DNA of 64,000 bases from Bifidobacterium sp. 7101 (GTDB lineage: Bacteria > Actinomycetota > Actinomycetes > Actinomycetales > Bifidobacteriaceae), in assembly GCF_000499285.1 (NCBI RefSeq), contig NZ_AWUN01000002.1:434001-498000 (forward strand), read 5' to 3'. The notes beneath the pieces were generated by a model that did not search any database, was not told where the DNA came from, and saw only the letters and a program-made list of their open reading frames with translations. The translations under genes and the position numbers were made by a program. Shown in pieces: positions 1-64,000 of this stretch; positions within the stretch are counted from its first letter, which is position 1; each line of letters opens with the position of its first letter.

Positions 1-243
1 GGGCTCCATATCAATGGGCTGGAAGAAGACCGTGCCGATGTTCAAGGGACCCTTCTGCTGATCGTCGGGCGGGATGGGGATCTCTTCAAACCCGGCTCCC
101 TTACCTGCCGAGGATTGGGAGGCACCGGAAGCCTCAGGCGCTGGGGCCTCACGGGTGCCTGACCCGCTGGAGCCGCACCCCGCCAGGGCCAAAGTGCCCG
201 AGAGCACCAGCGCGACCAAGGCGGTCAATTGTCTCTTCTTCAT
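1..243 (-). CDS. P19/Tp34-type iron transport lipoprotein, N-terminal part (runs off the window)
   Basis: Only the first 81 residues are present; the gene continues leftward beyond base 1. Residues 1-23 form a lipoprotein signal peptide: KKR, a hydrophobic stretch, then the lipobox LAGC with the lipidated Cys at position 23. A Ser/Gly/Ala/Glu-rich linker follows, and the visible mature part ends in a segment like IGTVFFQPIDMEP, which resembles the start of the P19/Tp34 periplasmic iron/copper-binding fold. The start ATG overlaps the stop of the upstream FTR1 permease by 4 bases (ATGA), so the two are translationally coupled. Family knowledge: P19-type proteins deliver iron to FTR1 permeases. 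The family call rests on this short segment plus the neighbour, so it is good but not certain. Confidence 0.75.
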   Translation of the reverse strand, partial: MKKRQLTALVALVLSGTLALAGCGSSGSGTREAPAPEASGASQSSAGKGAGFEEIPIPPDDQQKGPLNIGTVFFQPIDMEP

Positions 244-2054
244 GATTGTCCTTCGCTCTTTGGTGTTTGCATGGATGCCGTGACCTGGGAGGGCACAGCC
301 CCTTCGGCGACCTGATCGGCTTCCGCCTGATGGACGGCTGCCGACGGGGACCCGCCGGAGTCCTGATTCGACCGCGATCGCTCCTGCTTGTGCAGGCGGC
401 GGGTCGACACAATTGCCAGCACGACCACGACCAGAGCCGCCAGAATCTGGGCGCCGATGGTCTGCGTGTAGGGATACAGCCCGATCCAGTCGCTGGTGGG
501 CACACCGGGCAGATAGGTGGCCGGCACCAGGTCGCCCTCGATCAGGGCATGGACGCCACCTCCGGCGAAGATGACCACCATGACCGCCATGAGCAGGCTA
601 GTGATGATGAAGAAGGGCCGGATGGGAATCTTGACCGAGGTGAAGCGGATGAGCACAAAAACAATGACCAGGACCACGGCGGCAGCCGCAAAACCGGCCC
701 AGATCTCCCGTGAGCCACCAGGGGCCATGGCAAAGATGGCCTGGTAGAACATGACCGTCTCAGCACCCTCTCTGAAGACCGCCAGGAAGGAGAGCAGGGC
801 CAGGGAGATCACACTGCCCTTGGAGATGGCCGCCACCGTCCGGCTTCGGATGTAGTGGTTCCAGGATTCCACAGAGGACTTGGACAGCATCCAGTTGCTG
901 GTGTAGAGCAACATGAGCATAGCCACCAAGGCCACCACACCCTCCAGGATCTCCTGCTGGGGACCATTCCCGTTGAAGAGCAGGGTGAAGAGCAGGGCCA
1001 CCAGACCGCTGGCCACCAGACCCGCTGCAATGCCCCAGTAGATGTGCCGGACCTTGTCTTTATGGCCGGACTTGACCAGGTAGGCGATGATGGCCGCCAC
1101 CACCAGGATGGCCTCCAGTCCCTCCCTCAGCAGGACTACGAAGGCCTGGCCGAAGGCGGAGGTCAGGAAGGACGTCCACCCATTGACCTGGTCCGCGGCG
1201 CCTCCGTCCAGAATTGCTGCGTCCTCGACCAGCATGCTCTTCAGGTCGTTCACCAGGGTCTTGGCCGGCTTGCCCGCCACCATGGCCATCCGGGTCTCCT
1301 TGAACTGGTACTCGACCTGGGAGACCCTGTTGCCGCTGATGGCGTTCATGACGTTCTTCTCGAAGCCCAGCTTTTCGTAATACTGGTAATAGGCCTTGTT
1401 GACCAGGTCGGATCCCGCCTGGCCCTGTCCCTTGGATGCTTGCGCGAGTGCCTGATCCAGGATGGGCGTCATCTCGTGGGCCACCTGGGTCCAGGTCCGG
1501 TCGCCCTTGCCCTTGTTCCGATGCTTCTTGGCCGCGTCCAGCCTTTGACGGTCCGCCTTAATCTGCTCCTGCTGAGCCTTGGCGTAGGCACGGGGATTGG
1601 CCAGCCCTTGGGTGGCATCCAGCTGGGTGGCCGCAGCGGCCAGATCAGCCTTGAGTTTTTCGCTGCCTTGGGTCAGGGTCTGCCCGGCATCCGGGGCGTA
1701 GGCCTGATTCTGCAGGGCCTGGAACTGCCCGTCCAGTGCGTTGCGCCTGTCCTGCCCCAGGGTCGACTCCACGACCGAGACAAATCCGGAACCCACGTAG
1801 CCCACGTTGTAGGCTCCCATGAATTCCGATGCCGCCCCGGCGCGATCCCCCCTGGCATAGTCCTCACACCCTCGATCCAGCTGATGGGATACGGAACCAG
1901 CCACCTGGGTCCAGCTGTCATAATCCGTGGCTCCGCTCGCCGCCATAGCCGACTGCGGAGTCTGCAGGACCAGGAATATCAGGGCCAAGAGCAGGCATGA
2001 GAGCAGGGAGCCAGCGGTCCTGGCCACTCGTGTCCTGCCGACCTGTGCAACCAT
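240..2054 (-). CDS. FTR1/EfeU-family high-affinity iron permease with large extracytoplasmic N-terminal domain
   Basis: This 604-residue protein has a signal peptide (about 1-39), then a soluble, mostly helical extracytoplasmic region (about 40-290), then a seven-helix membrane domain. Two REXXE iron-binding motifs, the hallmark of FTR1 permeases, are visible: REGLE at 310-314 and REGAE at 428-432. The C-terminal tail (about 552-604) is polar and cytoplasmic or exposed. The start has a clear AAGGAG site. It is longer than E. coli EfeU (about 276 residues) because of the N-terminal domain, as is usual in Gram-positive FTR1 proteins. It is coupled to the downstream P19-type lipoprotein. I looked for a DtxR/IdeR-type iron box upstream and saw no convincing one. 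Confidence 0.93.
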   Translation of the reverse strand: MVAQVGRTRVARTAGSLLSCLLLALIFLVLQTPQSAMAASGATDYDSWTQVAGSVSHQLDRGCEDYARGDRAGAASEFMGAYNVGYVGSGFVSVVESTLGQDRRNALDGQFQALQNQAYAPDAGQTLTQGSEKLKADLAAAATQLDATQGLANPRAYAKAQQEQIKADRQRLDAAKKHRNKGKGDRTWTQVAHEMTPILDQALAQASKGQGQAGSDLVNKAYYQYYEKLGFEKNVMNAISGNRVSQVEYQFKETRMAMVAGKPAKTLVNDLKSMLVEDAAILDGGAADQVNGWTSFLTSAFGQAFVVLLREGLEAILVVAAIIAYLVKSGHKDKVRHIYWGIAAGLVASGLVALLFTLLFNGNGPQQEILEGVVALVAMLMLLYTSNWMLSKSSVESWNHYIRSRTVAAISKGSVISLALLSFLAVFREGAETVMFYQAIFAMAPGGSREIWAGFAAAAVVLVIVFVLIRFTSVKIPIRPFFIITSLLMAVMVVIFAGGGVHALIEGDLVPATYLPGVPTSDWIGLYPYTQTIGAQILAALVVVVLAIVSTRRLHKQERSRSNQDSGGSPSAAVHQAEADQVAEGAVPSQVTASMQTPKSEGQS

Positions 2055-2213
2055 GGGCGATGATCTCCTTCGTCAGTCCCTCGTAATCGAACCTGCGGGA
2101 AACGAAGGCCGATTTGACAACTACCGGAAATCAATCTAGCCCAAGCGCAAGTGGAAAAACAGACTTGTTTATAGCGTTTTGAGGCCATATAATGCGCCGA
2201 CGCTCACAGATGG

Positions 2214-3704
2214 TCAGTCGGTCGACAGCAGTTCACCCTTATGCTTCCACAGGCAGATACCCCCGAATACCAGCAGCCAGACCAATCCCAGTATGGCCGG
2301 ATACCGGGTGTCGGGAGCCAGGAAGAGCGATAGGTAGATCAGGACGAAGAAGGCAATGGCAACGGTTCCGGTCACCCGGTAGGCAGGCATGATGAATCCA
2401 TCGGGCATGAAATCCTTGCTGGTCCTGTAGCGACGGTGAGCAAGCAGGGTCAGGATGTAGATGAAGATGATGACTGCGCTGGAGCAGGAGGTGAACAGAA
2501 CGAAGGTGTCCTCGAAGCCAGGCAGCAGATGCAGCACCGGAGATAAGAGGATCAACACCCCGGACAGGACGATGGCCCGGGCGGGCACCTTGCCGCGGCG
2601 CGAAATCGTATGCAGGCTGCGCATCACTGGAGAGCGGCCGGCGGCGGCCAGCTGGAAGAGATTGCGGCCGGCGGAGTAGATCAGGGAGTTCAGCGAGGAA
2701 CTGGCTGCCGTGATGACCACGAAGAAGACCAGAGCGGCCGCCCAGTCCACCCCGGCGTAACGGAAGACCATGACGAAGGGCGAGGTGAAGCTGCCGTCGG
2801 CGTTGGGGCGGAAGGAGCGCCAGGGCACGATCAGCATGATGGCGACCAGAGCGCCCACGTAGAAGATCAGTACCCTCAGGATGATCTGGTTGATGGCCCT
2901 AGGCAGGACCTTGCGGGGATTCTGGGTCTCGGAGACAGTGACCCCCACAAACTCGATCATCTCGTAGGCGAAGAAGACCATCTGGAAGCTCATGAAGAAG
3001 GCCATCCACCCGTTGGGCGCCAGACTCAGGCCGGTGGTGATGTTGTCCAGACCCGCATGACCGGCCGGGCTGATCCGGTCCTGTCCCGGCATGTGGACGG
3101 CCGGATAGTGGAAGCCCGTGATGACCATGACCACGGCCGTGGCAATCATGGCCAGGATCAGGGTGATCTTGATCATGGAGAACCAAAACTCGGTCTCCCC
3201 GAAAACCCGCACGGCAATCAGGTTGATGCACACCATGGCCGCCAGGAAGCAGAGCTCGATCAGACCCCGCCAGGCGCTCAGATCAATGCCGAAAGTGCCG
3301 AAGAAGGTGACGAAGTAGGTGCCCACAGCAGTCAGCTCGGACATGCCGATCAGGATGAGCACAATCCAGTAGGACCAGCCGGCGAAGGACCCCCATCCCT
3401 GGCCCAGGTAGCGGCTGATGAAGGCGATGAAGGTGTGCTGGACGGGGCTGCGATACATGAGCTCGCCAATGGCCCGCATGAGCAGGTACATGATCACGCC
3501 GACGCCGATGTAGACCAGGATGATGGAGGGCCCGGTCAGGGCTATGGACTTGCCCGACCCCAGGAAGAGCCCGGTGCCGATGGTGCCGCCGATGGCGATG
3601 AACTGTACATGCCGGTTGCTCAGACCGCGTTCCATGCCGTCGCCTGCCGAGGCGCTGTCACCTTGATTCTGCTGTGCCAAAGGGCCATTGCCCGTACGGT
3701 TCAT
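2214..3704 (-). CDS. APC-superfamily amino acid permease
   Basis: The protein has 496 residues and about 12 transmembrane helices. The diagnostic first-helix motif IGGTIGTGLFLGSG follows a polar cytoplasmic N terminus, and GETEFWFSMIKI lies in the mid region, as in the amino acid transporter (AAT) family. The start at 3704 was chosen over an in-frame ATG eight codons upstream because a strong AAGGAGG lies 9 bases before it. The substrate cannot be read from sequence; AAT members move aromatic, basic or small neutral amino acids with protons. It is divergent from the next permease gene across about 305 bases. Confidence 0.9.
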   Translation of the reverse strand: MNRTGNGPLAQQNQGDSASAGDGMERGLSNRHVQFIAIGGTIGTGLFLGSGKSIALTGPSIILVYIGVGVIMYLLMRAIGELMYRSPVQHTFIAFISRYLGQGWGSFAGWSYWIVLILIGMSELTAVGTYFVTFFGTFGIDLSAWRGLIELCFLAAMVCINLIAVRVFGETEFWFSMIKITLILAMIATAVVMVITGFHYPAVHMPGQDRISPAGHAGLDNITTGLSLAPNGWMAFFMSFQMVFFAYEMIEFVGVTVSETQNPRKVLPRAINQIILRVLIFYVGALVAIMLIVPWRSFRPNADGSFTSPFVMVFRYAGVDWAAALVFFVVITAASSSLNSLIYSAGRNLFQLAAAGRSPVMRSLHTISRRGKVPARAIVLSGVLILLSPVLHLLPGFEDTFVLFTSCSSAVIIFIYILTLLAHRRYRTSKDFMPDGFIMPAYRVTGTVAIAFFVLIYLSLFLAPDTRYPAILGLVWLLVFGGICLWKHKGELLSTD

Positions 3705-4009
3705 GCGACTGCACCTCCTTGTCTTCACAACCCATTAATCATCGCCGTCCAGGAAGGGACATCCCATCGAGGCCGGTAGGTCAGCAATACCACAGAGGTG
3801 CCGATAACCGGGAGCGGACGGGAGGCACCGACGCCCATGGTAGGGCCTGGCGGTCACCATTCGGTGAATTGACTGTCTCATATGGCGGACGCCTTTATTC
3901 CACAATGCAAAGGGATGGTCATTCTGCTCGGGTCGGCTCCTATAGGGTTGGCCCTGTCAGCCGGCAACATTCAGCTGGCAACTACCACCACCTAAGGAAT
4001 GACATCCCC
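3705..4009. other. Divergent intergenic region between two amino acid permease genes
   Basis: No gene is seen in these 305 bases. They hold the ribosome-binding site of the leftward permease (near 3712-3718) and that of the rightward one (AAGGA at 3994-3998). A TTGACT box near 3869 could be a -35 element for the rightward gene, but no good -10 lies at the right spacing. A short direct repeat (TCAGC, C or T, GGCAAC) occurs twice near 3958-3983. It could be a regulator-binding site; this is weak. Confidence 0.4.
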
Positions 4010-5473
4010 ATGGATCAACCCAAGGAGTCGCAGGGCAAGGACCTGCGCAAAACCCTGAAGAACAGGCACATCCAGCTCATCTCGCTGGGCGGCGCCATCG
4101 GAACGGGACTCTTCTACGGGTCCGGGGAATCCATCTCATTGGCTGGGCCGGCCATCATCATCGCCTATCTGATAGGCGGTCTGGCCATCTTCATGATCGT
4201 CAGGGCCATGAGCGAAATGAGCGTGGAAGACCCCAAGTCCGGCGCCTTCAGCTACTACGCCACCCGCTACTGGTCCAAGCGGGCAGGTTTCGTTTCAGGG
4301 TGGAACTACTGGATGAACTATGTGCTGGTATCCATGGTCGAACTGTCCGTGGTGGGCACCTTCGTCAACTTCTGGTTCCCGGCAATCCCCGCCTGGGTCT
4401 CCGCAGCCTTCTTCCTGGTGGTCATCACGGCCGCCAATCTGATGGGAGTCAGCAAGTTCGGCGAGTTCGAGTTCTGGTTCGCCATCATCAAGATCGCAGC
4501 CATCGTCGCCATGATCATCGGCGGACTGGCCGTCGTGGTCATGGCACTGCCCACAGCCAACGGACTGCGGGCCTCCTTTGCCAACTGGTTCACCGTGGGC
4601 GGCGGATTCCTGCCCAACGGACTCATGCGTCGCGGGGCCAATGGCCAGTGGACCGGTCTGCTCATGTCGCTGGCGGTGGTCATGTTCAGCTTCGGCGGCA
4701 CGGAACTCATCGGCATCACCGCCGGAGAGGCCTCCGATCCCCGTCGGACCATCCCCAAGGCCACCAACGCCATCATCTGGAGAATCCTGGTCTTCTACAT
4801 CCTGACGCTTGGGGTGATCATGGCCGTGGTCCCCTGGAATGCCATCGGCAAGCCCAACGCCCAGGGCATGGTCGTCAGCCCCTTCGTCCAGATCTTCGAC
4901 TCGGTGGGAGTCCACGCAGCCGCAGGCATCCTCAACTTCGTCTGCCTGACAGCGGTCATGAGCGTCTACAATTCTGCCCTCTACTCCAACTCCCGCATGC
5001 TCTTCTCCCTGGCCCGGCAGGGCAATGCCCCCAAGTACCTGGGGAAGCTTTCCAAGGGAGGGGTGCCCTACGCAGGAGTGCTGACCTCGGCCTGCATCAT
5101 CGCCCTGGCCGTGGTCGTGGTCTTCCTCTGGCCGCAGTTCGCCTTCAACTACCTGATGAGCATCGCCACAATCTCGGCAATCATCAACTGGTCCATGATC
5201 ATGGTGACCGAGATGCTCTTCCGGCGTGCTGTTGCCCGCGGCGAGGGACCCGGCGACCTGGCGGGCAAGACCGGCGAAAGCGCTCTGAACGCCCTGCACT
5301 TCAAGCTGCCCTTTGCCCGGGTGACCCCCTGGGCGGTCCTGGCCTTCCTGGCCATGATCGTGGTGCTCATGTGCTTCTCGTCCAGCTACCGGGTGGCCGT
5401 CATCGCCGGGCCCATCTGGCTGATCGTCCTCCTGGTGGCCTACCAGCTGACCCAGCGGCGAGCGCGGCAGTAG
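4010..5473 (+). CDS. APC-superfamily amino acid permease (AAT family)
   Basis: The protein has 487 residues with about 12 membrane helices. It carries the AAT first-helix motif LGGAIGTGLFYGSG and the conserved GEFEFWFAIIKI segment. The start at ATG 4010 is favoured because the homologous cytoplasmic N terminus begins there (DQPKESQGKDLRKTLKNRHIQL) and an AAGGA lies upstream; the open frame extends further 5' without family resemblance. It is likely a proton-coupled amino acid importer; the substrate is unknown. It converges with the dehydrogenase gene with only 16 bases between the stop codons and no visible terminator. Confidence 0.9.
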   Translation: MDQPKESQGKDLRKTLKNRHIQLISLGGAIGTGLFYGSGESISLAGPAIIIAYLIGGLAIFMIVRAMSEMSVEDPKSGAFSYYATRYWSKRAGFVSGWNYWMNYVLVSMVELSVVGTFVNFWFPAIPAWVSAAFFLVVITAANLMGVSKFGEFEFWFAIIKIAAIVAMIIGGLAVVVMALPTANGLRASFANWFTVGGGFLPNGLMRRGANGQWTGLLMSLAVVMFSFGGTELIGITAGEASDPRRTIPKATNAIIWRILVFYILTLGVIMAVVPWNAIGKPNAQGMVVSPFVQIFDSVGVHAAAGILNFVCLTAVMSVYNSALYSNSRMLFSLARQGNAPKYLGKLSKGGVPYAGVLTSACIIALAVVVVFLWPQFAFNYLMSIATISAIINWSMIMVTEMLFRRAVARGEGPGDLAGKTGESALNALHFKLPFARVTPWAVLAFLAMIVVLMCFSSSYRVAVIAGPIWLIVLLVAYQLTQRRARQ

Positions 5474-5489
5474 ATATAAACGGGAGAGT

Positions 5490-6446
5490 TCAGCGTTCCT
5501 CCTCCTTTTTGCGGTCCGCGACCAGCGCTTCCAGCAGTCGCCGGTCGCGGTCGGCGATCATGGCCTGGCTCTCGGCACCCTGCCAGGAATAGAACCCCTG
5601 GCCGCTCTTGGCACCCAGCTGCCCTGCTTGAACCTTGGCCTTCAAGATCGGGTCCTCGCCGGGACGGTTGTCCAAATCGTCGTAGAGGTACTTGGAGATA
5701 TTGTCGAAGACATCCAATCCTCCCAGATCAGCGCTGGCAATGGGTCCAAGGATGCTCCACCGCCGACCCAGGCTGTAGGTGACAATCTCGTCGACGGCCT
5801 GCGGAGTGGCGATGCCGCGTTCCACGATATTCAGGCACTCCCGAATGACAGCCGCCTGGATACGGTTGCCTACGAATCCGAGTGATTCCGTGGACAGCGC
5901 CACAGCATGCTTGCCGATGCGGTTCATGAGCTCGACCGCGGTATCCACTACTCCCTGATCAGTGTCCGCAGCAGGCACCACCTCGACCAGGGGCATGAGC
6001 TGGGCGGGATTCCAGAAGTGGGCTACCAGGAATCGCTGGGGATGTTGCAGTACCGAGGCGATCTCAGTGGGCCCTAATCCCGAGGTATTGGTAGCCAGAA
6101 TGGCCTGCTCGCCAACTATGGTCTCCACCTGCTGCCAAACCTGGTGCTTGACATCCATGTCTTCCAAGACGGATTCGATGACAAAATCGGCATCAGCCAG
6201 AATGCCGTAATCAGTGTCCTCCTGAATCCGATCCAGCACGCTCTCCCTCTGATCCCGGGGAATCAGCCCGGCACCGATAAAGGTATCCAGATCATGCTCA
6301 ATCAGTCCTCTCCCACGGTCCGGGGCCTGCCGACTGGAGTCCACCAGCCGGACCGGATACCCGCGCATGGCGAACTGGAGCGCCGTGGCATGCCCCATGG
6401 TGCCCGCCCCGATATTGCCGATTACCTTGATGTCGTCGACCTTCAT
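5490..6446 (-). CDS. 3-hydroxyacyl-CoA dehydrogenase family protein
   Basis: The protein has 318 residues, the usual length for short 3-hydroxybutyryl-CoA dehydrogenases. The NAD-binding Rossmann loop GAGTMG is at 13-18. Candidate catalytic residues in family positions are Ser122 (NTSG), His143 (AHFWNP), Glu155 (PLVEVV) and Asn194 (GFVGNRI). The C-terminal dimer domain ends with GAKSGQGFYSW. Family members oxidise L-3-hydroxyacyl-CoA or related 3-hydroxy acids (for example L-gulonate) using NAD. No thiolase, crotonase or acyl-CoA ligase lies nearby, so a role in beta-oxidation is doubtful and a hydroxy-acid substrate is possible. An AGAAGG-type ribosome site precedes the ATG. Confidence 0.88.
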   Translation of the reverse strand: MKVDDIKVIGNIGAGTMGHATALQFAMRGYPVRLVDSSRQAPDRGRGLIEHDLDTFIGAGLIPRDQRESVLDRIQEDTDYGILADADFVIESVLEDMDVKHQVWQQVETIVGEQAILATNTSGLGPTEIASVLQHPQRFLVAHFWNPAQLMPLVEVVPAADTDQGVVDTAVELMNRIGKHAVALSTESLGFVGNRIQAAVIRECLNIVERGIATPQAVDEIVTYSLGRRWSILGPIASADLGGLDVFDNISKYLYDDLDNRPGEDPILKAKVQAGQLGAKSGQGFYSWQGAESQAMIADRDRRLLEALVADRKKEEER

Positions 6447-6893
6447 CAGTCACTGCCTTCTTTCCTAACGAATTCACGCCCATCCTACGCGGTCAATCGG
6501 CGCAGCCGGGACTTCCAGTAGAGCCATACATTGCAAGATTTTCCTATCGATCATTGGAGACGACGGAAGCCGTTCGGACCTTGTCTGAGAATCCCTCTAT
6601 GCTGGCCCGTAATTGCAAAACCACTGAAGAGGTCGCCGAACCTATCAGTAACCGGGAACAGACAGTGCGGTGTCGCCCATTCCCGGCGAAAGGAGGTCCG
6701 GCCGAAACGGTGCGGATCCGCCCATCCGTCCCGTTGGGCCCGGGTCGAACAGGTCCGGGACTGTCGCAACCCCATGTTGCGGAGCGCTATGTGCAGTGTC
6801 ACGGACAGGCAATACGTCTGAATTCCGCCTGAGCGGAACCGGCCGGAACCATCGTCATAGGGCTCTCAGGTCAGTTCGAGGAGAAGAGCAGTC
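6447..6893. other. Intergenic region, 447 bases
   Basis: No convincing gene. It separates the leftward dehydrogenase from the rightward permease. A 6-bp hairpin (CGCAAC / GTTGCG, 6765-6781) and a GCGGATCCGC palindrome near 6712 are seen. An AAAGGAGG near 6688 resembles a ribosome-binding site but has no credible reading frame behind it. The promoter of the permease must lie here but I could not place it confidently. Confidence 0.4.
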
Positions 6894-8369
6894 ATGGCGA
6901 CCAGGCAGGGCGGAAAGGCCAGTCCCTCCGCATCCACCGACCGGGTCCAACGCAACCTCAAGACCCGCCACGTCACCATGATCGCCCTGGGCGGCTGCAT
7001 CGGCACCGGCCTGTTCATGACCTCCGGTTCCACCATCGCCAAGGCCGGACCGGGAGGCGCGCTGGTGGCCTACGCGGCCATGGGCCTCATGGTCTACTTC
7101 CTGATGACCAGCCTGGGCGAGCTGGCCACCCACCTGCCCACTTCCGGCTCCTTTGCCGCCTACAACGCCCGCTATGTGGATCCGGCCCTGGGCTTCGCCA
7201 TGGGTTGGAACTACTGGCTGAACTGGGCCATCACCGTGGCTGTGGACATCTCCACCGCAGCCCTGTTGATCCAGTACTGGCTGCCACACACTCCCGGCTG
7301 GGTCTGGAGCCTGCTGGTCCTGGTGACTATCTTTCTGATCAACGCCCTGACCGTGTCGACCTTTGGCGAGACCGAGTTCTGGCTCTCCCTGATCAAGGTG
7401 GTTACGGTGATCGTCTTCCTGGTCATCGGTCTGGCCATGATCTGTGGAATCATGTTCCGCCCAGCCGTGGGCCTGGGCAATTTCACCTACAAGGACGCCC
7501 CCTTCGTGGGAGGATTCCCCGCCATCCTCAACGTCTTTCTGATTGCAGGCTTCTCCTTTCAAGGCACCGAGCTGATCGGAGTCACGGCCGGCGAATCCAA
7601 GGACCCGGCCCGGGCCGTTCCCAAGGCCATCAACGACGTCTTCTGGCGGATCCTGCTCTTCTATATCCTGTCCATCTTCGTCATCGCCGCGCTGATCCCC
7701 TACACCAGCCCCAATCTGCTCAGCTCCGCCCAGGGAGACATCGCCATGTCGCCCTTCACCCTGGTCTTCCAGCGGGTAGGCCTGGCCTCGGCAGCCAGCG
7801 TCATGAACGCCATCATCCTGACCTCGGTCCTATCGTCCGCCAACTCGGGGGTCTACGCCTCAACCCGGATGCTCTACGCCCTTGCCAAGGACCATTACGC
7901 CCCGGCCTTCTTCGGGCACACCACCCGACACGGCATCCCCATGGCCTCGCTGGTCGCCACTCTGGTGGTCTCCCTGGCCACCTTCGCCGCCAGCATCTTC
8001 GGCCAGCGTATCTACATGTGGCTGGTGGCCGCCTCGGGACTGACCGGATTCATCGTCTGGATCGGCATCGCCCTCAGCCACTATCGCTTCCGCCGCGCCT
8101 GGGTGGTCCAGGGCCACCGGGTTGAGGAGCTGCGCTACCACGCCAAGCTCTTCCCCTTGGGGCCTATTCTGGCTCTGATCCTATGCATCATCGTCATCGG
8201 CGGGCAAAACCTCGAAGCCTTCGTCAACTGGAACTGGCAGGAGATTGGCGTCACCTACATCAGTGTGCCCCTGGTGCTTGCGCTCTACCTGGGCTACAAG
8301 ATCCGTTACCATACCCGGATCGTGCCCCTGGAGACGATGGATTTGAGCGGAGATCCGGAATCGCTATGA
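6894..8369 (+). CDS. LysP-like amino acid permease, first of a tandem pair
   Basis: This is a 491-residue APC/AAT transporter with about 12 helices. The N-terminal motif RNLKTRHVTMIALGGCIGTGLF resembles lysine-specific permeases of the LysP type, and FGETEFWLSLIKV is conserved. A GAGGAGA site precedes the ATG. It is very similar over its whole length to the next gene, so the two look like a tandem duplication. Lysine or another basic amino acid is the likely substrate from family resemblance, not proven. Confidence 0.9.
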   Translation: MATRQGGKASPSASTDRVQRNLKTRHVTMIALGGCIGTGLFMTSGSTIAKAGPGGALVAYAAMGLMVYFLMTSLGELATHLPTSGSFAAYNARYVDPALGFAMGWNYWLNWAITVAVDISTAALLIQYWLPHTPGWVWSLLVLVTIFLINALTVSTFGETEFWLSLIKVVTVIVFLVIGLAMICGIMFRPAVGLGNFTYKDAPFVGGFPAILNVFLIAGFSFQGTELIGVTAGESKDPARAVPKAINDVFWRILLFYILSIFVIAALIPYTSPNLLSSAQGDIAMSPFTLVFQRVGLASAASVMNAIILTSVLSSANSGVYASTRMLYALAKDHYAPAFFGHTTRHGIPMASLVATLVVSLATFAASIFGQRIYMWLVAASGLTGFIVWIGIALSHYRFRRAWVVQGHRVEELRYHAKLFPLGPILALILCIIVIGGQNLEAFVNWNWQEIGVTYISVPLVLALYLGYKIRYHTRIVPLETMDLSGDPESL

Positions 8370-8573
8370 AAGATTTGCCAGCTAACATGACACATTGTGA
8401 CCACGGGAGCCGAAAGGCCATACCAATGGCATAGACTCCCTAAGCGTTCGAGGACCGGCTCAAGGACCCGGCCATATGGACCTATTCCGGCATCCAGCCG
8501 GCATATCAGGAATCGCAATTTCAGTACGACCCCGGACTCCCCGGTGCGTCGCCCAGCCAAAAGGAGGAGGATC

Positions 8574-10079
8574 ATGACGCAGAACACCAACAATGCAGCG
8601 TCGAACACCAATCAATCCGACCGGGCCGGGCAAGAGCACCATGGCTACGGCAGCGTCAAGCGTAACCTCAAGACCCGCCACATCTCCATGATCGCCCTGG
8701 GCGGCTGCATCGGCACCGGCCTGTTCATGACCTCCGGCTCCACCATCTCCACAGCCGGCCCCGGCGGCGGACTCCTGGCCTACATAGCCATGGGCGTCAT
8801 GGTCTACTTCCTAATGACCAGCCTGGGCGAGCTGGCCACCCACCTGCCGGTGTCGGGATCCTTCGCCGCCTACAGCGCCCGCTATGTGGATCCGGCCCTG
8901 GGCTTCGCCATGGGCTGGGACTACTGGCTGAACTGGACCATCTCGGGTGCCGTGGACATCTCCACCGCCGCTCTGCTGATCCAGTACTGGCTGCCCCACA
9001 CCCCAGGATGGATCTGGAGCCTGCTGGTCCTGGTCATCGTCTTCCTGATCAACGCCCTGACGGTCTCCGCATTCGGCGAGACGGAATTCTGGCTCTCCCT
9101 GATCAAGGTGGCCACCATCATCGTCTTCCTGGTTATCGGCATGGCCATGATCTGCGGAATCATGTTCCAACCGGCGGTCGGCCTGAAGAACTTCACCTAC
9201 AAGGACGCCCCCTTCGTGGGAGGGTTCCCGGCCATCATGAGCGTCTTTCTGATCGCCGGCTACTCCTTCCAAGGCACCGAAGTGGTGGGCGTGACCGCCG
9301 GCGAGTCCGAGAACCCCGGCAAGGCGGTCCCCAAGGCCATCAACGACGTCTTCTGGCGGATCCTGCTCTTCTATGTGCTCTCCATCTTCGTCATCGCCGC
9401 CCTGATCCCCTACACCAGCCCCAACCTCCTGGGAGCCTCTGACGGGAACATCGCCATGTCGCCCTTCACCCTGGTCTTCCAGCGGGCCGGCCTGGCCTCG
9501 GCAGCCAGCGTCATGAACGCAGTGGTGCTGACATCCATCCTCTCGGCCGTCAACACCGGGGCCTACGCCTCCAGCCGCATGCTCTACGGATTGGCCAAGG
9601 ACCACTATGCCCCGGCCATCTTCGCCAAGACCACCAAGAGGGGCATCCCCCTGGCGGCCCTGGTGGCCACGGTCTGCATGTCCCTGGCCACCTTCGCCTC
9701 CAGCATCTTCGGCCAGTCCTTCTACATGTGGCTGGTGACCGCCACAGGACTGACCGGGTTCATCGCCTGGATCGGCATCGCCCTGGGCCACTTCCGCTTC
9801 CGGAGGGCCTTCAAGCTCCAGGGGCACGACCTGAGCGAGCTCAAGTACCACTCCAAGCTCTATCCGTTCGGCCCGGTCCTGGCCATGGTGCTCTGCGTCA
9901 TCGTCATTGCCGGACAGGACATCCCCTCCCTGCTCAGCCTGAACTGGTCGCACATGGCCATGACCTACTTCAGCGTGGTCCTGGTCCTGGTCCTCTATCT
10001 GGGCTTCAAGTTCGTCAACCACACCAAGATCGTGCGCCTCAAGGATATGGACGTGTCCGGCGCCGAATCCGCCCACTGA
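8574..10079 (+). CDS. LysP-like amino acid permease, second of a tandem pair
   Basis: This is a 501-residue APC/AAT permease, near-identical in layout to its left neighbour (RNLKTRHISMIALGGCIGTGLF, the same GETEFWLSLIKV, the same mid-protein INDVFWRILLFY). The start at 8574 is set by a strong AAGGAGGAGG a few bases upstream; the open frame extends about 59 codons further 5' without homology. Differences cluster in the N-terminal tail and the final helices. The pair probably arose by recent duplication and may differ in substrate range or expression. A GC-rich hairpin follows. Confidence 0.9.
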   Translation: MTQNTNNAASNTNQSDRAGQEHHGYGSVKRNLKTRHISMIALGGCIGTGLFMTSGSTISTAGPGGGLLAYIAMGVMVYFLMTSLGELATHLPVSGSFAAYSARYVDPALGFAMGWDYWLNWTISGAVDISTAALLIQYWLPHTPGWIWSLLVLVIVFLINALTVSAFGETEFWLSLIKVATIIVFLVIGMAMICGIMFQPAVGLKNFTYKDAPFVGGFPAIMSVFLIAGYSFQGTEVVGVTAGESENPGKAVPKAINDVFWRILLFYVLSIFVIAALIPYTSPNLLGASDGNIAMSPFTLVFQRAGLASAASVMNAVVLTSILSAVNTGAYASSRMLYGLAKDHYAPAIFAKTTKRGIPLAALVATVCMSLATFASSIFGQSFYMWLVTATGLTGFIAWIGIALGHFRFRRAFKLQGHDLSELKYHSKLYPFGPVLAMVLCVIVIAGQDIPSLLSLNWSHMAMTYFSVVLVLVLYLGFKFVNHTKIVRLKDMDVSGAESAH

Positions 10080-10140
10080 GGCAGCAGGGTTCAGAGGGCA
10101 CGGCACCTTGTAAGTAGTTCAACGTCCTTATATAACCAAT

Positions 10141-10177
10141 GGTGCCCCGCAGATGGTCGTTCCATTCGCGGGGCACC
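10141..10177 (+). terminator. GC-rich hairpin after the permease pair
   Basis: A 10-bp perfect stem (GGTGCCCCGC / GCGGGGCACC), with a further ATGG/CCAT pairing inside the loop. There is no T-tract, which is common for actinobacterial terminators. It lies 62 bases after the permease stop. Confidence 0.55.
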
Positions 10178-10283
10178 GCCGTATATCCTCCAGCAGTGAA
10201 TATTACGCACATCCATATGACCGATCCGGTCAGCGAACAATCTGAGCGCGCAACTGAAACATGAGTGTCCGGTCACGATAACA

Positions 10284-10334
10284 AAATGGCCGTTCCCTCA
10301 TCGGCTTTGCATCCGGATAAGGGGACGGCCATTT
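10284..10334 (-). terminator. Rho-independent terminator of ilvC
   Basis: A 14-bp stem with one wobble pair (arms AAATGGCCGTCCCC and GGGAACGGCCATTT on the minus strand), followed on that strand by a T-rich stretch (TTTTGTTAT). It lies about 50 bases downstream of the ilvC stop. Confidence 0.75.
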
Positions 10335-10384
10335 GCTGAATGGTCAGTCGGACTAGGCAGGGTCCTCCCGACAGAACCTAGATG

Positions 10385-11434
10385 TCACTGCACCTGGGAA
10401 CGAGCGATCTTGCCGGTGAAGGACTGGGCCTCGTCAGCATCCTTGACGTCCTTGTTCCAAGAGAACATGGCGCGCAGCTTGGGGCCGACCTCCTCGATCT
10501 TCTCGTGGGAGTACTTCTCCTGGAGCTCCTTGAACTTGGGGGCGCCGGCATCCTGATCGTCAATGAACTCCTTGGCGAAGGAGCCGTCCTGAATGCGCTG
10601 CAGCTGGTGACGCATCCTGTCCTTGGTGGACTCGTCCACCACGGTGGAGGTGAAATCACCGTACTGAGCGGTGTCGGAGCAGGACCAGCGAGCCTTGTTC
10701 AGGCCGCCCTCGTTCATCAGGTCGACCAGCATCTTGAGCTCGTGGCAGACCTCGAAGTAGGCGATTTCGGGCTGGTAGCCAGCCTCGGTCAGCACTTCGA
10801 AGCCAGCCTCGACCAGGTGGTTGACGCCGCCCATGAGCACATCCTGCTCGCCGAAGAGGTCAGTCTCGGTCTCTTCCTTGAAGGTGGTCTTGATGGCGCC
10901 GGCGCGCAGGGCGCCCAGAGCCTTGGCGTAGGCCAGAGTGATGTCCCAGGCGTCGCCGCGGGGATCCTGCTCCACGGCCACAACCACGGGCACACCACGG
11001 CCAGCGACGTACTCACGACGGACAATATGGCCCGGGCCCTTGGGGGCCACCATGAAGACCGGATGGTCGGCGCTGGGCTTGATGTAGCCGTAATGGATGT
11101 TGAACCCGTGGGCGAAGGCGACTGCCGCACCCTCCTTGATGTTGGGCTCGATGTCATCCCGCCAGATGTTGCGCTGGTACTGGTCGGGGGCCAGAATCAT
11201 GACGATGTCAGCCTCTTTGGTGGCCTCGGGCACGGTCTTGACCTCCAGGCCCTGCTCCTTGGCGAAGGGCACCGACTTGGAGTTGGCACGCAGGCCGACC
11301 ACAACGTCCACACCGGAATCACGCAGGTTCAGCGCATGAGCATGTCCCTGGGAACCGTAGCCGATGATGGCCACCTTCTTGCCATCCAGAACCGAAAGGT
11401 CCCCATCCTTCTCATACCAGATCTGTGCTGCCAT
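10385..11434 (-). CDS. ilvC: Ketol-acid reductoisomerase (class I)
   Basis: The protein has 349 residues. It converts 2-acetolactate or 2-aceto-2-hydroxybutyrate to the dihydroxy acids in valine, leucine and isoleucine synthesis, using NADPH and Mg2+. The nucleotide-binding loop [17 protein letters not shown] starts at residue 25. The length fits the short class I form with a single C-terminal knotted domain. AAAGGAG precedes the ATG. It is monocistronic: a terminator follows, and the upstream transporter is separated by about 260 bases. No ilvB, ilvN or ilvD gene lies in the window. Confidence 0.97.
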
Positions 11435-11698
11435 TATCTACACTCCTTTATGTGCGGTCCAACCGGACCGGCTCTTCCAGGCCGGGGAACGCTAAATACT
11501 GTGAATTCCTGTCGTTGTTCCAGGCGGACGATGCTCTTTCGACCGGGGCGACGGATTTTGTCCTTGACCCCGATCCGTACCCTGTGGATACGGTATGCCT
11601 CCAACCATACTCGTGATATGGCCAGATGGACTGTCCGCAATTCGTTGTTCGGACACCGGCACGATTCAAAGAACCGGCCAGCGGGATGCCTCCAGGGC

Positions 11699-13060
11699 TT
11701 ACTTGGTGAAGTCCACATCCTTGGTTTCGTGGCAGGTCAGCACTGCCACCAGGCAGCAGACCGCCATAACGGCCAGGTAGAGCCCGACCGAACGCACTCC
11801 CCAGTGGGAGGAGAGCCAGGTGGCGATGGTAGGCACGAAGGCCGCGCCCACGATGGCCGCCAAGTTGTAGCCGATGCCGGAACCCGAGTAGCGCACGTTG
11901 GCGTCAAAGAGCTCTGGCAGGAAGGCGCCGATAGGCCCGAAGGCGATGCCCATCAGGGCGAACCCGACGCAGAGGAAGACCATGACCTGGAAGGTGTTGT
12001 GATGGGCCATGAGCAGGTAGGGGAAGACCAGGCTGAAGACCACCAGCATGACGGAGCTGCCGATCAGCACCCGGCGACGGCCGATGCGGTCCGCATAGAC
12101 GCAGGCCAGCACGATGAAGAGGGCGAAGACCAGGATGGAGACCATAAGCATGAGCAGGTACTCCTGGTTGGTGAAGCCCAGTCCACCGCCGCCCTGGGAC
12201 TTGGGCTTGGTGCCGTAAGCCAGCGACCAGGTGGCCAAGGTGTAGAAGAGGGTGTAGGTGACCGCGACCAGGAAAGTGGCCTGGAGCACCTGGCGCCAGC
12301 TCTTGCGGAAGACCTCCAGAAGCGGGGTCTTGACGACCTTCTGCTGATCCAGGGCCATCTGGAAAATGGGGGTCTCCTGCATGGAGACGCGCACAGCCAG
12401 CCCCACGACCACCAGGATGGCGGAGAGCAGGAAGGGCACACGCCAGCCCCAGCTCAGCATCTGCTCGGGTGTGCAGAACATCTCCAGCAGGAAGTAGGTC
12501 CCGTTGGCCAGGAAGAAGCCGATTGGGGCACCCAGCTCAGGGAAGGAGCCGTAAAGGGCCCTCTTGCCTTCCGGGGCGTTCTCGGTGGCCACCAGGGCCG
12601 CGCCGGACCACTCGCCACCCAGGCCGATACCTTGCACGAACCGGCACAGGCAGAGGACCACTACGGCCCAGAGCCCCCAGGTGGCATAAGTGGGCAGGAC
12701 GCCGATCAGAACCGTGGAGCAGCCCATGGTCAGCAGGGAGACCACCAACGTGGTCTTGCGCCCCTGACGGTCCCCGAAGTGTCCGAAGATCAAGGATCCC
12801 AAGGGCCGCGCGATGAAAGCGATGGCGAAGGTCAGCAGGGAGGCCAGGAGGGCCACGGTCGGATCGGTCTTAGGGAAGAACAGCTTGGGGAAATAGTTGG
12901 CCGAAGCCGTCCCGTAAGCGTAGAAATCGTAGAACTCGATGGCCGTGCCGACCATGGAGGCCCCGATGACCGTGCGAACCGAGCTGCGGGTCACACGGGT
13001 GCTGCCGGACGCGGTGGCTGTCGAGGCCGGGGAAGCAACACTGACGTCGTTTGCCGTCAC
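11699..13060 (-). CDS. MFS transporter of the metabolite:H+ symporter (MHS) family
   Basis: The protein has 453 residues and 12 predicted helices. The first-helix segment ASMVGTAIEFYDFYAYG and the loop GHFGDRQGRKTTL (the MFS D-R-x-G-R-[KR] motif) are typical of ProP/ShiA/KgtP-like transporters; RFVQGIGLGGEWSGA is another MHS signature. The start is a GTG, 10 bases after AAGGAG; two upstream ATGs are closed by immediate stops. Substrates in the family include proline/betaine, shikimate, citrate and 2-oxoglutarate, so the cargo is unknown here. Confidence 0.88.
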   Translation of the reverse strand: MTANDVSVASPASTATASGSTRVTRSSVRTVIGASMVGTAIEFYDFYAYGTASANYFPKLFFPKTDPTVALLASLLTFAIAFIARPLGSLIFGHFGDRQGRKTTLVVSLLTMGCSTVLIGVLPTYATWGLWAVVVLCLCRFVQGIGLGGEWSGAALVATENAPEGKRALYGSFPELGAPIGFFLANGTYFLLEMFCTPEQMLSWGWRVPFLLSAILVVVGLAVRVSMQETPIFQMALDQQKVVKTPLLEVFRKSWRQVLQATFLVAVTYTLFYTLATWSLAYGTKPKSQGGGGLGFTNQEYLLMLMVSILVFALFIVLACVYADRIGRRRVLIGSSVMLVVFSLVFPYLLMAHHNTFQVMVFLCVGFALMGIAFGPIGAFLPELFDANVRYSGSGIGYNLAAIVGAAFVPTIATWLSSHWGVRSVGLYLAVMAVCCLVAVLTCHETKDVDFTK

Positions 13061-13354
13061 TTCATCTCATCTCCTTATAGAAAAACCCCGCTGTTGGCAG
13101 GGTCTGATGCGATGAAGCCTATGCGTCCAGCCCCGCCTTCCGACGGGGTCGAACAATGAAGATTGTCGAGTCAGTCCGCCGGTGAGGACGGGCTAATAAT
13201 TCGTGCGGACACGGTGCCGAATCGGCGGGTGTCTGTCAAGCTGGTCATCACGGCGAACCTCCCTTCATCATTCTCGAATCGGATGCGTTTTCCGCGCATC
13301 TGTATTGGTGCTGACCATAGGCCTGGCACCGGCTTGTTCAACGAGACAGGTCCA
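13061..13354. other. Intergenic region between apbE and the MHS transporter
   Basis: There is no gene. On the minus strand a small hairpin (CCCTG / CGGGG, 13086-13102) followed by five Ts sits just before the transporter ribosome-binding site. It could end purA-apbE transcription or act as an attenuator. The stem is short, so this is weak. Confidence 0.35.
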
Positions 13355-14323
13355 CTATGTGGACGGATAGATGTTGGGGTCGGTGAAGAACCGGCCCGGA
13401 AATTCGTTGGAAATCACGGCCTGACGGTCGGCATACATGAGGGCGCAGGAGAAGGAGAATCCGGCGGCCAGCACATCCGGCGGCACCAGGAAGAGTGCGG
13501 TGGCCAGACCGTCAGCCAGGCCCGTGGGGTGTTCATTGTTCCTCTCGTCAATCACTACCCAGGAGGCCAGCACGCGGTCGACCGGACGACCGTCGATGGC
13601 ATCCAGGATGTGGTGAAGTGCCGTCAACCCCGCTGCTGCGGCATCCTCGGAGCGGTCGGTCCAATGGCGACGGCTGGGTGCCGAGGCGCACAAGGATCCA
13701 TGGGACAGCTCAACCTGGCCCACACCTGCAGACAGATCACCGGGATCCTCCATGGCGATGGAGATCGGAGGAGAGGTCCGCATACGCATGTCGCCACCGG
13801 CATCGATCAGATACTCTTCCACCCGAGGTTCGAGCAAATCGGCAATGAGGTCTACCAGATAGCCCTTGCCGACCGCCCCGAAATCAAGGCTGACCGGACC
13901 GGTAGTCACAAGGACAGCACCCTGACGCCTGAGGTCATCGCCCCAGGTCGGTCGCCCATGGATCCGCCCCAGATGACCGGCAGCATCGGCCTGCAGCCGG
14001 AAGGTGGGCTGCCTGCCGTAGCCCAGACGGGTCAGGTCCTCGCCCACCATGGGGTCCAAGGCCCCGTCGGTGACGGAGTACAGCCTGTCATATAGGTCAA
14101 AGAGCCCTTGACAGTAGTCCGGAAAGACGAACCTGCCCCCATGAATAGCCTGGGCCATCTGCGCAGGTATGGCATCCTGCCTGAACCGCGACAGAGCACG
14201 TTCGTAATCCTCGATCAGATCGGCAATGGCGCCGTGAAGCCAGTCTCCCAAAGGCCGATTCGTGGAGATAATGATTCCCGTACCCACCGCCCCGGGGAAG
14301 GCGGTCAGGCAGGGCAGACCCAT
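13355..14323 (-). CDS. apbE: FAD:protein FMN transferase (ApbE-like)
   Basis: The protein has 322 residues. ApbE enzymes attach FMN to a Thr/Ser of a target flavoprotein. The core motif LDFGAVGKGY at 146-155 (Lys153), the DAGGD motif at 174-178 and the C-terminal ADGLATALF segment (Asp271) are all in family positions. There is no signal peptide or lipobox, so it should act in the cytoplasm. It starts 9 bases after the purA stop and shares its transcript. No obvious FMN-carrying partner (NqrC/RnfG, FMN-binding domain protein) is seen in the window. Confidence 0.85.
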   Translation of the reverse strand: MGLPCLTAFPGAVGTGIIISTNRPLGDWLHGAIADLIEDYERALSRFRQDAIPAQMAQAIHGGRFVFPDYCQGLFDLYDRLYSVTDGALDPMVGEDLTRLGYGRQPTFRLQADAAGHLGRIHGRPTWGDDLRRQGAVLVTTGPVSLDFGAVGKGYLVDLIADLLEPRVEEYLIDAGGDMRMRTSPPISIAMEDPGDLSAGVGQVELSHGSLCASAPSRRHWTDRSEDAAAAGLTALHHILDAIDGRPVDRVLASWVVIDERNNEHPTGLADGLATALFLVPPDVLAAGFSFSCALMYADRQAVISNEFPGRFFTDPNIYPST

Positions 14324-14332
14324 GGAGATTCC

Positions 14333-15634
14333 TCAGTCGATCAGCGAGTGGATCTGCACGATCTGATCGCGGCCCGGGCCCGAACCCACAGCCGAGATGC
14401 GGCAGCCGGACAGGTCCTCCAGGCGGTGGATGTAGTCCTTGGCCTTGGTCGGGAACTCCTCGAAGCTCTTGGCGCCGGAGATGTCCTCGCGCCAGCCCGG
14501 CAGCTCCTCGTATACCGGCTGGGCGGATTGGAACTCAGCCTGGTCCACGGGCATCTGATCCACCCTGACGCGGGAGCCGTCGGACCGGGTGATGTCGTAG
14601 CCCACGCAGACCGGGATGGTCTCCAGGCCGGAAAGGACATCCAGCTTGGTCAGCACGATGTCGGTCAAGCCGTTGATCTGCACTGCATAGCGGCTGACCA
14701 GCGCGTCGAACCAACCGCAGCGACGGGAGCGGCCGGTGGTCACCCCGTACTCGTGTCCCTGACGGCGCAGCCATTCGCCCTGCTCATTGTCCAGTTCCGT
14801 GGGGAAAGGTCCCTCGCCCACGCGGGTCACATAGGCCTTGGCCACGCCGACCACCCGGTCGATCTTGGTCGGGCCCACGCCGGTGCCGGTGCAGGCTCCC
14901 CCGGCGGTGCAGTTGGATGAGGTGACGAAGGGGTAGGTACCGTGGTCCACGTCCAGCATGGTGGCCTGTCCGCCTTCGAAAAGCACGTTCTTGCCCTGTT
15001 CCAGGGCCTGGTTGAGCATCAGCGAGGTGTTGGCCACATAGGGCTTGAGCCGTTCGGCGTATCCCGCCAGCTCTTCAACGGTGGCCTCCACCTCGATGGC
15101 CCGGCGGTTGTAGAGCTTGACCAACATCTGATTCTTCTGGTGCAGGCTGGCCTCCACCTTGTCACGCAGGTGGTCGACATTGAACAGGTCGTGCACACGA
15201 ATGCCCACACGGTTGATCTTGTCGGCGTAGGCGGGGCCGATCCCGCGGCCGGTCGTGCCGATCTTATGCTTGCCCAGGAAGCGCTCGGTCACCTTATCCA
15301 GCGTCCGGTGGTAGGGGGCGATGATGTGCGCAGACTCGCTGATCCTCAGCCGGCTGCAATCCACGCCGCGGGACTGGAGCCCATCGATCTCCTCGAAGAG
15401 GGCGGCCGGGTCGACCACGACACCGTTGCCGATGACCGGGGTGATGGCCGGGTGAATGATCCCCGAGGGCAGAAGATGGAGGGCGTACTCCTGATCACCC
15501 ACGACCACGGTATGGCCGGCATTGTTGCCCCCGTTGAACCTGGCGACGTAGTCCATGTGCTCGCCGATCAGATCCGTTGCCTTGCCCTTGCCCTCGTCGC
15601 CCCACTGGGCCCCGACGATCACGATTCCAGGCAT
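14333..15634 (-). CDS. purA: Adenylosuccinate synthetase
   Basis: The protein has 433 residues, the normal family length. It joins IMP and aspartate using GTP in the first committed step of AMP synthesis. The P-loop-like GDEGKGK is at 12-18, and the IMP/Mg segment GGNNAGHTV is near 35-43. The start at 15634 was chosen because the conserved N terminus ([17 protein letters not shown]) begins there and AAGGAG lies 7 bases upstream; the frame extends 17 codons further without homology. It is followed in the same operon by apbE. Confidence 0.97.
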
Positions 15635-15828
15635 ACGATGCTCCTTATCCACTGGCCGCCATCCAAGGAAACAACGGCAGACCATCCATAGATGAGCCTA
15701 ACCCTACGTATGGAGCGGAAGACCGACCGACCCAGGCACCAACCCTGGCGTCAGAAGGCCCGAACAGGTTCAGCAGTCGACCGCAGCTTCCCCGTCATCA
15801 TGTACCTCTCAAGACAGGAAGTTGCCAA

Positions 15829-16893
15829 TCACCTCATGGCTCTTCCCGCACTACCCAGCTGCTGGCAGGCCTGGACTACACGCGCCGCCATCCCGTCCTC
15901 GGCCTGGCGTCCCCAGGAACGGGGGTCGTACTCGCTCTTTTCGCCGACCTCCCCGTCCACCTTGAGGACCTTGTCGTAGTTGGCGAACATGTGCCCGGCC
16001 ACGGCCCTGGTGAAGGCGTACTGGGTGTCGGTGTCCACATTCATCTTGACCACGCCATGAGAGACGGCCGAGGCAATCTCCCCCGGCTGCGAGCCAGAGC
16101 CCCCGTGGAAGACCAGGAGGAAGGGCTTGTCGGCAGGGGCGCCCGGGGCGGGGAAGCTGCCGACCTCCCCATCGGATATGGCTCTGGCGGTCCTGGCCTG
16201 GATCTGCCCCAGCAGGTCGGGCCGCAACTTGACCACACCGGGCTTGTAGGCCCCATGCACGTTGCCGAAGGTGAAGGCCACCATGTAGCGGCCGCGCTCG
16301 CCCAGACCCAGGGCATCGACCACCCTGGGGCCGTCCTCGGGCGAGGAATAGAGCCGCTGGTCGATGGCAGCCGAATGACCATCCTCCTCGCCGCCTACTG
16401 TGCCCACCTCAATCTCGAGAATGGTGTGGGCGGCCTGGGACAGTTCCAACAGCTCCGCCGCCGTGGCCAGATTCTCCCGCAGGGGCAGGCCGGAACCGTC
16501 CCACATGTGCGACTGGAAGAGCGGGTCCTGACCGCGGGCCACCTGGTTCTTCTCGACGGCCAGCAGGGGCCGAACCCATTCGTCCAGGTATTGCGGGGCG
16601 CAGTGGTCCGTATGCAGGGCCACGGTGATGCTTGGATAGCGGGCAATCACCTCGTGGGCGAACTTGGCAAAGGCGATGGAACCAGCCACCCGGTCGGCCA
16701 GGCGCTGTCCGGACAGGTAGGCGGCACCTCCCACTGAGACCTGGATGATCCCGTCGGACTGGGCCTCGTCCAGCCCCTGCAGGGCCGCGTTCAGGGTCTG
16801 GGTGCTGGTCACATTGATGGCGGGATAGGCGTAGGACCCCCGTCTGGCCGCATCGAGCATCGCCACATACTGTTCAGGAGTCGCTAAAGTCAT
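15829..16893 (-). CDS. fba: Fructose-bisphosphate aldolase, class II
   Basis: The protein has 354 residues. It is a zinc-dependent aldolase that reversibly splits fructose-1,6-bisphosphate. Visible motifs include LHTDHCAP (Asp96 catalytic, His97 metal ligand), NVHGAYKPG (His213), VFHGGSGS (His263) and VKMNVDTDTQ (substrate phosphate binding); together they indicate class IIA. The ATG at 16893 matches the usual N terminus (TLATPEQYVAML). There is no good ribosome-binding site, but a GATAAT box ends exactly 6 bases upstream, suggesting a leaderless message. Bifidobacteria use the F6P-phosphoketolase shunt, so the enzyme probably works largely in the anabolic direction (inference). Confidence 0.95.
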   Translation of the reverse strand: MTLATPEQYVAMLDAARRGSYAYPAINVTSTQTLNAALQGLDEAQSDGIIQVSVGGAAYLSGQRLADRVAGSIAFAKFAHEVIARYPSITVALHTDHCAPQYLDEWVRPLLAVEKNQVARGQDPLFQSHMWDGSGLPLRENLATAAELLELSQAAHTILEIEVGTVGGEEDGHSAAIDQRLYSSPEDGPRVVDALGLGERGRYMVAFTFGNVHGAYKPGVVKLRPDLLGQIQARTARAISDGEVGSFPAPGAPADKPFLLVFHGGSGSQPGEIASAVSHGVVKMNVDTDTQYAFTRAVAGHMFANYDKVLKVDGEVGEKSEYDPRSWGRQAEDGMAARVVQACQQLGSAGRAMR

Positions 16894-16899
16894 ACCCTC

Positions 16900-16905
16900 A
16901 TTATC
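16900..16905 (-). promoter_or_regulatory. -10 box of a possible leaderless fba transcript
   Basis: GATAAT on the minus strand ends 6 bases before the fba ATG, placing the transcription start at or next to the start codon. No strong -35 is seen at 16-18 bases, so an additional upstream promoter cannot be excluded. Confidence 0.4.
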
Positions 16906-17044
16906 GTCCGTTGCAAGGAAAAGCGGCCGACCACCCGTAGCTGCAGACATCACCGATGGATTTGCGGGTCTCTGCCCTGATGGCGAACACCCCCCGACGC
17001 GCTTTGACAAGCCTCCAAGCCGCAGGTAGTTTAGCTCCGTACAG

Positions 17045-17066
17045 TTTGATGAAACGTTACATCAAA
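17045..17066. promoter_or_regulatory. Palindromic LacI-type operator
   Basis: This 22-base inverted repeat has arms TTTGATG and CATCAAA around a central AACGTT. Twenty of 22 positions are symmetric. A CpG at the dyad centre is typical of LacI-family operators. It lies about 100 bases before the nucleoside hydrolase start and about 150 bases before the divergent fba start, so it may control the nucleoside operon, perhaps also fba. The matching regulator is not in this window unless it is the one at 26679-27785. Confidence 0.7.
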
Positions 17067-17167
17067 CAGGTTGTTTGTTTCACGGCAGTAACGAATCAGC
17101 CTAGGGAAGGCACGACATAGGTAAGCAGAAGGTTGGGGCTGCCCATCCTTCTGGGAAGGAGACCAAC

Positions 17168-18160
17168 GTGTCAGCAAACAAGGGAACCGTCCGCAAGATC
17201 ATCCTGGATCTGGACACTGGCATCGATGACACGCTGGCTCTGTCCTACGTTCTGGGCTCCCCGGATGCCGAACTGATCGGAATCACCGGCACCTACGGCA
17301 ACGTGGTGCGCGACCAAGGTGTCGACAACGATCTGCGGCTGCTGGCCATGTATGGCAGAGAGGACATCCCGGTCTTCAAGGGAATCGATCACCCCAGCAC
17401 GGCCGACTCCTTCAGCGTTCCGCCGGACTCCGAGATCTTCCACGGGGCCAACGGCACCGGCAACGTCGAAATCCCCGCACAGACCGACCGGCAGGCCAGC
17501 CAGCAGAGCTCGGTGGACTTCATCATCGACGCGGTCCGTCGTTACCCCAAGGGTGAGCTGGTCGTAGTGCCCACCGGCGCCCTGACCACCATCGCCGCCG
17601 CCCTGGAAAAGGCCCCCGACATCGTCGACCGCATCAGCATCGTCATGATGGGCGGCACGCTGACCCAGCCTGGCAACGTTGGACCCTTCGCAGAGGCCAA
17701 CATCAACCAGGATCCCGAGGCAGCCAACCGGGTCTTCGCCACCACCGCAGACATCACCATGGTTGGCCTGGATGTGACCACCCAGGCTCTGATGAGCCGC
17801 GAGGACACCGAGGCCCTGCGCGCCACAGGCACCAGCGCCGGCCGCTTCCTGGCAGACATGACCGATTACTACATCGACATCAGCGAAAAGGAGAGCGGGG
17901 TCTACCTGGGAGGCTGCAACCTGCACGATCCCCTGGCCGCAGCCGTGGCCATCGACCCCAGCCTGGTCACCACCTTCGCCACCAATCTGATGGTCGAGAC
18001 CGAGGGACCGCAGCGGGCCCGTACCATCGGCGACCCCAGCAGGCTTCTGGACACGGTCAAGAACACCAAGGTGGCCCTGTCGGTCGACACCGAGCGGTTC
18101 ACCCGGCGCTTCATGGACAGGCTTCTGACCCTGGTGCGCAAGACCGAGAGCGAACGATAG
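17168..18160 (+). CDS. Inosine-uridine preferring nucleoside hydrolase family protein
   Basis: The protein has 330 residues. It hydrolyses the N-glycosidic bond of (ribo)nucleosides to give free base and ribose. The N-terminal calcium/ribose site DLDTGIDD (Asp14, Asp16, Asp20, Asp21) is intact, and the later NLHDPLAA motif carries the second conserved Asp. The start is a GTG after GGAAGGAG. It is followed 13 bases later by an MFS transporter gene, which suggests uptake and cleavage of a nucleoside as one unit. Base specificity cannot be told from sequence. Confidence 0.93.
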   Translation: MSANKGTVRKIILDLDTGIDDTLALSYVLGSPDAELIGITGTYGNVVRDQGVDNDLRLLAMYGREDIPVFKGIDHPSTADSFSVPPDSEIFHGANGTGNVEIPAQTDRQASQQSSVDFIIDAVRRYPKGELVVVPTGALTTIAAALEKAPDIVDRISIVMMGGTLTQPGNVGPFAEANINQDPEAANRVFATTADITMVGLDVTTQALMSREDTEALRATGTSAGRFLADMTDYYIDISEKESGVYLGGCNLHDPLAAAVAIDPSLVTTFATNLMVETEGPQRARTIGDPSRLLDTVKNTKVALSVDTERFTRRFMDRLLTLVRKTESER

Positions 18161-18173
18161 AAGGACGGCAGTC

Positions 18174-19577
18174 ATGAGCGAAACCATCACTACAACGGCT
18201 ACCGAAGCAACCGTGGACGAAAACCGCCGCAGCACCAAGCGGGCCCTGCCGGCCCTGCTGGCCATCTTCCTGCTGGGCACACTGATGATCCAGGCCTTCA
18301 ACCTGGTCTTCCAGAACGTGGGTGACTCCCTGGGGATGTCCGCCAACGCCTCGCTGATCAGCACCCTGCCCGGCATCGTCCTGGGCGTGGTCTGCATGCT
18401 CTACGGCACCCTCTGCGACTACATCTCCCCAAGGAAGATGACCCTGTTCGGCGTGGGCGCCCTGATCGTCGGCAGCCTCCTGGGCTTCTTCGGCGCTTCG
18501 AACTTCTGGGCCGTGGTCCTGGCCCGCATGATCCAGACCGCGGGCGGTCAGGTGGCCGGCTCGGTCTTCCTGGTCATGGCCATGAAGTACCTGAGCGACA
18601 AGGAACGCGCCTTCTACCTGGGCATCTTCAACGCCGTCTACTACGCATCCTCGGCTGTGGGCATCTTCGCCGGCGGACTGATCACCTCCATCGACTGGCG
18701 CTACCTCTTCCTGGTGCCCCTGGTCTCCATCCTGCTCATCCCCCCGGTGCTCAAGTACACGCCTGACACCGGCATCAAGGGCGAGCGCATCGACGTCTTC
18801 GGCATCGCCCTGTTCGCGCTGATCGCCGGGTTCGTGGCCGTCTACTTCTCCTTCCCGGCCACCTGGATGCTTGGGGTGCTGGCCGTCCTGATCCTGATCT
18901 TCGCCGGCTACGTCTGGAAGGGCGCCAACCCCTTCCTGAGCCGCGGGTTCGTGACCAACGGCGCCTACATGGCTGTCCTGCTGGCCCTCTTCGTCTTCTA
19001 CTTCTTCAATTTCGCCTGCGTGCCCATCTACAACGTGATCGGCGACCGCATCTACGGAATCTCCCTGAGCCAGGTCTCCCTCTGCCTGACCATCGTCTAC
19101 ATCGTGGCCACTCTGGTGGGCTGCCTGTCCGGAGTCATCATGAACGCCATGGGACGCCTGCCCATGCTGATCCTGTCCGCCCTGCTCATGATCGCCGGAG
19201 CCGCCGGTTCGGCCCTGATGCTCACCTCGGGTTTCTGGGTCCTGACCGCGCTGGCCTCGGTCTTCATCGCCGGCATCACCATGTCCTACACGCCCCTCTA
19301 CGACTCCTTCTCGGCCACTCTGCCTGTGGACCAGAACGGACGCGGCATCGGCATCGGGGATCTGATGATGAACACCTCGGCCTCTATTGGCATGGCTGTC
19401 TACAGCGGACTCATGGCCAATCCCCAATTCGGGTCGCATGCACTGGCGGGCGTCAAGACCGGCATCCAGGCCCAGGTGGCCAACATGTTCTGGGTCATGG
19501 CGGCGGCCGCTCTGCTGGCCCTGATCATCGTGGCCATCTTCCACAAGGCCATGTCAGCCAAGGCTCCCCAGGAGTAA
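18174..19577 (+). CDS. MFS transporter, probable nucleoside importer
   Basis: The protein has 467 residues with about 14 helices, laid out like DHA2-type MFS proteins. A 30-residue cytoplasmic N terminus precedes helix 1, and the loop between helices 2 and 3 reads GTLCDYISPRKMTLFG. It sits 13 bases behind the nucleoside hydrolase gene, and both lie downstream of the LacI-type operator. Import of the hydrolase substrate is therefore the most economical role. This is inferred from context; DHA2 relatives are often drug exporters. Confidence 0.82.
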   Translation: MSETITTTATEATVDENRRSTKRALPALLAIFLLGTLMIQAFNLVFQNVGDSLGMSANASLISTLPGIVLGVVCMLYGTLCDYISPRKMTLFGVGALIVGSLLGFFGASNFWAVVLARMIQTAGGQVAGSVFLVMAMKYLSDKERAFYLGIFNAVYYASSAVGIFAGGLITSIDWRYLFLVPLVSILLIPPVLKYTPDTGIKGERIDVFGIALFALIAGFVAVYFSFPATWMLGVLAVLILIFAGYVWKGANPFLSRGFVTNGAYMAVLLALFVFYFFNFACVPIYNVIGDRIYGISLSQVSLCLTIVYIVATLVGCLSGVIMNAMGRLPMLILSALLMIAGAAGSALMLTSGFWVLTALASVFIAGITMSYTPLYDSFSATLPVDQNGRGIGIGDLMMNTSASIGMAVYSGLMANPQFGSHALAGVKTGIQAQVANMFWVMAAAALLALIIVAIFHKAMSAKAPQE

Positions 19578-19785
19578 GGCTGGTGTGACCTACACATACT
19601 TGGTCGGATAGCCGCACTGCTTGGTCCACTCTTCCTGGCCTCGGGAATGAGTCGGGCCCAGCACCGGCACCCGGCCGCTCGAACCGGGGAGGGAGCGGAG
19701 TTCGGACTGCTTTTGGCAATGTGATAGTCCCCCTCTTCCCTCAGCCGCCGAAGGCAAGAAGATCGCCGTCCCTCCCCCCGGTGGA

Positions 19786-19819
19786 GAACCCCCGTCATAG
19801 CCATAACTGACGGGGGTTC
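19786..19819 (+). terminator. Rho-independent terminator of the nucleoside operon
   Basis: A perfect 12-bp stem (GAACCCCCGTCA / TGACGGGGGTTC) with a 10-base loop, followed by TTCCATATTTT. Confidence 0.8.
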
Positions 19820-19959
19820 TTCCATATTTTCAATGCTCGTCTTCAATTCTGTGCCTATGATTTGGGCCGCGCATCGGAGCACGATCTATGCCAGAATGTG
19901 GCTGCACGGAACTGTCAATTCCATCTCGGAGATCTGCCGGCCTTGAGTCCTGAATACGA

Positions 19960-19970
19960 GGGGGGGGGGG
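19960..19970 (+). repeat. G11 homopolymer tract
   Basis: Eleven consecutive G residues in an intergenic region. Such tracts slip readily during replication. No reading frame or promoter that it clearly controls was recognised. Confidence 0.8.
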
Positions 19971-20015
19971 TAGAAGCTCAAGGAACAAAGGTTCGGACCG
20001 GACCAACACTGGGCG

Positions 20016-20051
20016 ACTCATGGATTTGCAAACACTCATTGATTTGCCAAC
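20016..20051 (+). repeat. 18-bp tandem direct repeat, two copies
   Basis: ACTCATGGATTTGCAAAC is followed immediately by ACTCATTGATTTGCCAAC, identical at 16 of 18 positions. It lies just before a possible promoter (TTGATT at 20039 and TACTGT/TGTAAT downstream), so it may be a regulator-binding pair. Function unknown. Confidence 0.65.
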
Positions 20052-20241
20052 GCCCGACCGTACTGTAATAGACCTTAACGAACTCAATCGAGCCATTGGA
20101 CATACGGTTTCACGTGAAACGTCGGCGCACTGATACTTCCCCCAAAATGAAGAGAACCCGGCGGTGCGTGAACACCGCCGGGCGAGAGAGAAGAAAGGGA
20201 AATCAGTTGTCGGACGGAGGTCAACCGCCCGTTCGGTTTTT
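20039..20241 (+). ncRNA. Possible small transcript: promoter, strong hairpin, terminator (function unknown)
   Basis: This part of the 840-base gap before dcd has gene-like RNA signals without a reading frame. There is a weak promoter at 20039 onward. A very stable 10-bp hairpin follows at 20157-20182 (CCCGGCGGTG / CACCGCCGGG, 6-base loop) with a purine-rich run after it. A second hairpin at 20211-20235 (CGGACGG / CCGTTCG) leads into five Ts, like an intrinsic terminator. It could be a small RNA or a dcd leader. I matched it to no known RNA family. Confidence 0.35.
20107..20120. other. parS: parS-like site, outlying and imperfect
   Basis: The 14-base core GTTTCACGTGAAAC is perfect, but the outer bases are G...G instead of T...A of the 16-base consensus TGTTTCACGTGAAACA. 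It lies about 33-39 kb from the main parS group. ParB would be expected to bind it, perhaps more weakly. Confidence 0.75.
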
Positions 20242-20418
20242 GAGCCGATATCTATAGTAAAGAGCAGGTACCTTATGGTGACGATAGTGTTATCTGAAAA
20301 TTCTCTGTGAATCCAGCAGGATCAGGAAGCGGGCATAGGGCCGGTTAGACTGGATTTCGGATGGTTTCCCGCCCGAGGAGAGACCCTCGACCAACGAATC
20401 CAAAGGAGATACCTAGGC

Positions 20419-21000
20419 ATGTTGCTCAGCGACCATGACATCCTGGATGCCCACCAGGCAGGACACCTGAATCTGGACCCGTGGACGCCCGCCATGGTCC
20501 AGCCCTCCAGCGTGGACGTACGCCTGGACCGCTACTTCCGGGTCTTCAACAACCATCAGTACACATACGTGGATCCGGCGGAGGACCAGGGTGCGCTGAC
20601 CGAGCAATTCGAGGTGCCCAAGGACGAACCCTGGATTCTGCACCCAGGCGAGTTCGTTCTGGGATCCACCTGGGAGTATGTCAAGCTGGACTCCACTCTG
20701 GCCGCCCGGTTGGAGGGCAAAAGCTCCCTGGGCCGCCTGGGCATTCTGACCCACTCCACCGCCGGGTTCGTCGATCCGGGTTTTGAAGGTCACATCACCC
20801 TGGAGCTGTCCAACGTGAGCACCCTGCCGGTCAAACTTTGGCCTGGCATGAAGATCGGCCAGATGTGCTTCTTCCAGCTCTCCTCGCCCGCTCAATACCC
20901 TTACGGGTCCAAGCACAACGGCTCCCACTACCAAGGCCAGCGCGGTCCAACCCCCTCCCGCTCCTACGTCAACTTCTACAAGGCTGACGTCTCAGACTGA
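20419..21000 (+). CDS. dcd: dCTP deaminase, probably the bifunctional dUMP-forming type
   Basis: The protein has 193 residues and makes dUMP/dUTP for thymidylate synthesis. The phosphate-binding motif GKSSLGRLG (100-108) and the catalytic Glu129 in ITLELSN are intact, with the C-terminal [13 protein letters not shown] lid. The protein strongly resembles the mycobacterial enzyme ([22 protein letters not shown]), which both deaminates dCTP and hydrolyses dUTP, so the same bifunctional activity is likely. AAAGGAG lies upstream. It is a single gene after an 840-base gap. Confidence 0.95.
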
Positions 21001-21193
21001 TCAGACCCAGGCCTGGCCCACAAGGCTTGGCACCTGCATGCCTGCGCCTGCATATTCGCCGACCACCTCGAAATACTCCAAGCAAGAAGGCTACCTTCAA
21101 CCGCCATACCCAAAGCCAGCTTTGGCCCCTCCTGCTGGGTTCCGGATTGGCAATAAATGGCAACGCCTCAATACGATGTACTCTGCCTGTTGA

Positions 21194-21210
21194 CCGGCCA
21201 TGATGGCCGG
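21194..21210. promoter_or_regulatory. Inverted repeat upstream of the GH2 gene
   Basis: Arms CCGGCCAT and ATGGCCGG around a single central G, 41 bases before the GTG start. The position suits an operator for the LacI regulator encoded in the same cluster, but the centre lacks the usual CpG, so this is only a candidate. Confidence 0.35.
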
Positions 21211-21251
21211 CCATGAACTGACATCAGTAGCAGGCAGCGAGGCGAGGCGGC

Positions 21252-24200
21252 GTGAAACTCAATCTCAACGGCATCTGGGACTTCCACCCCGACGATGGAG
21301 ACCGGGGATATCCCGTCATGGTGCCCACCTGGTGGGACAGCCTGCCGGAGACCACCGGTTATCCGGCCTCCTGGAGCCGGAATCTGCACCATGGTGTCTA
21401 CCTCAGGGAATTCTTCCTGGGTGCCCTTGACCCGAATGAGGACATGATCCTGCATCTGGATGCCCTGGCCACCCTGGGCAAGGTGTCGATCAACACAATC
21501 CCGGTGGGGCCGTCATCCACCAAGGGTTATCTGATGACGCTGCTCCCCTATGATCTGGACGTCACCAAGGCGGTTCATGCCGGACGCAACCAAATAAGGA
21601 TTGAAATCTGGAGTGTCAAATCCCTTCCCGCCGATGCCCTGACCTCTGCAGAAGGACCCGATCGGCTGCTCTTCCCCTTCGGCACTGAGAACCTGGTTGG
21701 ACGGCTGGGGCTGGGCGGCGACGTCTGGCTCAACAGCAGGCCCAAGATCCGCATCGAAGACCTGCAAATCATCCCCGATCTGGGCGGCGACGCCGACCCT
21801 TCCAACGACCGGCTGGAGCTCAATGCAACGCTGATCAACACCAGCGAGCGCCCATGCGATCTGCGGTTCAGGGCCAAGGTACGCCCCTGGAAACCTTCAA
21901 TGCGCAGGGGCCGGACCGTCTTGGCCTTCAACCCGGTGTCCTGCTCCCTGAGTCCCCGCTCCTCCAAGGTCGTCCACCTGCAGACGGCCTGGCCGGACGC
22001 CCGCTACTGGTCCCGTGCCGATCCCTTTCTCTATGTCATGCAGGCTCTCCTCGACGTCGGCGGCCATGTGGTCGACCGTTCCCAGGAGCGATTCGGCTTC
22101 CGGCAATTCCAGCGCCAAGGAGATCGGTACCTGCTCAACGGCATCCCCATCCGGTTGCGCGGCGACTCCCTCTGCCTACTCAACCAGGGCAGCCGCGACC
22201 TGATCAACGAGGCCGGCGATGCCTATGGGCTGATCCTTGACGACAACCAATCCGGCCGGGACATGACCAAGGCCTGGGTTGACGCCTATCGACATGCCAA
22301 CTTCAACATCCTGCGCAACCACATCCGCTCAGTCCCCTCGCAAACCCTGGCCGACCGCGCCGACGAGACCGGCATGCTCCTTGAGGAGGAGACGGCCTTC
22401 TGGAATCCAGGCTCTCCAGCCAACGTGCAACTGAATCCGCCCTTCCACATGAGCTACGGCCCTGAAGCCATTGGCCACTATGCCGAGTGGACGCGGCGGT
22501 GGGTGCGGGCCTACCGGAACCACCCCAGCATCGTCCTCTGGTCCACCACCAACGAGGCATGGAACCCCAAGGATGGCGACCTGCTCATCCCAGCCCTGCA
22601 AGCGGCCGTGCATGAGCAGGACGGCACCCGACCAGTGGTCAATGACGGCTTCAATGCCCCCATTACCGACGAGGATTCCCGCCACTACTACGGCGGGTAT
22701 CCCTCTGGTATGACCTCGGCCCCAGACATCTATGCCCTCTATGACATCAAATCGCCCCTGCCCCTGGCCGCCGGCGAGGAATTCTCGGTCTCCACTGCGG
22801 GGATCCCCCGCTACGATGGGCAGGGACGGATTGTCGACATCTACCACGGCCGTCTCAACGGCGATCCGGACACCATCTCCCGGGCTGACTTCGGCCGGGA
22901 GGTCGGACGAGTGACCAGGGGCATACGGACCACGCGAGTGGTCGACTGGAAGCCTTTCTGCATTTCCGCCTTCATCTACGATAACATCGAGGCCTGCCTT
23001 GAACCGGACCGGCGCAGAATCCGCAGGGGGCTTAACCCTAAAAGGCTGCTGCGCCCCCAGTTCGATCCCTGGCGCGCTGAGGACGAACCCTGGCAGGAGG
23101 GGCCGGCCTTTGGATATATAGCTGCCTCCTTCGCAGATGTCGCAGCCTACGACAAGGAATTCGACCGCGAACCGCGCCTGGGACAACCCCACAGGATCTA
23201 CCCGCGCGCAGTGACCAGCCAGCGCACAATCATCGTCCACAATGACGAGGAACGTGGGGGAACCGACCTTGAGCTGGTCTGGCAAGTGGCCTGGCAGCGT
23301 GGCCCAGAGGGCAGACGGGTAGTTGTCGAGCGAGGTCGCCGACGGGTGCAGGTCCCATACGCCTCCTGGCGGACCGTACCTGTGACCATCACTGTGCCCA
23401 GGGATCGGGCCAGCCAGGGGGCCCGACTCCTTCTGGTCCTGTGCGTGCGCAAGCAGGGTAGGCAGGTCTTCCGGGAGGAGAACTTCCTGGGGTGGATCGA
23501 CCATGCCGCTCCGCCACGGCTGGGGACCGCACACCCCCGCATCGACCTGGGCCGGGTGGAATGGGTATCAAGAGAGGTTAAACACTGCATCCATCTGCGT
23601 CAGGAGGGCAGCGCAATGAGCGAGCGCTGGAGCGCCCAGATCCTGGAGGATGCCGAGGGCGCCTTCAGCCTGGAAAGCATGAACGGGAACCTGCGCCACG
23701 AGCAGGATATCTACTACACCGTCAATCCCTCCGGCCTGGAACCCGGACATCTCTATCGAGCCCGCGTGCGCTTTCGTGGAGAGCTGCAGGAGACGGCCAC
23801 GGTAACGGTCACCTTCACCGCCGGGCGGCGGCCTCCCCGACAGGCCCGGGCCAATCTTGCCGCAGGGGCCCGGGTCCAGGTCTCCTCCCAAGCTGATCTG
23901 CCAGGGTGGACAAGGGCCGCCTTGGTCGACGGCCGTCTCGGAGCCGCCTACGACCGATTCGGCTGGTCCAGCTCCGTCGGCAACCGGAACCGCCCGGAGT
24001 GGATTCTCCTGGAGATGCGGCAGGCTGCCACCCTATCCCAGGTGGTCCTAGCGCCCCGGGGTCGCAATCCGTCCGGAGATGCCAGCCAGCAGTCAGGCAC
24101 CGGTTCCTTCGGCGTGGTGGAGTACGCAACCGGCAGCAGGTCGACCGACCCCAACCAGGGTCAGGGCTTTCCGCTGGACTTCTCCATCAGCCTTTCATCG

Positions 24201-25301
24201 AACGGTCGCAGCTGGACCAAGGTCTGCAGCCGCCACAACTATCCGCTGCCGGCGGACGGTAGACCACAGGCCTTCGACTTCGCCCCAATGAGCAATATCA
24301 GGTTTATCAAAATCGAGGCAACCCGGCTGCGAGCCAACCCTTATCAGGGAGGACGGTACGCCTTGCAGCTGAGCCAGATCATGGCCTTCTCTCGCCATCG
24401 TCTGCCGGCCATACCTGCAGCTCCCCAAAGTATCGACGCCCAGCCTCATGGACACCGCCTGCGCCTGGCTTGGCAGCACGGACCGATCCGACACCAGGCC
24501 GACGCGCCCCGCACAGCCCAGGTCCTTCTGCGTGACCGAAAAGGCCGGGCTATGACCTTCTACCTAGACCGGCCTCAGGGACGGGCCGACCTGGACGGGA
24601 TCCCCTTCGGCACCTGGCGGATGATCCTGCAGGAGTGCAACTCCACGGGCATCGGCGAACCAGCGGACCTGCTTGAGCTGCGTATGGGACCCCCCAAAGC
24701 CGAAAGGACCGATCCGACGCTGCCCAGGCCCAGCGACCCCCAGGTCAGCATTGACCCGGCAGACATGACCGTCCGTCTGACTGTTGACCATGTCCCACGC
24801 GGGTTTTCAGGGTGCGAACTGACCCTGAAACCGTCTGACAATCATGAGCCCAAGCCGACCGTCTGGCTGCCCTCCGACCAACAGACCCATAGTTTCCGGC
24901 AGGTTCCACCAGGCATCTACCGGGTCATGGCAGCCTTCACCACCGAGGATGGCCGGGTCTCACCCACCTCTTCCCAAGGCGATCCCTTAATCCTCGGGCA
25001 TGCGCCCGGGCGTCCGGCCAAACCCGGGCTGACCTCTTCCGGTAAAACCATGCAGGCATCCTGGTCTCCCCCGAACGATGGAGGCATCCCTCTACAGGGC
25101 TATCTGGTCACCATGCGCGAAATGGGAAGTGGGCAGAATACGAGACTGCGATTGGCTGCAAAACAGACCACCCTGACCCTCGATGATCTGACACCCGGCA
25201 AGTACACGGTCAGCGTCAGCGCCATCAATGCGGCAGGAGCCGGACCGGAATCCCCCGCCTCCCTTCCCTGCCTCATCACCGAGGGCGACCATGAACGCTG
25301 A
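21252..25301 (+). CDS. Glycoside hydrolase family 2-like enzyme, multidomain, intracellular
   Basis: This is a 1349-residue protein. Domains in order: GH2 sugar-binding domain (about 1-165), Ig-like domain (about 165-285), TIM barrel (about 285-640), a linking beta region, an F5/8 type C (discoidin/CBM32-like) domain (about 868-1046), and C-terminal fibronectin-III-like repeats (one clear at about 1255-1342). The acid/base Glu435 lies in WSTTNEAW, as in GH2 enzymes. The nucleophile may be Glu509 or Glu510 in AAGEEFS. There is no signal peptide, membrane anchor or sortase motif, so it should act inside the cell on an imported oligosaccharide. It starts at a GTG with a weak ribosome site and overlaps the GPH transporter gene by 11 bases. 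Substrate unknown. Confidence 0.85.
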   Translation: MKLNLNGIWDFHPDDGDRGYPVMVPTWWDSLPETTGYPASWSRNLHHGVYLREFFLGALDPNEDMILHLDALATLGKVSINTIPVGPSSTKGYLMTLLPYDLDVTKAVHAGRNQIRIEIWSVKSLPADALTSAEGPDRLLFPFGTENLVGRLGLGGDVWLNSRPKIRIEDLQIIPDLGGDADPSNDRLELNATLINTSERPCDLRFRAKVRPWKPSMRRGRTVLAFNPVSCSLSPRSSKVVHLQTAWPDARYWSRADPFLYVMQALLDVGGHVVDRSQERFGFRQFQRQGDRYLLNGIPIRLRGDSLCLLNQGSRDLINEAGDAYGLILDDNQSGRDMTKAWVDAYRHANFNILRNHIRSVPSQTLADRADETGMLLEEETAFWNPGSPANVQLNPPFHMSYGPEAIGHYAEWTRRWVRAYRNHPSIVLWSTTNEAWNPKDGDLLIPALQAAVHEQDGTRPVVNDGFNAPITDEDSRHYYGGYPSGMTSAPDIYALYDIKSPLPLAAGEEFSVSTAGIPRYDGQGRIVDIYHGRLNGDPDTISRADFGREVGRVTRGIRTTRVVDWKPFCISAFIYDNIEACLEPDRRRIRRGLNPKRLLRPQFDPWRAEDEPWQEGPAFGYIAASFADVAAYDKEFDREPRLGQPHRIYPRAVTSQRTIIVHNDEERGGTDLELVWQVAWQRGPEGRRVVVERGRRRVQVPYASWRTVPVTITVPRDRASQGARLLLVLCVRKQGRQVFREENFLGWIDHAAPPRLGTAHPRIDLGRVEWVSREVKHCIHLRQEGSAMSERWSAQILEDAEGAFSLESMNGNLRHEQDIYYTVNPSGLEPGHLYRARVRFRGELQETATVTVTFTAGRRPPRQARANLAAGARVQVSSQADLPGWTRAALVDGRLGAAYDRFGWSSSVGNRNRPEWILLEMRQAATLSQVVLAPRGRNPSGDASQQSGTGSFGVVEYATGSRSTDPNQGQGFPLDFSISLSSNGRSWTKVCSRHNYPLPADGRPQAFDFAPMSNIRFIKIEATRLRANPYQGGRYALQLSQIMAFSRHRLPAIPAAPQSIDAQPHGHRLRLAWQHGPIRHQADAPRTAQVLLRDRKGRAMTFYLDRPQGRADLDGIPFGTWRMILQECNSTGIGEPADLLELRMGPPKAERTDPTLPRPSDPQVSIDPADMTVRLTVDHVPRGFSGCELTLKPSDNHEPKPTVWLPSDQQTHSFRQVPPGIYRVMAAFTTEDGRVSPTSSQGDPLILGHAPGRPAKPGLTSSGKTMQASWSPPNDGGIPLQGYLVTMREMGSGQNTRLRLAAKQTTLTLDDLTPGKYTVSVSAINAAGAGPESPASLPCLITEGDHER

Positions 25302-26739
25302 GTCCCTGCCCAGGTCCGCCATTCTGGGCTACGGACTGGGCGACGCCGCCAACAACGTCGGCTGGCAGATGACCAACCTCTTCCTGACTACCTACTACCT
25401 CTACTTGGGCATGGACCCCATGCTGGTGGCCGACATCTTCCTAGGAGCCCACCTCTTCCAAGCCCTGGTCTACCTGGTCGCCGGAAGAATCACCGACGGC
25501 CGCGCCAAAGATCGGGAGGGTGGTCTGCGACGGCTGGTGGTCGTCTTCGGCCTGCCGATGATGATCTCCGTCACCTTGATGTGCACCATTCCGGCGAGCG
25601 CCCCCATGCCGGTGCGCATCGGCTGGGCCATCGCCACCTATCTGCTTTATCAGCTCCTTGGAGCCTTGGGCGGCGTGCCCTACGGGGCCTTGCTGGGAGC
25701 TATGACACAGGACCCCGATGACCGCCAACGCCTGGCGGCCTCCCGCACCTTCGGCGGAGCGGCGGCAGGGGTAATCCTGACTTTTACCCTGGCTCCGCGG
25801 GTCAACGACATGGACCCCTCCCGCCTCTTTCTTCCGGTGGTCGCCGCCTGCTGTCTGCTGGGCTCCCTGGGCTATCTGATCATGGCCCGGACCACCAGGG
25901 AGCGCTACCTGCCTCCAGCAGCCCCTCGCACCTCCCTGAAAGAGGATCTGCGGCTCCTGGCCGACAATCGGCCCCTGCTGGTGGTCTGTCTGGCCACCCT
26001 GTTCATGACCAACCCGGTGGCTTCGCTGGCCCCAATCGTCGCCAAGGAGGTCCTGACCGTCGGCAACCCTGGGCAGACCGGACGAATCACCTTCGCCCTG
26101 ACCCTGGTGGGCGTCCTTGCAGGGGTGGTTGTAGCCCCCTGCTCGCCCTGGCTGGTGCAACGTCTGGGCAAGCGAGGCACCTGGACCTTGGGCGGGCTGA
26201 TGGTCATCGGATCCTCGCTGGCCTTCATCCTGGTCCGGTCCGCCTGGCCTGCAGTCGCCTGCATAGCCTTGAACGGCATCGGAGTGCAGGTCATCACCCC
26301 CTGCATCTGGGCCATGCAGGCGGATTCGGTCCAGTACGAGCAGTGGCGGACCGGCAACGGAAACACTGCCGGAGCCTCCATGGCCGCTCTCAGCATCACC
26401 CGCCAGGTCGGAGCGGCAATCAATGGATGGGCGGGGCCGGCCATCCTGTCTTTCCTGGGTTACAGGCCAGGCATGAATGTTGCCCAGGATCCGGCCCTGG
26501 GCACCAACATGCGGCTGGCTGTGGGCCTGGTACCGGCTGCCATGTTCACCATCTCGGTCCTGCTGATCCGCTGCTATCCACTGACCGAGGAGGTCTTCGG
26601 ACGTATCAGCGCCGACCTGCAGGCAGGCCGTCTACAATGCCAGTGCAGCCATATCAGGCAAGGAACGGAGCATCAGGCTTGTCCAGGAAATCCCCGGAGC
26701 CCGCACAGGGGCGGGAAGGGCACCGACGCGTGCGCATGA
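25291..26739 (+). CDS. Glycoside-pentoside-hexuronide (GPH) cation symporter family transporter
   Basis: The protein has 482 residues and 12 helices. The N terminus LGYGLGDAANNVGWQMTNLFLTTYYLYLG matches the GPH family (MelB, XynP, UidB types), and GRITDGR fits the conserved cytoplasmic loop after helix 2. The start ATG lies inside the end of the GH2 gene (11-base overlap), and the 3' end overlaps the start of the LacI gene, so the three genes form one tight operon. It probably imports the glycoside cleaved by the GH2 enzyme. The last 30 residues are polar and Cys/His/Gly-rich, unlike the family. Confidence 0.88.
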   Translation: MNAESLPRSAILGYGLGDAANNVGWQMTNLFLTTYYLYLGMDPMLVADIFLGAHLFQALVYLVAGRITDGRAKDREGGLRRLVVVFGLPMMISVTLMCTIPASAPMPVRIGWAIATYLLYQLLGALGGVPYGALLGAMTQDPDDRQRLAASRTFGGAAAGVILTFTLAPRVNDMDPSRLFLPVVAACCLLGSLGYLIMARTTRERYLPPAAPRTSLKEDLRLLADNRPLLVVCLATLFMTNPVASLAPIVAKEVLTVGNPGQTGRITFALTLVGVLAGVVVAPCSPWLVQRLGKRGTWTLGGLMVIGSSLAFILVRSAWPAVACIALNGIGVQVITPCIWAMQADSVQYEQWRTGNGNTAGASMAALSITRQVGAAINGWAGPAILSFLGYRPGMNVAQDPALGTNMRLAVGLVPAAMFTISVLLIRCYPLTEEVFGRISADLQAGRLQCQCSHIRQGTEHQACPGNPRSPHRGGKGTDACA

Positions 26740-27785
26740 TCGACGTGGCCGCAAGGGCCGGAGTATCCCCTTCCACGGTCTCCCGCGCACTCAACAATCC
26801 CGGTCGGCTGAACTCGCAGACCGCCGACCATATCCGCTCCCTGGCCCGATCCATGGGATACCCCCTACCCGACCGTCCTCCCAGTAGGGATGCGACCGGT
26901 CCAGTCATGATCACCTTTCTGGTCCAGGACACCTCCAACGGAATCTCCTCCCAGATCCTTGCCGGCGCTCAGGAGGCACTTCCTGAACAAGGTGCAGTCG
27001 GCATCATCGAAGCCGGAACCGAGCTGGGGCGCACAGAAGACCTGTTGGAAAGCCTGGTCGGCCATACCCGTGGAATCATCCTGGCCACCGATCAGGTCCG
27101 GGCGTCAACGGCCCGGCGCCTGGGACGACGCCTGCCTCTTGTAGTCCTCAACCGCCCCATAGAAGGCCTTCCCTCTGTCCTGCCCGATGCCTCCACCGGC
27201 CTGGCCCAAGCCCTGGAACTGCTACGGCGGCAAGGAAGACGGTCTGTAGTGTACATAGCCAGCCGTGTGGGGGCCTGGTCCGACCGATCCCGCTGGGAGA
27301 GCCTGCAAGCACTCAGCCGGACTATGGGGCTGGAATGCCGACGAATTGGTCCGGTGAATCCTACTGTCCAAGGCGGTAGGCAGGCCGTCATCGCTCTGGA
27401 GCAGGAACCTCCCGATGCCGTGGTCGCTTACAATGATCTGATCGCCGCCGGTGTCATTCTGGGTCTGCAGTCCAAAGGAATCACCGTGCCCGACAGGGTC
27501 GGCGTCCTCGGATTTGACAACACCATGGTCGCTCCTGTCGTCAAGCCGGCCGTAGCTACGATTCGTATCCCTCGCAGAGCTATAGGACATGCCGCAGCTG
27601 ATATTCTGCTGGGTCGGAAGCCCGAGACCGGGCAGTCCCGTCAACAGGCCGCCCTGATAGCTCGGCTGCGCAAAGCCGGCATCCCGCCTGTCACCGAGGA
27701 CCGCGGAGCCCTGGCCCTGCCTACCTCATTGACCATCCGGGACAGTCTGGGCGCCTTGACTTCGAGCGCACTCGAAGGGGTATAG
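26679..27785 (+). CDS. LacI-family transcriptional regulator
   Basis: The protein has 368 residues from the TTG at 26679, chosen for the GGAG 8 bases upstream. Alternatives are ATG 26637 and ATG 26736; the last begins right at the helix-turn-helix and seems too short. The HTH IDVAARAGVSPSTVSRALNN and hinge are classic LacI, followed by a periplasmic-binding-protein-like sugar sensor (VMITFLVQD, VVLNRP, DAVVAYNDLIAAG, RVGVLGFDN). It is probably the local regulator of the GH2-GPH operon, released by the transported sugar. The gene overlaps the transporter 3' end by about 60 bases. Confidence 0.9.
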   Translation: MSRKSPEPAQGREGHRRVRMIDVAARAGVSPSTVSRALNNPGRLNSQTADHIRSLARSMGYPLPDRPPSRDATGPVMITFLVQDTSNGISSQILAGAQEALPEQGAVGIIEAGTELGRTEDLLESLVGHTRGIILATDQVRASTARRLGRRLPLVVLNRPIEGLPSVLPDASTGLAQALELLRRQGRRSVVYIASRVGAWSDRSRWESLQALSRTMGLECRRIGPVNPTVQGGRQAVIALEQEPPDAVVAYNDLIAAGVILGLQSKGITVPDRVGVLGFDNTMVAPVVKPAVATIRIPRRAIGHAAADILLGRKPETGQSRQQAALIARLRKAGIPPVTEDRGALALPTSLTIRDSLGALTSSALEGV

Positions 27786-27835
27786 CTGAATCTGCCGGAA
27801 TGACCCGGCCACAATGATGGCAAGGAGACTAACCC

Positions 27836-28588
27836 ATGGCAATCAAACAAACTGCGGGCCACGACCGGCTCGGTCGGTTCGCGCCACAATTCGCCCACCT
27901 GAACGACGACGTGCTCTTCGGCCAGGTCTGGTCCCGCGAGGACGAACTTTCGGCTCGTGACCGCAGCATGATCACCTGCGCAGGCTTGATGAGCATGGGA
28001 CTCTTCCCCCAGTTGAAGAGCCACATGGCCATAGCCAAAAGCAATGGCGTCACCCGCACAGAAATGGTGGCGCTGATCACCCACCTGGCCTTCTACGCAG
28101 GCTGGCCCAAGGCATGGTCGGCCTTCGGCCTGGCCAAGGAGGTCTACGGTGAGAACCAGGACAGCGCTGCAACCCCATCCAAAGCCGGGACTGAACCGGA
28201 TTCAGGACCCTACCCCTTGGGAGACTCGGCCGACGGACCCAACTTCACCGGTCATGTCTGGCTGCATCGCCTGACCGATCCGGACGCGGAATGCTCGGCC
28301 AGCAATGTGACCTTCGCACCAGGATGCGTCAACCGTTGGCACACCCACCCGCATGGCCAACTGCTAATCGTCACCGCCGGGCAGGGGTGGGAGCAGGAGG
28401 AGGGCCATCGGGCGCGCAAACTGGAACCCGGCGACGTGGTCTTCTGCCCGGCAGGCGTCAGACACTGGCACGGGGCCTCGGGCCGGTCATCCATGGCCCA
28501 CATCGCCGTCACCCCTGCATCGAAGGGACAGTCTCCAGTCGAGTGGATGGAGTTCCCGAATCCTGATCAAGTAGCCGCTCTGGGGTGA
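27836..28588 (+). CDS. Carboxymuconolactone decarboxylase-like and cupin fusion protein
   Basis: The protein has 250 residues. Residues about 20-110 match the CMD/AhpD-like fold (DELSARDRSMITCAGLMSMG, HLAFYAGWPKAWSA). Residues about 145-240 form a cupin barrel with metal-ligand histidines in WHTHPHGQ and the second motif PGDVVFCPAGVRHWHG. The first cupin motif has Gln where Glu is usual. Such fusions are common among uncharacterised bacterial oxidoreductase-like proteins. The CMD half lacks a CxxC pair, so it is not an AhpD peroxidase. CAAGGAG precedes the ATG. It lies 50 bases after the LacI gene and might share its transcript. Confidence 0.85.
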   Translation: MAIKQTAGHDRLGRFAPQFAHLNDDVLFGQVWSREDELSARDRSMITCAGLMSMGLFPQLKSHMAIAKSNGVTRTEMVALITHLAFYAGWPKAWSAFGLAKEVYGENQDSAATPSKAGTEPDSGPYPLGDSADGPNFTGHVWLHRLTDPDAECSASNVTFAPGCVNRWHTHPHGQLLIVTAGQGWEQEEGHRARKLEPGDVVFCPAGVRHWHGASGRSSMAHIAVTPASKGQSPVEWMEFPNPDQVAALG

Positions 28589-28646
28589 CTCACACGGCCT
28601 GGTTACAGCGTGTTTTCACTCTGCAGGTATTGAGGCCGACGGATGA

Positions 28647-28674
28647 CTGACCGGTTCCCGCCTGCCTTTACACT
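28647..28674 (+). promoter_or_regulatory. Promoter of the rRNA methyltransferase gene, probably leaderless
   Basis: CTGACC, a 16-base spacer and TACACT; the -10 box ends 6 bases before the ATG at 28681 and no ribosome-binding site is present. Confidence 0.5.
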
Positions 28675-28680
28675 GAAGAC

Positions 28681-29673
28681 ATGGCTAACAAGAAAGGCCC
28701 GACCAAGGGTTCGGGCGGCAAGCACCGCAACAAGCTGCGCGGCCGGGGGCCTACCCCCAAGGCAGAGGATCGCGTCTACCACAAGGCATACAAGGCCCGG
28801 CAGGCGGCCCAGCGCAGGCAGGCGGCCGATCCGCGTCTGGCAGCCCGGCGCCGGGCCGACCGGTTCACCTCTGATTCCGACGACCTGGTCATCGGCCGCA
28901 ACGCTGTCCTGGAAGCCCTGCGTGTAGGCGTCCCGGCCAGCCAACTCTATCTGGCCGCCCGGATGGAACACGACGACAGGACCAGAGAAATCGTAAGGCT
29001 GGCAGGTCAGGAGGGTCTCAACCTGCTGGAAGCCGACCGCCTGGAGATGAACCGCATCGCCCGGTCCAGCAACCACCAGGGCGTGGTCCTCAAGGTGCAG
29101 CCCTACCAGTACGCATCCCTGCAGAGCCTGGTCGATAGGGCCGAGAAGCACTCGGCTGCGCTGGAAGGGGCCGACCAGGCGACCAAGGTTGCCGCCCGCC
29201 CGCTGTTCATCGCCCTGGACGGGGTCACCGACCCGCAGAATCTGGGGGCAGTGATCCGTTCAGCAGCGGCCTTCGGGGCCTCTGGTGTAATTCTGCCCGA
29301 GCGACGCAGCGCCTCGGTCACAGCCGCAGCCTGGAAGGTCTCCGCCGGAGCCGCCGCCCATCTGCCCGTGGCCCGCGTGGTCAATCTGACCAAGGCCATC
29401 CAAGGTCTCAAGGAACGCGGCTACTACGCGGTCGGCCTGGACGGCGCAGGCAGCGCCATTGTGGGCGAGACAGGCTTCGAGACCGATCCGCTGGTGGTGG
29501 TCCTGGGCTCCGAGGGCAAGGGGCTGAGCCGCCTGGTCCGCGAGAACTGCGATGCCCTGGCCTCCATCCCCATCTCCAGCTCGGTGGAATCTCTGAACGC
29601 CTCGGTGGCGGCCGGCATCAGCCTCTACGCCGTAGCCATGGCACGCCGACGGTCCGCCAGCCAAGCCAAATAA
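28681..29673 (+). CDS. rlmB: TrmH/RlmB-family rRNA 2'-O-methyltransferase
   Basis: The protein has 330 residues: a basic, disordered N-terminal tail (1-65, Lys/Arg/Gly-rich), a substrate-binding domain (about 66-145, VIGRNAVLEAL), and a SPOUT catalytic domain with the three knot motifs (DPQNLGAVIRSA, VLGSEGKGLSRLV, IPISSSVESLNASVAAGI). Family enzymes methylate the ribose of G2251 in 23S rRNA or a similar site, using SAM. TrmH paralogues look alike, so the exact nucleotide is uncertain. The message is probably leaderless. Confidence 0.9.
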   Translation: MANKKGPTKGSGGKHRNKLRGRGPTPKAEDRVYHKAYKARQAAQRRQAADPRLAARRRADRFTSDSDDLVIGRNAVLEALRVGVPASQLYLAARMEHDDRTREIVRLAGQEGLNLLEADRLEMNRIARSSNHQGVVLKVQPYQYASLQSLVDRAEKHSAALEGADQATKVAARPLFIALDGVTDPQNLGAVIRSAAAFGASGVILPERRSASVTAAAWKVSAGAAAHLPVARVVNLTKAIQGLKERGYYAVGLDGAGSAIVGETGFETDPLVVVLGSEGKGLSRLVRENCDALASIPISSSVESLNASVAAGISLYAVAMARRRSASQAK

Positions 29674-29777
29674 TCCACTAGGCAAACACCGACAATCAGG
29701 AGACGGACATTCCGAGCGGCAACAGCCTGCCTGCATCAGCCAGCAAGCAGCAGACCATTGCCGCACAAACCAATCAA

Positions 29778-31427
29778 TCAGCTGGACGCCCAGACCGCGT
29801 CGTCCTGATCGTCCTGGTCGGCAGCAGCATCCAGACTGCCGGGGGCGTAGACCGACCTCAGCGAACTTCGGCCTCCATTCGCGTCCTCGAAGGCTGGCTG
29901 TGACTGCACCTCTTCGCTAGCCCGGTCACGGTTCGTCCGGGTGTCTGCTCCGGTCTGGCCTTCAGCATTGGTTTGGTCAGCCACCCCATCATGGCCATCT
30001 GCGTCCTTGTCGGCCTGATCTCTGGTGACTTGCTCACCCTGACCGGCCTGGGCATGGGCGCCCTGCCAATTCATCTCGTCGTCGACCACCCCGGCATCGG
30101 CCTCTTCGTTGATGGTCTTCATGTCCTCGGAGTCCAGCCGGTACTCGGGCAGGGACTCGCTGATGTAGCTCTGCACGGCCTCGGCCATGGGTACATCGTG
30201 ACCGGCCTTCTCGGCCATCAGCCAGCGGTGGGTCAGCACCTCATGGAAGAACTGGGCCGGTTCGATCTGCGAACGGTACTCCGGCGGGATCATGCGCACA
30301 GTAGGCTCGAAGACCTCACGCATCCAGTCGGTGGCCACAATCTCCAGATCCTCACCCTGCCGCCAGGTGGATGCCCGGTAGGCATCCAGATCATTGAGCA
30401 GCCGCCGGGCCTGGTTCTCCTGCACATCCAGACCGGTCAGCCGCAGCAACTTGCGGGAGGCGTAGCCGGCATCAACCACCCTTGGGCGCACCAGCACCCG
30501 GTTGCCGTCCTCCTCGGTCTTCATCTCCAGCTCGTCCACGTCGAATCCCAGATCGTTAAGCCGGTTGACGCGGCGCTCGATCTTCCACATCTCGTCCGGG
30601 TCGAAGCTGTCCACGTCCGTCAGAGCACTCCAGAGGGAGTGATAGCGGTCCACCAGCCGGTTGCCTACGCCGACCTCGTCCACCTCTCCAGCCAGCAGGT
30701 TGCCAGAATCCAGATCCATGAGCTCGCCGATGATATTGGTCCTGGCCAGGTCAATGTCATACTCACGCTGGCCGTCAGTCAGGCTGGGGTGCAGATCGCC
30801 GGTCTCGGCATCGACCAGGAAAGCCGAGAAGGCATCGGCATCACGCAGGAAGAGCACGTTGGACAGCGAGACATCGCCCCAGTAGAAGCCGGCCAGATGG
30901 AGCCGTACCAGAAGAACCGCAAGGGCATCGATCAGACGTTCAGCCGTGTCCGGGCGCAGATTGCGGGCGAAAAGGGCACGGTAGGGCAGCGAGAACTTCA
31001 GGTGCTGGGTGACCAGCATGGCCTCAAGAGGCTCGCCCTCGCGAGTGTGTCGACCGGTGACCACAGCGATGGGGTTGACCGTGGGCAGCTCCAGTTTTTG
31101 CAGCTTGCGCAAGAGTTCGTACTCCCGCTCAGCCACCCTCTGGGTGATCTCCTTCATGGCGTAGACATCGTCGCCCACGTGGACGAAGCGCACCACGTGC
31201 CGGGAGATGCCTCTGGGCAGGTTGGCCAGCAGATCCCTGGGCCAGGTAGCCAGCGGCCGCTCCCAGGGCAGGGTGAACATCCTGGGGTTGGAGCTGGTGG
31301 CCGTGATATGCAGGGCAGCCGGTTCCTGCTCGGAGGAGGGATCGGCCGTGGTCTTTATCGAGGTGGCTTTCAGGGCACGGGGGTCCAGAGAGGAGGCCGT
31401 CGCCCGGTTGATGTTCACGCTAGTCAT
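29778..31427 (-). CDS. DUF4032 / lipopolysaccharide-kinase-like domain protein
   Basis: The protein has 549 residues. The N-terminal half has a degenerate kinase fold: AMKEI (Lys92), LHLAGFYWGDVSLSNVLF (Asp185 and Asn190 in the catalytic-loop position) and LVDAET (Asp206 in place of DFG). The following region (about 215-465) matches the actinobacterial DUF4032 type. The last 85 residues are acidic, disordered and low-complexity. There is no signal peptide. It is common in actinobacteria; the function is unknown to me. It converges with the methyltransferase gene. The ribosome-binding site is weak. Confidence 0.78.
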   Translation of the reverse strand: MTSVNINRATASSLDPRALKATSIKTTADPSSEQEPAALHITATSSNPRMFTLPWERPLATWPRDLLANLPRGISRHVVRFVHVGDDVYAMKEITQRVAEREYELLRKLQKLELPTVNPIAVVTGRHTREGEPLEAMLVTQHLKFSLPYRALFARNLRPDTAERLIDALAVLLVRLHLAGFYWGDVSLSNVLFLRDADAFSAFLVDAETGDLHPSLTDGQREYDIDLARTNIIGELMDLDSGNLLAGEVDEVGVGNRLVDRYHSLWSALTDVDSFDPDEMWKIERRVNRLNDLGFDVDELEMKTEEDGNRVLVRPRVVDAGYASRKLLRLTGLDVQENQARRLLNDLDAYRASTWRQGEDLEIVATDWMREVFEPTVRMIPPEYRSQIEPAQFFHEVLTHRWLMAEKAGHDVPMAEAVQSYISESLPEYRLDSEDMKTINEEADAGVVDDEMNWQGAHAQAGQGEQVTRDQADKDADGHDGVADQTNAEGQTGADTRTNRDRASEEVQSQPAFEDANGGRSSLRSVYAPGSLDAAADQDDQDDAVWASS

Positions 31428-31465
31428 GCTTCATCCATCCCATCGCCGCCCATCCTATACGGGAA

Positions 31466-31496
31466 GAGCCCCGCACGGATGCGCCGCGCGGGGCTC
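31466..31496 (-). terminator. GC-rich hairpin between the ABC ATPase and DUF4032 genes
   Basis: A 9-bp perfect stem (GAGCCCCGC / GCGGGGCTC) with a 13-base loop and no clear T-tract. With the next hairpin it probably ends the ABC ATPase transcript. Confidence 0.5.
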
Positions 31497-31547
31497 CTGG
31501 TCACCCGGTCAACAAGGAAAGGAGATGATATCAATGATCGATACGGG

Positions 31548-31586
31548 CCCTGCGGCTCGGCGGGAAACCGTGGCCGAACCGCAGGG
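31548..31586 (-). terminator. Terminator hairpin after the ABC ATPase gene
   Basis: A 14-bp stem on the minus strand with one G-U wobble (CCCTGCGGTTCGGC / GCCGAGCCGCAGGG), 12 bases after the stop. The stem is better on the minus than the plus strand, which supports the assignment. Confidence 0.6.
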
Positions 31587-31598
31587 TCACAGGAATGC

Positions 31599-32726
31599 TC
31601 AGTTCAGCCGCAGCTCGCTGGCCGGGGAGAACAGGTGCATCTTTTCAGGATCGATGTGGATCTTGACCACGTCGCCCACCTTGGGCAGGTCGCGCGGGTT
31701 GACACGGATGGTGGTCAGCTTGTTCTGGTCGGACATGACGATGGCCTGCTCAGCCGCGCTGTTGTCGGTCAGAATGTTGCCGTAGATGTAGCCGTCGGAG
31801 CCCAGATCCTCCACGTTGGCCACCTTCAGGGAGAAGGCATCCGGATCGGAGGCACTGGCCAGAGAGGCATTCTCGGGACGGAAGCCCACGACAATCTTGC
31901 CCTGGTCCTCGGGGGTCAGCTTGTCGACGGCCTCGCGCGGCAGGCTGATGGTGTCCTCGCCGATCTTGGCCTGGCCGTTGACCACGGGGTGAATGTTGAT
32001 GTTCATGGAAGGCGAGCCGATGAAGCCGGCCACGAAGACGTTCTCCGGCCGATCGTAAAGCTCGGTAGGCGCACCCACCTGCTGCAGGACGCCCAGCTTG
32101 ATGACGGCGATCCTGTCGCCCATGGTCAGAGCCTCGGTCTGATCGTGGGTCACGTACAGGGTGGTGACGTTCAGCTGGCGCTGCAGAGCGGCGATCTGTG
32201 TACGGGTCTGGACACGCAGCTTGGCGTCCAGGTTGGACAGAGGCTCATCCATCAGGAAGACCTTGGGCTGACGCACAATAGCGCGGCCCATGGCCACACG
32301 CTGACGCTGACCACCGGACAGAGCCTTGGGCTTGCGGTCCAGGTATTCAGTCAGATCCAGCACCTCGGCGGCCTTCTCCACCCGCTGGCGAATCTGATCC
32401 TTGGGGGTGCCGGCGATCTTCAGGGCGAAGCCCATGTTGTCGGCCACTGTCATGTGGGGGTAAAGAGCGTAGTTCTGGAAGACCATGGCGATGTCGCGGT
32501 CCTTGGGCTGCATGGTCGTCACGTCCTTGTCACCAATCATGATGCGGCCCTTGTTGACCTCCTCCAGGCCGGCCAACATGCGCAGGGTGGTGGACTTTCC
32601 GCAGCCGGAAGGCCCTACCAGAACAAGGAATTCACCGTCTTTGATGTCCAGACTGAGGTCACTGACCGAGGGCTCATCGTTGCCCGGGTAGATACGAGTG
32701 ACGTGGTCGAATACCACTTCTGCCAT
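31599..32726 (-). CDS. msmK: Sugar ABC transporter ATP-binding protein (MsmK/UgpC type)
   Basis: The protein has 375 residues. Walker A is GPSGCGKST (38-46), the signature motif LSGGQ (136-140), Walker B FLMDEP with Glu161, and the switch His is in VTHDQTEA. The C-terminal TOBE-like regulatory domain (about 240-375) is typical of the carbohydrate CUT1 ATPases. No permease or binding-protein genes are adjacent, so it is probably the shared ATPase that energises several oligosaccharide importers encoded elsewhere, as MsmK does in other Gram-positives. AAGGA precedes the ATG. Confidence 0.93.
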
Positions 32727-32780
32727 TGTTCATCCTTTCATCGGCAGGTACGTGCCGAACGATCCGTAGTGAAGGGTTGA

Positions 32781-32810
32781 TTTTCACTGTGGTTTCCGTC
32801 CCGGGGTCAA
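32781..32810 (-). promoter_or_regulatory. Possible promoter of the sugar ABC ATPase gene
   Basis: On the minus strand TTGACC is followed after 18 bases by TGAAAA, about 55 bases before the start codon. The -35 is good and the -10 only moderate. Confidence 0.4.
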
Positions 32811-32928
32811 CACCGACATCGGCATGGCCATGCGACGGTTTTCTGTTTTGTGGTTAAGAGAAACTCTCCCTTGAGCCAGTGCCCACTATACACCAAGGCC
32901 TGAATTCGACGTGTTCACCGTCGTCGAC

Positions 32929-33327
32929 TCAATCCTCGTGCTTGTCGGAATCTTCAGAATCGCGCTCGAAGACCGTTCTGGCCACGTTGATCGCGTTGAT
33001 GACCCTGGGGAATCCCACGTAGGGAGCACATTGGAGTATGGCTTCAACCACGGCCGCCTTGCTCAGCCCTACATTCAGAGCTCCCTGTATGTGGACGGCC
33101 AACTGCGGAGCCGTGTCACCCTGCGTCACCAGGCTGCCTATGGTGACCAGCTCGCGCTGCTGAAGATCGAGTCCTTTCCGGGTGTATATGTCGCCAAAGG
33201 CGAATTCGACAATCCAACGACCAAGGTCCGGCGCTATGTCCTGAAGGGAGTCGATGACAGCCTGGCCTCCCTTGCCATCAATGGCGGCCAAAGCCTCGGA
33301 TCCCTTTTCAAAGCGTGAAGCTTCCAT
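32929..33327 (-). CDS. Carboxymuconolactone decarboxylase family protein
   Basis: The protein has 132 residues, a single CMD domain of normal length (QQRELVTIGSLVTQG, HIQGALNVGLSKAAVVEAI, YVGFPRVINAI). Family members include 4-carboxymuconolactone decarboxylase and AhpD-like proteins. No CxxC pair is present, so peroxidase-partner activity is unlikely. No aromatic-degradation genes are nearby, and the physiological role is unknown. A GAGGGGG site precedes the ATG. Confidence 0.85.
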   Translation of the reverse strand: MEASRFEKGSEALAAIDGKGGQAVIDSLQDIAPDLGRWIVEFAFGDIYTRKGLDLQQRELVTIGSLVTQGDTAPQLAVHIQGALNVGLSKAAVVEAILQCAPYVGFPRVINAINVARTVFERDSEDSDKHED

Positions 33328-33499
33328 GGAAGCCCCCTCTTTCTGTTGTTTTGTATGTTTTCCCGCCGAGAATATTGTATCAACGCCTGTTTACGCATTA
33401 TGTCGTCAGCAGTCGAGCCATTCGCGGCAATCTCGGACGCGGCGAAACAGCAGGGACCGCAATCAGGTGCTTTTCAACCAGTCGGGGCACAATGGAGAT

Positions 33500-35488
33500 A
33501 TGAGCGATCTTGAGGGTTTGGACCTGAGGCCGGGACGGCTGGTCGGGGGCTACACCCTGATCGAGCCCCTGGGCGGCGGTGCCATGGGGTCCGTCTGGCG
33601 CGCACGGGATGGCGGTGGCCAGGACTACGCCATGAAAATCCTGCGTGAATCCCTGGAGGAGGATCAGGTCTCGTCAGACAGCCCCGACGTACAGGAGCGC
33701 GCCTCGGCCCGCGAGCGCCTGCGACGCGAGGCTCTGGCCCTGCAACGGATTCGCCATCCAGGTGTCTGCAGGATCGTGGATATGGAACTTGATGATGCCC
33801 TGGCCTTCATCGTGACCGAGCTGATCGAGGGGCGCAACCTTCGCGACGACGTGGCTGTCAACGGTCCCTATCGTGGCGACGACCTGGAGCGGCTGGCACG
33901 CAAACTGACCGATGCCGTCGCAGCCGTCCACCAGGCGGGCATCGTCCACCGAGACATCAAGCCCACCAATGTCATGATCTCGGTCTCGGGGCCGGTGCTG
34001 GTGGACTTTGGCATCGCCATGGGCCAGGGGCAGAGCCACGTGACCCGGACAGGACTGGTCATGGGAACCCCCGGCTTCATCGCCCCGGAGATCATCGATG
34101 GAGCCGAGGCCGACCAGGAAACCGACTGGTGGAGCACGGCAGCTGTTCTAGCCTATGCAGCCACCGGACGAGCGGTTTTCGGCGACAAGCCCATGATGGC
34201 GGTTCTGGAGCGGGAGGCCTCGGGCAATGCCGACCTGTCCGGACTGCCCATGGGCACCATGAGAGCCCTGCGCTCGGCCCTCTCCCCCGACCGAGGCGCA
34301 CGTTGCACCCCTCAGGAACTCCTGGAGGCCATCAGCCGGGACGCCATGGATCCGCAGGCCTGGCAAGGGGAGCAAGACGACAAGGGCAGTCAGGAGACGA
34401 TGCGCCCTTTTGGCGGCGGATCTTCGGAGGCTGAGGGGCAGGCCGACTCGCCCACCATGGTCGTTGAGCCGGCCACCATGCCCATGCCGCCTATTACGCA
34501 GGCTGATCCGAATAGTCCGCGGACGGCCTGGTCACAACCTCCGACAGATAACGGAGCCGATGAGCAGACGACCATCCTGCCCGACTCGGAACAGCCCACC
34601 AGCCTCTTGAATCCCCTGCCTGCAGCCCAGGAGCAGCAGGAGCAGACACAGGCCTGGCAGGACCAACAACCCTTAGCGGATCGTCAAGATCTTCAAGCCA
34701 CCACCGTTCAGGATCCGCTGCCCTCGGCACAACCTCTGCCCAGCGGATACCGCAACGAGGCGAACGCCCACTGGCTGGGAGACCAGCCCCCCGCCCAGAT
34801 GCGACGTCTGCGCTACCTCAAGGCCGGAACCCCCTGCCTGGTCATGTTGGGAATCCTTCCTGCCCTGCTGACAGCTCTGGCCCCGGTCTCGGCACTGGCC
34901 GCCGCCGGAATCCTCCTCTGGGCCCTGAGCACCGCAGGATGGAGCATAAAAGCCCAGATCGAACGGGAGCTGCGCCGCGAAGGCCCTCGACGGAGCACCG
35001 ACCGTCTGTTGAACGCAGCCGCCTTCCCCTGGCACCTGCTTAAGGGCCTGGCAGCCGCCCTACTCCGCCTGCCGGGCATGATCCTCGTCCAAGCCTTGGT
35101 TGCTCTGCCACTGACCTGGGCGGGCGCCCTCACCACCGTTCGCGCAGGCCTGACCCTGGGCGAGCACCTACTGACCGTCCCCCTGCCAGCGGCCAGACCC
35201 CTGTCCACCGGCGGACTGGCCATGGCCCTGGCGACGTTGGCAGGCTGGCTGTTGACAACACTGCCCATGCAGGACCGCTCAGCCCCCAAGGCCAACAGCG
35301 GCAACATGGTCCTGCGTCTGGCGGCGGGTCGCATCCTCATGGGCCGTCAGGTTCCTGAGGCGCCGGGCAGCCCCCACCGCAGGCGGATCCTGCTCCTGAT
35401 CTGGCTGCTGATTGTGGCCGTCCTCCTGGCCGGGTTGATTGCCCAGCCCTCCATGGATTGGGCCCCCATCCACCTCCTGCGTGCCTAA
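33500..35488 (+). CDS. Membrane-bound Ser/Thr protein kinase (PknB-type kinase domain, polytopic C terminus)
   Basis: The protein has 662 residues. The kinase domain (about 17-285) is complete: glycine loop GGGAMGSVW, Lys46 in YAMKIL, HRDIKPTN (150-157), DFG (169-171) and APE (195-197). A Pro/Gln/Thr-rich linker (about 290-435) leads to about four membrane segments (near 445-480, 510-550, 570-590 and 629-650). Unlike PknB it has no PASTA repeats, so it does not sense muropeptides that way. The start at 33500 has a CACAAT box ending 6 bases upstream and a badly spaced GGAG, so it may be leaderless. A DsbA-like gene follows after 61 bases. Confidence 0.9.
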   Translation: MSDLEGLDLRPGRLVGGYTLIEPLGGGAMGSVWRARDGGGQDYAMKILRESLEEDQVSSDSPDVQERASARERLRREALALQRIRHPGVCRIVDMELDDALAFIVTELIEGRNLRDDVAVNGPYRGDDLERLARKLTDAVAAVHQAGIVHRDIKPTNVMISVSGPVLVDFGIAMGQGQSHVTRTGLVMGTPGFIAPEIIDGAEADQETDWWSTAAVLAYAATGRAVFGDKPMMAVLEREASGNADLSGLPMGTMRALRSALSPDRGARCTPQELLEAISRDAMDPQAWQGEQDDKGSQETMRPFGGGSSEAEGQADSPTMVVEPATMPMPPITQADPNSPRTAWSQPPTDNGADEQTTILPDSEQPTSLLNPLPAAQEQQEQTQAWQDQQPLADRQDLQATTVQDPLPSAQPLPSGYRNEANAHWLGDQPPAQMRRLRYLKAGTPCLVMLGILPALLTALAPVSALAAAGILLWALSTAGWSIKAQIERELRREGPRRSTDRLLNAAAFPWHLLKGLAAALLRLPGMILVQALVALPLTWAGALTTVRAGLTLGEHLLTVPLPAARPLSTGGLAMALATLAGWLLTTLPMQDRSAPKANSGNMVLRLAAGRILMGRQVPEAPGSPHRRRILLLIWLLIVAVLLAGLIAQPSMDWAPIHLLRA

Positions 35489-35549
35489 GGTCGTGCTCCA
35501 CCCCTGGCGGCTACACTATGCTCAGTACGCCAAGGAAAGGATCCAGGTC

Positions 35550-36473
35550 ATGTCCAAGGGCAAGCAGAACCGCAAGGCCGCGCTCAAGGCCCAGGAAGAG
35601 GCACGGCGGCTCCAGGAGGCCAAGGAGCGCCGCCAGCAGACCATGATCGGCGTCTTCGTCACCGTGGTACTCATCGCTCTGATCGCTCTGGGCGGATTCC
35701 TCTACTGGCGCAGCCATCGCCCGGTCAAGACCCAGGACCTGGAGCAGGCCCGTCAGGCCGTCGCAAAGGTCAAGGAAAAGCCTTCGGCCGCCAATGACCA
35801 GGGCGGCTTCCTGATCAGCTCCCAGGGGCTCAACAAGCCGGTGGCCAAGGCTCCGACCGTGGAGATCTACATGGACTTCATGTGCCCAGGCTGCGGCGCC
35901 CTGCATCGCGGACTGGACTCAACCCTGACCGGTCTGGTGGATGCCGGGCAGATCAACCTGGTCATCTACCCCATGAGCTTCATGGACCGGCTCTCCACCG
36001 ACAATTACTCGAGCAGGACGGGCACGGCCACCATCTACGTGGCCCAGCACGACCCCGACCACCTGCTGCCCTTCATCGCCAATCTCTACGCCAAGGACTT
36101 CCAACCGGACGAGTCCGACTACCACCCCATCAGCAACGACAAGATCCGCCAGCAGGCCATCAAGGCCGGGGTTGATCCCAAGGTTGCCGAGCAGGCGGTC
36201 AAGGGCCACTACCGGGACTGGATCAAGGCCATGGACACCTACACCCCTCTGCGCAAGGAGCTCTGGAATCCCTCCGGGGCCAACAAGGGGCAGATGACCA
36301 CGCCCACGGTCCGCATCAATGGCAATTACTGGGAGCTGGGCAACCTGTCCAAGGCGGGCTTGGACTACCGCACGGGCCTGCTCAAGGCTCTGGGCCTGGA
36401 CCAGTCCAAGGTGGGCGTCAAGGGCGCCATGCCGGCCATCGGTGCCTCCGGCCAACCGCGCTCACTGAACTGA
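35550..36473 (+). CDS. Membrane-anchored DsbA-like thiol-disulfide oxidoreductase
   Basis: The protein has 307 residues: a basic, Gln/Lys/Glu-rich coiled-coil-like cytoplasmic N terminus (1-30), one membrane segment (about 31-53), then an extracytoplasmic thioredoxin-fold domain with the active site CPGC (Cys112, Cys115) and a TPT cis-proline loop near the C terminus. The helical insertion between them is of DsbA/DsbG type. It probably forms or rearranges disulfides in exported proteins. AAGGAAAGG lies upstream of the ATG at 35550. Together with the kinase upstream it may form a two-gene envelope unit. Confidence 0.9.
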   Translation: MSKGKQNRKAALKAQEEARRLQEAKERRQQTMIGVFVTVVLIALIALGGFLYWRSHRPVKTQDLEQARQAVAKVKEKPSAANDQGGFLISSQGLNKPVAKAPTVEIYMDFMCPGCGALHRGLDSTLTGLVDAGQINLVIYPMSFMDRLSTDNYSSRTGTATIYVAQHDPDHLLPFIANLYAKDFQPDESDYHPISNDKIRQQAIKAGVDPKVAEQAVKGHYRDWIKAMDTYTPLRKELWNPSGANKGQMTTPTVRINGNYWELGNLSKAGLDYRTGLLKALGLDQSKVGVKGAMPAIGASGQPRSLN

Positions 36474-36512
36474 ACCAGGCAGGTCGAGAGAAATTTCGCG
36501 TCCAGCGTCCCC

Positions 36513-36541
36513 TTGGGGGGACGGTGATGGTACGATATCAT
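36513..36541 (+). promoter_or_regulatory. Probable tRNA-Thr promoter
   Basis: TTGGGG, a 17-base spacer and TATCAT, about 42 bases before the mature tRNA 5' end. Confidence 0.4.
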
Positions 36542-36583
36542 TCCGTACCGCGGCCCGGAATGCTGTAATGGACCACCGGGACC

Positions 36584-36657
36584 GCCTCCTTAGCTCAGTT
36601 GGCCAGAGCAGCCGCCTTGTAAGCGGCAGGTCGTCAGTTCGACTCTGACAGGAGGCT
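36584..36657 (+). tRNA. tRNA-Thr (anticodon UGU)
   Basis: A complete cloverleaf: acceptor GCCTCCT / AGGAGGC, D arm GCTC...GAGC, anticodon stem GCCGC / GCGGC with loop CTTGTAA (anticodon TGT), T arm GTCAG-TTCGACT-CTGAC, discriminator T. CCA is not encoded and must be added by the CCA-adding enzyme, a candidate for which is encoded at 41045-42469. Confidence 0.95.
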
Positions 36658-36689
36658 CTACGCCAGGAACGAACCATTAAATTCGACTA

Positions 36690-36718
36690 TTCAGCTTTGT
36701 CTCCGGGCAGGCTATAAT
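36690..36718 (+). promoter_or_regulatory. Promoter of the structured RNA
   Basis: A perfect TATAAT at 36713-36718, preceded after 17 bases by a weak TTCAGC. The predicted transcription start is about 36725. Confidence 0.55.
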
Positions 36719-36724
36719 AATGGA

Positions 36725-36937
36725 CATTACCTGGATAATTACAAATACTTCCCTCGAGTAAGTCATTTCGGAGGCTCGTTCTCCGAAGTACGAACGGAGC
36801 TTTTCCCCAACCATCTCCGTTCGTATTCGAGGACGGGATCATTCCCCTTCATTCCCGTCCTCTTGACGTTGATCCGCCGGCCTAGGGCCCGGGTCTTGAA
36901 AAGCCGACTGACCGATGACGGTTAAGTCGGCTTTTTT
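36725..36937 (+). ncRNA. Putative structured small RNA with C-rich loops
   Basis: There is no reading frame, but the promoter, ordered stems and terminator form a unit of about 213 nt. Stem P1 (36752-36757 with 36827-36832) closes a three-way junction containing P2 (36767-36773 with 36781-36787) and the 11-bp P3 (36789-36799 with 36815-36825), with single-base links between helices. A further 10-bp hairpin (36829-36838 with 36853-36862) competes with the P1 3' strand, so the RNA could switch. P3 and this hairpin both expose UUCCCC in their loops, like C-rich small RNAs that pair with Shine-Dalgarno sequences. It could instead be a leader of the rpf-like gene. Not assigned to a known family. 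Confidence 0.5.
36899..36937 (+). terminator. Rho-independent terminator of the structured RNA
   Basis: An 11-bp stem (AAAAGCCGACT / AGTCGGCTTTT) running into a T-rich tail (TTTTTTATT). It is one of the clearest terminators in the window and lies about 120 bases before the next gene. Confidence 0.85.
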
Positions 36938-37060
36938 ATTGCCATCCGCCTGCGACAAATGTGGATATTTGCCCGACCTTGCGGATTGTGCGGCCTCAGT
37001 CCATGCCCTCACCGCTAGAATTGCCGGGTACAGACAAGGCAGGAACGGGGAGGCGAGCAC

Positions 37061-38479
37061 ATGGCCAGACGCTGGACACCGCGGCGTTTCGTCGTGCTCA
37101 GAAGGATTCGCGTGGTCTCCTGTGCCCTCCTGGTCGTTCTGGCCATGGTCCTGACTTTCTTCATTTCCGCGCGCAAGAGCGTGGCGTTGAGCGTCAACGG
37201 GCAGACCAAAATGGTGACCACCTATGCCTATAGCGTGGACGGTCTGCTGCGCGAGCAGGGGATCAAGGTCAAGACCCACGACCTGGTCGATTCCACATCC
37301 GGAGGCCAGCTGCGCAACCATGCGGCGGTCACCGTGCGCTCCGCCTATCAGACCACCATCGTCATCCAGGGCCAGCGGGTGCCCTTCTGGACCACAGCCA
37401 CCAGCATGGACCAACTGCTGGGATTCTTCGAGGAAAACCGCAAGCAGGCCATGAAGGTCACCGTGGATGTGGGCAACGTCTATAACCAGCTGACCGGCGG
37501 TCTGGTCATCAACCAGGCAGGGCCGGTCACTGTCATAGCTGACGGAAAGACCTCGGTGGCCCCTGACGGCAAGCTCCCAGCCGCATCCATACTGGACTCC
37601 AAGGGCATCGTGCTGGGCAAGGAGGACCGGGTCAGCGTGGAGCATGACCAGGGCACCACCGTGCTGCGGGTCCAACGGGTCACCCACGGAAACACTCAAA
37701 AAACAATCCCCATATCCTTCGCCACGAGGACCGTGGTCGACCCGAGCCTTGCGCCCGGTCAGACCCTGGTGCGGCAGGCGGGCGTAGCCGGTCAACGCCT
37801 GCAGACCATCCAGGTCACCTACGTGGACGGACAGGCCGAATCGGAGCAGGTGGTCAAGGAGGAGACCGTAGCCATGCCAGTGGATCAGGTGGTGGCCGTC
37901 GGTCCCGACAAGCCGAAGGAGGAACAGAACAGCGGGCAGCAGTCCAAGGACACAGGCAAGGATTCCCAACAGGCGCAGAAAACGCCATCTCCGAGCCCCT
38001 CGCCCAGCAAGGATTCACAGTCGGCAACGACACCGGCCCCTACGCCAACACAGACCAAGCCTCCGCAGACCACGCAGCCGACACAGCCGAGCACACCAGC
38101 TCCAGCTATGCCCGATAACAAGCCAGCCCCGTCGCCAGCGCCGAGCCCATCTCGTGACGGTCTTTGGCATGCCAGCTCTGAACTGGCCCAAGCCTATGCC
38201 GGGGGTGCAGCCGCCCAGCGCGGATGGACGGGATCACAGTTCTCAGACCTGGTGAAACTCTGGGACAAGGAATCACACTGGCTCTGGAATGCCGAAAATA
38301 AAAATTCGGGCGCTTACGGCATTCCCCAGGCTTACCCCGGCTCCAAGATGGCGAAATATGGACCCAACTGGCGTGACGATGCTGCTGTCCAGATTGATTG
38401 GGGCCTTTACTACATCGCACAACGGTACGGGAATCCTAGTACAGCACTGCAATACCAAAAACGGCATAATTCGTACTGA
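37061..38479 (+). CDS. Rpf-like cell-wall hydrolase: DUF348, G5 and lysozyme-fold domains
   Basis: The protein has 472 residues. An N-terminal signal anchor (about 12-38) precedes DUF348 ubiquitin-like repeats (about 40-200), a G5 domain (about 205-281, ending VVKEETVAMPVDQVVAVG), a Pro/Ser/Thr/Gln-rich wall-spanning linker (about 282-370), and a C-terminal lysozyme/transglycosylase-like domain (about 380-472) with candidate catalytic Glu404 in WDKESHW. The layout matches resuscitation-promoting factor RpfB-type proteins, which cut peptidoglycan during growth resumption. The C-terminal domain is nearer the aggregation-promoting-factor/Slt type than true Rpf. GGGGAGG precedes the ATG. Confidence 0.88.
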   Translation: MARRWTPRRFVVLRRIRVVSCALLVVLAMVLTFFISARKSVALSVNGQTKMVTTYAYSVDGLLREQGIKVKTHDLVDSTSGGQLRNHAAVTVRSAYQTTIVIQGQRVPFWTTATSMDQLLGFFEENRKQAMKVTVDVGNVYNQLTGGLVINQAGPVTVIADGKTSVAPDGKLPAASILDSKGIVLGKEDRVSVEHDQGTTVLRVQRVTHGNTQKTIPISFATRTVVDPSLAPGQTLVRQAGVAGQRLQTIQVTYVDGQAESEQVVKEETVAMPVDQVVAVGPDKPKEEQNSGQQSKDTGKDSQQAQKTPSPSPSPSKDSQSATTPAPTPTQTKPPQTTQPTQPSTPAPAMPDNKPAPSPAPSPSRDGLWHASSELAQAYAGGAAAQRGWTGSQFSDLVKLWDKESHWLWNAENKNSGAYGIPQAYPGSKMAKYGPNWRDDAAVQIDWGLYYIAQRYGNPSTALQYQKRHNSY

Positions 38480-38512
38480 TCCCCTAACCACATCCACGAG
38501 CAATGAACCGAC

Positions 38513-39394
38513 ATGAACACTAAAACCGAGAGCGACCGCCTCCTGGGAGCAGCCGACATCCGGCGCATCGCCGACCAGATCGACATCCACCCCACCAAGC
38601 GACTGGGGCAGAACTTCGTCATCGATCCAGGAACCGTCCGCAGGATCGTCCGTCTGGCCAGGGTGGAATCTGGCCAACCCGTTCTGGAGGTGGGTCCTGG
38701 TCTGGGATCTCTGACTCTTGGACTGTTGGAGGCGGGCTGCCTGGTGACCGCCGACGAGATCGATCCCGTCCTGGCCCGGCAGCTGCCGCAGACCGTCCGC
38801 GAGCGCATGCCGGAGAGCCTGGAACGGCTGACCGTGATCAACCGGGATGCTCTGACCCTGACCCCTCAGCTGGCAGGCGACGCGGGCACGGCCACCGACC
38901 TGGCTATGGTGGCCAATCTGCCCTACAACGTAGCCACTCCGATCATTCTGACCCTCCTGGCCCGGTTCGCCAATCTGAGCCGATTTCTGGTCATGGTCCA
39001 GAAGGAGGTGGCGGACCGGCTCACGGCCGCCCCGGGCTCCAAGGTCTACGGCGCTCCCAGTCTGAAGCTGGCCTGGTACGGCCATGCCGCCCAGGCTGGC
39101 AGGATCGGGCGCCATGTCTTCTGGCCAGCCCCCAACGTGGACTCAGCCCTGGTCTCCTTCACCCGGGACAAGGATGGACGCGGACGCGGGGATGCGGGGA
39201 CAAGAACCGAGGTCTTCTCCCTGATCGATGCCGCTTTCGGACAGCGCCGCAAGACCCTGCACGCCGCACTCAAGGGCCTGGTGACCGCCGAAGCCTTCCA
39301 GGCTGCAGGCATTGACCCTGCACGCCGGGGGGAAACCATGACCATCGAGGAGTTCGTCGACCTGGAGCAAGCCCGCCGCGAGGTGACCGCGTGA
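38513..39394 (+). CDS. rsmA: 16S rRNA (A1518/A1519) dimethyltransferase
   Basis: The protein has 293 residues. It dimethylates two adjacent adenines in the 3' hairpin of 16S rRNA, using SAM. KRLGQNFVID (N-terminal family signature), the SAM loop EVGPGLGSLT and the catalytic NLPYNVATPI motif are intact, as is the C-terminal domain (FGQRRKTLHAAL). The 3' end overlaps ispE by 4 bases (GTGA). The two genes are next to each other in many actinobacteria. Confidence 0.96.
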   Translation: MNTKTESDRLLGAADIRRIADQIDIHPTKRLGQNFVIDPGTVRRIVRLARVESGQPVLEVGPGLGSLTLGLLEAGCLVTADEIDPVLARQLPQTVRERMPESLERLTVINRDALTLTPQLAGDAGTATDLAMVANLPYNVATPIILTLLARFANLSRFLVMVQKEVADRLTAAPGSKVYGAPSLKLAWYGHAAQAGRIGRHVFWPAPNVDSALVSFTRDKDGRGRGDAGTRTEVFSLIDAAFGQRRKTLHAALKGLVTAEAFQAAGIDPARRGETMTIEEFVDLEQARREVTA

Positions 39395-40311
39395 GTCCGG
39401 CAACCGGGAGGGATGGCATTGCTCTCTACTGCCCCGCCAAGATCAATCTGAGGCTCCGCGTCGGACCGACACGAACCGACCTAGGAGGGCGACACCGCCT
39501 GGACACCATTTACAGCGGCGTGGGGATCTGGGACAAAGTCGAACTGCAACGGAGAGAACCTGGCAGCGGCTTCCGCCTGAGCTTGGAGGGCGAACACCTG
39601 GGTGACCTGAACCGCCGTGATGCCGATCCACGCGCCAACTTGGCCGTCAAGGCCCTCCTGGCCATGGCCAAGGCCACCGGGCACCAGCCTGATGTTGCCA
39701 TCCACATCGTCAAGCGGATACCGGTGGGCGCCGGACTGGCCGGCGGATCCGCGGATGCCGCCGGAACCATGCTGGGCCTGAACCGGCTCTGGAATCTAGG
39801 GATGCCTGCCGCCGAACTGGATCGCATCGCCGCCGAGCTGGGCGCTGACCTGCCCTTCTGCCTGCATGGAGGGCTCAGTAGGGGGACAGGTTTCGGCCAG
39901 ATTCTGCAGCCCCTGGATCCTGACGGCCCACAGGCCCAGCAGCTGTCCAGGGATGGGCTGACCGGACACCTCCTGATCGGCGCCTACGAGGACCAGCTGA
40001 GCACAGCCCAGGTCTACAAGGCCTTCGACCTGATCGGACCCGACCCCCACGACCTGAACGACCTGCAGGAGACCGCCTGCACCCTGCATCCTCGCTCGCG
40101 CCGGGCCCTGGACCTGGCCCGGCGGGCAGGCATCGGGCCGGCCTTCGTCTCTGGATCCGGCCCCTCGGTAGTGGTCATGGCCCCTCGTCCCGAGCAGGCA
40201 ATCACACTCATCAGGCTTTGGCGGGAGCAGAATGCCGTGGACAGAATCATCGAGGCTGACTCGCCAGTCCTGCCCAGGATAATCCCCCTGCGAGTCACCC
40301 ATGGACAGTAG
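39391..40311 (+). CDS. ispE: 4-diphosphocytidyl-2-C-methyl-D-erythritol kinase
   Basis: The protein has 306 residues. It is a GHMP kinase of the non-mevalonate isoprenoid pathway. The N-terminal CPAKINLRLRV and the ATP loop PVGAGLAGGSADAA are diagnostic, and the third GHMP motif appears as FVSGSGPSVV. The start is a GTG whose first bases form the rsmA stop overlap (GTGA), so translation is coupled. Its presence implies isoprenoid precursors are made at least partly by the MEP route, although bifidobacteria are often described with mevalonate genes; the other MEP genes are not in this window. Confidence 0.93.
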   Translation: MSPATGRDGIALYCPAKINLRLRVGPTRTDLGGRHRLDTIYSGVGIWDKVELQRREPGSGFRLSLEGEHLGDLNRRDADPRANLAVKALLAMAKATGHQPDVAIHIVKRIPVGAGLAGGSADAAGTMLGLNRLWNLGMPAAELDRIAAELGADLPFCLHGGLSRGTGFGQILQPLDPDGPQAQQLSRDGLTGHLLIGAYEDQLSTAQVYKAFDLIGPDPHDLNDLQETACTLHPRSRRALDLARRAGIGPAFVSGSGPSVVVMAPRPEQAITLIRLWREQNAVDRIIEADSPVLPRIIPLRVTHGQ

Positions 40312-40321
40312 AGTAGGCAAC

Positions 40322-40933
40322 ATGACGAATCCCGAACCACTCGACGAGCGCGAGGCCCGCAGGCAGTTCGTGCGACGGCGGCAGAAGATGGTCTTCACCA
40401 TAGTCGTCAGCGCACTAGTGGCCATCCTGATCATCTGCGGACTGATCATCTTCGGGTCCATCGGGCATACCGCCAAACACGCCAGCATCGCCAAGCCCAA
40501 CTATGGGGTCGCCGTGCCCTGCCCGCCCGACAATGCCAAGCTGGTCAACCACCCCGACATCCGCGTGCGGGTGCTCAACGGAACCAACAAGTCCGGTCTG
40601 GCCACTGCCCTGGCCTCGGCACTGCGCAATCGGGGATTCAACATGCAGGATGTGGCGGACTATCCGGGCAAGACCGAGACAGCCCGCACCCAAATACGCT
40701 TTGGAGCCTCAGCCATTGACCGCGGCTACACTGTGGGATCCCAATTCAACGATGCGGTTTTGATCATGGACGACCGTAACGACGATCTGATCGACGTGGT
40801 CATAGGGGCCACCTTTACCGACCTGGACGACGAGGACAGCAACTCTGTCGTAGGCCGCAAGATCGAAGCCATCAAGGGCTGCCAGGCCGACCCCTCCTCC
40901 ATGAAGAACCTGCCCAAGGCCCCCAAGGCCTGA
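40322..40933 (+). CDS. LytR C-terminal-domain membrane protein
   Basis: The protein has 203 residues. A short basic N terminus is followed by one membrane helix (about 24-46), then an extracytoplasmic LytR_C domain (about 75-165: IRVRVLNGTNKSGLATALASALRNRGF, followed by NDAVLIMDDRND). LytR_C domains occur alone or at the end of LytR-CpsA-Psr wall-polymer ligases; function of the stand-alone form is unclear. The start at 40322 is preferred to an ATG seven codons upstream that would overlap ispE, but the ribosome site is weak for both. It is probably in the rsmA-ispE transcript. Confidence 0.85.
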   Translation: MTNPEPLDEREARRQFVRRRQKMVFTIVVSALVAILIICGLIIFGSIGHTAKHASIAKPNYGVAVPCPPDNAKLVNHPDIRVRVLNGTNKSGLATALASALRNRGFNMQDVADYPGKTETARTQIRFGASAIDRGYTVGSQFNDAVLIMDDRNDDLIDVVIGATFTDLDDEDSNSVVGRKIEAIKGCQADPSSMKNLPKAPKA

Positions 40934-41044
40934 CGCTGCAGATCCGGCGTACTGCCGGATTCAACATCACGTAGCCACAATATTCGCCGCCAATTTTCGC
41001 AGTCTCCTGACCAAGAGCGCCCGCCCGGAAAGGTACGACCTGGG

Positions 41045-42469
41045 TCAGGCTTGGTCGGCGCCTTCCCTTTGCCACCAGTCCCTCAGCTCCTGCTCGGCTG
41101 TCTGCCGGTCGACCGGGCCTTGATCCAGGCGGTAGTCCAGCATGTGCTTATAGGCGCGTCCCACCTGCGGTCCGGGCTTGAGGTCCAGAATCTGCATGAT
41201 CTGTCGTCCATCCAAGTCAGGCCGGATGGCATCCAGATCCTCCTGCCGGCGCAGTTGAGCCACCCTGTCCTCCAGCTCGTCCATGGCGGAGGAGAAAACC
41301 TGAGCCTTTCGCTTGTTGCGGGTGGTCGCATCGGCACGAGTCAGACGATTGAGCCGCTCATAAAGCGGACCGGTCTCTCGGGCATAACGGCGGACAGCCG
41401 CATCGGTCCACCGCTCGTCCACATAGCCGTGGAAACGCAGGTGCATGGAAATCAGATTGCAGACATCGGCGATCAGGTGGTGGTCGAAGCGCAGGGCCTT
41501 GAGGCGCTTGCGGGCCAGCCGGGCTCCAACTACATCGTGATGATGGAAGCTGACCTTGCCGCCGGGCTCAAAGCGTCTGGTGGCTGGCTTGCCGATGTCG
41601 TGCAGCAGGGCGGCCAGGCGCAGGGTCAGGTCTGGGGCGGGCACAGGTCCGTCAGGTCCGGTCTCCAGGGCGATGGCCCGGTCCACCACCATCAGGGTGT
41701 GCTCGAAAACGTCCTTGTGCCGGTGATGCTCGTCTATCTCCAGCTGCAGAGCCGGCACCTCGGGCAGAACGATGTCAGCCAGGCCGGACTGCACCAGGGC
41801 CTCGATGCCCTGGACGGGATGGTCGGCCAGCATGAGCTTGGTCAGCTCGTCGCGAATCCGCTCGGCCGAGACGATGCTGATTCGATCGGTCATGCGGGTG
41901 ATGGCCTCTGCGGTCTCCGGAGCGATGGTGAATCCCAGCTGGGCCACGAACCGCACAGCCCGCATCATCCGCAGGGGGTCGTCATCAAAGGATTGGCGAG
42001 GATCCACCGGGGTCCGCAACACCTGCTTGGCCAGGTCGTTGGCCCCTCGGTAGGGATCTACGAAGACCAGGTCGGGCACCCGCAGGGCCATAGCATTGAC
42101 GGTGAAGTCGCGCCGTGAAAGATCACCCTCAAGGCTGTCCCCATAGTCCACCTCAGGCTTGCGGGAGTCGGGATCATAAGTGTCTCGCCGGTAGGTGGTC
42201 ACCTCCACCTTGACCTCGGTGCCATCAGGACGCCGCCGCAGCGCGCCCAGGGTACCGAATTTGCGTCCCATGTCCCAGAAACCCGACCCCCAGTGACGCA
42301 GAATGGGCTCGAACTGCTCGGGCCGGGCCGAGGTGCAGAAGTCCAGGTCGTGGGAGTGCCGGTGCAGGAGCAGATCGCGTACAGGACCCCCTACCAACGC
42401 CAGTTCAAATCCCTGCTCGGCGAAGAGGCGCCCGAGCTCGATGGCCTCCGGCCAGACTTGGAAATCCAC
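41045..42469 (-). CDS. cca: CCA-adding enzyme / poly(A) polymerase family tRNA nucleotidyltransferase
   Basis: The protein has 474 residues. The nucleotidyltransferase head (VGGPVRDLLL, HDLDF carrying the two metal Asp residues) is followed by the RRDFTVNAMA and DDPLRMMRAVRF motifs and an HD phosphohydrolase domain (LLHDIGKPATRR). It repairs or adds the CCA end of tRNAs. Start: a GTG at 42475 lies directly against the AGGAAAGG site, so the next in-frame GTG at 42469 is preferred. The divergent order cca, NUDIX, DUF6049, murJ matches mycobacteria (the pcnA locus). Confidence 0.93.
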   Translation of the reverse strand: MDFQVWPEAIELGRLFAEQGFELALVGGPVRDLLLHRHSHDLDFCTSARPEQFEPILRHWGSGFWDMGRKFGTLGALRRRPDGTEVKVEVTTYRRDTYDPDSRKPEVDYGDSLEGDLSRRDFTVNAMALRVPDLVFVDPYRGANDLAKQVLRTPVDPRQSFDDDPLRMMRAVRFVAQLGFTIAPETAEAITRMTDRISIVSAERIRDELTKLMLADHPVQGIEALVQSGLADIVLPEVPALQLEIDEHHRHKDVFEHTLMVVDRAIALETGPDGPVPAPDLTLRLAALLHDIGKPATRRFEPGGKVSFHHHDVVGARLARKRLKALRFDHHLIADVCNLISMHLRFHGYVDERWTDAAVRRYARETGPLYERLNRLTRADATTRNKRKAQVFSSAMDELEDRVAQLRRQEDLDAIRPDLDGRQIMQILDLKPGPQVGRAYKHMLDYRLDQGPVDRQTAEQELRDWWQREGADQA

Positions 42470-42550
42470 GCTCACCCTTTCCTACGGAGTTGATGCGCCT
42501 ACTAGCATACCGTTACCCCACCTGCACATTACCTTACGTAGAGTTGGAGT

Positions 42551-43219
42551 ATGATTACGCCCGCGGACATGGCGCGCATGCTTGCACATAGCGCCGACTC
42601 TGCGGACACCCATGCCCGCGGACAGCAGGGGCCGGGCCACCTGGTGGAGACTGTAAGCGAACGCCTGGATCCACAGGTTCGCGAGCGCATACAGACCGAG
42701 GATGACGCTCCCACGCCTGCCCTCATGCCCCGGCACAAACATGCTTCCGGTCCTTCCACGTTTGCCTCCCTGGATGCCCAGGAGCTGCCTGTGGTGCGCG
42801 AATATTCGGCGGGCGGGCTAATCTTCGACCGGCATGACCGGGTGGCCATCATCGCCCGGCACTCCCGCTCGGGCCATCTGGAATGGTGTCTGCCCAAGGG
42901 GCATATCGAGAAGGGGGAAACACCCGAACAGACGGCGGTGCGCGAGGTCCATGAGGAGACGGGGATACTGGGTAGAGTGACCGACTCCATCGCTACCATC
43001 GACTACTGGTTCACCGGGACCAATCAGCGGGTCCACAAGCTGGTTCATCATTTCGTCCTGCGGATGATCGGTGGATCCCTGAGCGTGGAGGGCGACCCCG
43101 ATCATGAGGCCGAGGACGCCATCTGGGTGGACTTCTCTGACCTGACCTCGGTGCTCAGTTACCCCAATGAGCGTAAAATAGCCTGGCTCTACGCGAGGAA
43201 GTACAAAAAACAGCTATGA
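42551..43219 (+). CDS. NUDIX hydrolase
   Basis: The protein has 222 residues. An N-terminal variable region (1-75) is followed by a NUDIX domain with an intact Nudix box: G-x5-E-x7-REVHEETGI, starting GHIEKGETPEQ. The SRSGHLEWCLPKGHIE region resembles actinobacterial (di)nucleotide pyrophosphatases next to murJ. The substrate is unknown; Ap4A or ADP-ribose-type compounds are common in related groups. The stop overlaps the start of the next gene (ATGA). Confidence 0.92.
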   Translation: MITPADMARMLAHSADSADTHARGQQGPGHLVETVSERLDPQVRERIQTEDDAPTPALMPRHKHASGPSTFASLDAQELPVVREYSAGGLIFDRHDRVAIIARHSRSGHLEWCLPKGHIEKGETPEQTAVREVHEETGILGRVTDSIATIDYWFTGTNQRVHKLVHHFVLRMIGGSLSVEGDPDHEAEDAIWVDFSDLTSVLSYPNERKIAWLYARKYKKQL

Positions 43220-45429
43220 TCCAGACCCCCCTGCGCCCGAGCGGGCGCACCAGCCAGCGCACTCATGCCTTCAACCGGTGGACCCAGTGGCCCCGAATCC
43301 TGCTGGCAATCGTCCTTCTGGCCGCCCTGGTGATGACTCCCTGGCATCCGACACCAGCCCTGGCCGCCACCAGTCATCAAAGCTCAGCCGAGGTGGCCCT
43401 GCGCTGGTCGACGCCAGTGGTGACTGACCAGTCCGGCTACGCCCTGCGCGCTGCGGTGACCAACACAGCGAACCAACCCATGGAGAATGCCCATCTGAGC
43501 GTATCCACCAGTGCCCTTTACTCCTTCAGCTCCCGGGCCGACATGCAGACCTGGTCCGAAGGTCATGCCCGCATCCCCACCCCGGACGTGCTGGGTACAC
43601 AGACAGTACCGACGATTCCGGCCGGGCAGAGCACCGAGGTCGCAGTCAACGTACCGGCTGATCAAGACGCGATCAAGAAGATGACCAGCTGGGGACCCAA
43701 GCCCGTCCGGCTCTCCCTAAGCGACGATCAGGGCCGGATCCTGGGCGACGTATTCACCTTTCTGACCCGGACCTGGGATGGCCTGCCCACTGCAGGCACC
43801 CCCGCCCTGTCCCTGACCATGGTCCTGCCGCTGACCTCCTCGGACTGGAACATTGACGACAAGGCCATGACAGCGCTGATGACCCAGTCCAGTGCCGAAT
43901 CCGAGTCAGGCTCGGGCAACGATAAAAACCGGAGTGTGACACTGACCCGCCAGGGGACCCGCCGCCAGGAGGACCAGAGCCAGCTGCTGTCCAGACACGG
44001 GTCCCTGCAAGCCCTGGGCGACCCGGTCTACCTGTCCGCCTTCGCCAACCGTCCCCAGATACAAGGGCTGATTCAGCCAGCGGACTTTGACATCACTGGG
44101 TATGCGCCCCAGAGTCAGGACCGCTATACCCAGGCTGGTGTCACCCCGGAGGCCTGGAGTGTCCAGACCGCGGCCAAGCTCTATGGGGACGCAGCGCCTG
44201 GCGCGTACGCCTGGCAGGGCAAACAGGAGTGGACCATGGAATCCATCGCTGCGGCCCGCCGTGCCGGCTATCAGACGGTCATCGCCCCCCAGGGCTTCGA
44301 GGTCGGCGCCGGCACCTCCGCCCACACCGGCAAGTACACCATCGAAACCAAGGCCGGAAAGGTAACCGTCCTGTCGGCCCAGCGCGAGCTCAGCAACCTG
44401 GCCAGGGGCCACCCCAGCTCCACACGTGCTACCGGTGAGCAGACTCAGGCCGGGCAGACGGCCCGCTTCATAGCCCAGAGCGCCTTCTACCAGATGGAGC
44501 AGCCCTACGCTGAACGCTCCCTCTTGGTCTGCTTCGACGCCGATCAGGACACCCAACAGGCGGATCGGATCATGACCGAGCTGGAGCGTGCCCCATGGAT
44601 CAGTCTTAAGTCCATGGACGACCTGATGCAGGCGCCTGACTTCACCGGCGGGTCGTCAGGTCTGCTCAAGGCCCTGGAGCTGGGCAGCGCCAAGAGCACC
44701 TCCAAACATGGCAATGGCTCGACGGGCACCCTGGATTCCCTGATCGCCAGCCGGGCTGACATCGACCGGTTCGCCACCTCCATCCTGGCTGACGACAAGC
44801 AGAATTCCCAACCCACTGCCAGTGCCACGGCGGGCAAGACAGACAGCCAGGCCCTGGCCCGCCAGGATGCCGAGACCACCGCCCGCCAGCCCAAGGATCC
44901 GCATCAGTGGCTGAACCAACTGACCGCAGCCCACGATGACCTAGCCCTGAAGTCCCTGGGGGGAACCGCAACCGCCGCTGGTCTGGCCGATCAGGCCGAG
45001 GCCATATCCCACCGGCTCCTGGACGGCATCAGCATCACGCCCAGCGAGTCTCTGAACGTCGTCAGTGAGACGGCCTCCATGCCCGTCACCGTCAGCAACA
45101 GCCACCCCTACCCTGTCCACGCCCGCATCAGCGCTCGAACCGATTCCATGGAGATCGTCACCTCGCGTATGGCGGAGGCGGTCATTCCCGCCCGCTCCGA
45201 GGCCCAGGTAACCTTCAAGGTCAGGGTGGCGGCAGCCGGTAGAGCCAATGTGGACATCGGCCTGCTGGACAGCCAGGGTCGCCCCTTCGGCCAGGTGCGC
45301 CGGGCTCAGATCACCAGCAATCTGCGACTGAGCGACATGAGTGGCATGCTCATCATTGTCATCGCCGTGCTCCTGGGACTTCTGGGGCTCTGGCGGCAGT
45401 TCCACCGTACGAAGGACCCGGACGAATGA
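43216..45429 (+). CDS. DUF6049 family membrane-anchored extracytoplasmic protein
   Basis: The protein has 737 residues. The signal peptide (about 25-50, ending PTPALAA) precedes a long extracytoplasmic region containing a part that resembles a polysaccharide deacetylase-like barrel (about 170-450) and Ig-like beta domains. A single C-terminal membrane helix (about 710-730, MLIIVIAVLLGLLGLW) ends in a short charged tail. It is the counterpart of the mycobacterial gene lying between the NUDIX gene and mviN. Its place between two 4-base overlaps points to a role with MurJ in envelope assembly. Molecular function unknown. Confidence 0.83.
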   Translation: MIQTPLRPSGRTSQRTHAFNRWTQWPRILLAIVLLAALVMTPWHPTPALAATSHQSSAEVALRWSTPVVTDQSGYALRAAVTNTANQPMENAHLSVSTSALYSFSSRADMQTWSEGHARIPTPDVLGTQTVPTIPAGQSTEVAVNVPADQDAIKKMTSWGPKPVRLSLSDDQGRILGDVFTFLTRTWDGLPTAGTPALSLTMVLPLTSSDWNIDDKAMTALMTQSSAESESGSGNDKNRSVTLTRQGTRRQEDQSQLLSRHGSLQALGDPVYLSAFANRPQIQGLIQPADFDITGYAPQSQDRYTQAGVTPEAWSVQTAAKLYGDAAPGAYAWQGKQEWTMESIAAARRAGYQTVIAPQGFEVGAGTSAHTGKYTIETKAGKVTVLSAQRELSNLARGHPSSTRATGEQTQAGQTARFIAQSAFYQMEQPYAERSLLVCFDADQDTQQADRIMTELERAPWISLKSMDDLMQAPDFTGGSSGLLKALELGSAKSTSKHGNGSTGTLDSLIASRADIDRFATSILADDKQNSQPTASATAGKTDSQALARQDAETTARQPKDPHQWLNQLTAAHDDLALKSLGGTATAAGLADQAEAISHRLLDGISITPSESLNVVSETASMPVTVSNSHPYPVHARISARTDSMEIVTSRMAEAVIPARSEAQVTFKVRVAAAGRANVDIGLLDSQGRPFGQVRRAQITSNLRLSDMSGMLIIVIAVLLGLLGLWRQFHRTKDPDE

Positions 45430-48400
45430 GTTCCGTAGGGCGCAATTCCGCCATCATGGCCACGGGCACCGCGGCCTCCCGCGTGACCGGGCAAATCCGC
45501 ACCATCCTGCTGGCAGCCGCCATAGGCACCACCGGAATCGCGGCCGATGCCTACCAGACCGGCGCCATGATTCCTCAGGTCATGTTCACCCTGATCTCGG
45601 GCGGCATCTTCAACGCCGTCCTGGTCCCGCAGATTGTGCGCACCCTCAAGGAGCGGGACGCAGCAGACCGGCTGAACAAGCTGATCACGGTCGCCATGGT
45701 CCTCCTGGCCCTGCTGACCCTGCTGCTGATGCTGGGCACCCCCGTGCTGACCACCATCTATCTGAACTCCAAGTGGAACCCTGCACAGCGGGCCCTGGCC
45801 AATTCCTTTACCCTCTGGTGCATGCCCCAGGTCTTCTTCTATGGGCTCTACACGGTCCTAGGACAGATCCTGGCCGCCAAGGGCCGGTTCACCGCATATG
45901 CCTGGAGCTCGGTGGGCGCCAACGTCATCAGCTGTCTGGGCTTCCTGGCCTTCATCTTCCTGTTCGGCAACGCCCGCAATCAACCGGTCGGCTTCTGGGA
46001 CAACGGCAAGGTGGCCCTGACCGCCGGGGCCTGGACCCTGGGAGTGGCCTTCCAAGCGCTCGTCCTCTTCATTCCCCTGATCATGAGCGGCTTCCGCTAT
46101 CGTCCTCGCTGGGGCCTGCGCGGAATCGGCCTGCGATCCATGGGCTCGGTGGCGGCCTGGAGCATGTGCGTGGTCATCATCAACCAGCTGGCCAACGTGG
46201 TCAATGCCCGCATCAACAACGGCGCCCCCCTGGAGGGCAACCCGTTTGACATCGCCGGCAACGGCTCCTATCAGAACGCCTACACCATCTTCATCCTGCC
46301 CTACTCGCTGGTGGCCGTCTCGGTCAGCACGGCGCTCTTCCCCAAGTTGTCCAAGGCGGTTTCGGACGGCCGCATCGGGGATGCCCGCAATGATCTGAGC
46401 CAGGCCCTGCGCAATGTGGGACTGGTCATGTTCTTCTTCGCCGCAGTCCTGCTGGCGATTCCAGTGCCCATCACCCGAGCCCTGCTGCCCTCGGTAAGCG
46501 TCCATGAGTCTGTCCTTATCTCAGGACCGCTGATAACCCTGTCCCTTGGGCTGGTTCCCACGAGCGCCTTCCTGCTCATTCAGCGCACCTTCTACGCCTT
46601 TGAGGATGGCCGGCATCCTTTCATCTTCGCTGCCGTCTCCAACACCATTCAGGTAGCCTTGGTTCTGGTATCCATACGCCTGTTGCCTCCCCGTTACTGG
46701 GCGGCCATGGTAGGGTTGAGCCTGTCTCTGAGCAGCCTCCTCAGCTTCCCTGTCCTGGCTCACATGCTGCGCAGCCCCTTCCAGGGGAATCTGGACGAGC
46801 GGCGGATTCTTATCACCTACGCCAAGGCTTTCCTGGCTGCGGGATTGGCCCTGGCAGCCGCCCTGACGGTCAAAACCCCGGTGACCCACCTGGTCGGCGC
46901 CTGGATTCAGGGCAGGCAGGGTCACATGAGCTGGGTGCAGGCGCTCTTTATCTGCGTGGTCATCACCCTGCTGACGGCGGTCATCTATATCGTGACCCTG
47001 GTAGCCCTGCGCACTGAGGAATTCATCCAGCTGCTGATCAATCTGGCCCGTCGGTTGGGCAGGACAGCCCGGCACCCTGTCCGCAGCCTGGACGCACTGC
47101 AGGAGCGACCCTCCCGGCTGGCCGACCGCTCGGTCAGGGTGGTGCACTCCTCCTCCCCCGACTCAGCTCTGCCCGGCATGGACGCAGCACTGGAGAACTT
47201 CGAGGAGGCCCGCGATTCCGACGCTGATGGAGAATCCGCGATAGCCGGACCCCCGCCGGCCCCTCCGACCCCGCAACCCGTTAGGATTGTACCTAGGAAC
47301 AGCAAGGTCCACCACGGTGTCGCCGACTACAGGCGACGCCCCACTTCTGATGAGAGCTCGGCAACCATGAACGCGCATATCGGAGACACCATCCTCGGCA
47401 GATACACCCTGGTCACCCTGCTCCGCCGTGCGAACGGTCTGAGCGCCTGGCGGGCCAAGGACAAGGTCCTGGACAGGGACTGCCAGCTCTTCATCGCCGG
47501 GGATTCAACTTGTATGGACCGGATCAACGTCAATGCCTCCAGCCTGGCGCTGAGCAAGGATCGCCGCTTCACCCCGGTCTACCAGCTGCACACTCGTGAC
47601 AAGGTCTCTCTGATCGTCACCGCCCCCGATGCCGGCATGTCCCTAAGGGACTACATGCACGGACCCGCCGGGGGAACGCTCAGCGAACGGGCCATCGGCA
47701 CCATCATGGGCGAGGTCACCGAAGCCATGCGCACCCTGCATGCCGCAGGCATGGTCGACTATGCGGTCTCCACGAGCACCATCAGGCTGGCCCCGGCCTC
47801 GATCACCCTGGCCGATGCACCCATATCGCCCATGCTTGAGCACCCATCGGCCTCAACTGAGACGGGACTGACGGACGAGGAGTATGCCATACGCGAGCTG
47901 GCAGGCGTGCTCTATGCCATGCTGACGCGCCGACCCGACCAGGACGGACGGCAGCCCAGTCTGCAGGCACTGCCCAAGCAGACCCCGGAAGAGTTCAAAA
48001 TCATCTGCATGCGTGGGCTGGGCCTGGCGAATGAGCAGGGAGCCGTGCCGGTTCCACTGGTCACTTTGGCGGAGCTCTCGGCCCTGCTCAGCCCCTGGGT
48101 CCCGCCCGAGGAACTGACCGACAGCGATCTGATCTGGCCCGAGCTGGACGGCCGCGCCTCCATCGAGTCCGTGGCCCTGCGTCCAGTGGACCCCAAGAAC
48201 GTACTCCCGCTTCCCGCAGGACTGACCTCCTCGGCCCTGCCTGCCGCGCAGACCGTATCCCACCATGAGCCGCACTGGAAGACCAACCAATTGCTCTTCC
48301 CTGGCCGCAGCGAAATCGAAATGCTCAATCCAGAGGATACGGATACCGACCTCTTCTCGCTCTTCGACGAGCGCCAGCGGCTACGCTCGCTGAACAGCTC

Positions 48401-49619
48401 CTCCCGCAAGACCGCAGCCATGGATGTGAGCGCACTCAGGGCTACAGCGATCAGACCCGTAGCCGTGAATGAGGAAGAGTCCAAGGCTGTGACCGGACGG
48501 ATGCCGACCGTCAAAGACGATCAGCGTAAACCGTCCGAGGCTCTCAGCGGCAACGGTGTTACTGCCAACAATCCTGTGGAGCGAGGCTTCTCCCAGTGGG
48601 ACTTCCACAAAACCAACAGCGACCAGGCCAAGGCAACCTCCGGCCTGAGCACCTCACAAGACGGCAGAGGTTCACATACGCGTCAAACAGGCGCTGCGGC
48701 CGCCGAACCTCCTGTCGGAGGCAGTGGAGAACCTGCAGCCCGGAGTGGACACCGCTCTTCCGCCACTGCTTCTGACAAGACCAAGGCACCTGCCCAGGCA
48801 GTCAGATCCTCCAAGAACCCTGATTTCGATGAGGAGGAACAGGAGACCACGGTCATGGAGCCGCTGCCCCCCAGCTTCACGCCTGAAATCCACTCCATGC
48901 CCGTTCCGGTGACTTACTCGGTTCTTCCCGACGATGAGCAGGATAAGGATCTGGACGATGAGGCCGATATGGCGGACACCCGTCTGTTCGGCCGCTTCAC
49001 AACTCGCTCGGTGGTCATCGCCATAGCGGCCGTAATCGTTGTGGTGGCCCTGGTCTGGGCCCTCTCGACCATTACTGGATCCCGATCCAAGGTCGGTAAA
49101 AGTGAGGGCGGCTGGCCGGTCATGTCTAACGTGCCCTTCCCTGGCAAGACCAATGAGAACGAGGAGGCATCTCCCTCCAGCGATGGCAATGATCAGGCTC
49201 AGGCTGGCGCCGATGCTGGTGCAGACAAGGTCGGCCACGCTGACAAGGAGGCCGGTAAGGTTCCCGATCCGCCCAAGCCCAAGAACACCACGGCCTATCA
49301 GACGAGTCGCCAGCGCTTCCTCAACAAGCCTGCCGGCCTGCAGGGCTATGGGTGGTATATGCACCTGACCCAACCGCAAGAGGTCTCCCGCCTGACCATC
49401 GTCGCGCCTCAGAGCGGCGGCCATGCCCAGGTCTATGCGAATTCCACGGCGGCTCAACCCAACCAAGGACAGCCGCTGGCGGACTTCAGCTTCGATGCCT
49501 CAGGCACCACGCAGGTCACCCTGCGCGAGCCGGTGACGACTCAGGACCTGGTCATCTGGGTGCCCATGGACGGCATGCCGGGAAACAGCCTGCGCTTTAC
49601 TTCCGTCCAGGCCTTCTGA
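45426..49619 (+). CDS. murJ: Lipid II flippase MurJ fused to a pseudokinase and extracellular domain
   Basis: The protein has 1397 residues. Residues 1-560 are the MurJ/MviN membrane domain with about 14 helices, which flips lipid II for peptidoglycan synthesis. Residues about 648-890 form a protein-kinase fold (GDTILGRYTLV, FIAGDS, MRTLHAAGMVDYAVSTSTIRL) that lacks the HRD and DFG catalytic residues, so it is a pseudokinase. A long, disordered Ser/Thr/Lys-rich linker, one membrane helix (about 1195-1214) and an extracellular beta-sandwich domain (about 1275-1397) complete it. The same layout exists in M. tuberculosis MviN, where the phosphorylated pseudokinase recruits the FHA protein FhaA. 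The kinase at 33500 is a possible regulator (inference). Confidence 0.93.
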   Translation: MSSVGRNSAIMATGTAASRVTGQIRTILLAAAIGTTGIAADAYQTGAMIPQVMFTLISGGIFNAVLVPQIVRTLKERDAADRLNKLITVAMVLLALLTLLLMLGTPVLTTIYLNSKWNPAQRALANSFTLWCMPQVFFYGLYTVLGQILAAKGRFTAYAWSSVGANVISCLGFLAFIFLFGNARNQPVGFWDNGKVALTAGAWTLGVAFQALVLFIPLIMSGFRYRPRWGLRGIGLRSMGSVAAWSMCVVIINQLANVVNARINNGAPLEGNPFDIAGNGSYQNAYTIFILPYSLVAVSVSTALFPKLSKAVSDGRIGDARNDLSQALRNVGLVMFFFAAVLLAIPVPITRALLPSVSVHESVLISGPLITLSLGLVPTSAFLLIQRTFYAFEDGRHPFIFAAVSNTIQVALVLVSIRLLPPRYWAAMVGLSLSLSSLLSFPVLAHMLRSPFQGNLDERRILITYAKAFLAAGLALAAALTVKTPVTHLVGAWIQGRQGHMSWVQALFICVVITLLTAVIYIVTLVALRTEEFIQLLINLARRLGRTARHPVRSLDALQERPSRLADRSVRVVHSSSPDSALPGMDAALENFEEARDSDADGESAIAGPPPAPPTPQPVRIVPRNSKVHHGVADYRRRPTSDESSATMNAHIGDTILGRYTLVTLLRRANGLSAWRAKDKVLDRDCQLFIAGDSTCMDRINVNASSLALSKDRRFTPVYQLHTRDKVSLIVTAPDAGMSLRDYMHGPAGGTLSERAIGTIMGEVTEAMRTLHAAGMVDYAVSTSTIRLAPASITLADAPISPMLEHPSASTETGLTDEEYAIRELAGVLYAMLTRRPDQDGRQPSLQALPKQTPEEFKIICMRGLGLANEQGAVPVPLVTLAELSALLSPWVPPEELTDSDLIWPELDGRASIESVALRPVDPKNVLPLPAGLTSSALPAAQTVSHHEPHWKTNQLLFPGRSEIEMLNPEDTDTDLFSLFDERQRLRSLNSSSRKTAAMDVSALRATAIRPVAVNEEESKAVTGRMPTVKDDQRKPSEALSGNGVTANNPVERGFSQWDFHKTNSDQAKATSGLSTSQDGRGSHTRQTGAAAAEPPVGGSGEPAARSGHRSSATASDKTKAPAQAVRSSKNPDFDEEEQETTVMEPLPPSFTPEIHSMPVPVTYSVLPDDEQDKDLDDEADMADTRLFGRFTTRSVVIAIAAVIVVVALVWALSTITGSRSKVGKSEGGWPVMSNVPFPGKTNENEEASPSSDGNDQAQAGADAGADKVGHADKEAGKVPDPPKPKNTTAYQTSRQRFLNKPAGLQGYGWYMHLTQPQEVSRLTIVAPQSGGHAQVYANSTAAQPNQGQPLADFSFDASGTTQVTLREPVTTQDLVIWVPMDGMPGNSLRFTSVQAF

Positions 49620-49625
49620 GCATGA

Positions 49626-49674
49626 CTGTGGGTCGACGGCAACAAAGGCGAATCATCCTGACGTCGACCCACAG
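49626..49674 (+). terminator. Hairpin terminator after murJ
   Basis: A perfect 13-bp stem (CTGTGGGTCGACG / CGTCGACCCACAG) with a 23-base loop, 7 bases after the stop. There is no T-tract. Confidence 0.6.
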
Positions 49675-49862
49675 ACCATCCGACGGCCGCAGTTGCATGC
49701 AAGCCCCATGGGCCCCATCAGCCAGACATGACTGCCCTCCCATCAGCACGCCGATACTATGGGTGTACCGAAATGGTAATGTGTTGGATATTTCCTCCTA
49801 CATAGCGCCCGCAGGTAATACAGTTTCCTTAGACAACGGCGGCAGGAAGGCGGAAGTCAGTT

Positions 49863-51146
49863 ATGGCGGATGATCCCAATATCGCGTCCAAGGTCATCAA
49901 GAACGATCCTTGGTATAGCTCCTATGCAACACGAGCCGAGCAGATGCGCGCCTCTGAGATTCGCGCTCTCTTCGCCGTGGCCAATCGGCCTGAGGTGGTC
50001 TCCCTGGCCGGCGGCATGCCCTATCTAGGCCGGATGCCTTTCGATAAGTTGGCCGACCAGCTTGGCGACATGCTACGGAGCAAGGGCCAGGTGGCCTGGC
50101 AGTATGGGTCGGCACAGGGCGATCCCCACCTGCGCGAAGACGTGCTGCCCATTATGGAGCTGGAAGGCATCAAAGACGTCCAGCCTGATGATGTGGTCAT
50201 CGTCAACGGTTCTCAGTCGGGACTGGACCTAATCACCAGAATCATGTGCGACCCCGGCGATGTAGTGCTGGCTGAGGCGCCCAACTATGTGGGAGCACTG
50301 GGCGTCTTCCAATCCTTCCAGGTCGATGTGGTCAACGTGGCCATGGACGGCGACGGGCTGATCCCCGAGGCTCTAGAGGAGACCATTCTGGAGCAGCGCC
50401 GCCAGGGCAAGGCGGTCAAGTTCCTCTACACCGTGCCCAACTTCCACAATCCCGCCGGCGCCACCATGAGCGTGGAACGTCGTCCGCGAGTCATCGAAAT
50501 CGCCAGGAAGTACCACGTGCTTATCGTCGAAGACAATCCTTATGGGCTACTGGCCTTCGATGGCCAGACCTATCCGGCCCTCCGCTCTTATGACTCCGAA
50601 GGCGTTGTCTACCTGAGCAGCTTCTCCAAGATCATCGCACCGGGCATGCGTGTGGCCTGGATGGTTGCACCTCCCGGCATACGACAGAAGCTGGTTCTGG
50701 CCAATGAGTCAGCCATCCTTTGTCCTTCCAACATGAGCCAGATGACCATCACCACCTATCTGGACAACTTCGACTGGAAATCACAGATCAACGACTACCG
50801 GGGAATGTACAAGGAACGCTGCGATGCCATGGACGAGGCCTTGAAGGAATACCTGCCCTACTGTTCATGGCTCAAGCCCAAGGGCGGTTTCTACATCTGG
50901 CTGCAGATACCCAAGGGGCTCAACGCCAAAGACATGCTGCCCAGGGCAATCACCGCCAAGGTGGCTTACGTGTCAGGCACAGCCTTCTACGATAACGGGG
51001 AGGGTGCAGACCATATGCGCCTGTCCTTCTGCTACCCCACTCCCGATCGGATTCGAGAGGGAATACGCAGACTGTCCACAGTCATCGAGAATGAACTCGC
51101 CACCGTCCGGCTGTTCGAGCCCGACAGTGGCAAGGAAAGGGGCTGA
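49863..51146 (+). CDS. PLP-dependent aminotransferase, fold type I (MocR/LysN-like)
   Basis: The protein has 427 residues. The PLP Schiff-base lysine is Lys256 in SSFSKIIAPGMRVAW; the cofactor-binding segments NGSQSGLDL, AEAPNYVGAL, PNFHNPAG and VEDNPYG are in place. The group includes 2-aminoadipate and branched-chain/aromatic aminotransferases without a DNA-binding domain. It has a GGAAGG-type ribosome site. It is followed after 3 bases by the ATP-grasp ligase gene, so the two form one operon. In that setting it may supply a D- or L-amino acid precursor for cell wall or peptide synthesis, but this is a guess. Confidence 0.88.
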   Translation: MADDPNIASKVIKNDPWYSSYATRAEQMRASEIRALFAVANRPEVVSLAGGMPYLGRMPFDKLADQLGDMLRSKGQVAWQYGSAQGDPHLREDVLPIMELEGIKDVQPDDVVIVNGSQSGLDLITRIMCDPGDVVLAEAPNYVGALGVFQSFQVDVVNVAMDGDGLIPEALEETILEQRRQGKAVKFLYTVPNFHNPAGATMSVERRPRVIEIARKYHVLIVEDNPYGLLAFDGQTYPALRSYDSEGVVYLSSFSKIIAPGMRVAWMVAPPGIRQKLVLANESAILCPSNMSQMTITTYLDNFDWKSQINDYRGMYKERCDAMDEALKEYLPYCSWLKPKGGFYIWLQIPKGLNAKDMLPRAITAKVAYVSGTAFYDNGEGADHMRLSFCYPTPDRIREGIRRLSTVIENELATVRLFEPDSGKERG

Positions 51147-51149
51147 ATC

Positions 51150-52352
51150 ATGGCGGCCAAGCACAGCAAGACACCACGGCAGCAGACCGGCGGGAAAACT
51201 CCGGCAACCGGCAAGGCCAAGACAACCGCGAGCGTAACGATGACCACAGTCGCCAGCCCGGATGCCACCGCGGCCACGGCTGCTGGTGAAGTGGCCAAAA
51301 GAGCCAGGCGGACCTCGCATCGCTCCACCCGTGAGTCCACGCCGTTCACTAAGGACGATGTCCTCTCCCTGGCGAGCAAGGCTACCAAGCGTGCTGACAA
51401 GTCCCTCCTGGTTATTTGTGGCGGCCTCAGCCATGAGCGCGATGTCTCCATCAGCTCAGGGCATCGAGTCCAGGGATTCCTGGAGGAGGCCGGATGGACG
51501 GTCCATGTCCACGACATGGATAGCTCACTCCTGCCCTACCTGACAGATGAGAAGACCCGCCCTGATCTGGTCTGGCCTCTATTGCACGGTGCCAATGGCG
51601 AAGACGGCTCCATTCGCGATGTCTTGGAGATGGCGGAACTGCCTTACATCGGATCTCGGGCCAAGGCCTCTCGTACCGCCTGGAGCAAGCCCATCGCCAA
51701 GAACGTTGTCCGCATGGCTGGATTACACACTCCGCATTCCGTGACCTTGCCCGAGTCCATGTTCCGAGAGCTGGGAGTCGAACCCGTTATCGATATGCTC
51801 CTAGGTTCGCTGGGGCTTCCTCTTTTCATCAAGCCCACTATGGGCGGCTCAGCCATGGGGTGCACTATGGTGACTGAACAGAGCCAGCTCACTCAGGCGT
51901 TGATCAACTGCTTCGCCTACGGTGATGTGGCCCTGATCGAACAGGCCGTCACGGGCACCGAGGTCTCCGTGTCCATCCTCGAGTTTGACGGGCACCCCCT
52001 GGTTCTGCCTCCGCTTGAAATCTGGACCCCCTCAGGCACCTACGATTTTGAGGCTCGTTCCACACCCGGCCCGACGGAGTTCTATGTTCCAGCCCGACTG
52101 GATGCCAAGACCACACAGGCTGTGAGCGATGCCGCGCTGACCGCCCACCGGGCTTTGGGGCTCCGCGATATCTCACGCACCGACTTCATCGTTGATGCCC
52201 AAGGACAGCCGCAATTCCTGGAGTCCAACGTAGCGCCTGGCATGACGGACACCTCGCTTCTGCCGCAATCAGCCTTGGCTGCCGGCTACAACCTGCCAGA
52301 GCTATACACTGCATTAGTTCAATCCGTTTTGAACCAAAAGCGGACCGACTGA
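51150..52352 (+). CDS. D-alanine-D-alanine ligase-like ATP-grasp protein
   Basis: The protein has 400 residues. The first 85 are a Lys/Ala/Thr-rich, disordered extension. The ligase follows: ICGGLSHERDVSISSG (N-terminal Ddl motif), PLLHGANGEDGSI, an ATP-grasp region (LFIKPTMGGSAMG) and the C-terminal LESNVAPGMTDTSLLPQS (usually NTxPGMTxxSxxP in Ddl). Ddl enzymes join two D-alanines for peptidoglycan. Asn-to-Ser and related changes near the C-terminal loop suggest either a divergent Ddl or a ligase for another dipeptide. Another ddl may exist elsewhere. It is coupled to the aminotransferase. Confidence 0.85.
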   Translation: MAAKHSKTPRQQTGGKTPATGKAKTTASVTMTTVASPDATAATAAGEVAKRARRTSHRSTRESTPFTKDDVLSLASKATKRADKSLLVICGGLSHERDVSISSGHRVQGFLEEAGWTVHVHDMDSSLLPYLTDEKTRPDLVWPLLHGANGEDGSIRDVLEMAELPYIGSRAKASRTAWSKPIAKNVVRMAGLHTPHSVTLPESMFRELGVEPVIDMLLGSLGLPLFIKPTMGGSAMGCTMVTEQSQLTQALINCFAYGDVALIEQAVTGTEVSVSILEFDGHPLVLPPLEIWTPSGTYDFEARSTPGPTEFYVPARLDAKTTQAVSDAALTAHRALGLRDISRTDFIVDAQGQPQFLESNVAPGMTDTSLLPQSALAAGYNLPELYTALVQSVLNQKRTD

Positions 52353-52401
52353 GACTTAAAAGCCCGCCTGGTTCTGCCTATCGTTCGGTTTTCATGAGTA
52401 G

Positions 52402-52452
52402 GGTCCGCCTGATACATGGTGTGCAATTTGCGCGATATGCATCAGGCGGACC
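52402..52452 (+). terminator. Terminator hairpin after the ATP-grasp operon
   Basis: A perfect 12-bp stem (GGTCCGCCTGAT / ATCAGGCGGACC) with a 27-base loop, 49 bases after the stop. No T-tract. Confidence 0.6.
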
Positions 52453-52949
52453 TGCAATATACGTAACTTGCAAATACAGGCAGAGCAGATAGTACGCAAG
52501 GCTGGGCGCCCTGCACACAGTACGGATTAACAGTTTCGAACAGTATGGACCAACCGTTTGTAATCATTAAACCCGACACTCTATTGTGCGTTCATTATTC
52601 TCATCAGAACGCTTCTTCGATACCAAATGTCAATTGTTCCCCATTCACCACCCCAACGTTGGTTATTTCCCCTCTTTCTATGCGTTAAGATCGACTCTCC
52701 ACTCCCCCTTTATGCTCCACTTCACCTCCACTCCCCGCCTTCCCTTTACTGCTCAGCCAATGCCAACATCGAGCCACGGTTATGTTCAGTCAAGTCCCGG
52801 TTTTTGAATTGTCGACAAGGCTAACGTGCAGAAGCAATGCAGTTTAATAAATTGCAATGCCGGAATGGCTGGCCACTCTCTAGGACTCAACTCACAATAG
52901 ACAGCTGTCCCGCTCCATACCTATGCATACTCTCTTGACTGGTATCGAA

Positions 52950-52965
52950 TGTTTCACGTGAAACA
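52950..52965. other. parS: parS centromere site
   Basis: Perfect match to the 16-base palindrome TGTTTCACGTGAAACA, intergenic. ParB should bind and spread from it. Confidence 0.93.
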
Positions 52966-53402
52966 TTCTGGGTTGCACAACGTGCTTGGTCGACTCCAGC
53001 GGGGTCCCACACCGTACGGCCCCTATGACTGACAGCGAATCCTGCCCGTTAAAAGTGCAAGTCAAATAAAGACATGGGGCGCGCGAAAATGAATACAGCT
53101 TTCATAGGTTCGCCACCATCCGGAGTTCCTGCATCAATCAGCACAGGATGTTTTACCTAGACGTTTGCCAAGCGGACGTGACTACATATATAAATGTATA
53201 GACAGCGCTGCTTTTGTGTCTTCGAGAATCGAACCATCTTCTACTTAGCCATCAAGAACTTCGAGCGGGAGCTGAGTCCGCACCAGTCAATTGTCATCTG
53301 CCAATGGCAATGCTGAACCAATTCGTTGGTCCTGATTCTTTCATGCTCATCCTTGAGAGCACGATCTTCTTATCAGGATTAATTCAGCAGGTCCTATTGC
53401 TT

Positions 53403-53430
53403 ACGGGGTTTACTCCACGGGGTTTACTCC
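53403..53430 (+). repeat. 14-bp tandem repeat, two copies
   Basis: ACGGGGTTTACTCC repeated twice head to tail, then CCGT, so the second copy can also fold on itself (ACGGGG / CCCCGT). No function seen. Confidence 0.6.
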
Positions 53431-53626
53431 CCGTGCCCGCTGCAAAGCTCATAGATAAACGCCCATAGATACCCTGCAAATTAGAGGGTAGGCATAAGCA
53501 CAGATCCCAGCTCATCCGTCCTTGTTGAAGACCATACTTTAAGGACCATGCTTCCGTAATGTCGAACTTACGATTGAAACTGCGCCCCAACGTGCTTGAA
53601 CTGTCTACTGCTTGGCTCAATTTGCT

Positions 53627-53977
53627 TTACTCGTCCCTGCTGCTTTCCTCGCCCATTTCTGATGCCTGCGAAGAACTTTTACCAGGTCCTTCCTGAGTTG
53701 AGGATGTATACCGGTCGACAGTCCCAGAAGTCACATCTTCATCAGCCCTAGAACTGTTGTCTATCACCTGGTAATCTGCGTCCAACTCGTCTTCATTGTC
53801 GTCAGAGCTGGGAGGATTCCAAAAACGCCAGCTATGCCAGCTGTCATCCCCGCTCTTATCCTCTGTTTGGTGGCTGGGGTGCTCCCGCAGCAATCGATCA
53901 ACTCGGAGCATAAACCAGATCAACACCAGAATCGTCCCAATATTGGTTACGATGGCTACTATCACGGTTTTCTCCAT
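53627..53977 (-). CDS. Small single-pass membrane protein, unknown function
   Basis: The protein has 116 residues. One N-terminal membrane helix (about 5-24, IVAIVTNIGTILVLIWFML) is followed by a basic patch and a long, acidic, Ser/Asp/Glu-rich tail that looks disordered. No domain was recognised. It is divergent from trxB. There is no ribosome-binding site, but TTGGGT, a 16-base spacer and TATCCT end exactly 6 bases before the ATG, so a leaderless message is likely. The promoter match supports it as a real gene despite its plain composition. Confidence 0.7.
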   Translation of the reverse strand: MEKTVIVAIVTNIGTILVLIWFMLRVDRLLREHPSHQTEDKSGDDSWHSWRFWNPPSSDDNEDELDADYQVIDNSSRADEDVTSGTVDRYTSSTQEGPGKSSSQASEMGEESSRDE

Positions 53978-53983
53978 GGTTCA

Positions 53984-54011
53984 AGGATAGCCTGCTCCTG
54001 TCAGAACCCAA
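53984..54011 (-). promoter_or_regulatory. Promoter of the small membrane protein gene (leaderless)
   Basis: On the minus strand: TTGGGT, 16 bases, TATCCT, then 6 bases to the ATG. Confidence 0.5.
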
Positions 54012-54051
54012 CTGATCATGAGATAACAAGCGCACTTTTCGCCCACCGCGT

Positions 54052-54080
54052 GTGACCCAGTCATCCTAAATGGATACAGT
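54052..54080 (+). promoter_or_regulatory. trxB promoter (leaderless)
   Basis: GTGACC, a 17-base spacer and TACAGT; the -10 box ends 6 bases before the trxB ATG and no ribosome-binding site is present. Confidence 0.55.
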
Positions 54081-54086
54081 AGCGTT

Positions 54087-55031
54087 ATGAAGCAAACTGT
54101 TCATGATGCCATTGTTATAGGGTCCGGACCCGCAGGATACACCGCCGCCATTTATCTTGGCAGAGCTGGATATGCTCCACTCGTTATCGCTGGAGCACTA
54201 ACGCCCGGCGGTCAGCTTATGAACACGACGGAAGTAGAGAATTTCCCAGGATTCCCTAAAGCAGTGCTCGGTCCCGATCTGATGGATCAGATGCGCGACC
54301 AGGCCGAACATTTTGGCGCTCAGATTGAATACGACGATGTCGTCTCAATTGACTTGAACGGAGACGTCAAGCGGATTACCACCGATGGAGGCCAAGAATA
54401 CCAAGCCCGATCCGTCGTCATCACCACTGGTTCGCAATATCGTAAATTGGATATTCCTGGCGAGCGCGAGTTCTCAGGGCGAGGGGTATCCTACTGCGCC
54501 ACATGCGATGGCTTCTTCTTCAAAGATAAGCCGATTGTAGTCGTTGGTGGCGGTGACTCTGCCATGGGTGACGCGGACTTTCTGACCCGTTTCGGCTCTT
54601 CTGTCACACTGGTCCATCGTCGCCAAGGCTTCCGCGCTTCAAAAATCATGGTGGACCGCGCCAAGGCCAACGACAAGATCAGTTTCCAGCTCGATTCGGT
54701 CGTCACGCAGATCAACGGTGACGATAGCGGCGTAACTTCTTTAGACGTCCGCAATACAGCCACAGGCCAGGAGTCCACCATTCCAGCTAATGGAGTTTTC
54801 GTCGCCATCGGATTCACCCCTCAGACTGCGTTCCTTAATGGCCAAGTCGATCTGGATCAGGACGGCTATATTCTGGTCGAAGGTGGGTCGACGAAGACCT
54901 CAGTACCTGGAGTCTTTGCCGCTGGTGATGTCACAGACAAGATTTATCGTCAGGCCATTTCCGCTGCTGGTATGGGTTGCCGTGCTGCCCTAGATGCTCA
55001 GGAATATCTTACGAGTTTGGATAACCGATAA
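54087..55031 (+). CDS. trxB: Thioredoxin-disulfide reductase
   Basis: The protein has 314 residues. It is an FAD enzyme that reduces thioredoxin with NADPH. The FAD loop GSGPAGYTAAIY, redox-active CATC (Cys137, Cys140), NADPH loop GGGDSAMGDA and C-terminal GVFAAGDVTD are all intact. Length is normal. In mycobacteria trxB sits in the same origin-near cluster followed by trxA (trxC); here no thioredoxin gene follows, and a terminator closes the unit. The message is probably leaderless. Confidence 0.97.
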   Translation: MKQTVHDAIVIGSGPAGYTAAIYLGRAGYAPLVIAGALTPGGQLMNTTEVENFPGFPKAVLGPDLMDQMRDQAEHFGAQIEYDDVVSIDLNGDVKRITTDGGQEYQARSVVITTGSQYRKLDIPGEREFSGRGVSYCATCDGFFFKDKPIVVVGGGDSAMGDADFLTRFGSSVTLVHRRQGFRASKIMVDRAKANDKISFQLDSVVTQINGDDSGVTSLDVRNTATGQESTIPANGVFVAIGFTPQTAFLNGQVDLDQDGYILVEGGSTKTSVPGVFAAGDVTDKIYRQAISAAGMGCRAALDAQEYLTSLDNR

Positions 55032-55062
55032 GGCCTGACACGACCCGCTAAACAAGAGTTTA

Positions 55063-55093
55063 GGTGCCTGGCAGTTTACGACTGCCAGGCACC
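55063..55093 (+). terminator. trxB terminator, probably bidirectional
   Basis: A perfect 13-bp stem (GGTGCCTGGCAGT / ACTGCCAGGCACC) with the loop TTACG, followed by TTGTTTAT. The other strand also has a T-containing tail, so it could serve the converging parB transcript as well. Confidence 0.85.
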
Positions 55094-55104
55094 TTGTTTA
55101 TCGA

Positions 55105-55113
55105 TTATGCACA
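55105..55113 (+). other. DnaA-box-like 9-mer
   Basis: TTATGCACA fits the consensus TTWTNCACA. It is isolated between trxB and parB. Confidence 0.4.
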
Positions 55114-55192
55114 GCTGCCTATCAAATTTCCTTTAGTTATCTATGACCGCGACCGGACACTCTACTTAACAGGAAAACGACCAATCATGTGA

Positions 55193-56788
55193 TCAAACCC
55201 AGCCTTTATCGCCCGAACGACTGTCATTATTTGCGGATTGATTCTTCTCCAAGAGAATGGCGACGATGCGGTCCATGTCTTCAGGTGAAGAAAATACGAT
55301 TTCTATCTTCCCGTGCTTTTTAGTGCCCTTGATAGCCACCTTGGTATCAAAGCGACTTTCCAAATCCTGGCGTACAGGACTATCCGCCCAAGCATTAACC
55401 CTAGGCTTTTTTGCTTTCTTCTTCGTCTGCCCAGTCTGCAATGCGACGAGTTCCTCGGTAGATCGTACCGACAAACCTTCAGCAATAATCTTATCTGCCA
55501 GAGCAGCCATGGACTTTTCATCCGGCAAAGTAAGCAGGGCGCGAGCATGTCCAGCTGACAACACGCCTGAGCTTACTTTTTTCTGCACACTTGGGGGCAA
55601 CTTTAACAGTCGAAGTGTGTTGGTTATCTGAGGTCTGGACTTAGAAATCGACTTGGACAAACCGTCCTGAGTCAAGCCGAACTCGTCAATCATCTGCTGA
55701 TAAGCGGCTGCTTCTTCCAACGGATTAAGAGCCACTCTATGTAGATTCTCGAGCAGGGCATCCCGTAGCATGGTGTCATCGCTCGTTGTTTTCACAATTG
55801 CCGGTATTGTGTCCAGGCCAGCCAATCGAGTAGCTCGCCAACGACGCTCACCCATTATGATTTCATAATGTGTTGTCTGACGCAGATTAGCCACTCTCTG
55901 GTTTACAAGCTGACCCGATTGTTTTTCTTCGGGCGTGGTGCTGCCAATTGCCTTGATTTTGTTTTCGGTGCTGTCAACTGAGGTGGTTTTATCCTCGATT
56001 GTTCTTGGACGGTCTCCAAGAGTTGATCTACGCACCACTATGGGCTGCAATACACCAACTTCCTTAATGGAGCGGGACAGCTCCAGCAGTTCGTCTTCAT
56101 CGAAGATTTGCCGTGGTTGCTGAGCGTTGGGCCTAATATCGTCGACACGCACCTCGGCCAAGTACCCACCTTGGACGGGTTTCAACTCCTCCTGGCTGTT
56201 GTCCTCCGCCTTGTTTGGCTCGCTTTCACTGCGAACAGCGCCTGTGCGGGTAGAACTTTGCCGAGTCTCATTTACCTGACGGTCGACACCCTCGCTCGAT
56301 TCCATCATGGACGATGTTTCACGTGAAACATTTGTCGTTGTAGGTCCAAAGAATAGATCACTTGGATGTTCAAGGCTGCTGATGGACGGGACAGACCGAC
56401 GCTTGGTAGTCCTCTTCGAAGTGGATGTTTCACGTGAAACATCCTTGTCGAGAGAATCAGGAATGCGGGCACGCCTTTGCCTCGAGTTAGTACGTTTGCG
56501 ACTGCTCTTAGAAGAAGTTGTCGTAGCCATTAGTTGAGAGCCTGCACGACCCGGATGCGTAGTACTCCGTCCTCTTTTGTCTCCGTCTTTTTCTGAGGCG
56601 TCCGTCACTGGGAGCTGTTGTCCATCCGATTCCGCAGGCAAGCCTTGAAGAGTAGGCTGTCTGTTGCCTGAATTCGATACTTCGTTATCTTGTTGCCGAC
56701 TCTTATCAGCATTGGTTTCGTCATCTTCACCCGGCAGGGCGGGGAACAGAGCCCCCAAGCCCTTGCCCAACCGTGAACGGCTTGTCAT
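55193..56788 (-). CDS. parB: Chromosome-partitioning protein ParB, with long N-terminal extension
   Basis: The protein has 531 residues, against about 280-380 in most ParB proteins. It binds parS and, with CTP, loads onto origin DNA. The usual short N terminus (SRLGKGLGALFP) is followed by about 190 disordered Ser/Thr/Arg/Glu-rich residues, then the core starting near 208 (VDDIRPNAQQPRQIF), QPIVV, an extra insertion of about 45 residues, the CTP-binding box GERRWRA (near 312-318), the helix-turn-helix and the C-terminal dimer domain. The start at 56788 is preferred to a longer frame because the family N terminus and GTGAGGAC lie there. Two parS sites fall in the extension, each encoding VSRET. 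The gap to parA is 4 bases. Confidence 0.94.
   Translation of the reverse strand: MTSRSRLGKGLGALFPALPGEDDETNADKSRQQDNEVSNSGNRQPTLQGLPAESDGQQLPVTDASEKDGDKRGRSTTHPGRAGSQLMATTTSSKSSRKRTNSRQRRARIPDSLDKDVSRETSTSKRTTKRRSVPSISSLEHPSDLFFGPTTTNVSRETSSMMESSEGVDRQVNETRQSSTRTGAVRSESEPNKAEDNSQEELKPVQGGYLAEVRVDDIRPNAQQPRQIFDEDELLELSRSIKEVGVLQPIVVRRSTLGDRPRTIEDKTTSVDSTENKIKAIGSTTPEEKQSGQLVNQRVANLRQTTHYEIIMGERRWRATRLAGLDTIPAIVKTTSDDTMLRDALLENLHRVALNPLEEAAAYQQMIDEFGLTQDGLSKSISKSRPQITNTLRLLKLPPSVQKKVSSGVLSAGHARALLTLPDEKSMAALADKIIAEGLSVRSTEELVALQTGQTKKKAKKPRVNAWADSPVRQDLESRFDTKVAIKGTKKHGKIEIVFSSPEDMDRIVAILLEKNQSANNDSRSGDKGWV
56315..56330. other. parS: parS site inside parB coding sequence
   Basis: Perfect 16-base palindrome TGTTTCACGTGAAACA. 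In the parB frame it encodes NVSRETS. Confidence 0.93.
56426..56441. other. parS: parS site inside parB coding sequence
   Basis: Perfect 16-base palindrome TGTTTCACGTGAAACA, 111 bases from the previous site. In the parB frame it encodes DVSRETS. Confidence 0.93.
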
Positions 56789-56792
56789 GTCC

Positions 56793-57821
56793 TCACTCCC
56801 CCTGTCTTCTATTGGCAATATGTTCCAGTACTTGCTCGGATCTCTGGGCGATTTCCAACGCTGCCTCTTCATAAGCGATAGCGCCGGCTCCTTTGGGGTC
56901 GTAGGTGACAACGCTTTGTCGGAAGCTGGGAGCTTCAGAGATTTTGACCGAACGTGGGATAGTTGTATTCAGTACTATCTCTGGATAATGTTCCTTGACC
57001 TGATCAAACACTTCTTTGCTGAGCAGTGTCCGCCTGTCGTACATAGTTAACAACATAGTCGAGATTACCAGATAGGGATTATAGCTCTGCTGAACAAGTC
57101 CTATGGTATGCAGCAATTGTTGCAGTCCCTCAAGCGCATAGTATTCAGCTTGCACCGGAATCAATACCTCATTGACGGAACACATGGCATTCAGAACCAA
57201 CAGTCCAAGACTAGGTGGGCAATCGACGAGAACATAGTCATAATGCTGGCGGCAGACTTTTAGATAGTCGGCGACAGCTTTTTTCATAAGTTGATTGCGG
57301 TTGGGCATATCCGCAACTTCGAGCTCAGCGCCACTCAGATCAATGGACGATGGGACAACCTCAAGGTTGGGGAATTCAGGAGAAACCACCTTAACGTCGT
57401 CGATCCCAAGACGACCCTCAAGTACATCATATGTTGATGGTGTCCCGGACTCGTGAGCCACACCCAGTGCAGTGGAAGCATTGCCTTGTGGATCCATATC
57501 GATGACCAGCACACGTTGGTCAAATTCTGCAAACGCGCATGCCAGATTAACAGTGGTCGTGGTTTTCCCTACCCCGCCTTTTTGATTCGCAACGGCGATG
57601 AAGCGAGTTTTGGACGGGTTAGGGAAATGAGCCTGACGTAAGGCCTGATAACGTGCAGATAGATCTGCCATCTCCGCTCCGGACACCGAACCGGTCCCGT
57701 CAGCGAATATTCGATTCAGAATATCCGTTGCCGTCTCCATACCTGATGTGTTCGGCGTGGACTGCTCACCGACTTCCGGGGTATTTCTCGAAACGGGTTT
57801 CACCTTCTTCGATGCGGTCAC
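56793..57821 (-). CDS. parA: Chromosome-partitioning ATPase ParA
   Basis: The protein has 342 residues from the GTG at 57821, which has a strong AAAGGAGG 7-11 bases upstream; an ATG 17 codons further up lacks one. It is a deviant-Walker ATPase that moves ParB-parS complexes. The deviant Walker A KGGVGKT is at 81-87, Walker A' reads VLVIDMDPQGNAS and Walker B VLVDCPPSLG. The N-terminal 70 residues are a variable extension. It forms an operon with parB. Confidence 0.96.
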   Translation of the reverse strand: MTASKKVKPVSRNTPEVGEQSTPNTSGMETATDILNRIFADGTGSVSGAEMADLSARYQALRQAHFPNPSKTRFIAVANQKGGVGKTTTTVNLACAFAEFDQRVLVIDMDPQGNASTALGVAHESGTPSTYDVLEGRLGIDDVKVVSPEFPNLEVVPSSIDLSGAELEVADMPNRNQLMKKAVADYLKVCRQHYDYVLVDCPPSLGLLVLNAMCSVNEVLIPVQAEYYALEGLQQLLHTIGLVQQSYNPYLVISTMLLTMYDRRTLLSKEVFDQVKEHYPEIVLNTTIPRSVKISEAPSFRQSVVTYDPKGAGAIAYEEAALEIAQRSEQVLEHIANRRQGE

Positions 57822-57889
57822 GAACCTTCCTCCTTTTGATAACCATTCAATTTTCCCGTCCTCGTTGGACATGTAAGAGCGGCCGCAAG

Positions 57890-58079
57890 TTATACACCAT
57901 CACTGTTCATAACTGTGGACAAGTGTGGATAGCTTCATCCACTCCTATGTGAACTACACCTCTACTAGATCCTTAATCTCGCCTTGCAATTATTGACAAT
58001 TCTGCCACTTGAAGTCTCCGGTTATAGTTCGCAGACAATAATGTGGATAATTCAATCGCGAGGTCTAAATTGTGCATAA
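57890..58079 (-). other. Cluster of DnaA-box-like sequences upstream of parA
   Basis: On the minus strand: TTATCCACA at 58042-58050 (perfect), TTGTCCACA at 57914-57922 (actinobacterial form), TTATGCACA at 58071-58079, and CTATCCACA at 57924-57932 (one mismatch). On the plus strand: TTATACACC at 57890-57898 (one mismatch); a further TTTTACACA lies at 58317-58325. Consensus TTWTNCACA. The density is well above what I see elsewhere in the window. Confidence 0.6.
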
Positions 58080-58256
58080 CTTAATGACAGCGAATAGATA
58101 AATTTGCTACCCCTTTTATTTAAACAGCAACATTCATGGTTATAATCAATGATTACATCCACCTGTTGGACGGCTGTCATAAATGCCGGCGCGACTCTCA
58201 GATTAGACTATCAGATTGAATTTGGGCGGTAAATCCAATACAAAACAACAGGACAG

Positions 58257-58272
58257 TGTTTCACGTGAAACA
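58257..58272. other. parS: parS centromere site
   Basis: Perfect TGTTTCACGTGAAACA, intergenic, upstream of parA. Confidence 0.93.
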
Positions 58273-58624
58273 GCTCTTTTCTGTCCGGGAAATATAGCTG
58301 CCCCGCTAATTATCGGTTTTACACAGTCTAGTTGCCAAGCTTTGCCTGTTTCAATTTCAAAGCCTATCGCATACGAAAATTAACCATACTGGATTGGCAA
58401 ACAGCAATAACCATGTAAGTCAAAGTGTGAATTTTGTATAGTCAAGCAACTGACACCAATATAACGATCAGCATTTCATTCGAAATAGCTTGCTTACTGT
58501 TGAAAACAGACCTCGAAGAAAAGGGCTACGCACTACTTCTCCTATTTGAATATAAAAGGGACCACGATTTCCTTTCGCCCGGACGCCAATAATCCTGATC
58601 GCGATTGTTGTGATTTGGCTTGAT

Positions 58625-58640
58625 TGTTTCACGTGAAACA
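58625..58640. other. parS: parS centromere site
   Basis: Perfect TGTTTCACGTGAAACA, intergenic. Confidence 0.93.
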
Positions 58641-58870
58641 TTACAGCCAATCTTTACCTATAATTCATCTACCAGCGGTGGCACCGACTGTATAAAGTTA
58701 AGCGCATAGATGCAACAAGATCTAGCACGTACTAATACACCTTCTCGTGCAACATAGTCACACACATATATCTAACATCAACAGCCAGCTAGGTCTTTTA
58801 AATCAACAAACCTCGGAATCAACAGAGCATCGTTAACTGGAACAGGTCAAAATCTGTGTTGATTCTATAA

Positions 58871-58886
58871 TGTTTCACGTGAAACA
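58871..58886. other. parS: parS centromere site
   Basis: Perfect TGTTTCACGTGAAACA, intergenic; the site nearest to dnaA in this window. Confidence 0.93.
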
Positions 58887-59116
58887 TTGCTGGGTGAACC
58901 AATCTAAACCACTGGATAGGCCGCGTATTGTTCAATCCAGTTGTTCCGCTATAGCGGACATCGTAGGAATTTTCGACATCATGAAATAATTCTGAGACCG
59001 CTTCTAAGCCAGTTAGTCGATAACTCACGCAATCCCCATGCATATATAAGAGCAAACTCAACTCTATAAAAATCAATGAAGGGCCCTAAAAATCAACAAA
59101 TATTAGCTACAATAGA

Positions 59117-59126
59117 CCCCCCCCCC
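59117..59126 (+). repeat. C10 homopolymer tract
   Basis: Ten C residues in an otherwise AT-rich intergenic region; a likely slippage site with no visible reading frame to switch. Confidence 0.75.
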
Positions 59127-59785
59127 TGACGTAAAGGAATCATGTAAATCTGTAGAGTATAGAAAGATAAGTATAACTAAAGCTGTCTAGTTCATGAAAC
59201 AGATGAATTCATAAGGCGCTAAGGAACAAAAAACTACTTCTGCAAAACTCTTAATGCCAAATCACAAGATAGTATTAAATTGAAATCCGAGATAGGTCTT
59301 TGTGCAAACGAATCAGTAATATTCAAAAGATAAGATTAGAATAAAATGATTATCCTACTAAACTAAAAGAACGACTGCGATGCACAGAGCATTCAAGGAA
59401 CAGAATATATCTATTTCAAATACTATCAATATACGGTTAATAGATGTTCTACTATCCATTTCACCATTTTTAAAATAAATTATCAAACGATTAAGACTAT
59501 TCTGACAGAAAGCATATTCGAGGCAAACAATATAGATATATAAGCGTGCTAACTTTTTTTAACTGAATACTTCCGTTCATCTCGTTCGAGCATCAGTTAT
59601 GCCGCTGTCTAGGGAAAACCAACTAACCGTAATATGACATAGTTAGTCAATCGCCGATCAGCCACTTTATAAGGCCCAATATTAAAGATTGATAATCCCT
59701 TATCGAATCTAGCCAATTCTTAACTCGTTTCTAGGCCAGGTCTCATACACGAAATCATTCAATAATGTCATATCAGTATCGTGCT

Positions 59786-60670
59786 TTAGCGTTTGTCCAC
59801 GAGAACCACATGGGTATCCTCGAGACCAGGAGCAACTGGAGCATGGCAAACCCGTGGATTCTCTCCATGGCATTTTTTTATCTCTTTAGCAGCCTTATCA
59901 AGCTCAGCCTGGGCCGAACGACCCTTAAGAGCAACAAGCTCACCTCCCGATCTCAAAAGAGGTAGAGTCCATCCGGCGAGCTTAGTCATGGGTGCTACAG
60001 CTCTGCATGTCACAACATCGAAAGTCTGAGGAACTGAGGGATTGGAGTCGACGTTTGCTAGACCTGCTCTCCCCGTTTCCCCCAAGGAGTCATGGCCATT
60101 TACATCTGGTTGACTGTCATCATTGCTGACTGCAGCCAAGGTTGAAGAATTACCACGGCCGTATGCCGAAACAGACTGTTCCTTGCTTCGACGACGACCA
60201 TGGCGGCGGCTCTGTGAACCTTTTTTGTTGTGCCGCATCGAAGCCTTAGAGGATTGCGGAACAAGCTCCTCTGCGCGTTTGCGCAGCACAACCGCATTAG
60301 CCAGGTGCAATTCATCAACGACTTCCTGCAGCCAGATTACCCGCCGCTCCATGGGCTCGACTAGGACAACCTTGCACTGCGGGAGGCAAGCTGCCATTAC
60401 AATACCAGGGAAACCTCCACCGGAACCTATATCCGCCACCGTTGCCGTGGGACTATCAGTGGTCAATCGTCTTCGCACGAAAGGGACAATGGCTGCTGAA
60501 TTGAGTATGTGCCGCTCCCAAATAATGTCTTCATCGCGTGGACCGATGATGCCCCTCTCTACACCCTCGCGCAAGAGCTTGTCATGAAAACGCTGCATGG
60601 GCATCAGAGCCTCGCCGAGGACCTGCCTCAAGAGGGGGCTATCGTTCAGCTCATCATCCACAACAGCCAT
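59786..60670 (-). CDS. rsmG: 16S rRNA (guanine-527-N7) methyltransferase, with an internal insertion
   Basis: The protein has 294 residues, against about 205-220 normally. The SAM loop [10 protein letters not shown] (80-89) and the neighbouring IVMAACLP are intact, as is the C-terminal half with [19 protein letters not shown] and ALKGRSA. Between them residues about 138-214 are a Ser/Arg/Gly/Asn-rich, low-complexity insertion with no family counterpart. The reading frame is continuous, so this is an insertion in a loop, not a frameshift. AAGGAG precedes the ATG. It methylates G527 of 16S rRNA; its loss gives low-level streptomycin resistance in other bacteria. Confidence 0.93.
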
Positions 60671-61168
60671 TTCAAACTCCTTACATTTACATTCGGCGCC
60701 CAGCTGATCACAGCCGCAGATTGCGACAGTGTCCTACTGCTTCGTATCCTGCAGGAATTCACTGTCAGAACCGAAACCGTAGGATTCCTAAGACCGCTAC
60801 CAACGTATGGTCTTCAACCGCAAAAGAGCATCGAGAATCACATATCAGTATCCTATCGGAAACAGCATAGGTACAGTCTCTGATAGATGACCAGATGACC
60901 ATCAACCAAGAACGGTTCTAATTAAGCATCACGGATTAAGCATCATGGCGAACTAACTGCCATCATGAGCAAGACAGCACTACACAGCTGGCAAGTAGCA
61001 CAGCATCGGCAGATAGCACAACAGACTTAGGGCAGTACGACCGCGCCAAACAGTGGACGAATCTAAAAGGCGGAAAAGGCCGACGTCATGAAGTACATCA
61101 TCGGCCCATAGCCCTACATCGCTCTGCAGTCACTCCCTGCTGACATCCTCAGGGCGGTCATCAGCCGC
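60671..61168. other. Intergenic region between rsmG and jag, 498 bases
   Basis: No gene. Two tandem copies of ATTAAGCATCAYGG lie at 60921-60948, and a loose repeat of TAGCACA near 60995-61020. A promoter for rsmG should lie here but was not placed. Confidence 0.4.
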
Positions 61169-61771
61169 CTAGTCAGCCGAATCATCGACCTGATCGGTCT
61201 CATCCGCATCCAGCGGGGCATCATACCCGATTGGCTCATCCTCAACATCGTCAGGCAGGTCCTCGTCTTCGCTCTTGGCCTTCAGGTAGACGGTGACGTA
61301 ACGGTGGGGTTCCTCGCCGTGGGAGCGTGACTTCAGCCCCTCCTCACGGACCATGTCATGGACGATTTTGCGCTCGAAAGAGTTCATAGGCTTCATATTG
61401 ACAGGGTCGCCAGTCTCACGGACCTCGTCAATCACGTCCAGGGCCTGCTCACGAAGATGTTCGCGCTTACGCCGCAGGAAACCGTCCACATCCACGATCA
61501 GATGGGAGCGCTCCCCTATCTTCTGTTGCACGGCCAGCCGAGTCAGCTGTTGAAGAGCATCGACCACCTCGCCATCCTTGCCGATCAGATGCTTGATATC
61601 CGTATCGTCGTCAGCCACAATCTGCACGGTCGGACGGTGGTTGCGCACCCCCATCTCGATATCGCCCTCGTAATCGACGATGTCCAGCAACCCCTCCAGA
61701 TAATCGGCGGCGACATCCGCCTCCTCATTGAGTTGCTCGATGGTCTTTCCCTGGTCCAGAGACTGAGACAT
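61169..61771 (-). CDS. jag: Jag/KhpB-type RNA-binding protein (KH and R3H domains)
   Basis: The protein has 200 residues. A KH domain (about 50-95; LIGKDGEVVDALQQL is the GxxG-type loop) is followed by an R3H domain (about 105-165; MNSFERKIVHDMVREEGLKSRSHGEEPHRYVTV). The acidic C-terminal tail is disordered. The usual N-terminal Jag domain is reduced. These proteins bind RNA and are tied to cell-wall control and division in Gram-positives; the gene sits next to yidC in most. AAGGAG precedes the ATG. Confidence 0.93.
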   Translation of the reverse strand: MSQSLDQGKTIEQLNEEADVAADYLEGLLDIVDYEGDIEMGVRNHRPTVQIVADDDTDIKHLIGKDGEVVDALQQLTRLAVQQKIGERSHLIVDVDGFLRRKREHLREQALDVIDEVRETGDPVNMKPMNSFERKIVHDMVREEGLKSRSHGEEPHRYVTVYLKAKSEDEDLPDDVEDEPIGYDAPLDADETDQVDDSAD

Positions 61772-61960
61772 CTATGCTCTCCTTACACGCGTTTACATCC
61801 GATTCATAACCTCAGGTCCACTGGATTCCTGGTCGGATTCCTGGTCACCAATCGAGTGTCCAGTATTGAGGATACACGGACGTGATGATTGCAGACTACT
61901 CCAGTATTCGTCCGACCGAAAGCTGGGCCACCGCGCCGGTCACCACTGTCCCTAGCCGCA

Positions 61961-62983
61961 TCAACGACCCCGACGCTTGCGGTGAGGCTGAGAACGCTGA
62001 TGGGAGACGTTCTTATTGTTGCGGGCTTCCTCCTCCAGCCGCTTGGCCTCCATCAACTGCTCCTCCTCCAGAGAGGGCAGTCCCTGGCGCTTGCGGCGGG
62101 CATTCTCGCGGCGGTGATCCCGCTCCTCCTTGCTCTCTGCAGCCGGCGAGCCGGGAGTGGGCATATGGCGGACCTGGAACAGGGTTCGGCCCAGATTCCA
62201 AAGGTTATTGGTCAGCCAGTAAATCAGCACAGCGAAGGGGAAGTAGATGCCCGAGAAGATGTACATGACCGGGAAGATGAAGGCCATCATCTGCTGCATC
62301 TTGTACTGCTGTCCCTGCATGGCCGACCTGGGCATGTTCCGCCGGACGTTGTGGAACTGCGAGTAGAACATGGCCAGGCACATGAGCACGATAAAGACCA
62401 CAATGACTATGCGGCCCGCACCCTGCGCGGACATGAAGTTGTCAGAAATCCGCAGCCCGAAGAAGGTGGTCTCCTCGAATTCTCGCGCCACCTGCCGATT
62501 GAAGGCTCCCAGGGGTGCACGCTTGCCCCGGGCAATGAAGGGCACAGCTGAAAGCACGTAGAACATGGTCATGAAGACCGGGCCCTGGACCAGCGCGGGC
62601 AGACAGGATCCCATGGGGTTGGCATGGTTGTCCTGATAGACCTTCATGGTCTCCCGGCTCATGGCCTCACGGCTGGCCGGATCCTTCTTGTTGCGGTACT
62701 TGTTCTGGATCTTCATCAGCTTGGGCTGCAGGGCCTGCATCTTTTGCATGGAACGCAACTGCTTGATGAAGAGCGGCAGCACACACAGGTTGACGACCAA
62801 CACCAGCATCACTACCGAGAGCGCCCAGGCCACCCCGGGACCCTTGTGGAACCCGATCAGAGTCAGGAACTTGTGGCAGTAGGTCATGATGTAGGTCATG
62901 AGCCACTCGATGGGGTACAGGATCTTGTAGAAGAAGCCGTATATGCCCGTATCGAAGGTGAAAGTGTCGTTATTCTGGAACAT
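61961..62983 (-). CDS. yidC: Membrane protein insertase YidC
   Basis: The protein has 340 residues and five to six helices. It inserts membrane proteins, alone or with SecYEG. The core segment (GVAWALSVVMLVLVVNLCVLPLF, then the charged loop KKDPASREAMSRETMKVY) and the helical bundle LPALVQGPVFMTMFYVL match actinobacterial YidC. The long basic C-terminal tail (about 275-340) probably contacts the ribosome. AAGGAG lies 11 bases upstream. It is 2 bases from yidD. Confidence 0.96.
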   Translation of the reverse strand: MFQNNDTFTFDTGIYGFFYKILYPIEWLMTYIMTYCHKFLTLIGFHKGPGVAWALSVVMLVLVVNLCVLPLFIKQLRSMQKMQALQPKLMKIQNKYRNKKDPASREAMSRETMKVYQDNHANPMGSCLPALVQGPVFMTMFYVLSAVPFIARGKRAPLGAFNRQVAREFEETTFFGLRISDNFMSAQGAGRIVIVVFIVLMCLAMFYSQFHNVRRNMPRSAMQGQQYKMQQMMAFIFPVMYIFSGIYFPFAVLIYWLTNNLWNLGRTLFQVRHMPTPGSPAAESKEERDHRRENARRKRQGLPSLEEEQLMEAKRLEEEARNNKNVSHQRSQPHRKRRGR

Positions 62984-62985
62984 TG

Positions 62986-63297
62986 TCAGGCCGTCTCCTT
63001 GTCTGGGGCCATGGGGGTCAGCCGGGCCTCCTCATGGGCCTTGGACCACGAGAATCGATAGAAGATGGAAAACCTTTGGGGCACGTCATCGATTCCGCCG
63101 TTGTTGAAGGGCGTGCAACGTAATAGCCGCAGAACGGCCAGGATGGTTCCACGCAAGGCACCGAACCTCCTCAGGGCAGTCAAAGCATATTGGGAACAGG
63201 TCGGGTAGTAACGGCACCTCGGCGGCGACAGAGGTGAGATGTGGCGCTGATACCAGCGGACTGCACCCTGCAGAACCCGGGAGGCCAGGCCGCTCAT
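62986..63297 (-). CDS. yidD: Membrane protein insertion efficiency factor YidD
   Basis: The protein has 103 residues. The family core [29 protein letters not shown] with its two conserved Cys is complete, followed by [16 protein letters not shown]. YidD is a small membrane-surface protein that assists YidC insertion. The start at 63297 overlaps the rnpA stop (ATGA) and has AAGG-type spacing; an ATG three codons upstream is also possible. Confidence 0.95.
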
Positions 63298-63800
63298 GCC
63301 CTGCATCCTTCTGTGGCTTTCTGCTGTTGAATCGGTTGACCCTTGGACTCGGCGATGAGCTGCGGACCTGACTGCCTCTGCGCATCGAGACCGCCGGCAG
63401 TCTTTCCAGTCTTGCGCATAAGGTCACGGAAGAGCCTGTCCACCTGCTCCTCCAACTGCTCGTAGGTGGCATTGGCGGCGCTGGGTTTAGCACGCATGAC
63501 CAAATCGCAGGAGGATGGCAGCAGGTCCTCCTTGGATCCGGCAAGTTGTCTGAATCTGCGCTTGACCTTGTTTCTGGTCACTGCCTTACCCACGTTTTTG
63601 GATACAGCAAGCCCCATGCGGCGTCTGCCTGCAGGCAGGATGTCATGCCGCCCTTCACGCACAGCCGATGTCACCGGCAGCGGGGTCGCCGTCCGGTCAG
63701 ATCCGGGTATCGAATAATGTATGACCAGATCCCTGCTGCTGACCCGATGGCGTCGCCTGAGCACCGCCGTGAACTCCCGGTGGCTCCTCAGCCGTTCCAC
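63294..63800 (-). CDS. rnpA: Ribonuclease P protein component
   Basis: The protein has 168 residues, longer than the usual 110-130. It is the basic protein subunit that helps RNase P RNA cut tRNA 5' leaders. The RNR-type motif [10 protein letters not shown] is present. An extra insertion after the first strand ([17 protein letters not shown] neighbourhood) and a Gln/Gly-rich C-terminal tail account for the length. The start is a GTG with a nearby AGAAGG. The gene lies between rpmH and yidD as usual. Confidence 0.93.
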
Positions 63801-63826
63801 CTTCTGAAAAGGGATTGGAATCCGAC

Positions 63827-63961
63827 TCAGGCAGAAAGGGTCCGACGGCCCTTGGCCCGGCGGCGGTTGATCAGGGCGCGACCGGAGCGGGTGCGCATGC
63901 GAGCGCGGAATCCGTGCTTCATGTGACGACGGCGATTGTTGGGCTGGAATGTCCTCTTCAT
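63827..63961 (-). CDS. rpmH: Ribosomal protein L34
   Basis: The protein has 44 residues, normal for L34 (about 44-47). The sequence [19 protein letters not shown] is diagnostic, with [18 protein letters not shown] following. GGGAG precedes the ATG. In nearly all bacteria rpmH is next to dnaA and divergent from it, so dnaA should begin shortly beyond the right edge of the window. Confidence 0.97.
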
Positions 63962-64000
63962 AATTCGTTGCTCCCGTGTGTAGACATACTCGAGTACGGC

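Follow-up and report, generated by a model that had tools for sequence, protein, structure and literature searches.

A predicted small RNA of Bifidobacteriaceae with conserved C-rich hairpin loops and candidate surface-protein targets

Between a tRNA-Thr gene and a gene encoding an RpfB-like cell-wall protein, the genome of a bee-gut Bifidobacterium carries a strongly folded intergenic stretch, which raises the question of what is made there and on what it would act. The window analyzed is a 64,000-nucleotide stretch of this genome to which all coordinates refer. The tRNA-Thr gene (anticodon TGT; 36584-36658, plus strand; ARAGORN and Rfam) is the conserved upstream neighbor of the RNA, and the downstream gene (37061-38479, plus strand) encodes a protein with DUF348 and G5 domains (Pfam). 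A sequence-only reading of the locus had proposed either an RsaE-like repressor of translation acting in trans or a switch for the downstream wall hydrolase.

The RNA gene and its fold

From promoter and terminator sequence signals we infer a discrete transcript of about 213 nt (36725-36937, plus strand), both ends included. A perfect TATAAT is present, as had been claimed, at 36713-36718 (plus strand), where it is the predicted -10 element of an RNA gene starting near 36725; the -35 element is weak by eye, and a promoter scan did not call this hexamer, its sole call being 36721-36749. The terminator of the earlier description corresponds to 36899-36937 (plus strand; from the fold and the sequences), where a hairpin and a T run resemble a terminator; this is a feature of the window's lineage, and a simple pattern scan found no terminator. 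No plus-strand open reading frame of 80 or more residues lies inside the stretch, which agrees with the description of a unit devoid of a reading frame, and the fold is strong (-90 kcal/mol for 36720-36940, z -6.1, equaled by none of 200 shuffles). Rfam 15 at its curated thresholds gave no match at the RNA. Relaxing the search of 36660-37060 to E ≤10 gave five sub-threshold entries, the best being STnc250 at 20 bits (cut-off 42, E 0.13), and at E up to 1 Rfam matched the RNA in none of eight relatives. Besides the tRNA, the remaining Rfam matches of the window are a lysine riboswitch (6619-6797) and an msiK RNA (32726-32785).

In the window the RNA folds, all on the plus strand, into a 5' box, CUUCCCUCGAGUAAG (36748-36762), hairpins H1 (36767-36787), H2 (36788-36826) and H3 (36829-36862), a lineage-specific hairpin (36871-36895; from the fold and, by eye, the sequences of the window's close relatives) and the terminator. 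The expectation that UUCCCC would be single-stranded in both large hairpins was borne out, as the motif is unpaired in the 15-nt loop of H2 (36800-36814, CUUUUCCCCAACCAU) and in the 14-nt loop of H3 (36839-36852, UCAUUCCCCUUCAU). Folded singly, seven relatives (z -4.0 to -7.4) form the same hairpins and leave the C-runs unpaired. Of 99 relatives, 80 have CCCC in the first loop, 95 in the second, 98 in the third and 80 in all three. The last count is fairer than the loop consensus of a 56-sequence alignment (UUCCCCCAACU, GUCCCCCAACCAG and AUCCCCUUCUC; covariance model R2 below), which leans to three C-rich loops because nearly all 56 sequences have the loop-1 C-run. The window's own lineage differs in that loop 1 is without a C-run and a second T-run hairpin lies further downstream. 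As a T-rich stretch (at least 7 of 14) ends H3 in 72 of the 99 relatives, H3 looks like the terminator in most of them.

Two alignments were used. A3 has 100 loci and leaves out 12 of the 27 genus genomes as well as 13 of the loci L059-L156; A5 has 99 rows, with the window in place of L001 and L156 absent. Across the 99 relatives 96.8% of the cells of the three hairpins are paired and 22 of 24 pairs are altered on both sides (8/8 in H1, 8/8 in H2 and 6/8 in H3). The covariation score of the three hairpins was 0.558, versus 0.222 for shuffled and at most 0.166 for slid controls; the alignment was fitted to the model and is biased towards it, and the margins are large. Hence conserved unpaired C-runs sit in covarying hairpins, a feature of trans-acting C-rich-loop sRNAs. 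The GUAAG of the 5' box is present at 98 of 100 loci. A possible pairing of the box with loop 3 (GAG.AAG with CUUCUC) fits 93.1% of cells, where four of six pairs are invariant and none covaries. A 5' mini-hairpin, CUUAC with GUAAG, is formed by some of the folded relatives (76.9% paired) and cannot show covariation, because GUAAG is fixed.

The compensatory changes that had been looked for in the family were thus found in H1 to H3, and none of them supports the three-way junction that had been drawn, closed by a stem P1 (CCUCGAGUA with UAUUCGAGG). Forcing P1 onto the window costs 6.2 kcal/mol (-82.5 versus -88.7 kcal/mol), and its pair probabilities there are at most 0.0003. In the 99 relatives 62.2% of P1 cells are paired versus a shuffled expectation of 62.4%, the columns of the 3' side being poorly aligned. 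Within the window's genus alone 88.7% of cells pair and one of nine pairs is altered on both sides, which leaves a small chance of a lineage-specific use of P1 there. The two mutually exclusive folds fail with the junction, as the alleged competitor of P1 is H3, which covaries, whereas P1 has no covariation. Given the energy penalty, the pairing at shuffled level and the missing covariation, we rejected the P1 junction and switch; the pair of conserved exclusive folds that marks the rpfB RNA switch and riboswitches was not found among the 99 relatives.

Distribution and neighbors of the RNA

With blastn, 22 of 99 relatives gave a match, counting the genome of the window itself; that in L020, from another genus, covers H3 alone. 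A covariance model, R1, built from the other 21 matches found the RNA once per genome, at the model threshold, throughout the window's genus (27 of 27 genomes), and in 147 of 189 genomes and 5 of 16 genera of the family Bifidobacteriaceae. The largest genus of the family, g14, had matches in 106 of 112 genomes, and of the 42 family genomes lacking a match 34 belong to 11 genera that have none at all. The second model, R2, was built from 56 hand-picked sequences, none of them from the window's genus, and this independent model scores the window at 79.6 bits. Run with strict filters over 396 genomes of the order, R2 found 31 family members plus one borderline outsider (E 0.007). A pattern scan of named GTDB genomes gave 60 stretches, of which 56 came from Bifidobacterium, Gardnerella, Bombiscardovia or other Bifidobacteriaceae. 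The four outsiders (L157, L175, L203 and L212) were set aside as chance-like, since at E ≤10 L157 alone scores, with 12.6 bits under R2 at its pattern match versus 13.5 bits elsewhere. Hence the gene looks real, and the RNA looks like a small regulatory RNA of Bifidobacteriaceae that lacks an Rfam counterpart.

Three matches in genus g6 (L020, L154 and L156) are weak, at 26.5-42.9 bits, and have no tRNA-Thr upstream; L154 may be a true relative, because an rpfB start motif lies 203 nt downstream. The L020 copy precedes an open reading frame that by eye resembles mevalonate kinase. On one contig (G148:C10) the RNA is present twice, as L110 and L111, which score equally and face opposite ways at a distance of 42 kb, possibly through duplication or an assembly effect.

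At 94 of 100 loci a tRNA-Thr(UGU) gene lies upstream on the same strand, 24 to 437 nt off. This linkage would suit an RNA that is merely a stable trailer or terminator of the tRNA, conserved with tRNA processing, as would the nine loci with spacers of 24-27 nt, just one of which has a TATAAT-like hexamer (5/6), directly before the box; co-transcription with tRNA-Thr is likely at the short-spacer loci devoid of the hexamer. A trailer is nevertheless the least probable of the readings we weighed. The RNA has three separate hairpins with conserved loop sequences, and the box with C-rich loops is found also after protein genes. Moreover, three genomes of the window's genus (L056-L058) carry the RNA at loci where an upstream tRNA-Thr was not found, and where the spacer is at least 45 nt a hexamer matching TATAAT at five or six positions lies within 60 nt upstream at 54 of 86 loci (mean 22.9 and maximum 32 loci in 200 mononucleotide shuffles). 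In many species the RNA would have a promoter of its own, and where it lies 24-27 nt behind tRNA-Thr it would probably be cut from a shared tRNA precursor.

The other neighbor brings up the proposed hydrolase switch, or more generally a cis-acting attenuator or riboswitch of the rpfB-like gene. The RNA precedes rpfB and has a terminator at its end, at least 62 of 100 loci have an rpfB start motif in the next 900 nt (a lower bound given by a strict motif), including L154 from another genus with no tRNA-Thr, and the M. tuberculosis rpfB leader has been reported to hold an RNA switch (PMC6009663). By its authors' account, however, that switch occurs in only some mycobacteria (PMC6009663). In our case no exclusive fold is conserved or covaries, and the strongly conserved parts are the unpaired C-runs. 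By eye rpfB has signals of its own after the terminator, namely a TAGAAT that is its likely -10 element (37016-37021, plus strand) and an upstream motif, and L056-L058 keep the RNA with neither tRNA-Thr nor an rpfB start motif found nearby (within 900 nt downstream for the latter). A switch for the wall hydrolase is thus unlikely, and we give cis control of the M. tuberculosis kind only a very small chance. This conserved upstream motif, AAATGTGGATATTT (36957-36970, plus strand), is AAATGTGNANATTT-like, is separate from the RNA and lies about 45 nt before the rpfB -10 element; by eye its variants persist in homologues where the other intergenic sequence differs, and it looks like a protein-binding site.

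Nor did rpfB find support as a conserved target in trans. The window's rpfB ribosome-binding site pairs with the loops at -12.6 kcal/mol, a value attained by 48 of 312 genes. Among 14 distinct rpfB sites in the genus the best value per site ranges between -5.5 and -13.1. Loosely picked rpfB starts from across the family (87 in all) average -8.5 and -9.6, compared with a window-loop background of -8.0 and -8.6.

Candidate targets of the C-rich loops

The target set consisted of 312 genes called in 464 kb of the window's genome. At ≤-13 kcal/mol loop 2 matched 18 ribosome-binding sites versus 5 coding sequences of the 312, and loop 3 matched 20 versus 7; 57 of 100 and 30 of 100 shuffled loops, respectively, reach as many sites, so the loops show no genome-wide specificity and outside the genes described next the preference is one of composition. 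Genes for RCC1-repeat proteins stood apart. Thirteen non-redundant sites from the asteroides clade, taken from 17 RCC1 genes with a start after 12 open reading frames without a signal-like start had been dropped, gave a mean best duplex with loops 2 and 3 of -15.2 kcal/mol versus -9.4 kcal/mol for the 312 genes (p 3e-7) and -10.2 for 195 strong Shine-Dalgarno genes (p 2e-6), these sites being paralogues and orthologues that are not independent, with starts chosen partly by Shine-Dalgarno strength. Genes failing a simple RCC1 motif never entered these counts. Only 3 of 300 shuffled loop pairs equaled the RCC1 result, and a run of at least eight Watson-Crick pairs was present at 6 of the 13 sites versus 10 of the 312 genes. 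Examples ahead of the start codon are UGAAGGGGA and GUUGGGGAA; five of the 13 sites are ordinary (best value -11.6 to -12.4).

Seven non-redundant RCC1 sites from four relatives (G007, G017, G021 and G023) showed no excess, at -10.6 versus -10.0 (p 0.32), and 22 of 200 shuffles were as low (G000 background, four open reading frames dropped). The target prediction that had been suggested for the two loops thus picked out RCC1 sites of the asteroides clade with complementarity above control, and gave no such result genome-wide or in these four relatives. The lone strong control site, in G023 (-17.9), belongs to a gene whose stop codon, by eye, is likewise followed by a C-rich hairpin.

Such C-rich elements after genes came to light because R2 gave weak extra matches in the genus (E 5e-6 to 0.03). 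Thirteen of these that were read out share the 5' box and the C-rich loops with the RNA and by eye lie behind protein-coding ends, so that the box is common to the RNA and to 3'-UTR elements. The box pattern CTTNNCNYGDGTAAG occurs 5-23 times per genome in 15 of the 27 genus genomes, where the reversed pattern occurs 0-3 times, and 0-4 times in the remaining 12. In 24 loci selected for the box, 39 of 44 boxes lie at the end of an open reading frame of at least 250 codons and five elsewhere. The start of the frame is in view for 32 of the 39 (seven frames run off the locus), and of these boxes 25 overlap the stop codon, six begin 3 nt after it and one lies 24 nt after it. As the sequence is kept at differing positions relative to the stop, the box is not simply a coding motif. 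G000 has 16 boxes, made up of the tRNA-linked RNA, 11 at open reading frame ends and four others. Some box matches lack a C-rich element, as neither of the two read in G021 (L241 and L242) has one, and two in G000 (L229 and L232) look like chance.

Four host proteins were scanned, and all are RCC1-repeat proteins (Pfam). RCC1 genes alone do not predict the expansion of the box, since G007, with 78 matches to RCC1-type domains, and G017, with 85, have one box each. The four control genomes have one box each except G021, which has five, and both of those that were read are not C-rich elements. Thus G-rich sites tend to occur along with C-rich 3'-UTR elements. In computed pairings the 3' UTR of a gene matched its own ribosome-binding site just slightly better than other strong sites (-29.3 versus -25.6, p 0.03).

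Several further arrangements were seen. Paired 5' boxes lie 303-443 nt apart at G000:C7:89447/89750 and G014:C11:43315/43758, the second box of the G000:C7 pair not being behind a long open reading frame. Four g14 genomes of 1.5-1.8 Mb (G137, G178, G200 and G209) have a second box, with CTTTTCGCGAGTAAG copies apart from the tRNA-linked RNA, and these may be further paralogues. At L218 (G000:C1 431000-450000), L284 and L285, genes for RCC1-repeat surface proteins stand in tandem at intervals of about 4 kb, and several of them have stereotyped UUGGGGAAAGGGG or UGAAGGGG ribosome-binding sites together with C-rich 3'-UTR hairpins.

The C-rich loops could instead be protein sites, the RNA being a binder of a protein or of RNA polymerase, either 6S/Ms1-like or a sponge. 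Protein binding is conceivable for the unpaired CCCCAA and CCCCUUC, both strongly conserved, and for the GUAAG box, and the authors who described Ms1 found none in Bifidobacterium (PMC9130861). The defining shape of 6S and Ms1 RNAs is one long bulged hairpin. The window and seven relatives have three hairpins and no such long bulged duplex, there is no Rfam match to Ms1 or 6S in 36660-37060, and a protein site leaves the match to RCC1 ribosome-binding sites unexplained. We regard a protein binder as unlikely.

Conserved unpaired C-runs, covariation of the stems and one predicted target set speak for the RsaE-like alternative of the earlier reading, and we think it likely that the RNA is a trans-acting regulator, a C-rich-loop translational repressor for which the RCC1 genes of the asteroides clade are the best-supported targets. 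Translation would be blocked by pairing of the loops with G-rich ribosome-binding sites, and each loop would bind on its own, with some redundancy among them. Loops 2 and 3 match the UUGGGGAA- and UGAAGGGG-type sites of the RCC1-repeat surface-protein arrays in the bee-gut (asteroides) clade, and on these duplex calculations the giant surface-protein genes are the likeliest targets. The RCC1-repeat family has been described as having 7-24 genes per bee-gut genome, with LPxTG anchors (PMC4449606). Host-facing surface proteins would then be a testable target set for the RNA. More tentatively, a two-sided circuit is conceivable, in which the tRNA-linked RNA and the C-rich modules in RCC1 3' UTRs, all derived from one ancestral C-rich-loop RNA, would compete for the same G-rich ribosome-binding sites, the modules perhaps being released as small RNAs and dampening their own gene or its siblings.

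Comparison with known systems

In the literature searched, mostly outside subscription journals, no base-pairing sRNA of bifidobacteria came up, and the B. breve transcriptome table has only RNase P, tmRNA, 4.5S RNA and three riboswitches (PMC5746004). In Firmicutes, RsaE/RoxS and the UCCC-motif sRNAs are reported to resemble the bifidobacterial RNA in setting an unpaired C-rich motif against Shine-Dalgarno sequences. The architecture of RsaE/RoxS is a different one, and its Rfam family was absent among the matches in 36660-37060 at E ≤10. The M. tuberculosis rpfB switch is likewise reported as a terminator-bearing RNA upstream of rpfB, but it is a cis leader with two folds, whereas the bifidobacterial RNA is likely a separate transcript and has no conserved second fold. 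The C-rich elements after RCC1 genes recall icaR of S. aureus, in which a UCCCC motif is said to meet the Shine-Dalgarno sequence. Pairing of the icaR 3' UTR with its 5' UTR is described as controlling translation (PMC3868564), but icaR is one gene, whereas the bifidobacterial element is repeated across a gene family and its pairing is computed only.

LhrC1-5 of Listeria, compared with the bifidobacterial RNA by sequence through Rfam alone, is alike as described in having redundant CU-rich sites, one of them in the terminator loop, several copies and a surface adhesin as target; LhrC has three such redundant sites and acts on the adhesin mRNA lapB (PMC4132741). It belongs to another phylum and consists of two stem-loops and a linker. 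Within Actinobacteria the nearest likeness is 6C/B11 (RF01066) of Mycobacterium, Corynebacterium and others, which by published descriptions also has C-runs in unpaired hairpin loops, but in two hairpins rather than the three plus 5' box of the bifidobacterial RNA. RF01066 gave no match in 36660-37060 (E ≤10) nor, with strict filters, in 61 Bifidobacteriaceae genomes, and it was found, again with strict filters, in nine genomes of the same order, seven over the cut-off. At the nine RF01066 loci R2 reached 12.1 bits at best (E 0.36), which is not significant. Given these two blanks and the three hairpins, not two, we rejected membership in the 6C family. The loops of B11/6C act on ribosome-binding sites, and in M. 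abscessus either of two loops is reported to suffice (PMC10470900); the same action on ribosome-binding sites is predicted for the bifidobacterial loops. The mechanism we propose is of an ordinary kind, but its build and its setting are new and the target hypothesis is unusually concrete; if it is true, C-rich-loop repressors recur, differently built, in another actinobacterial family.
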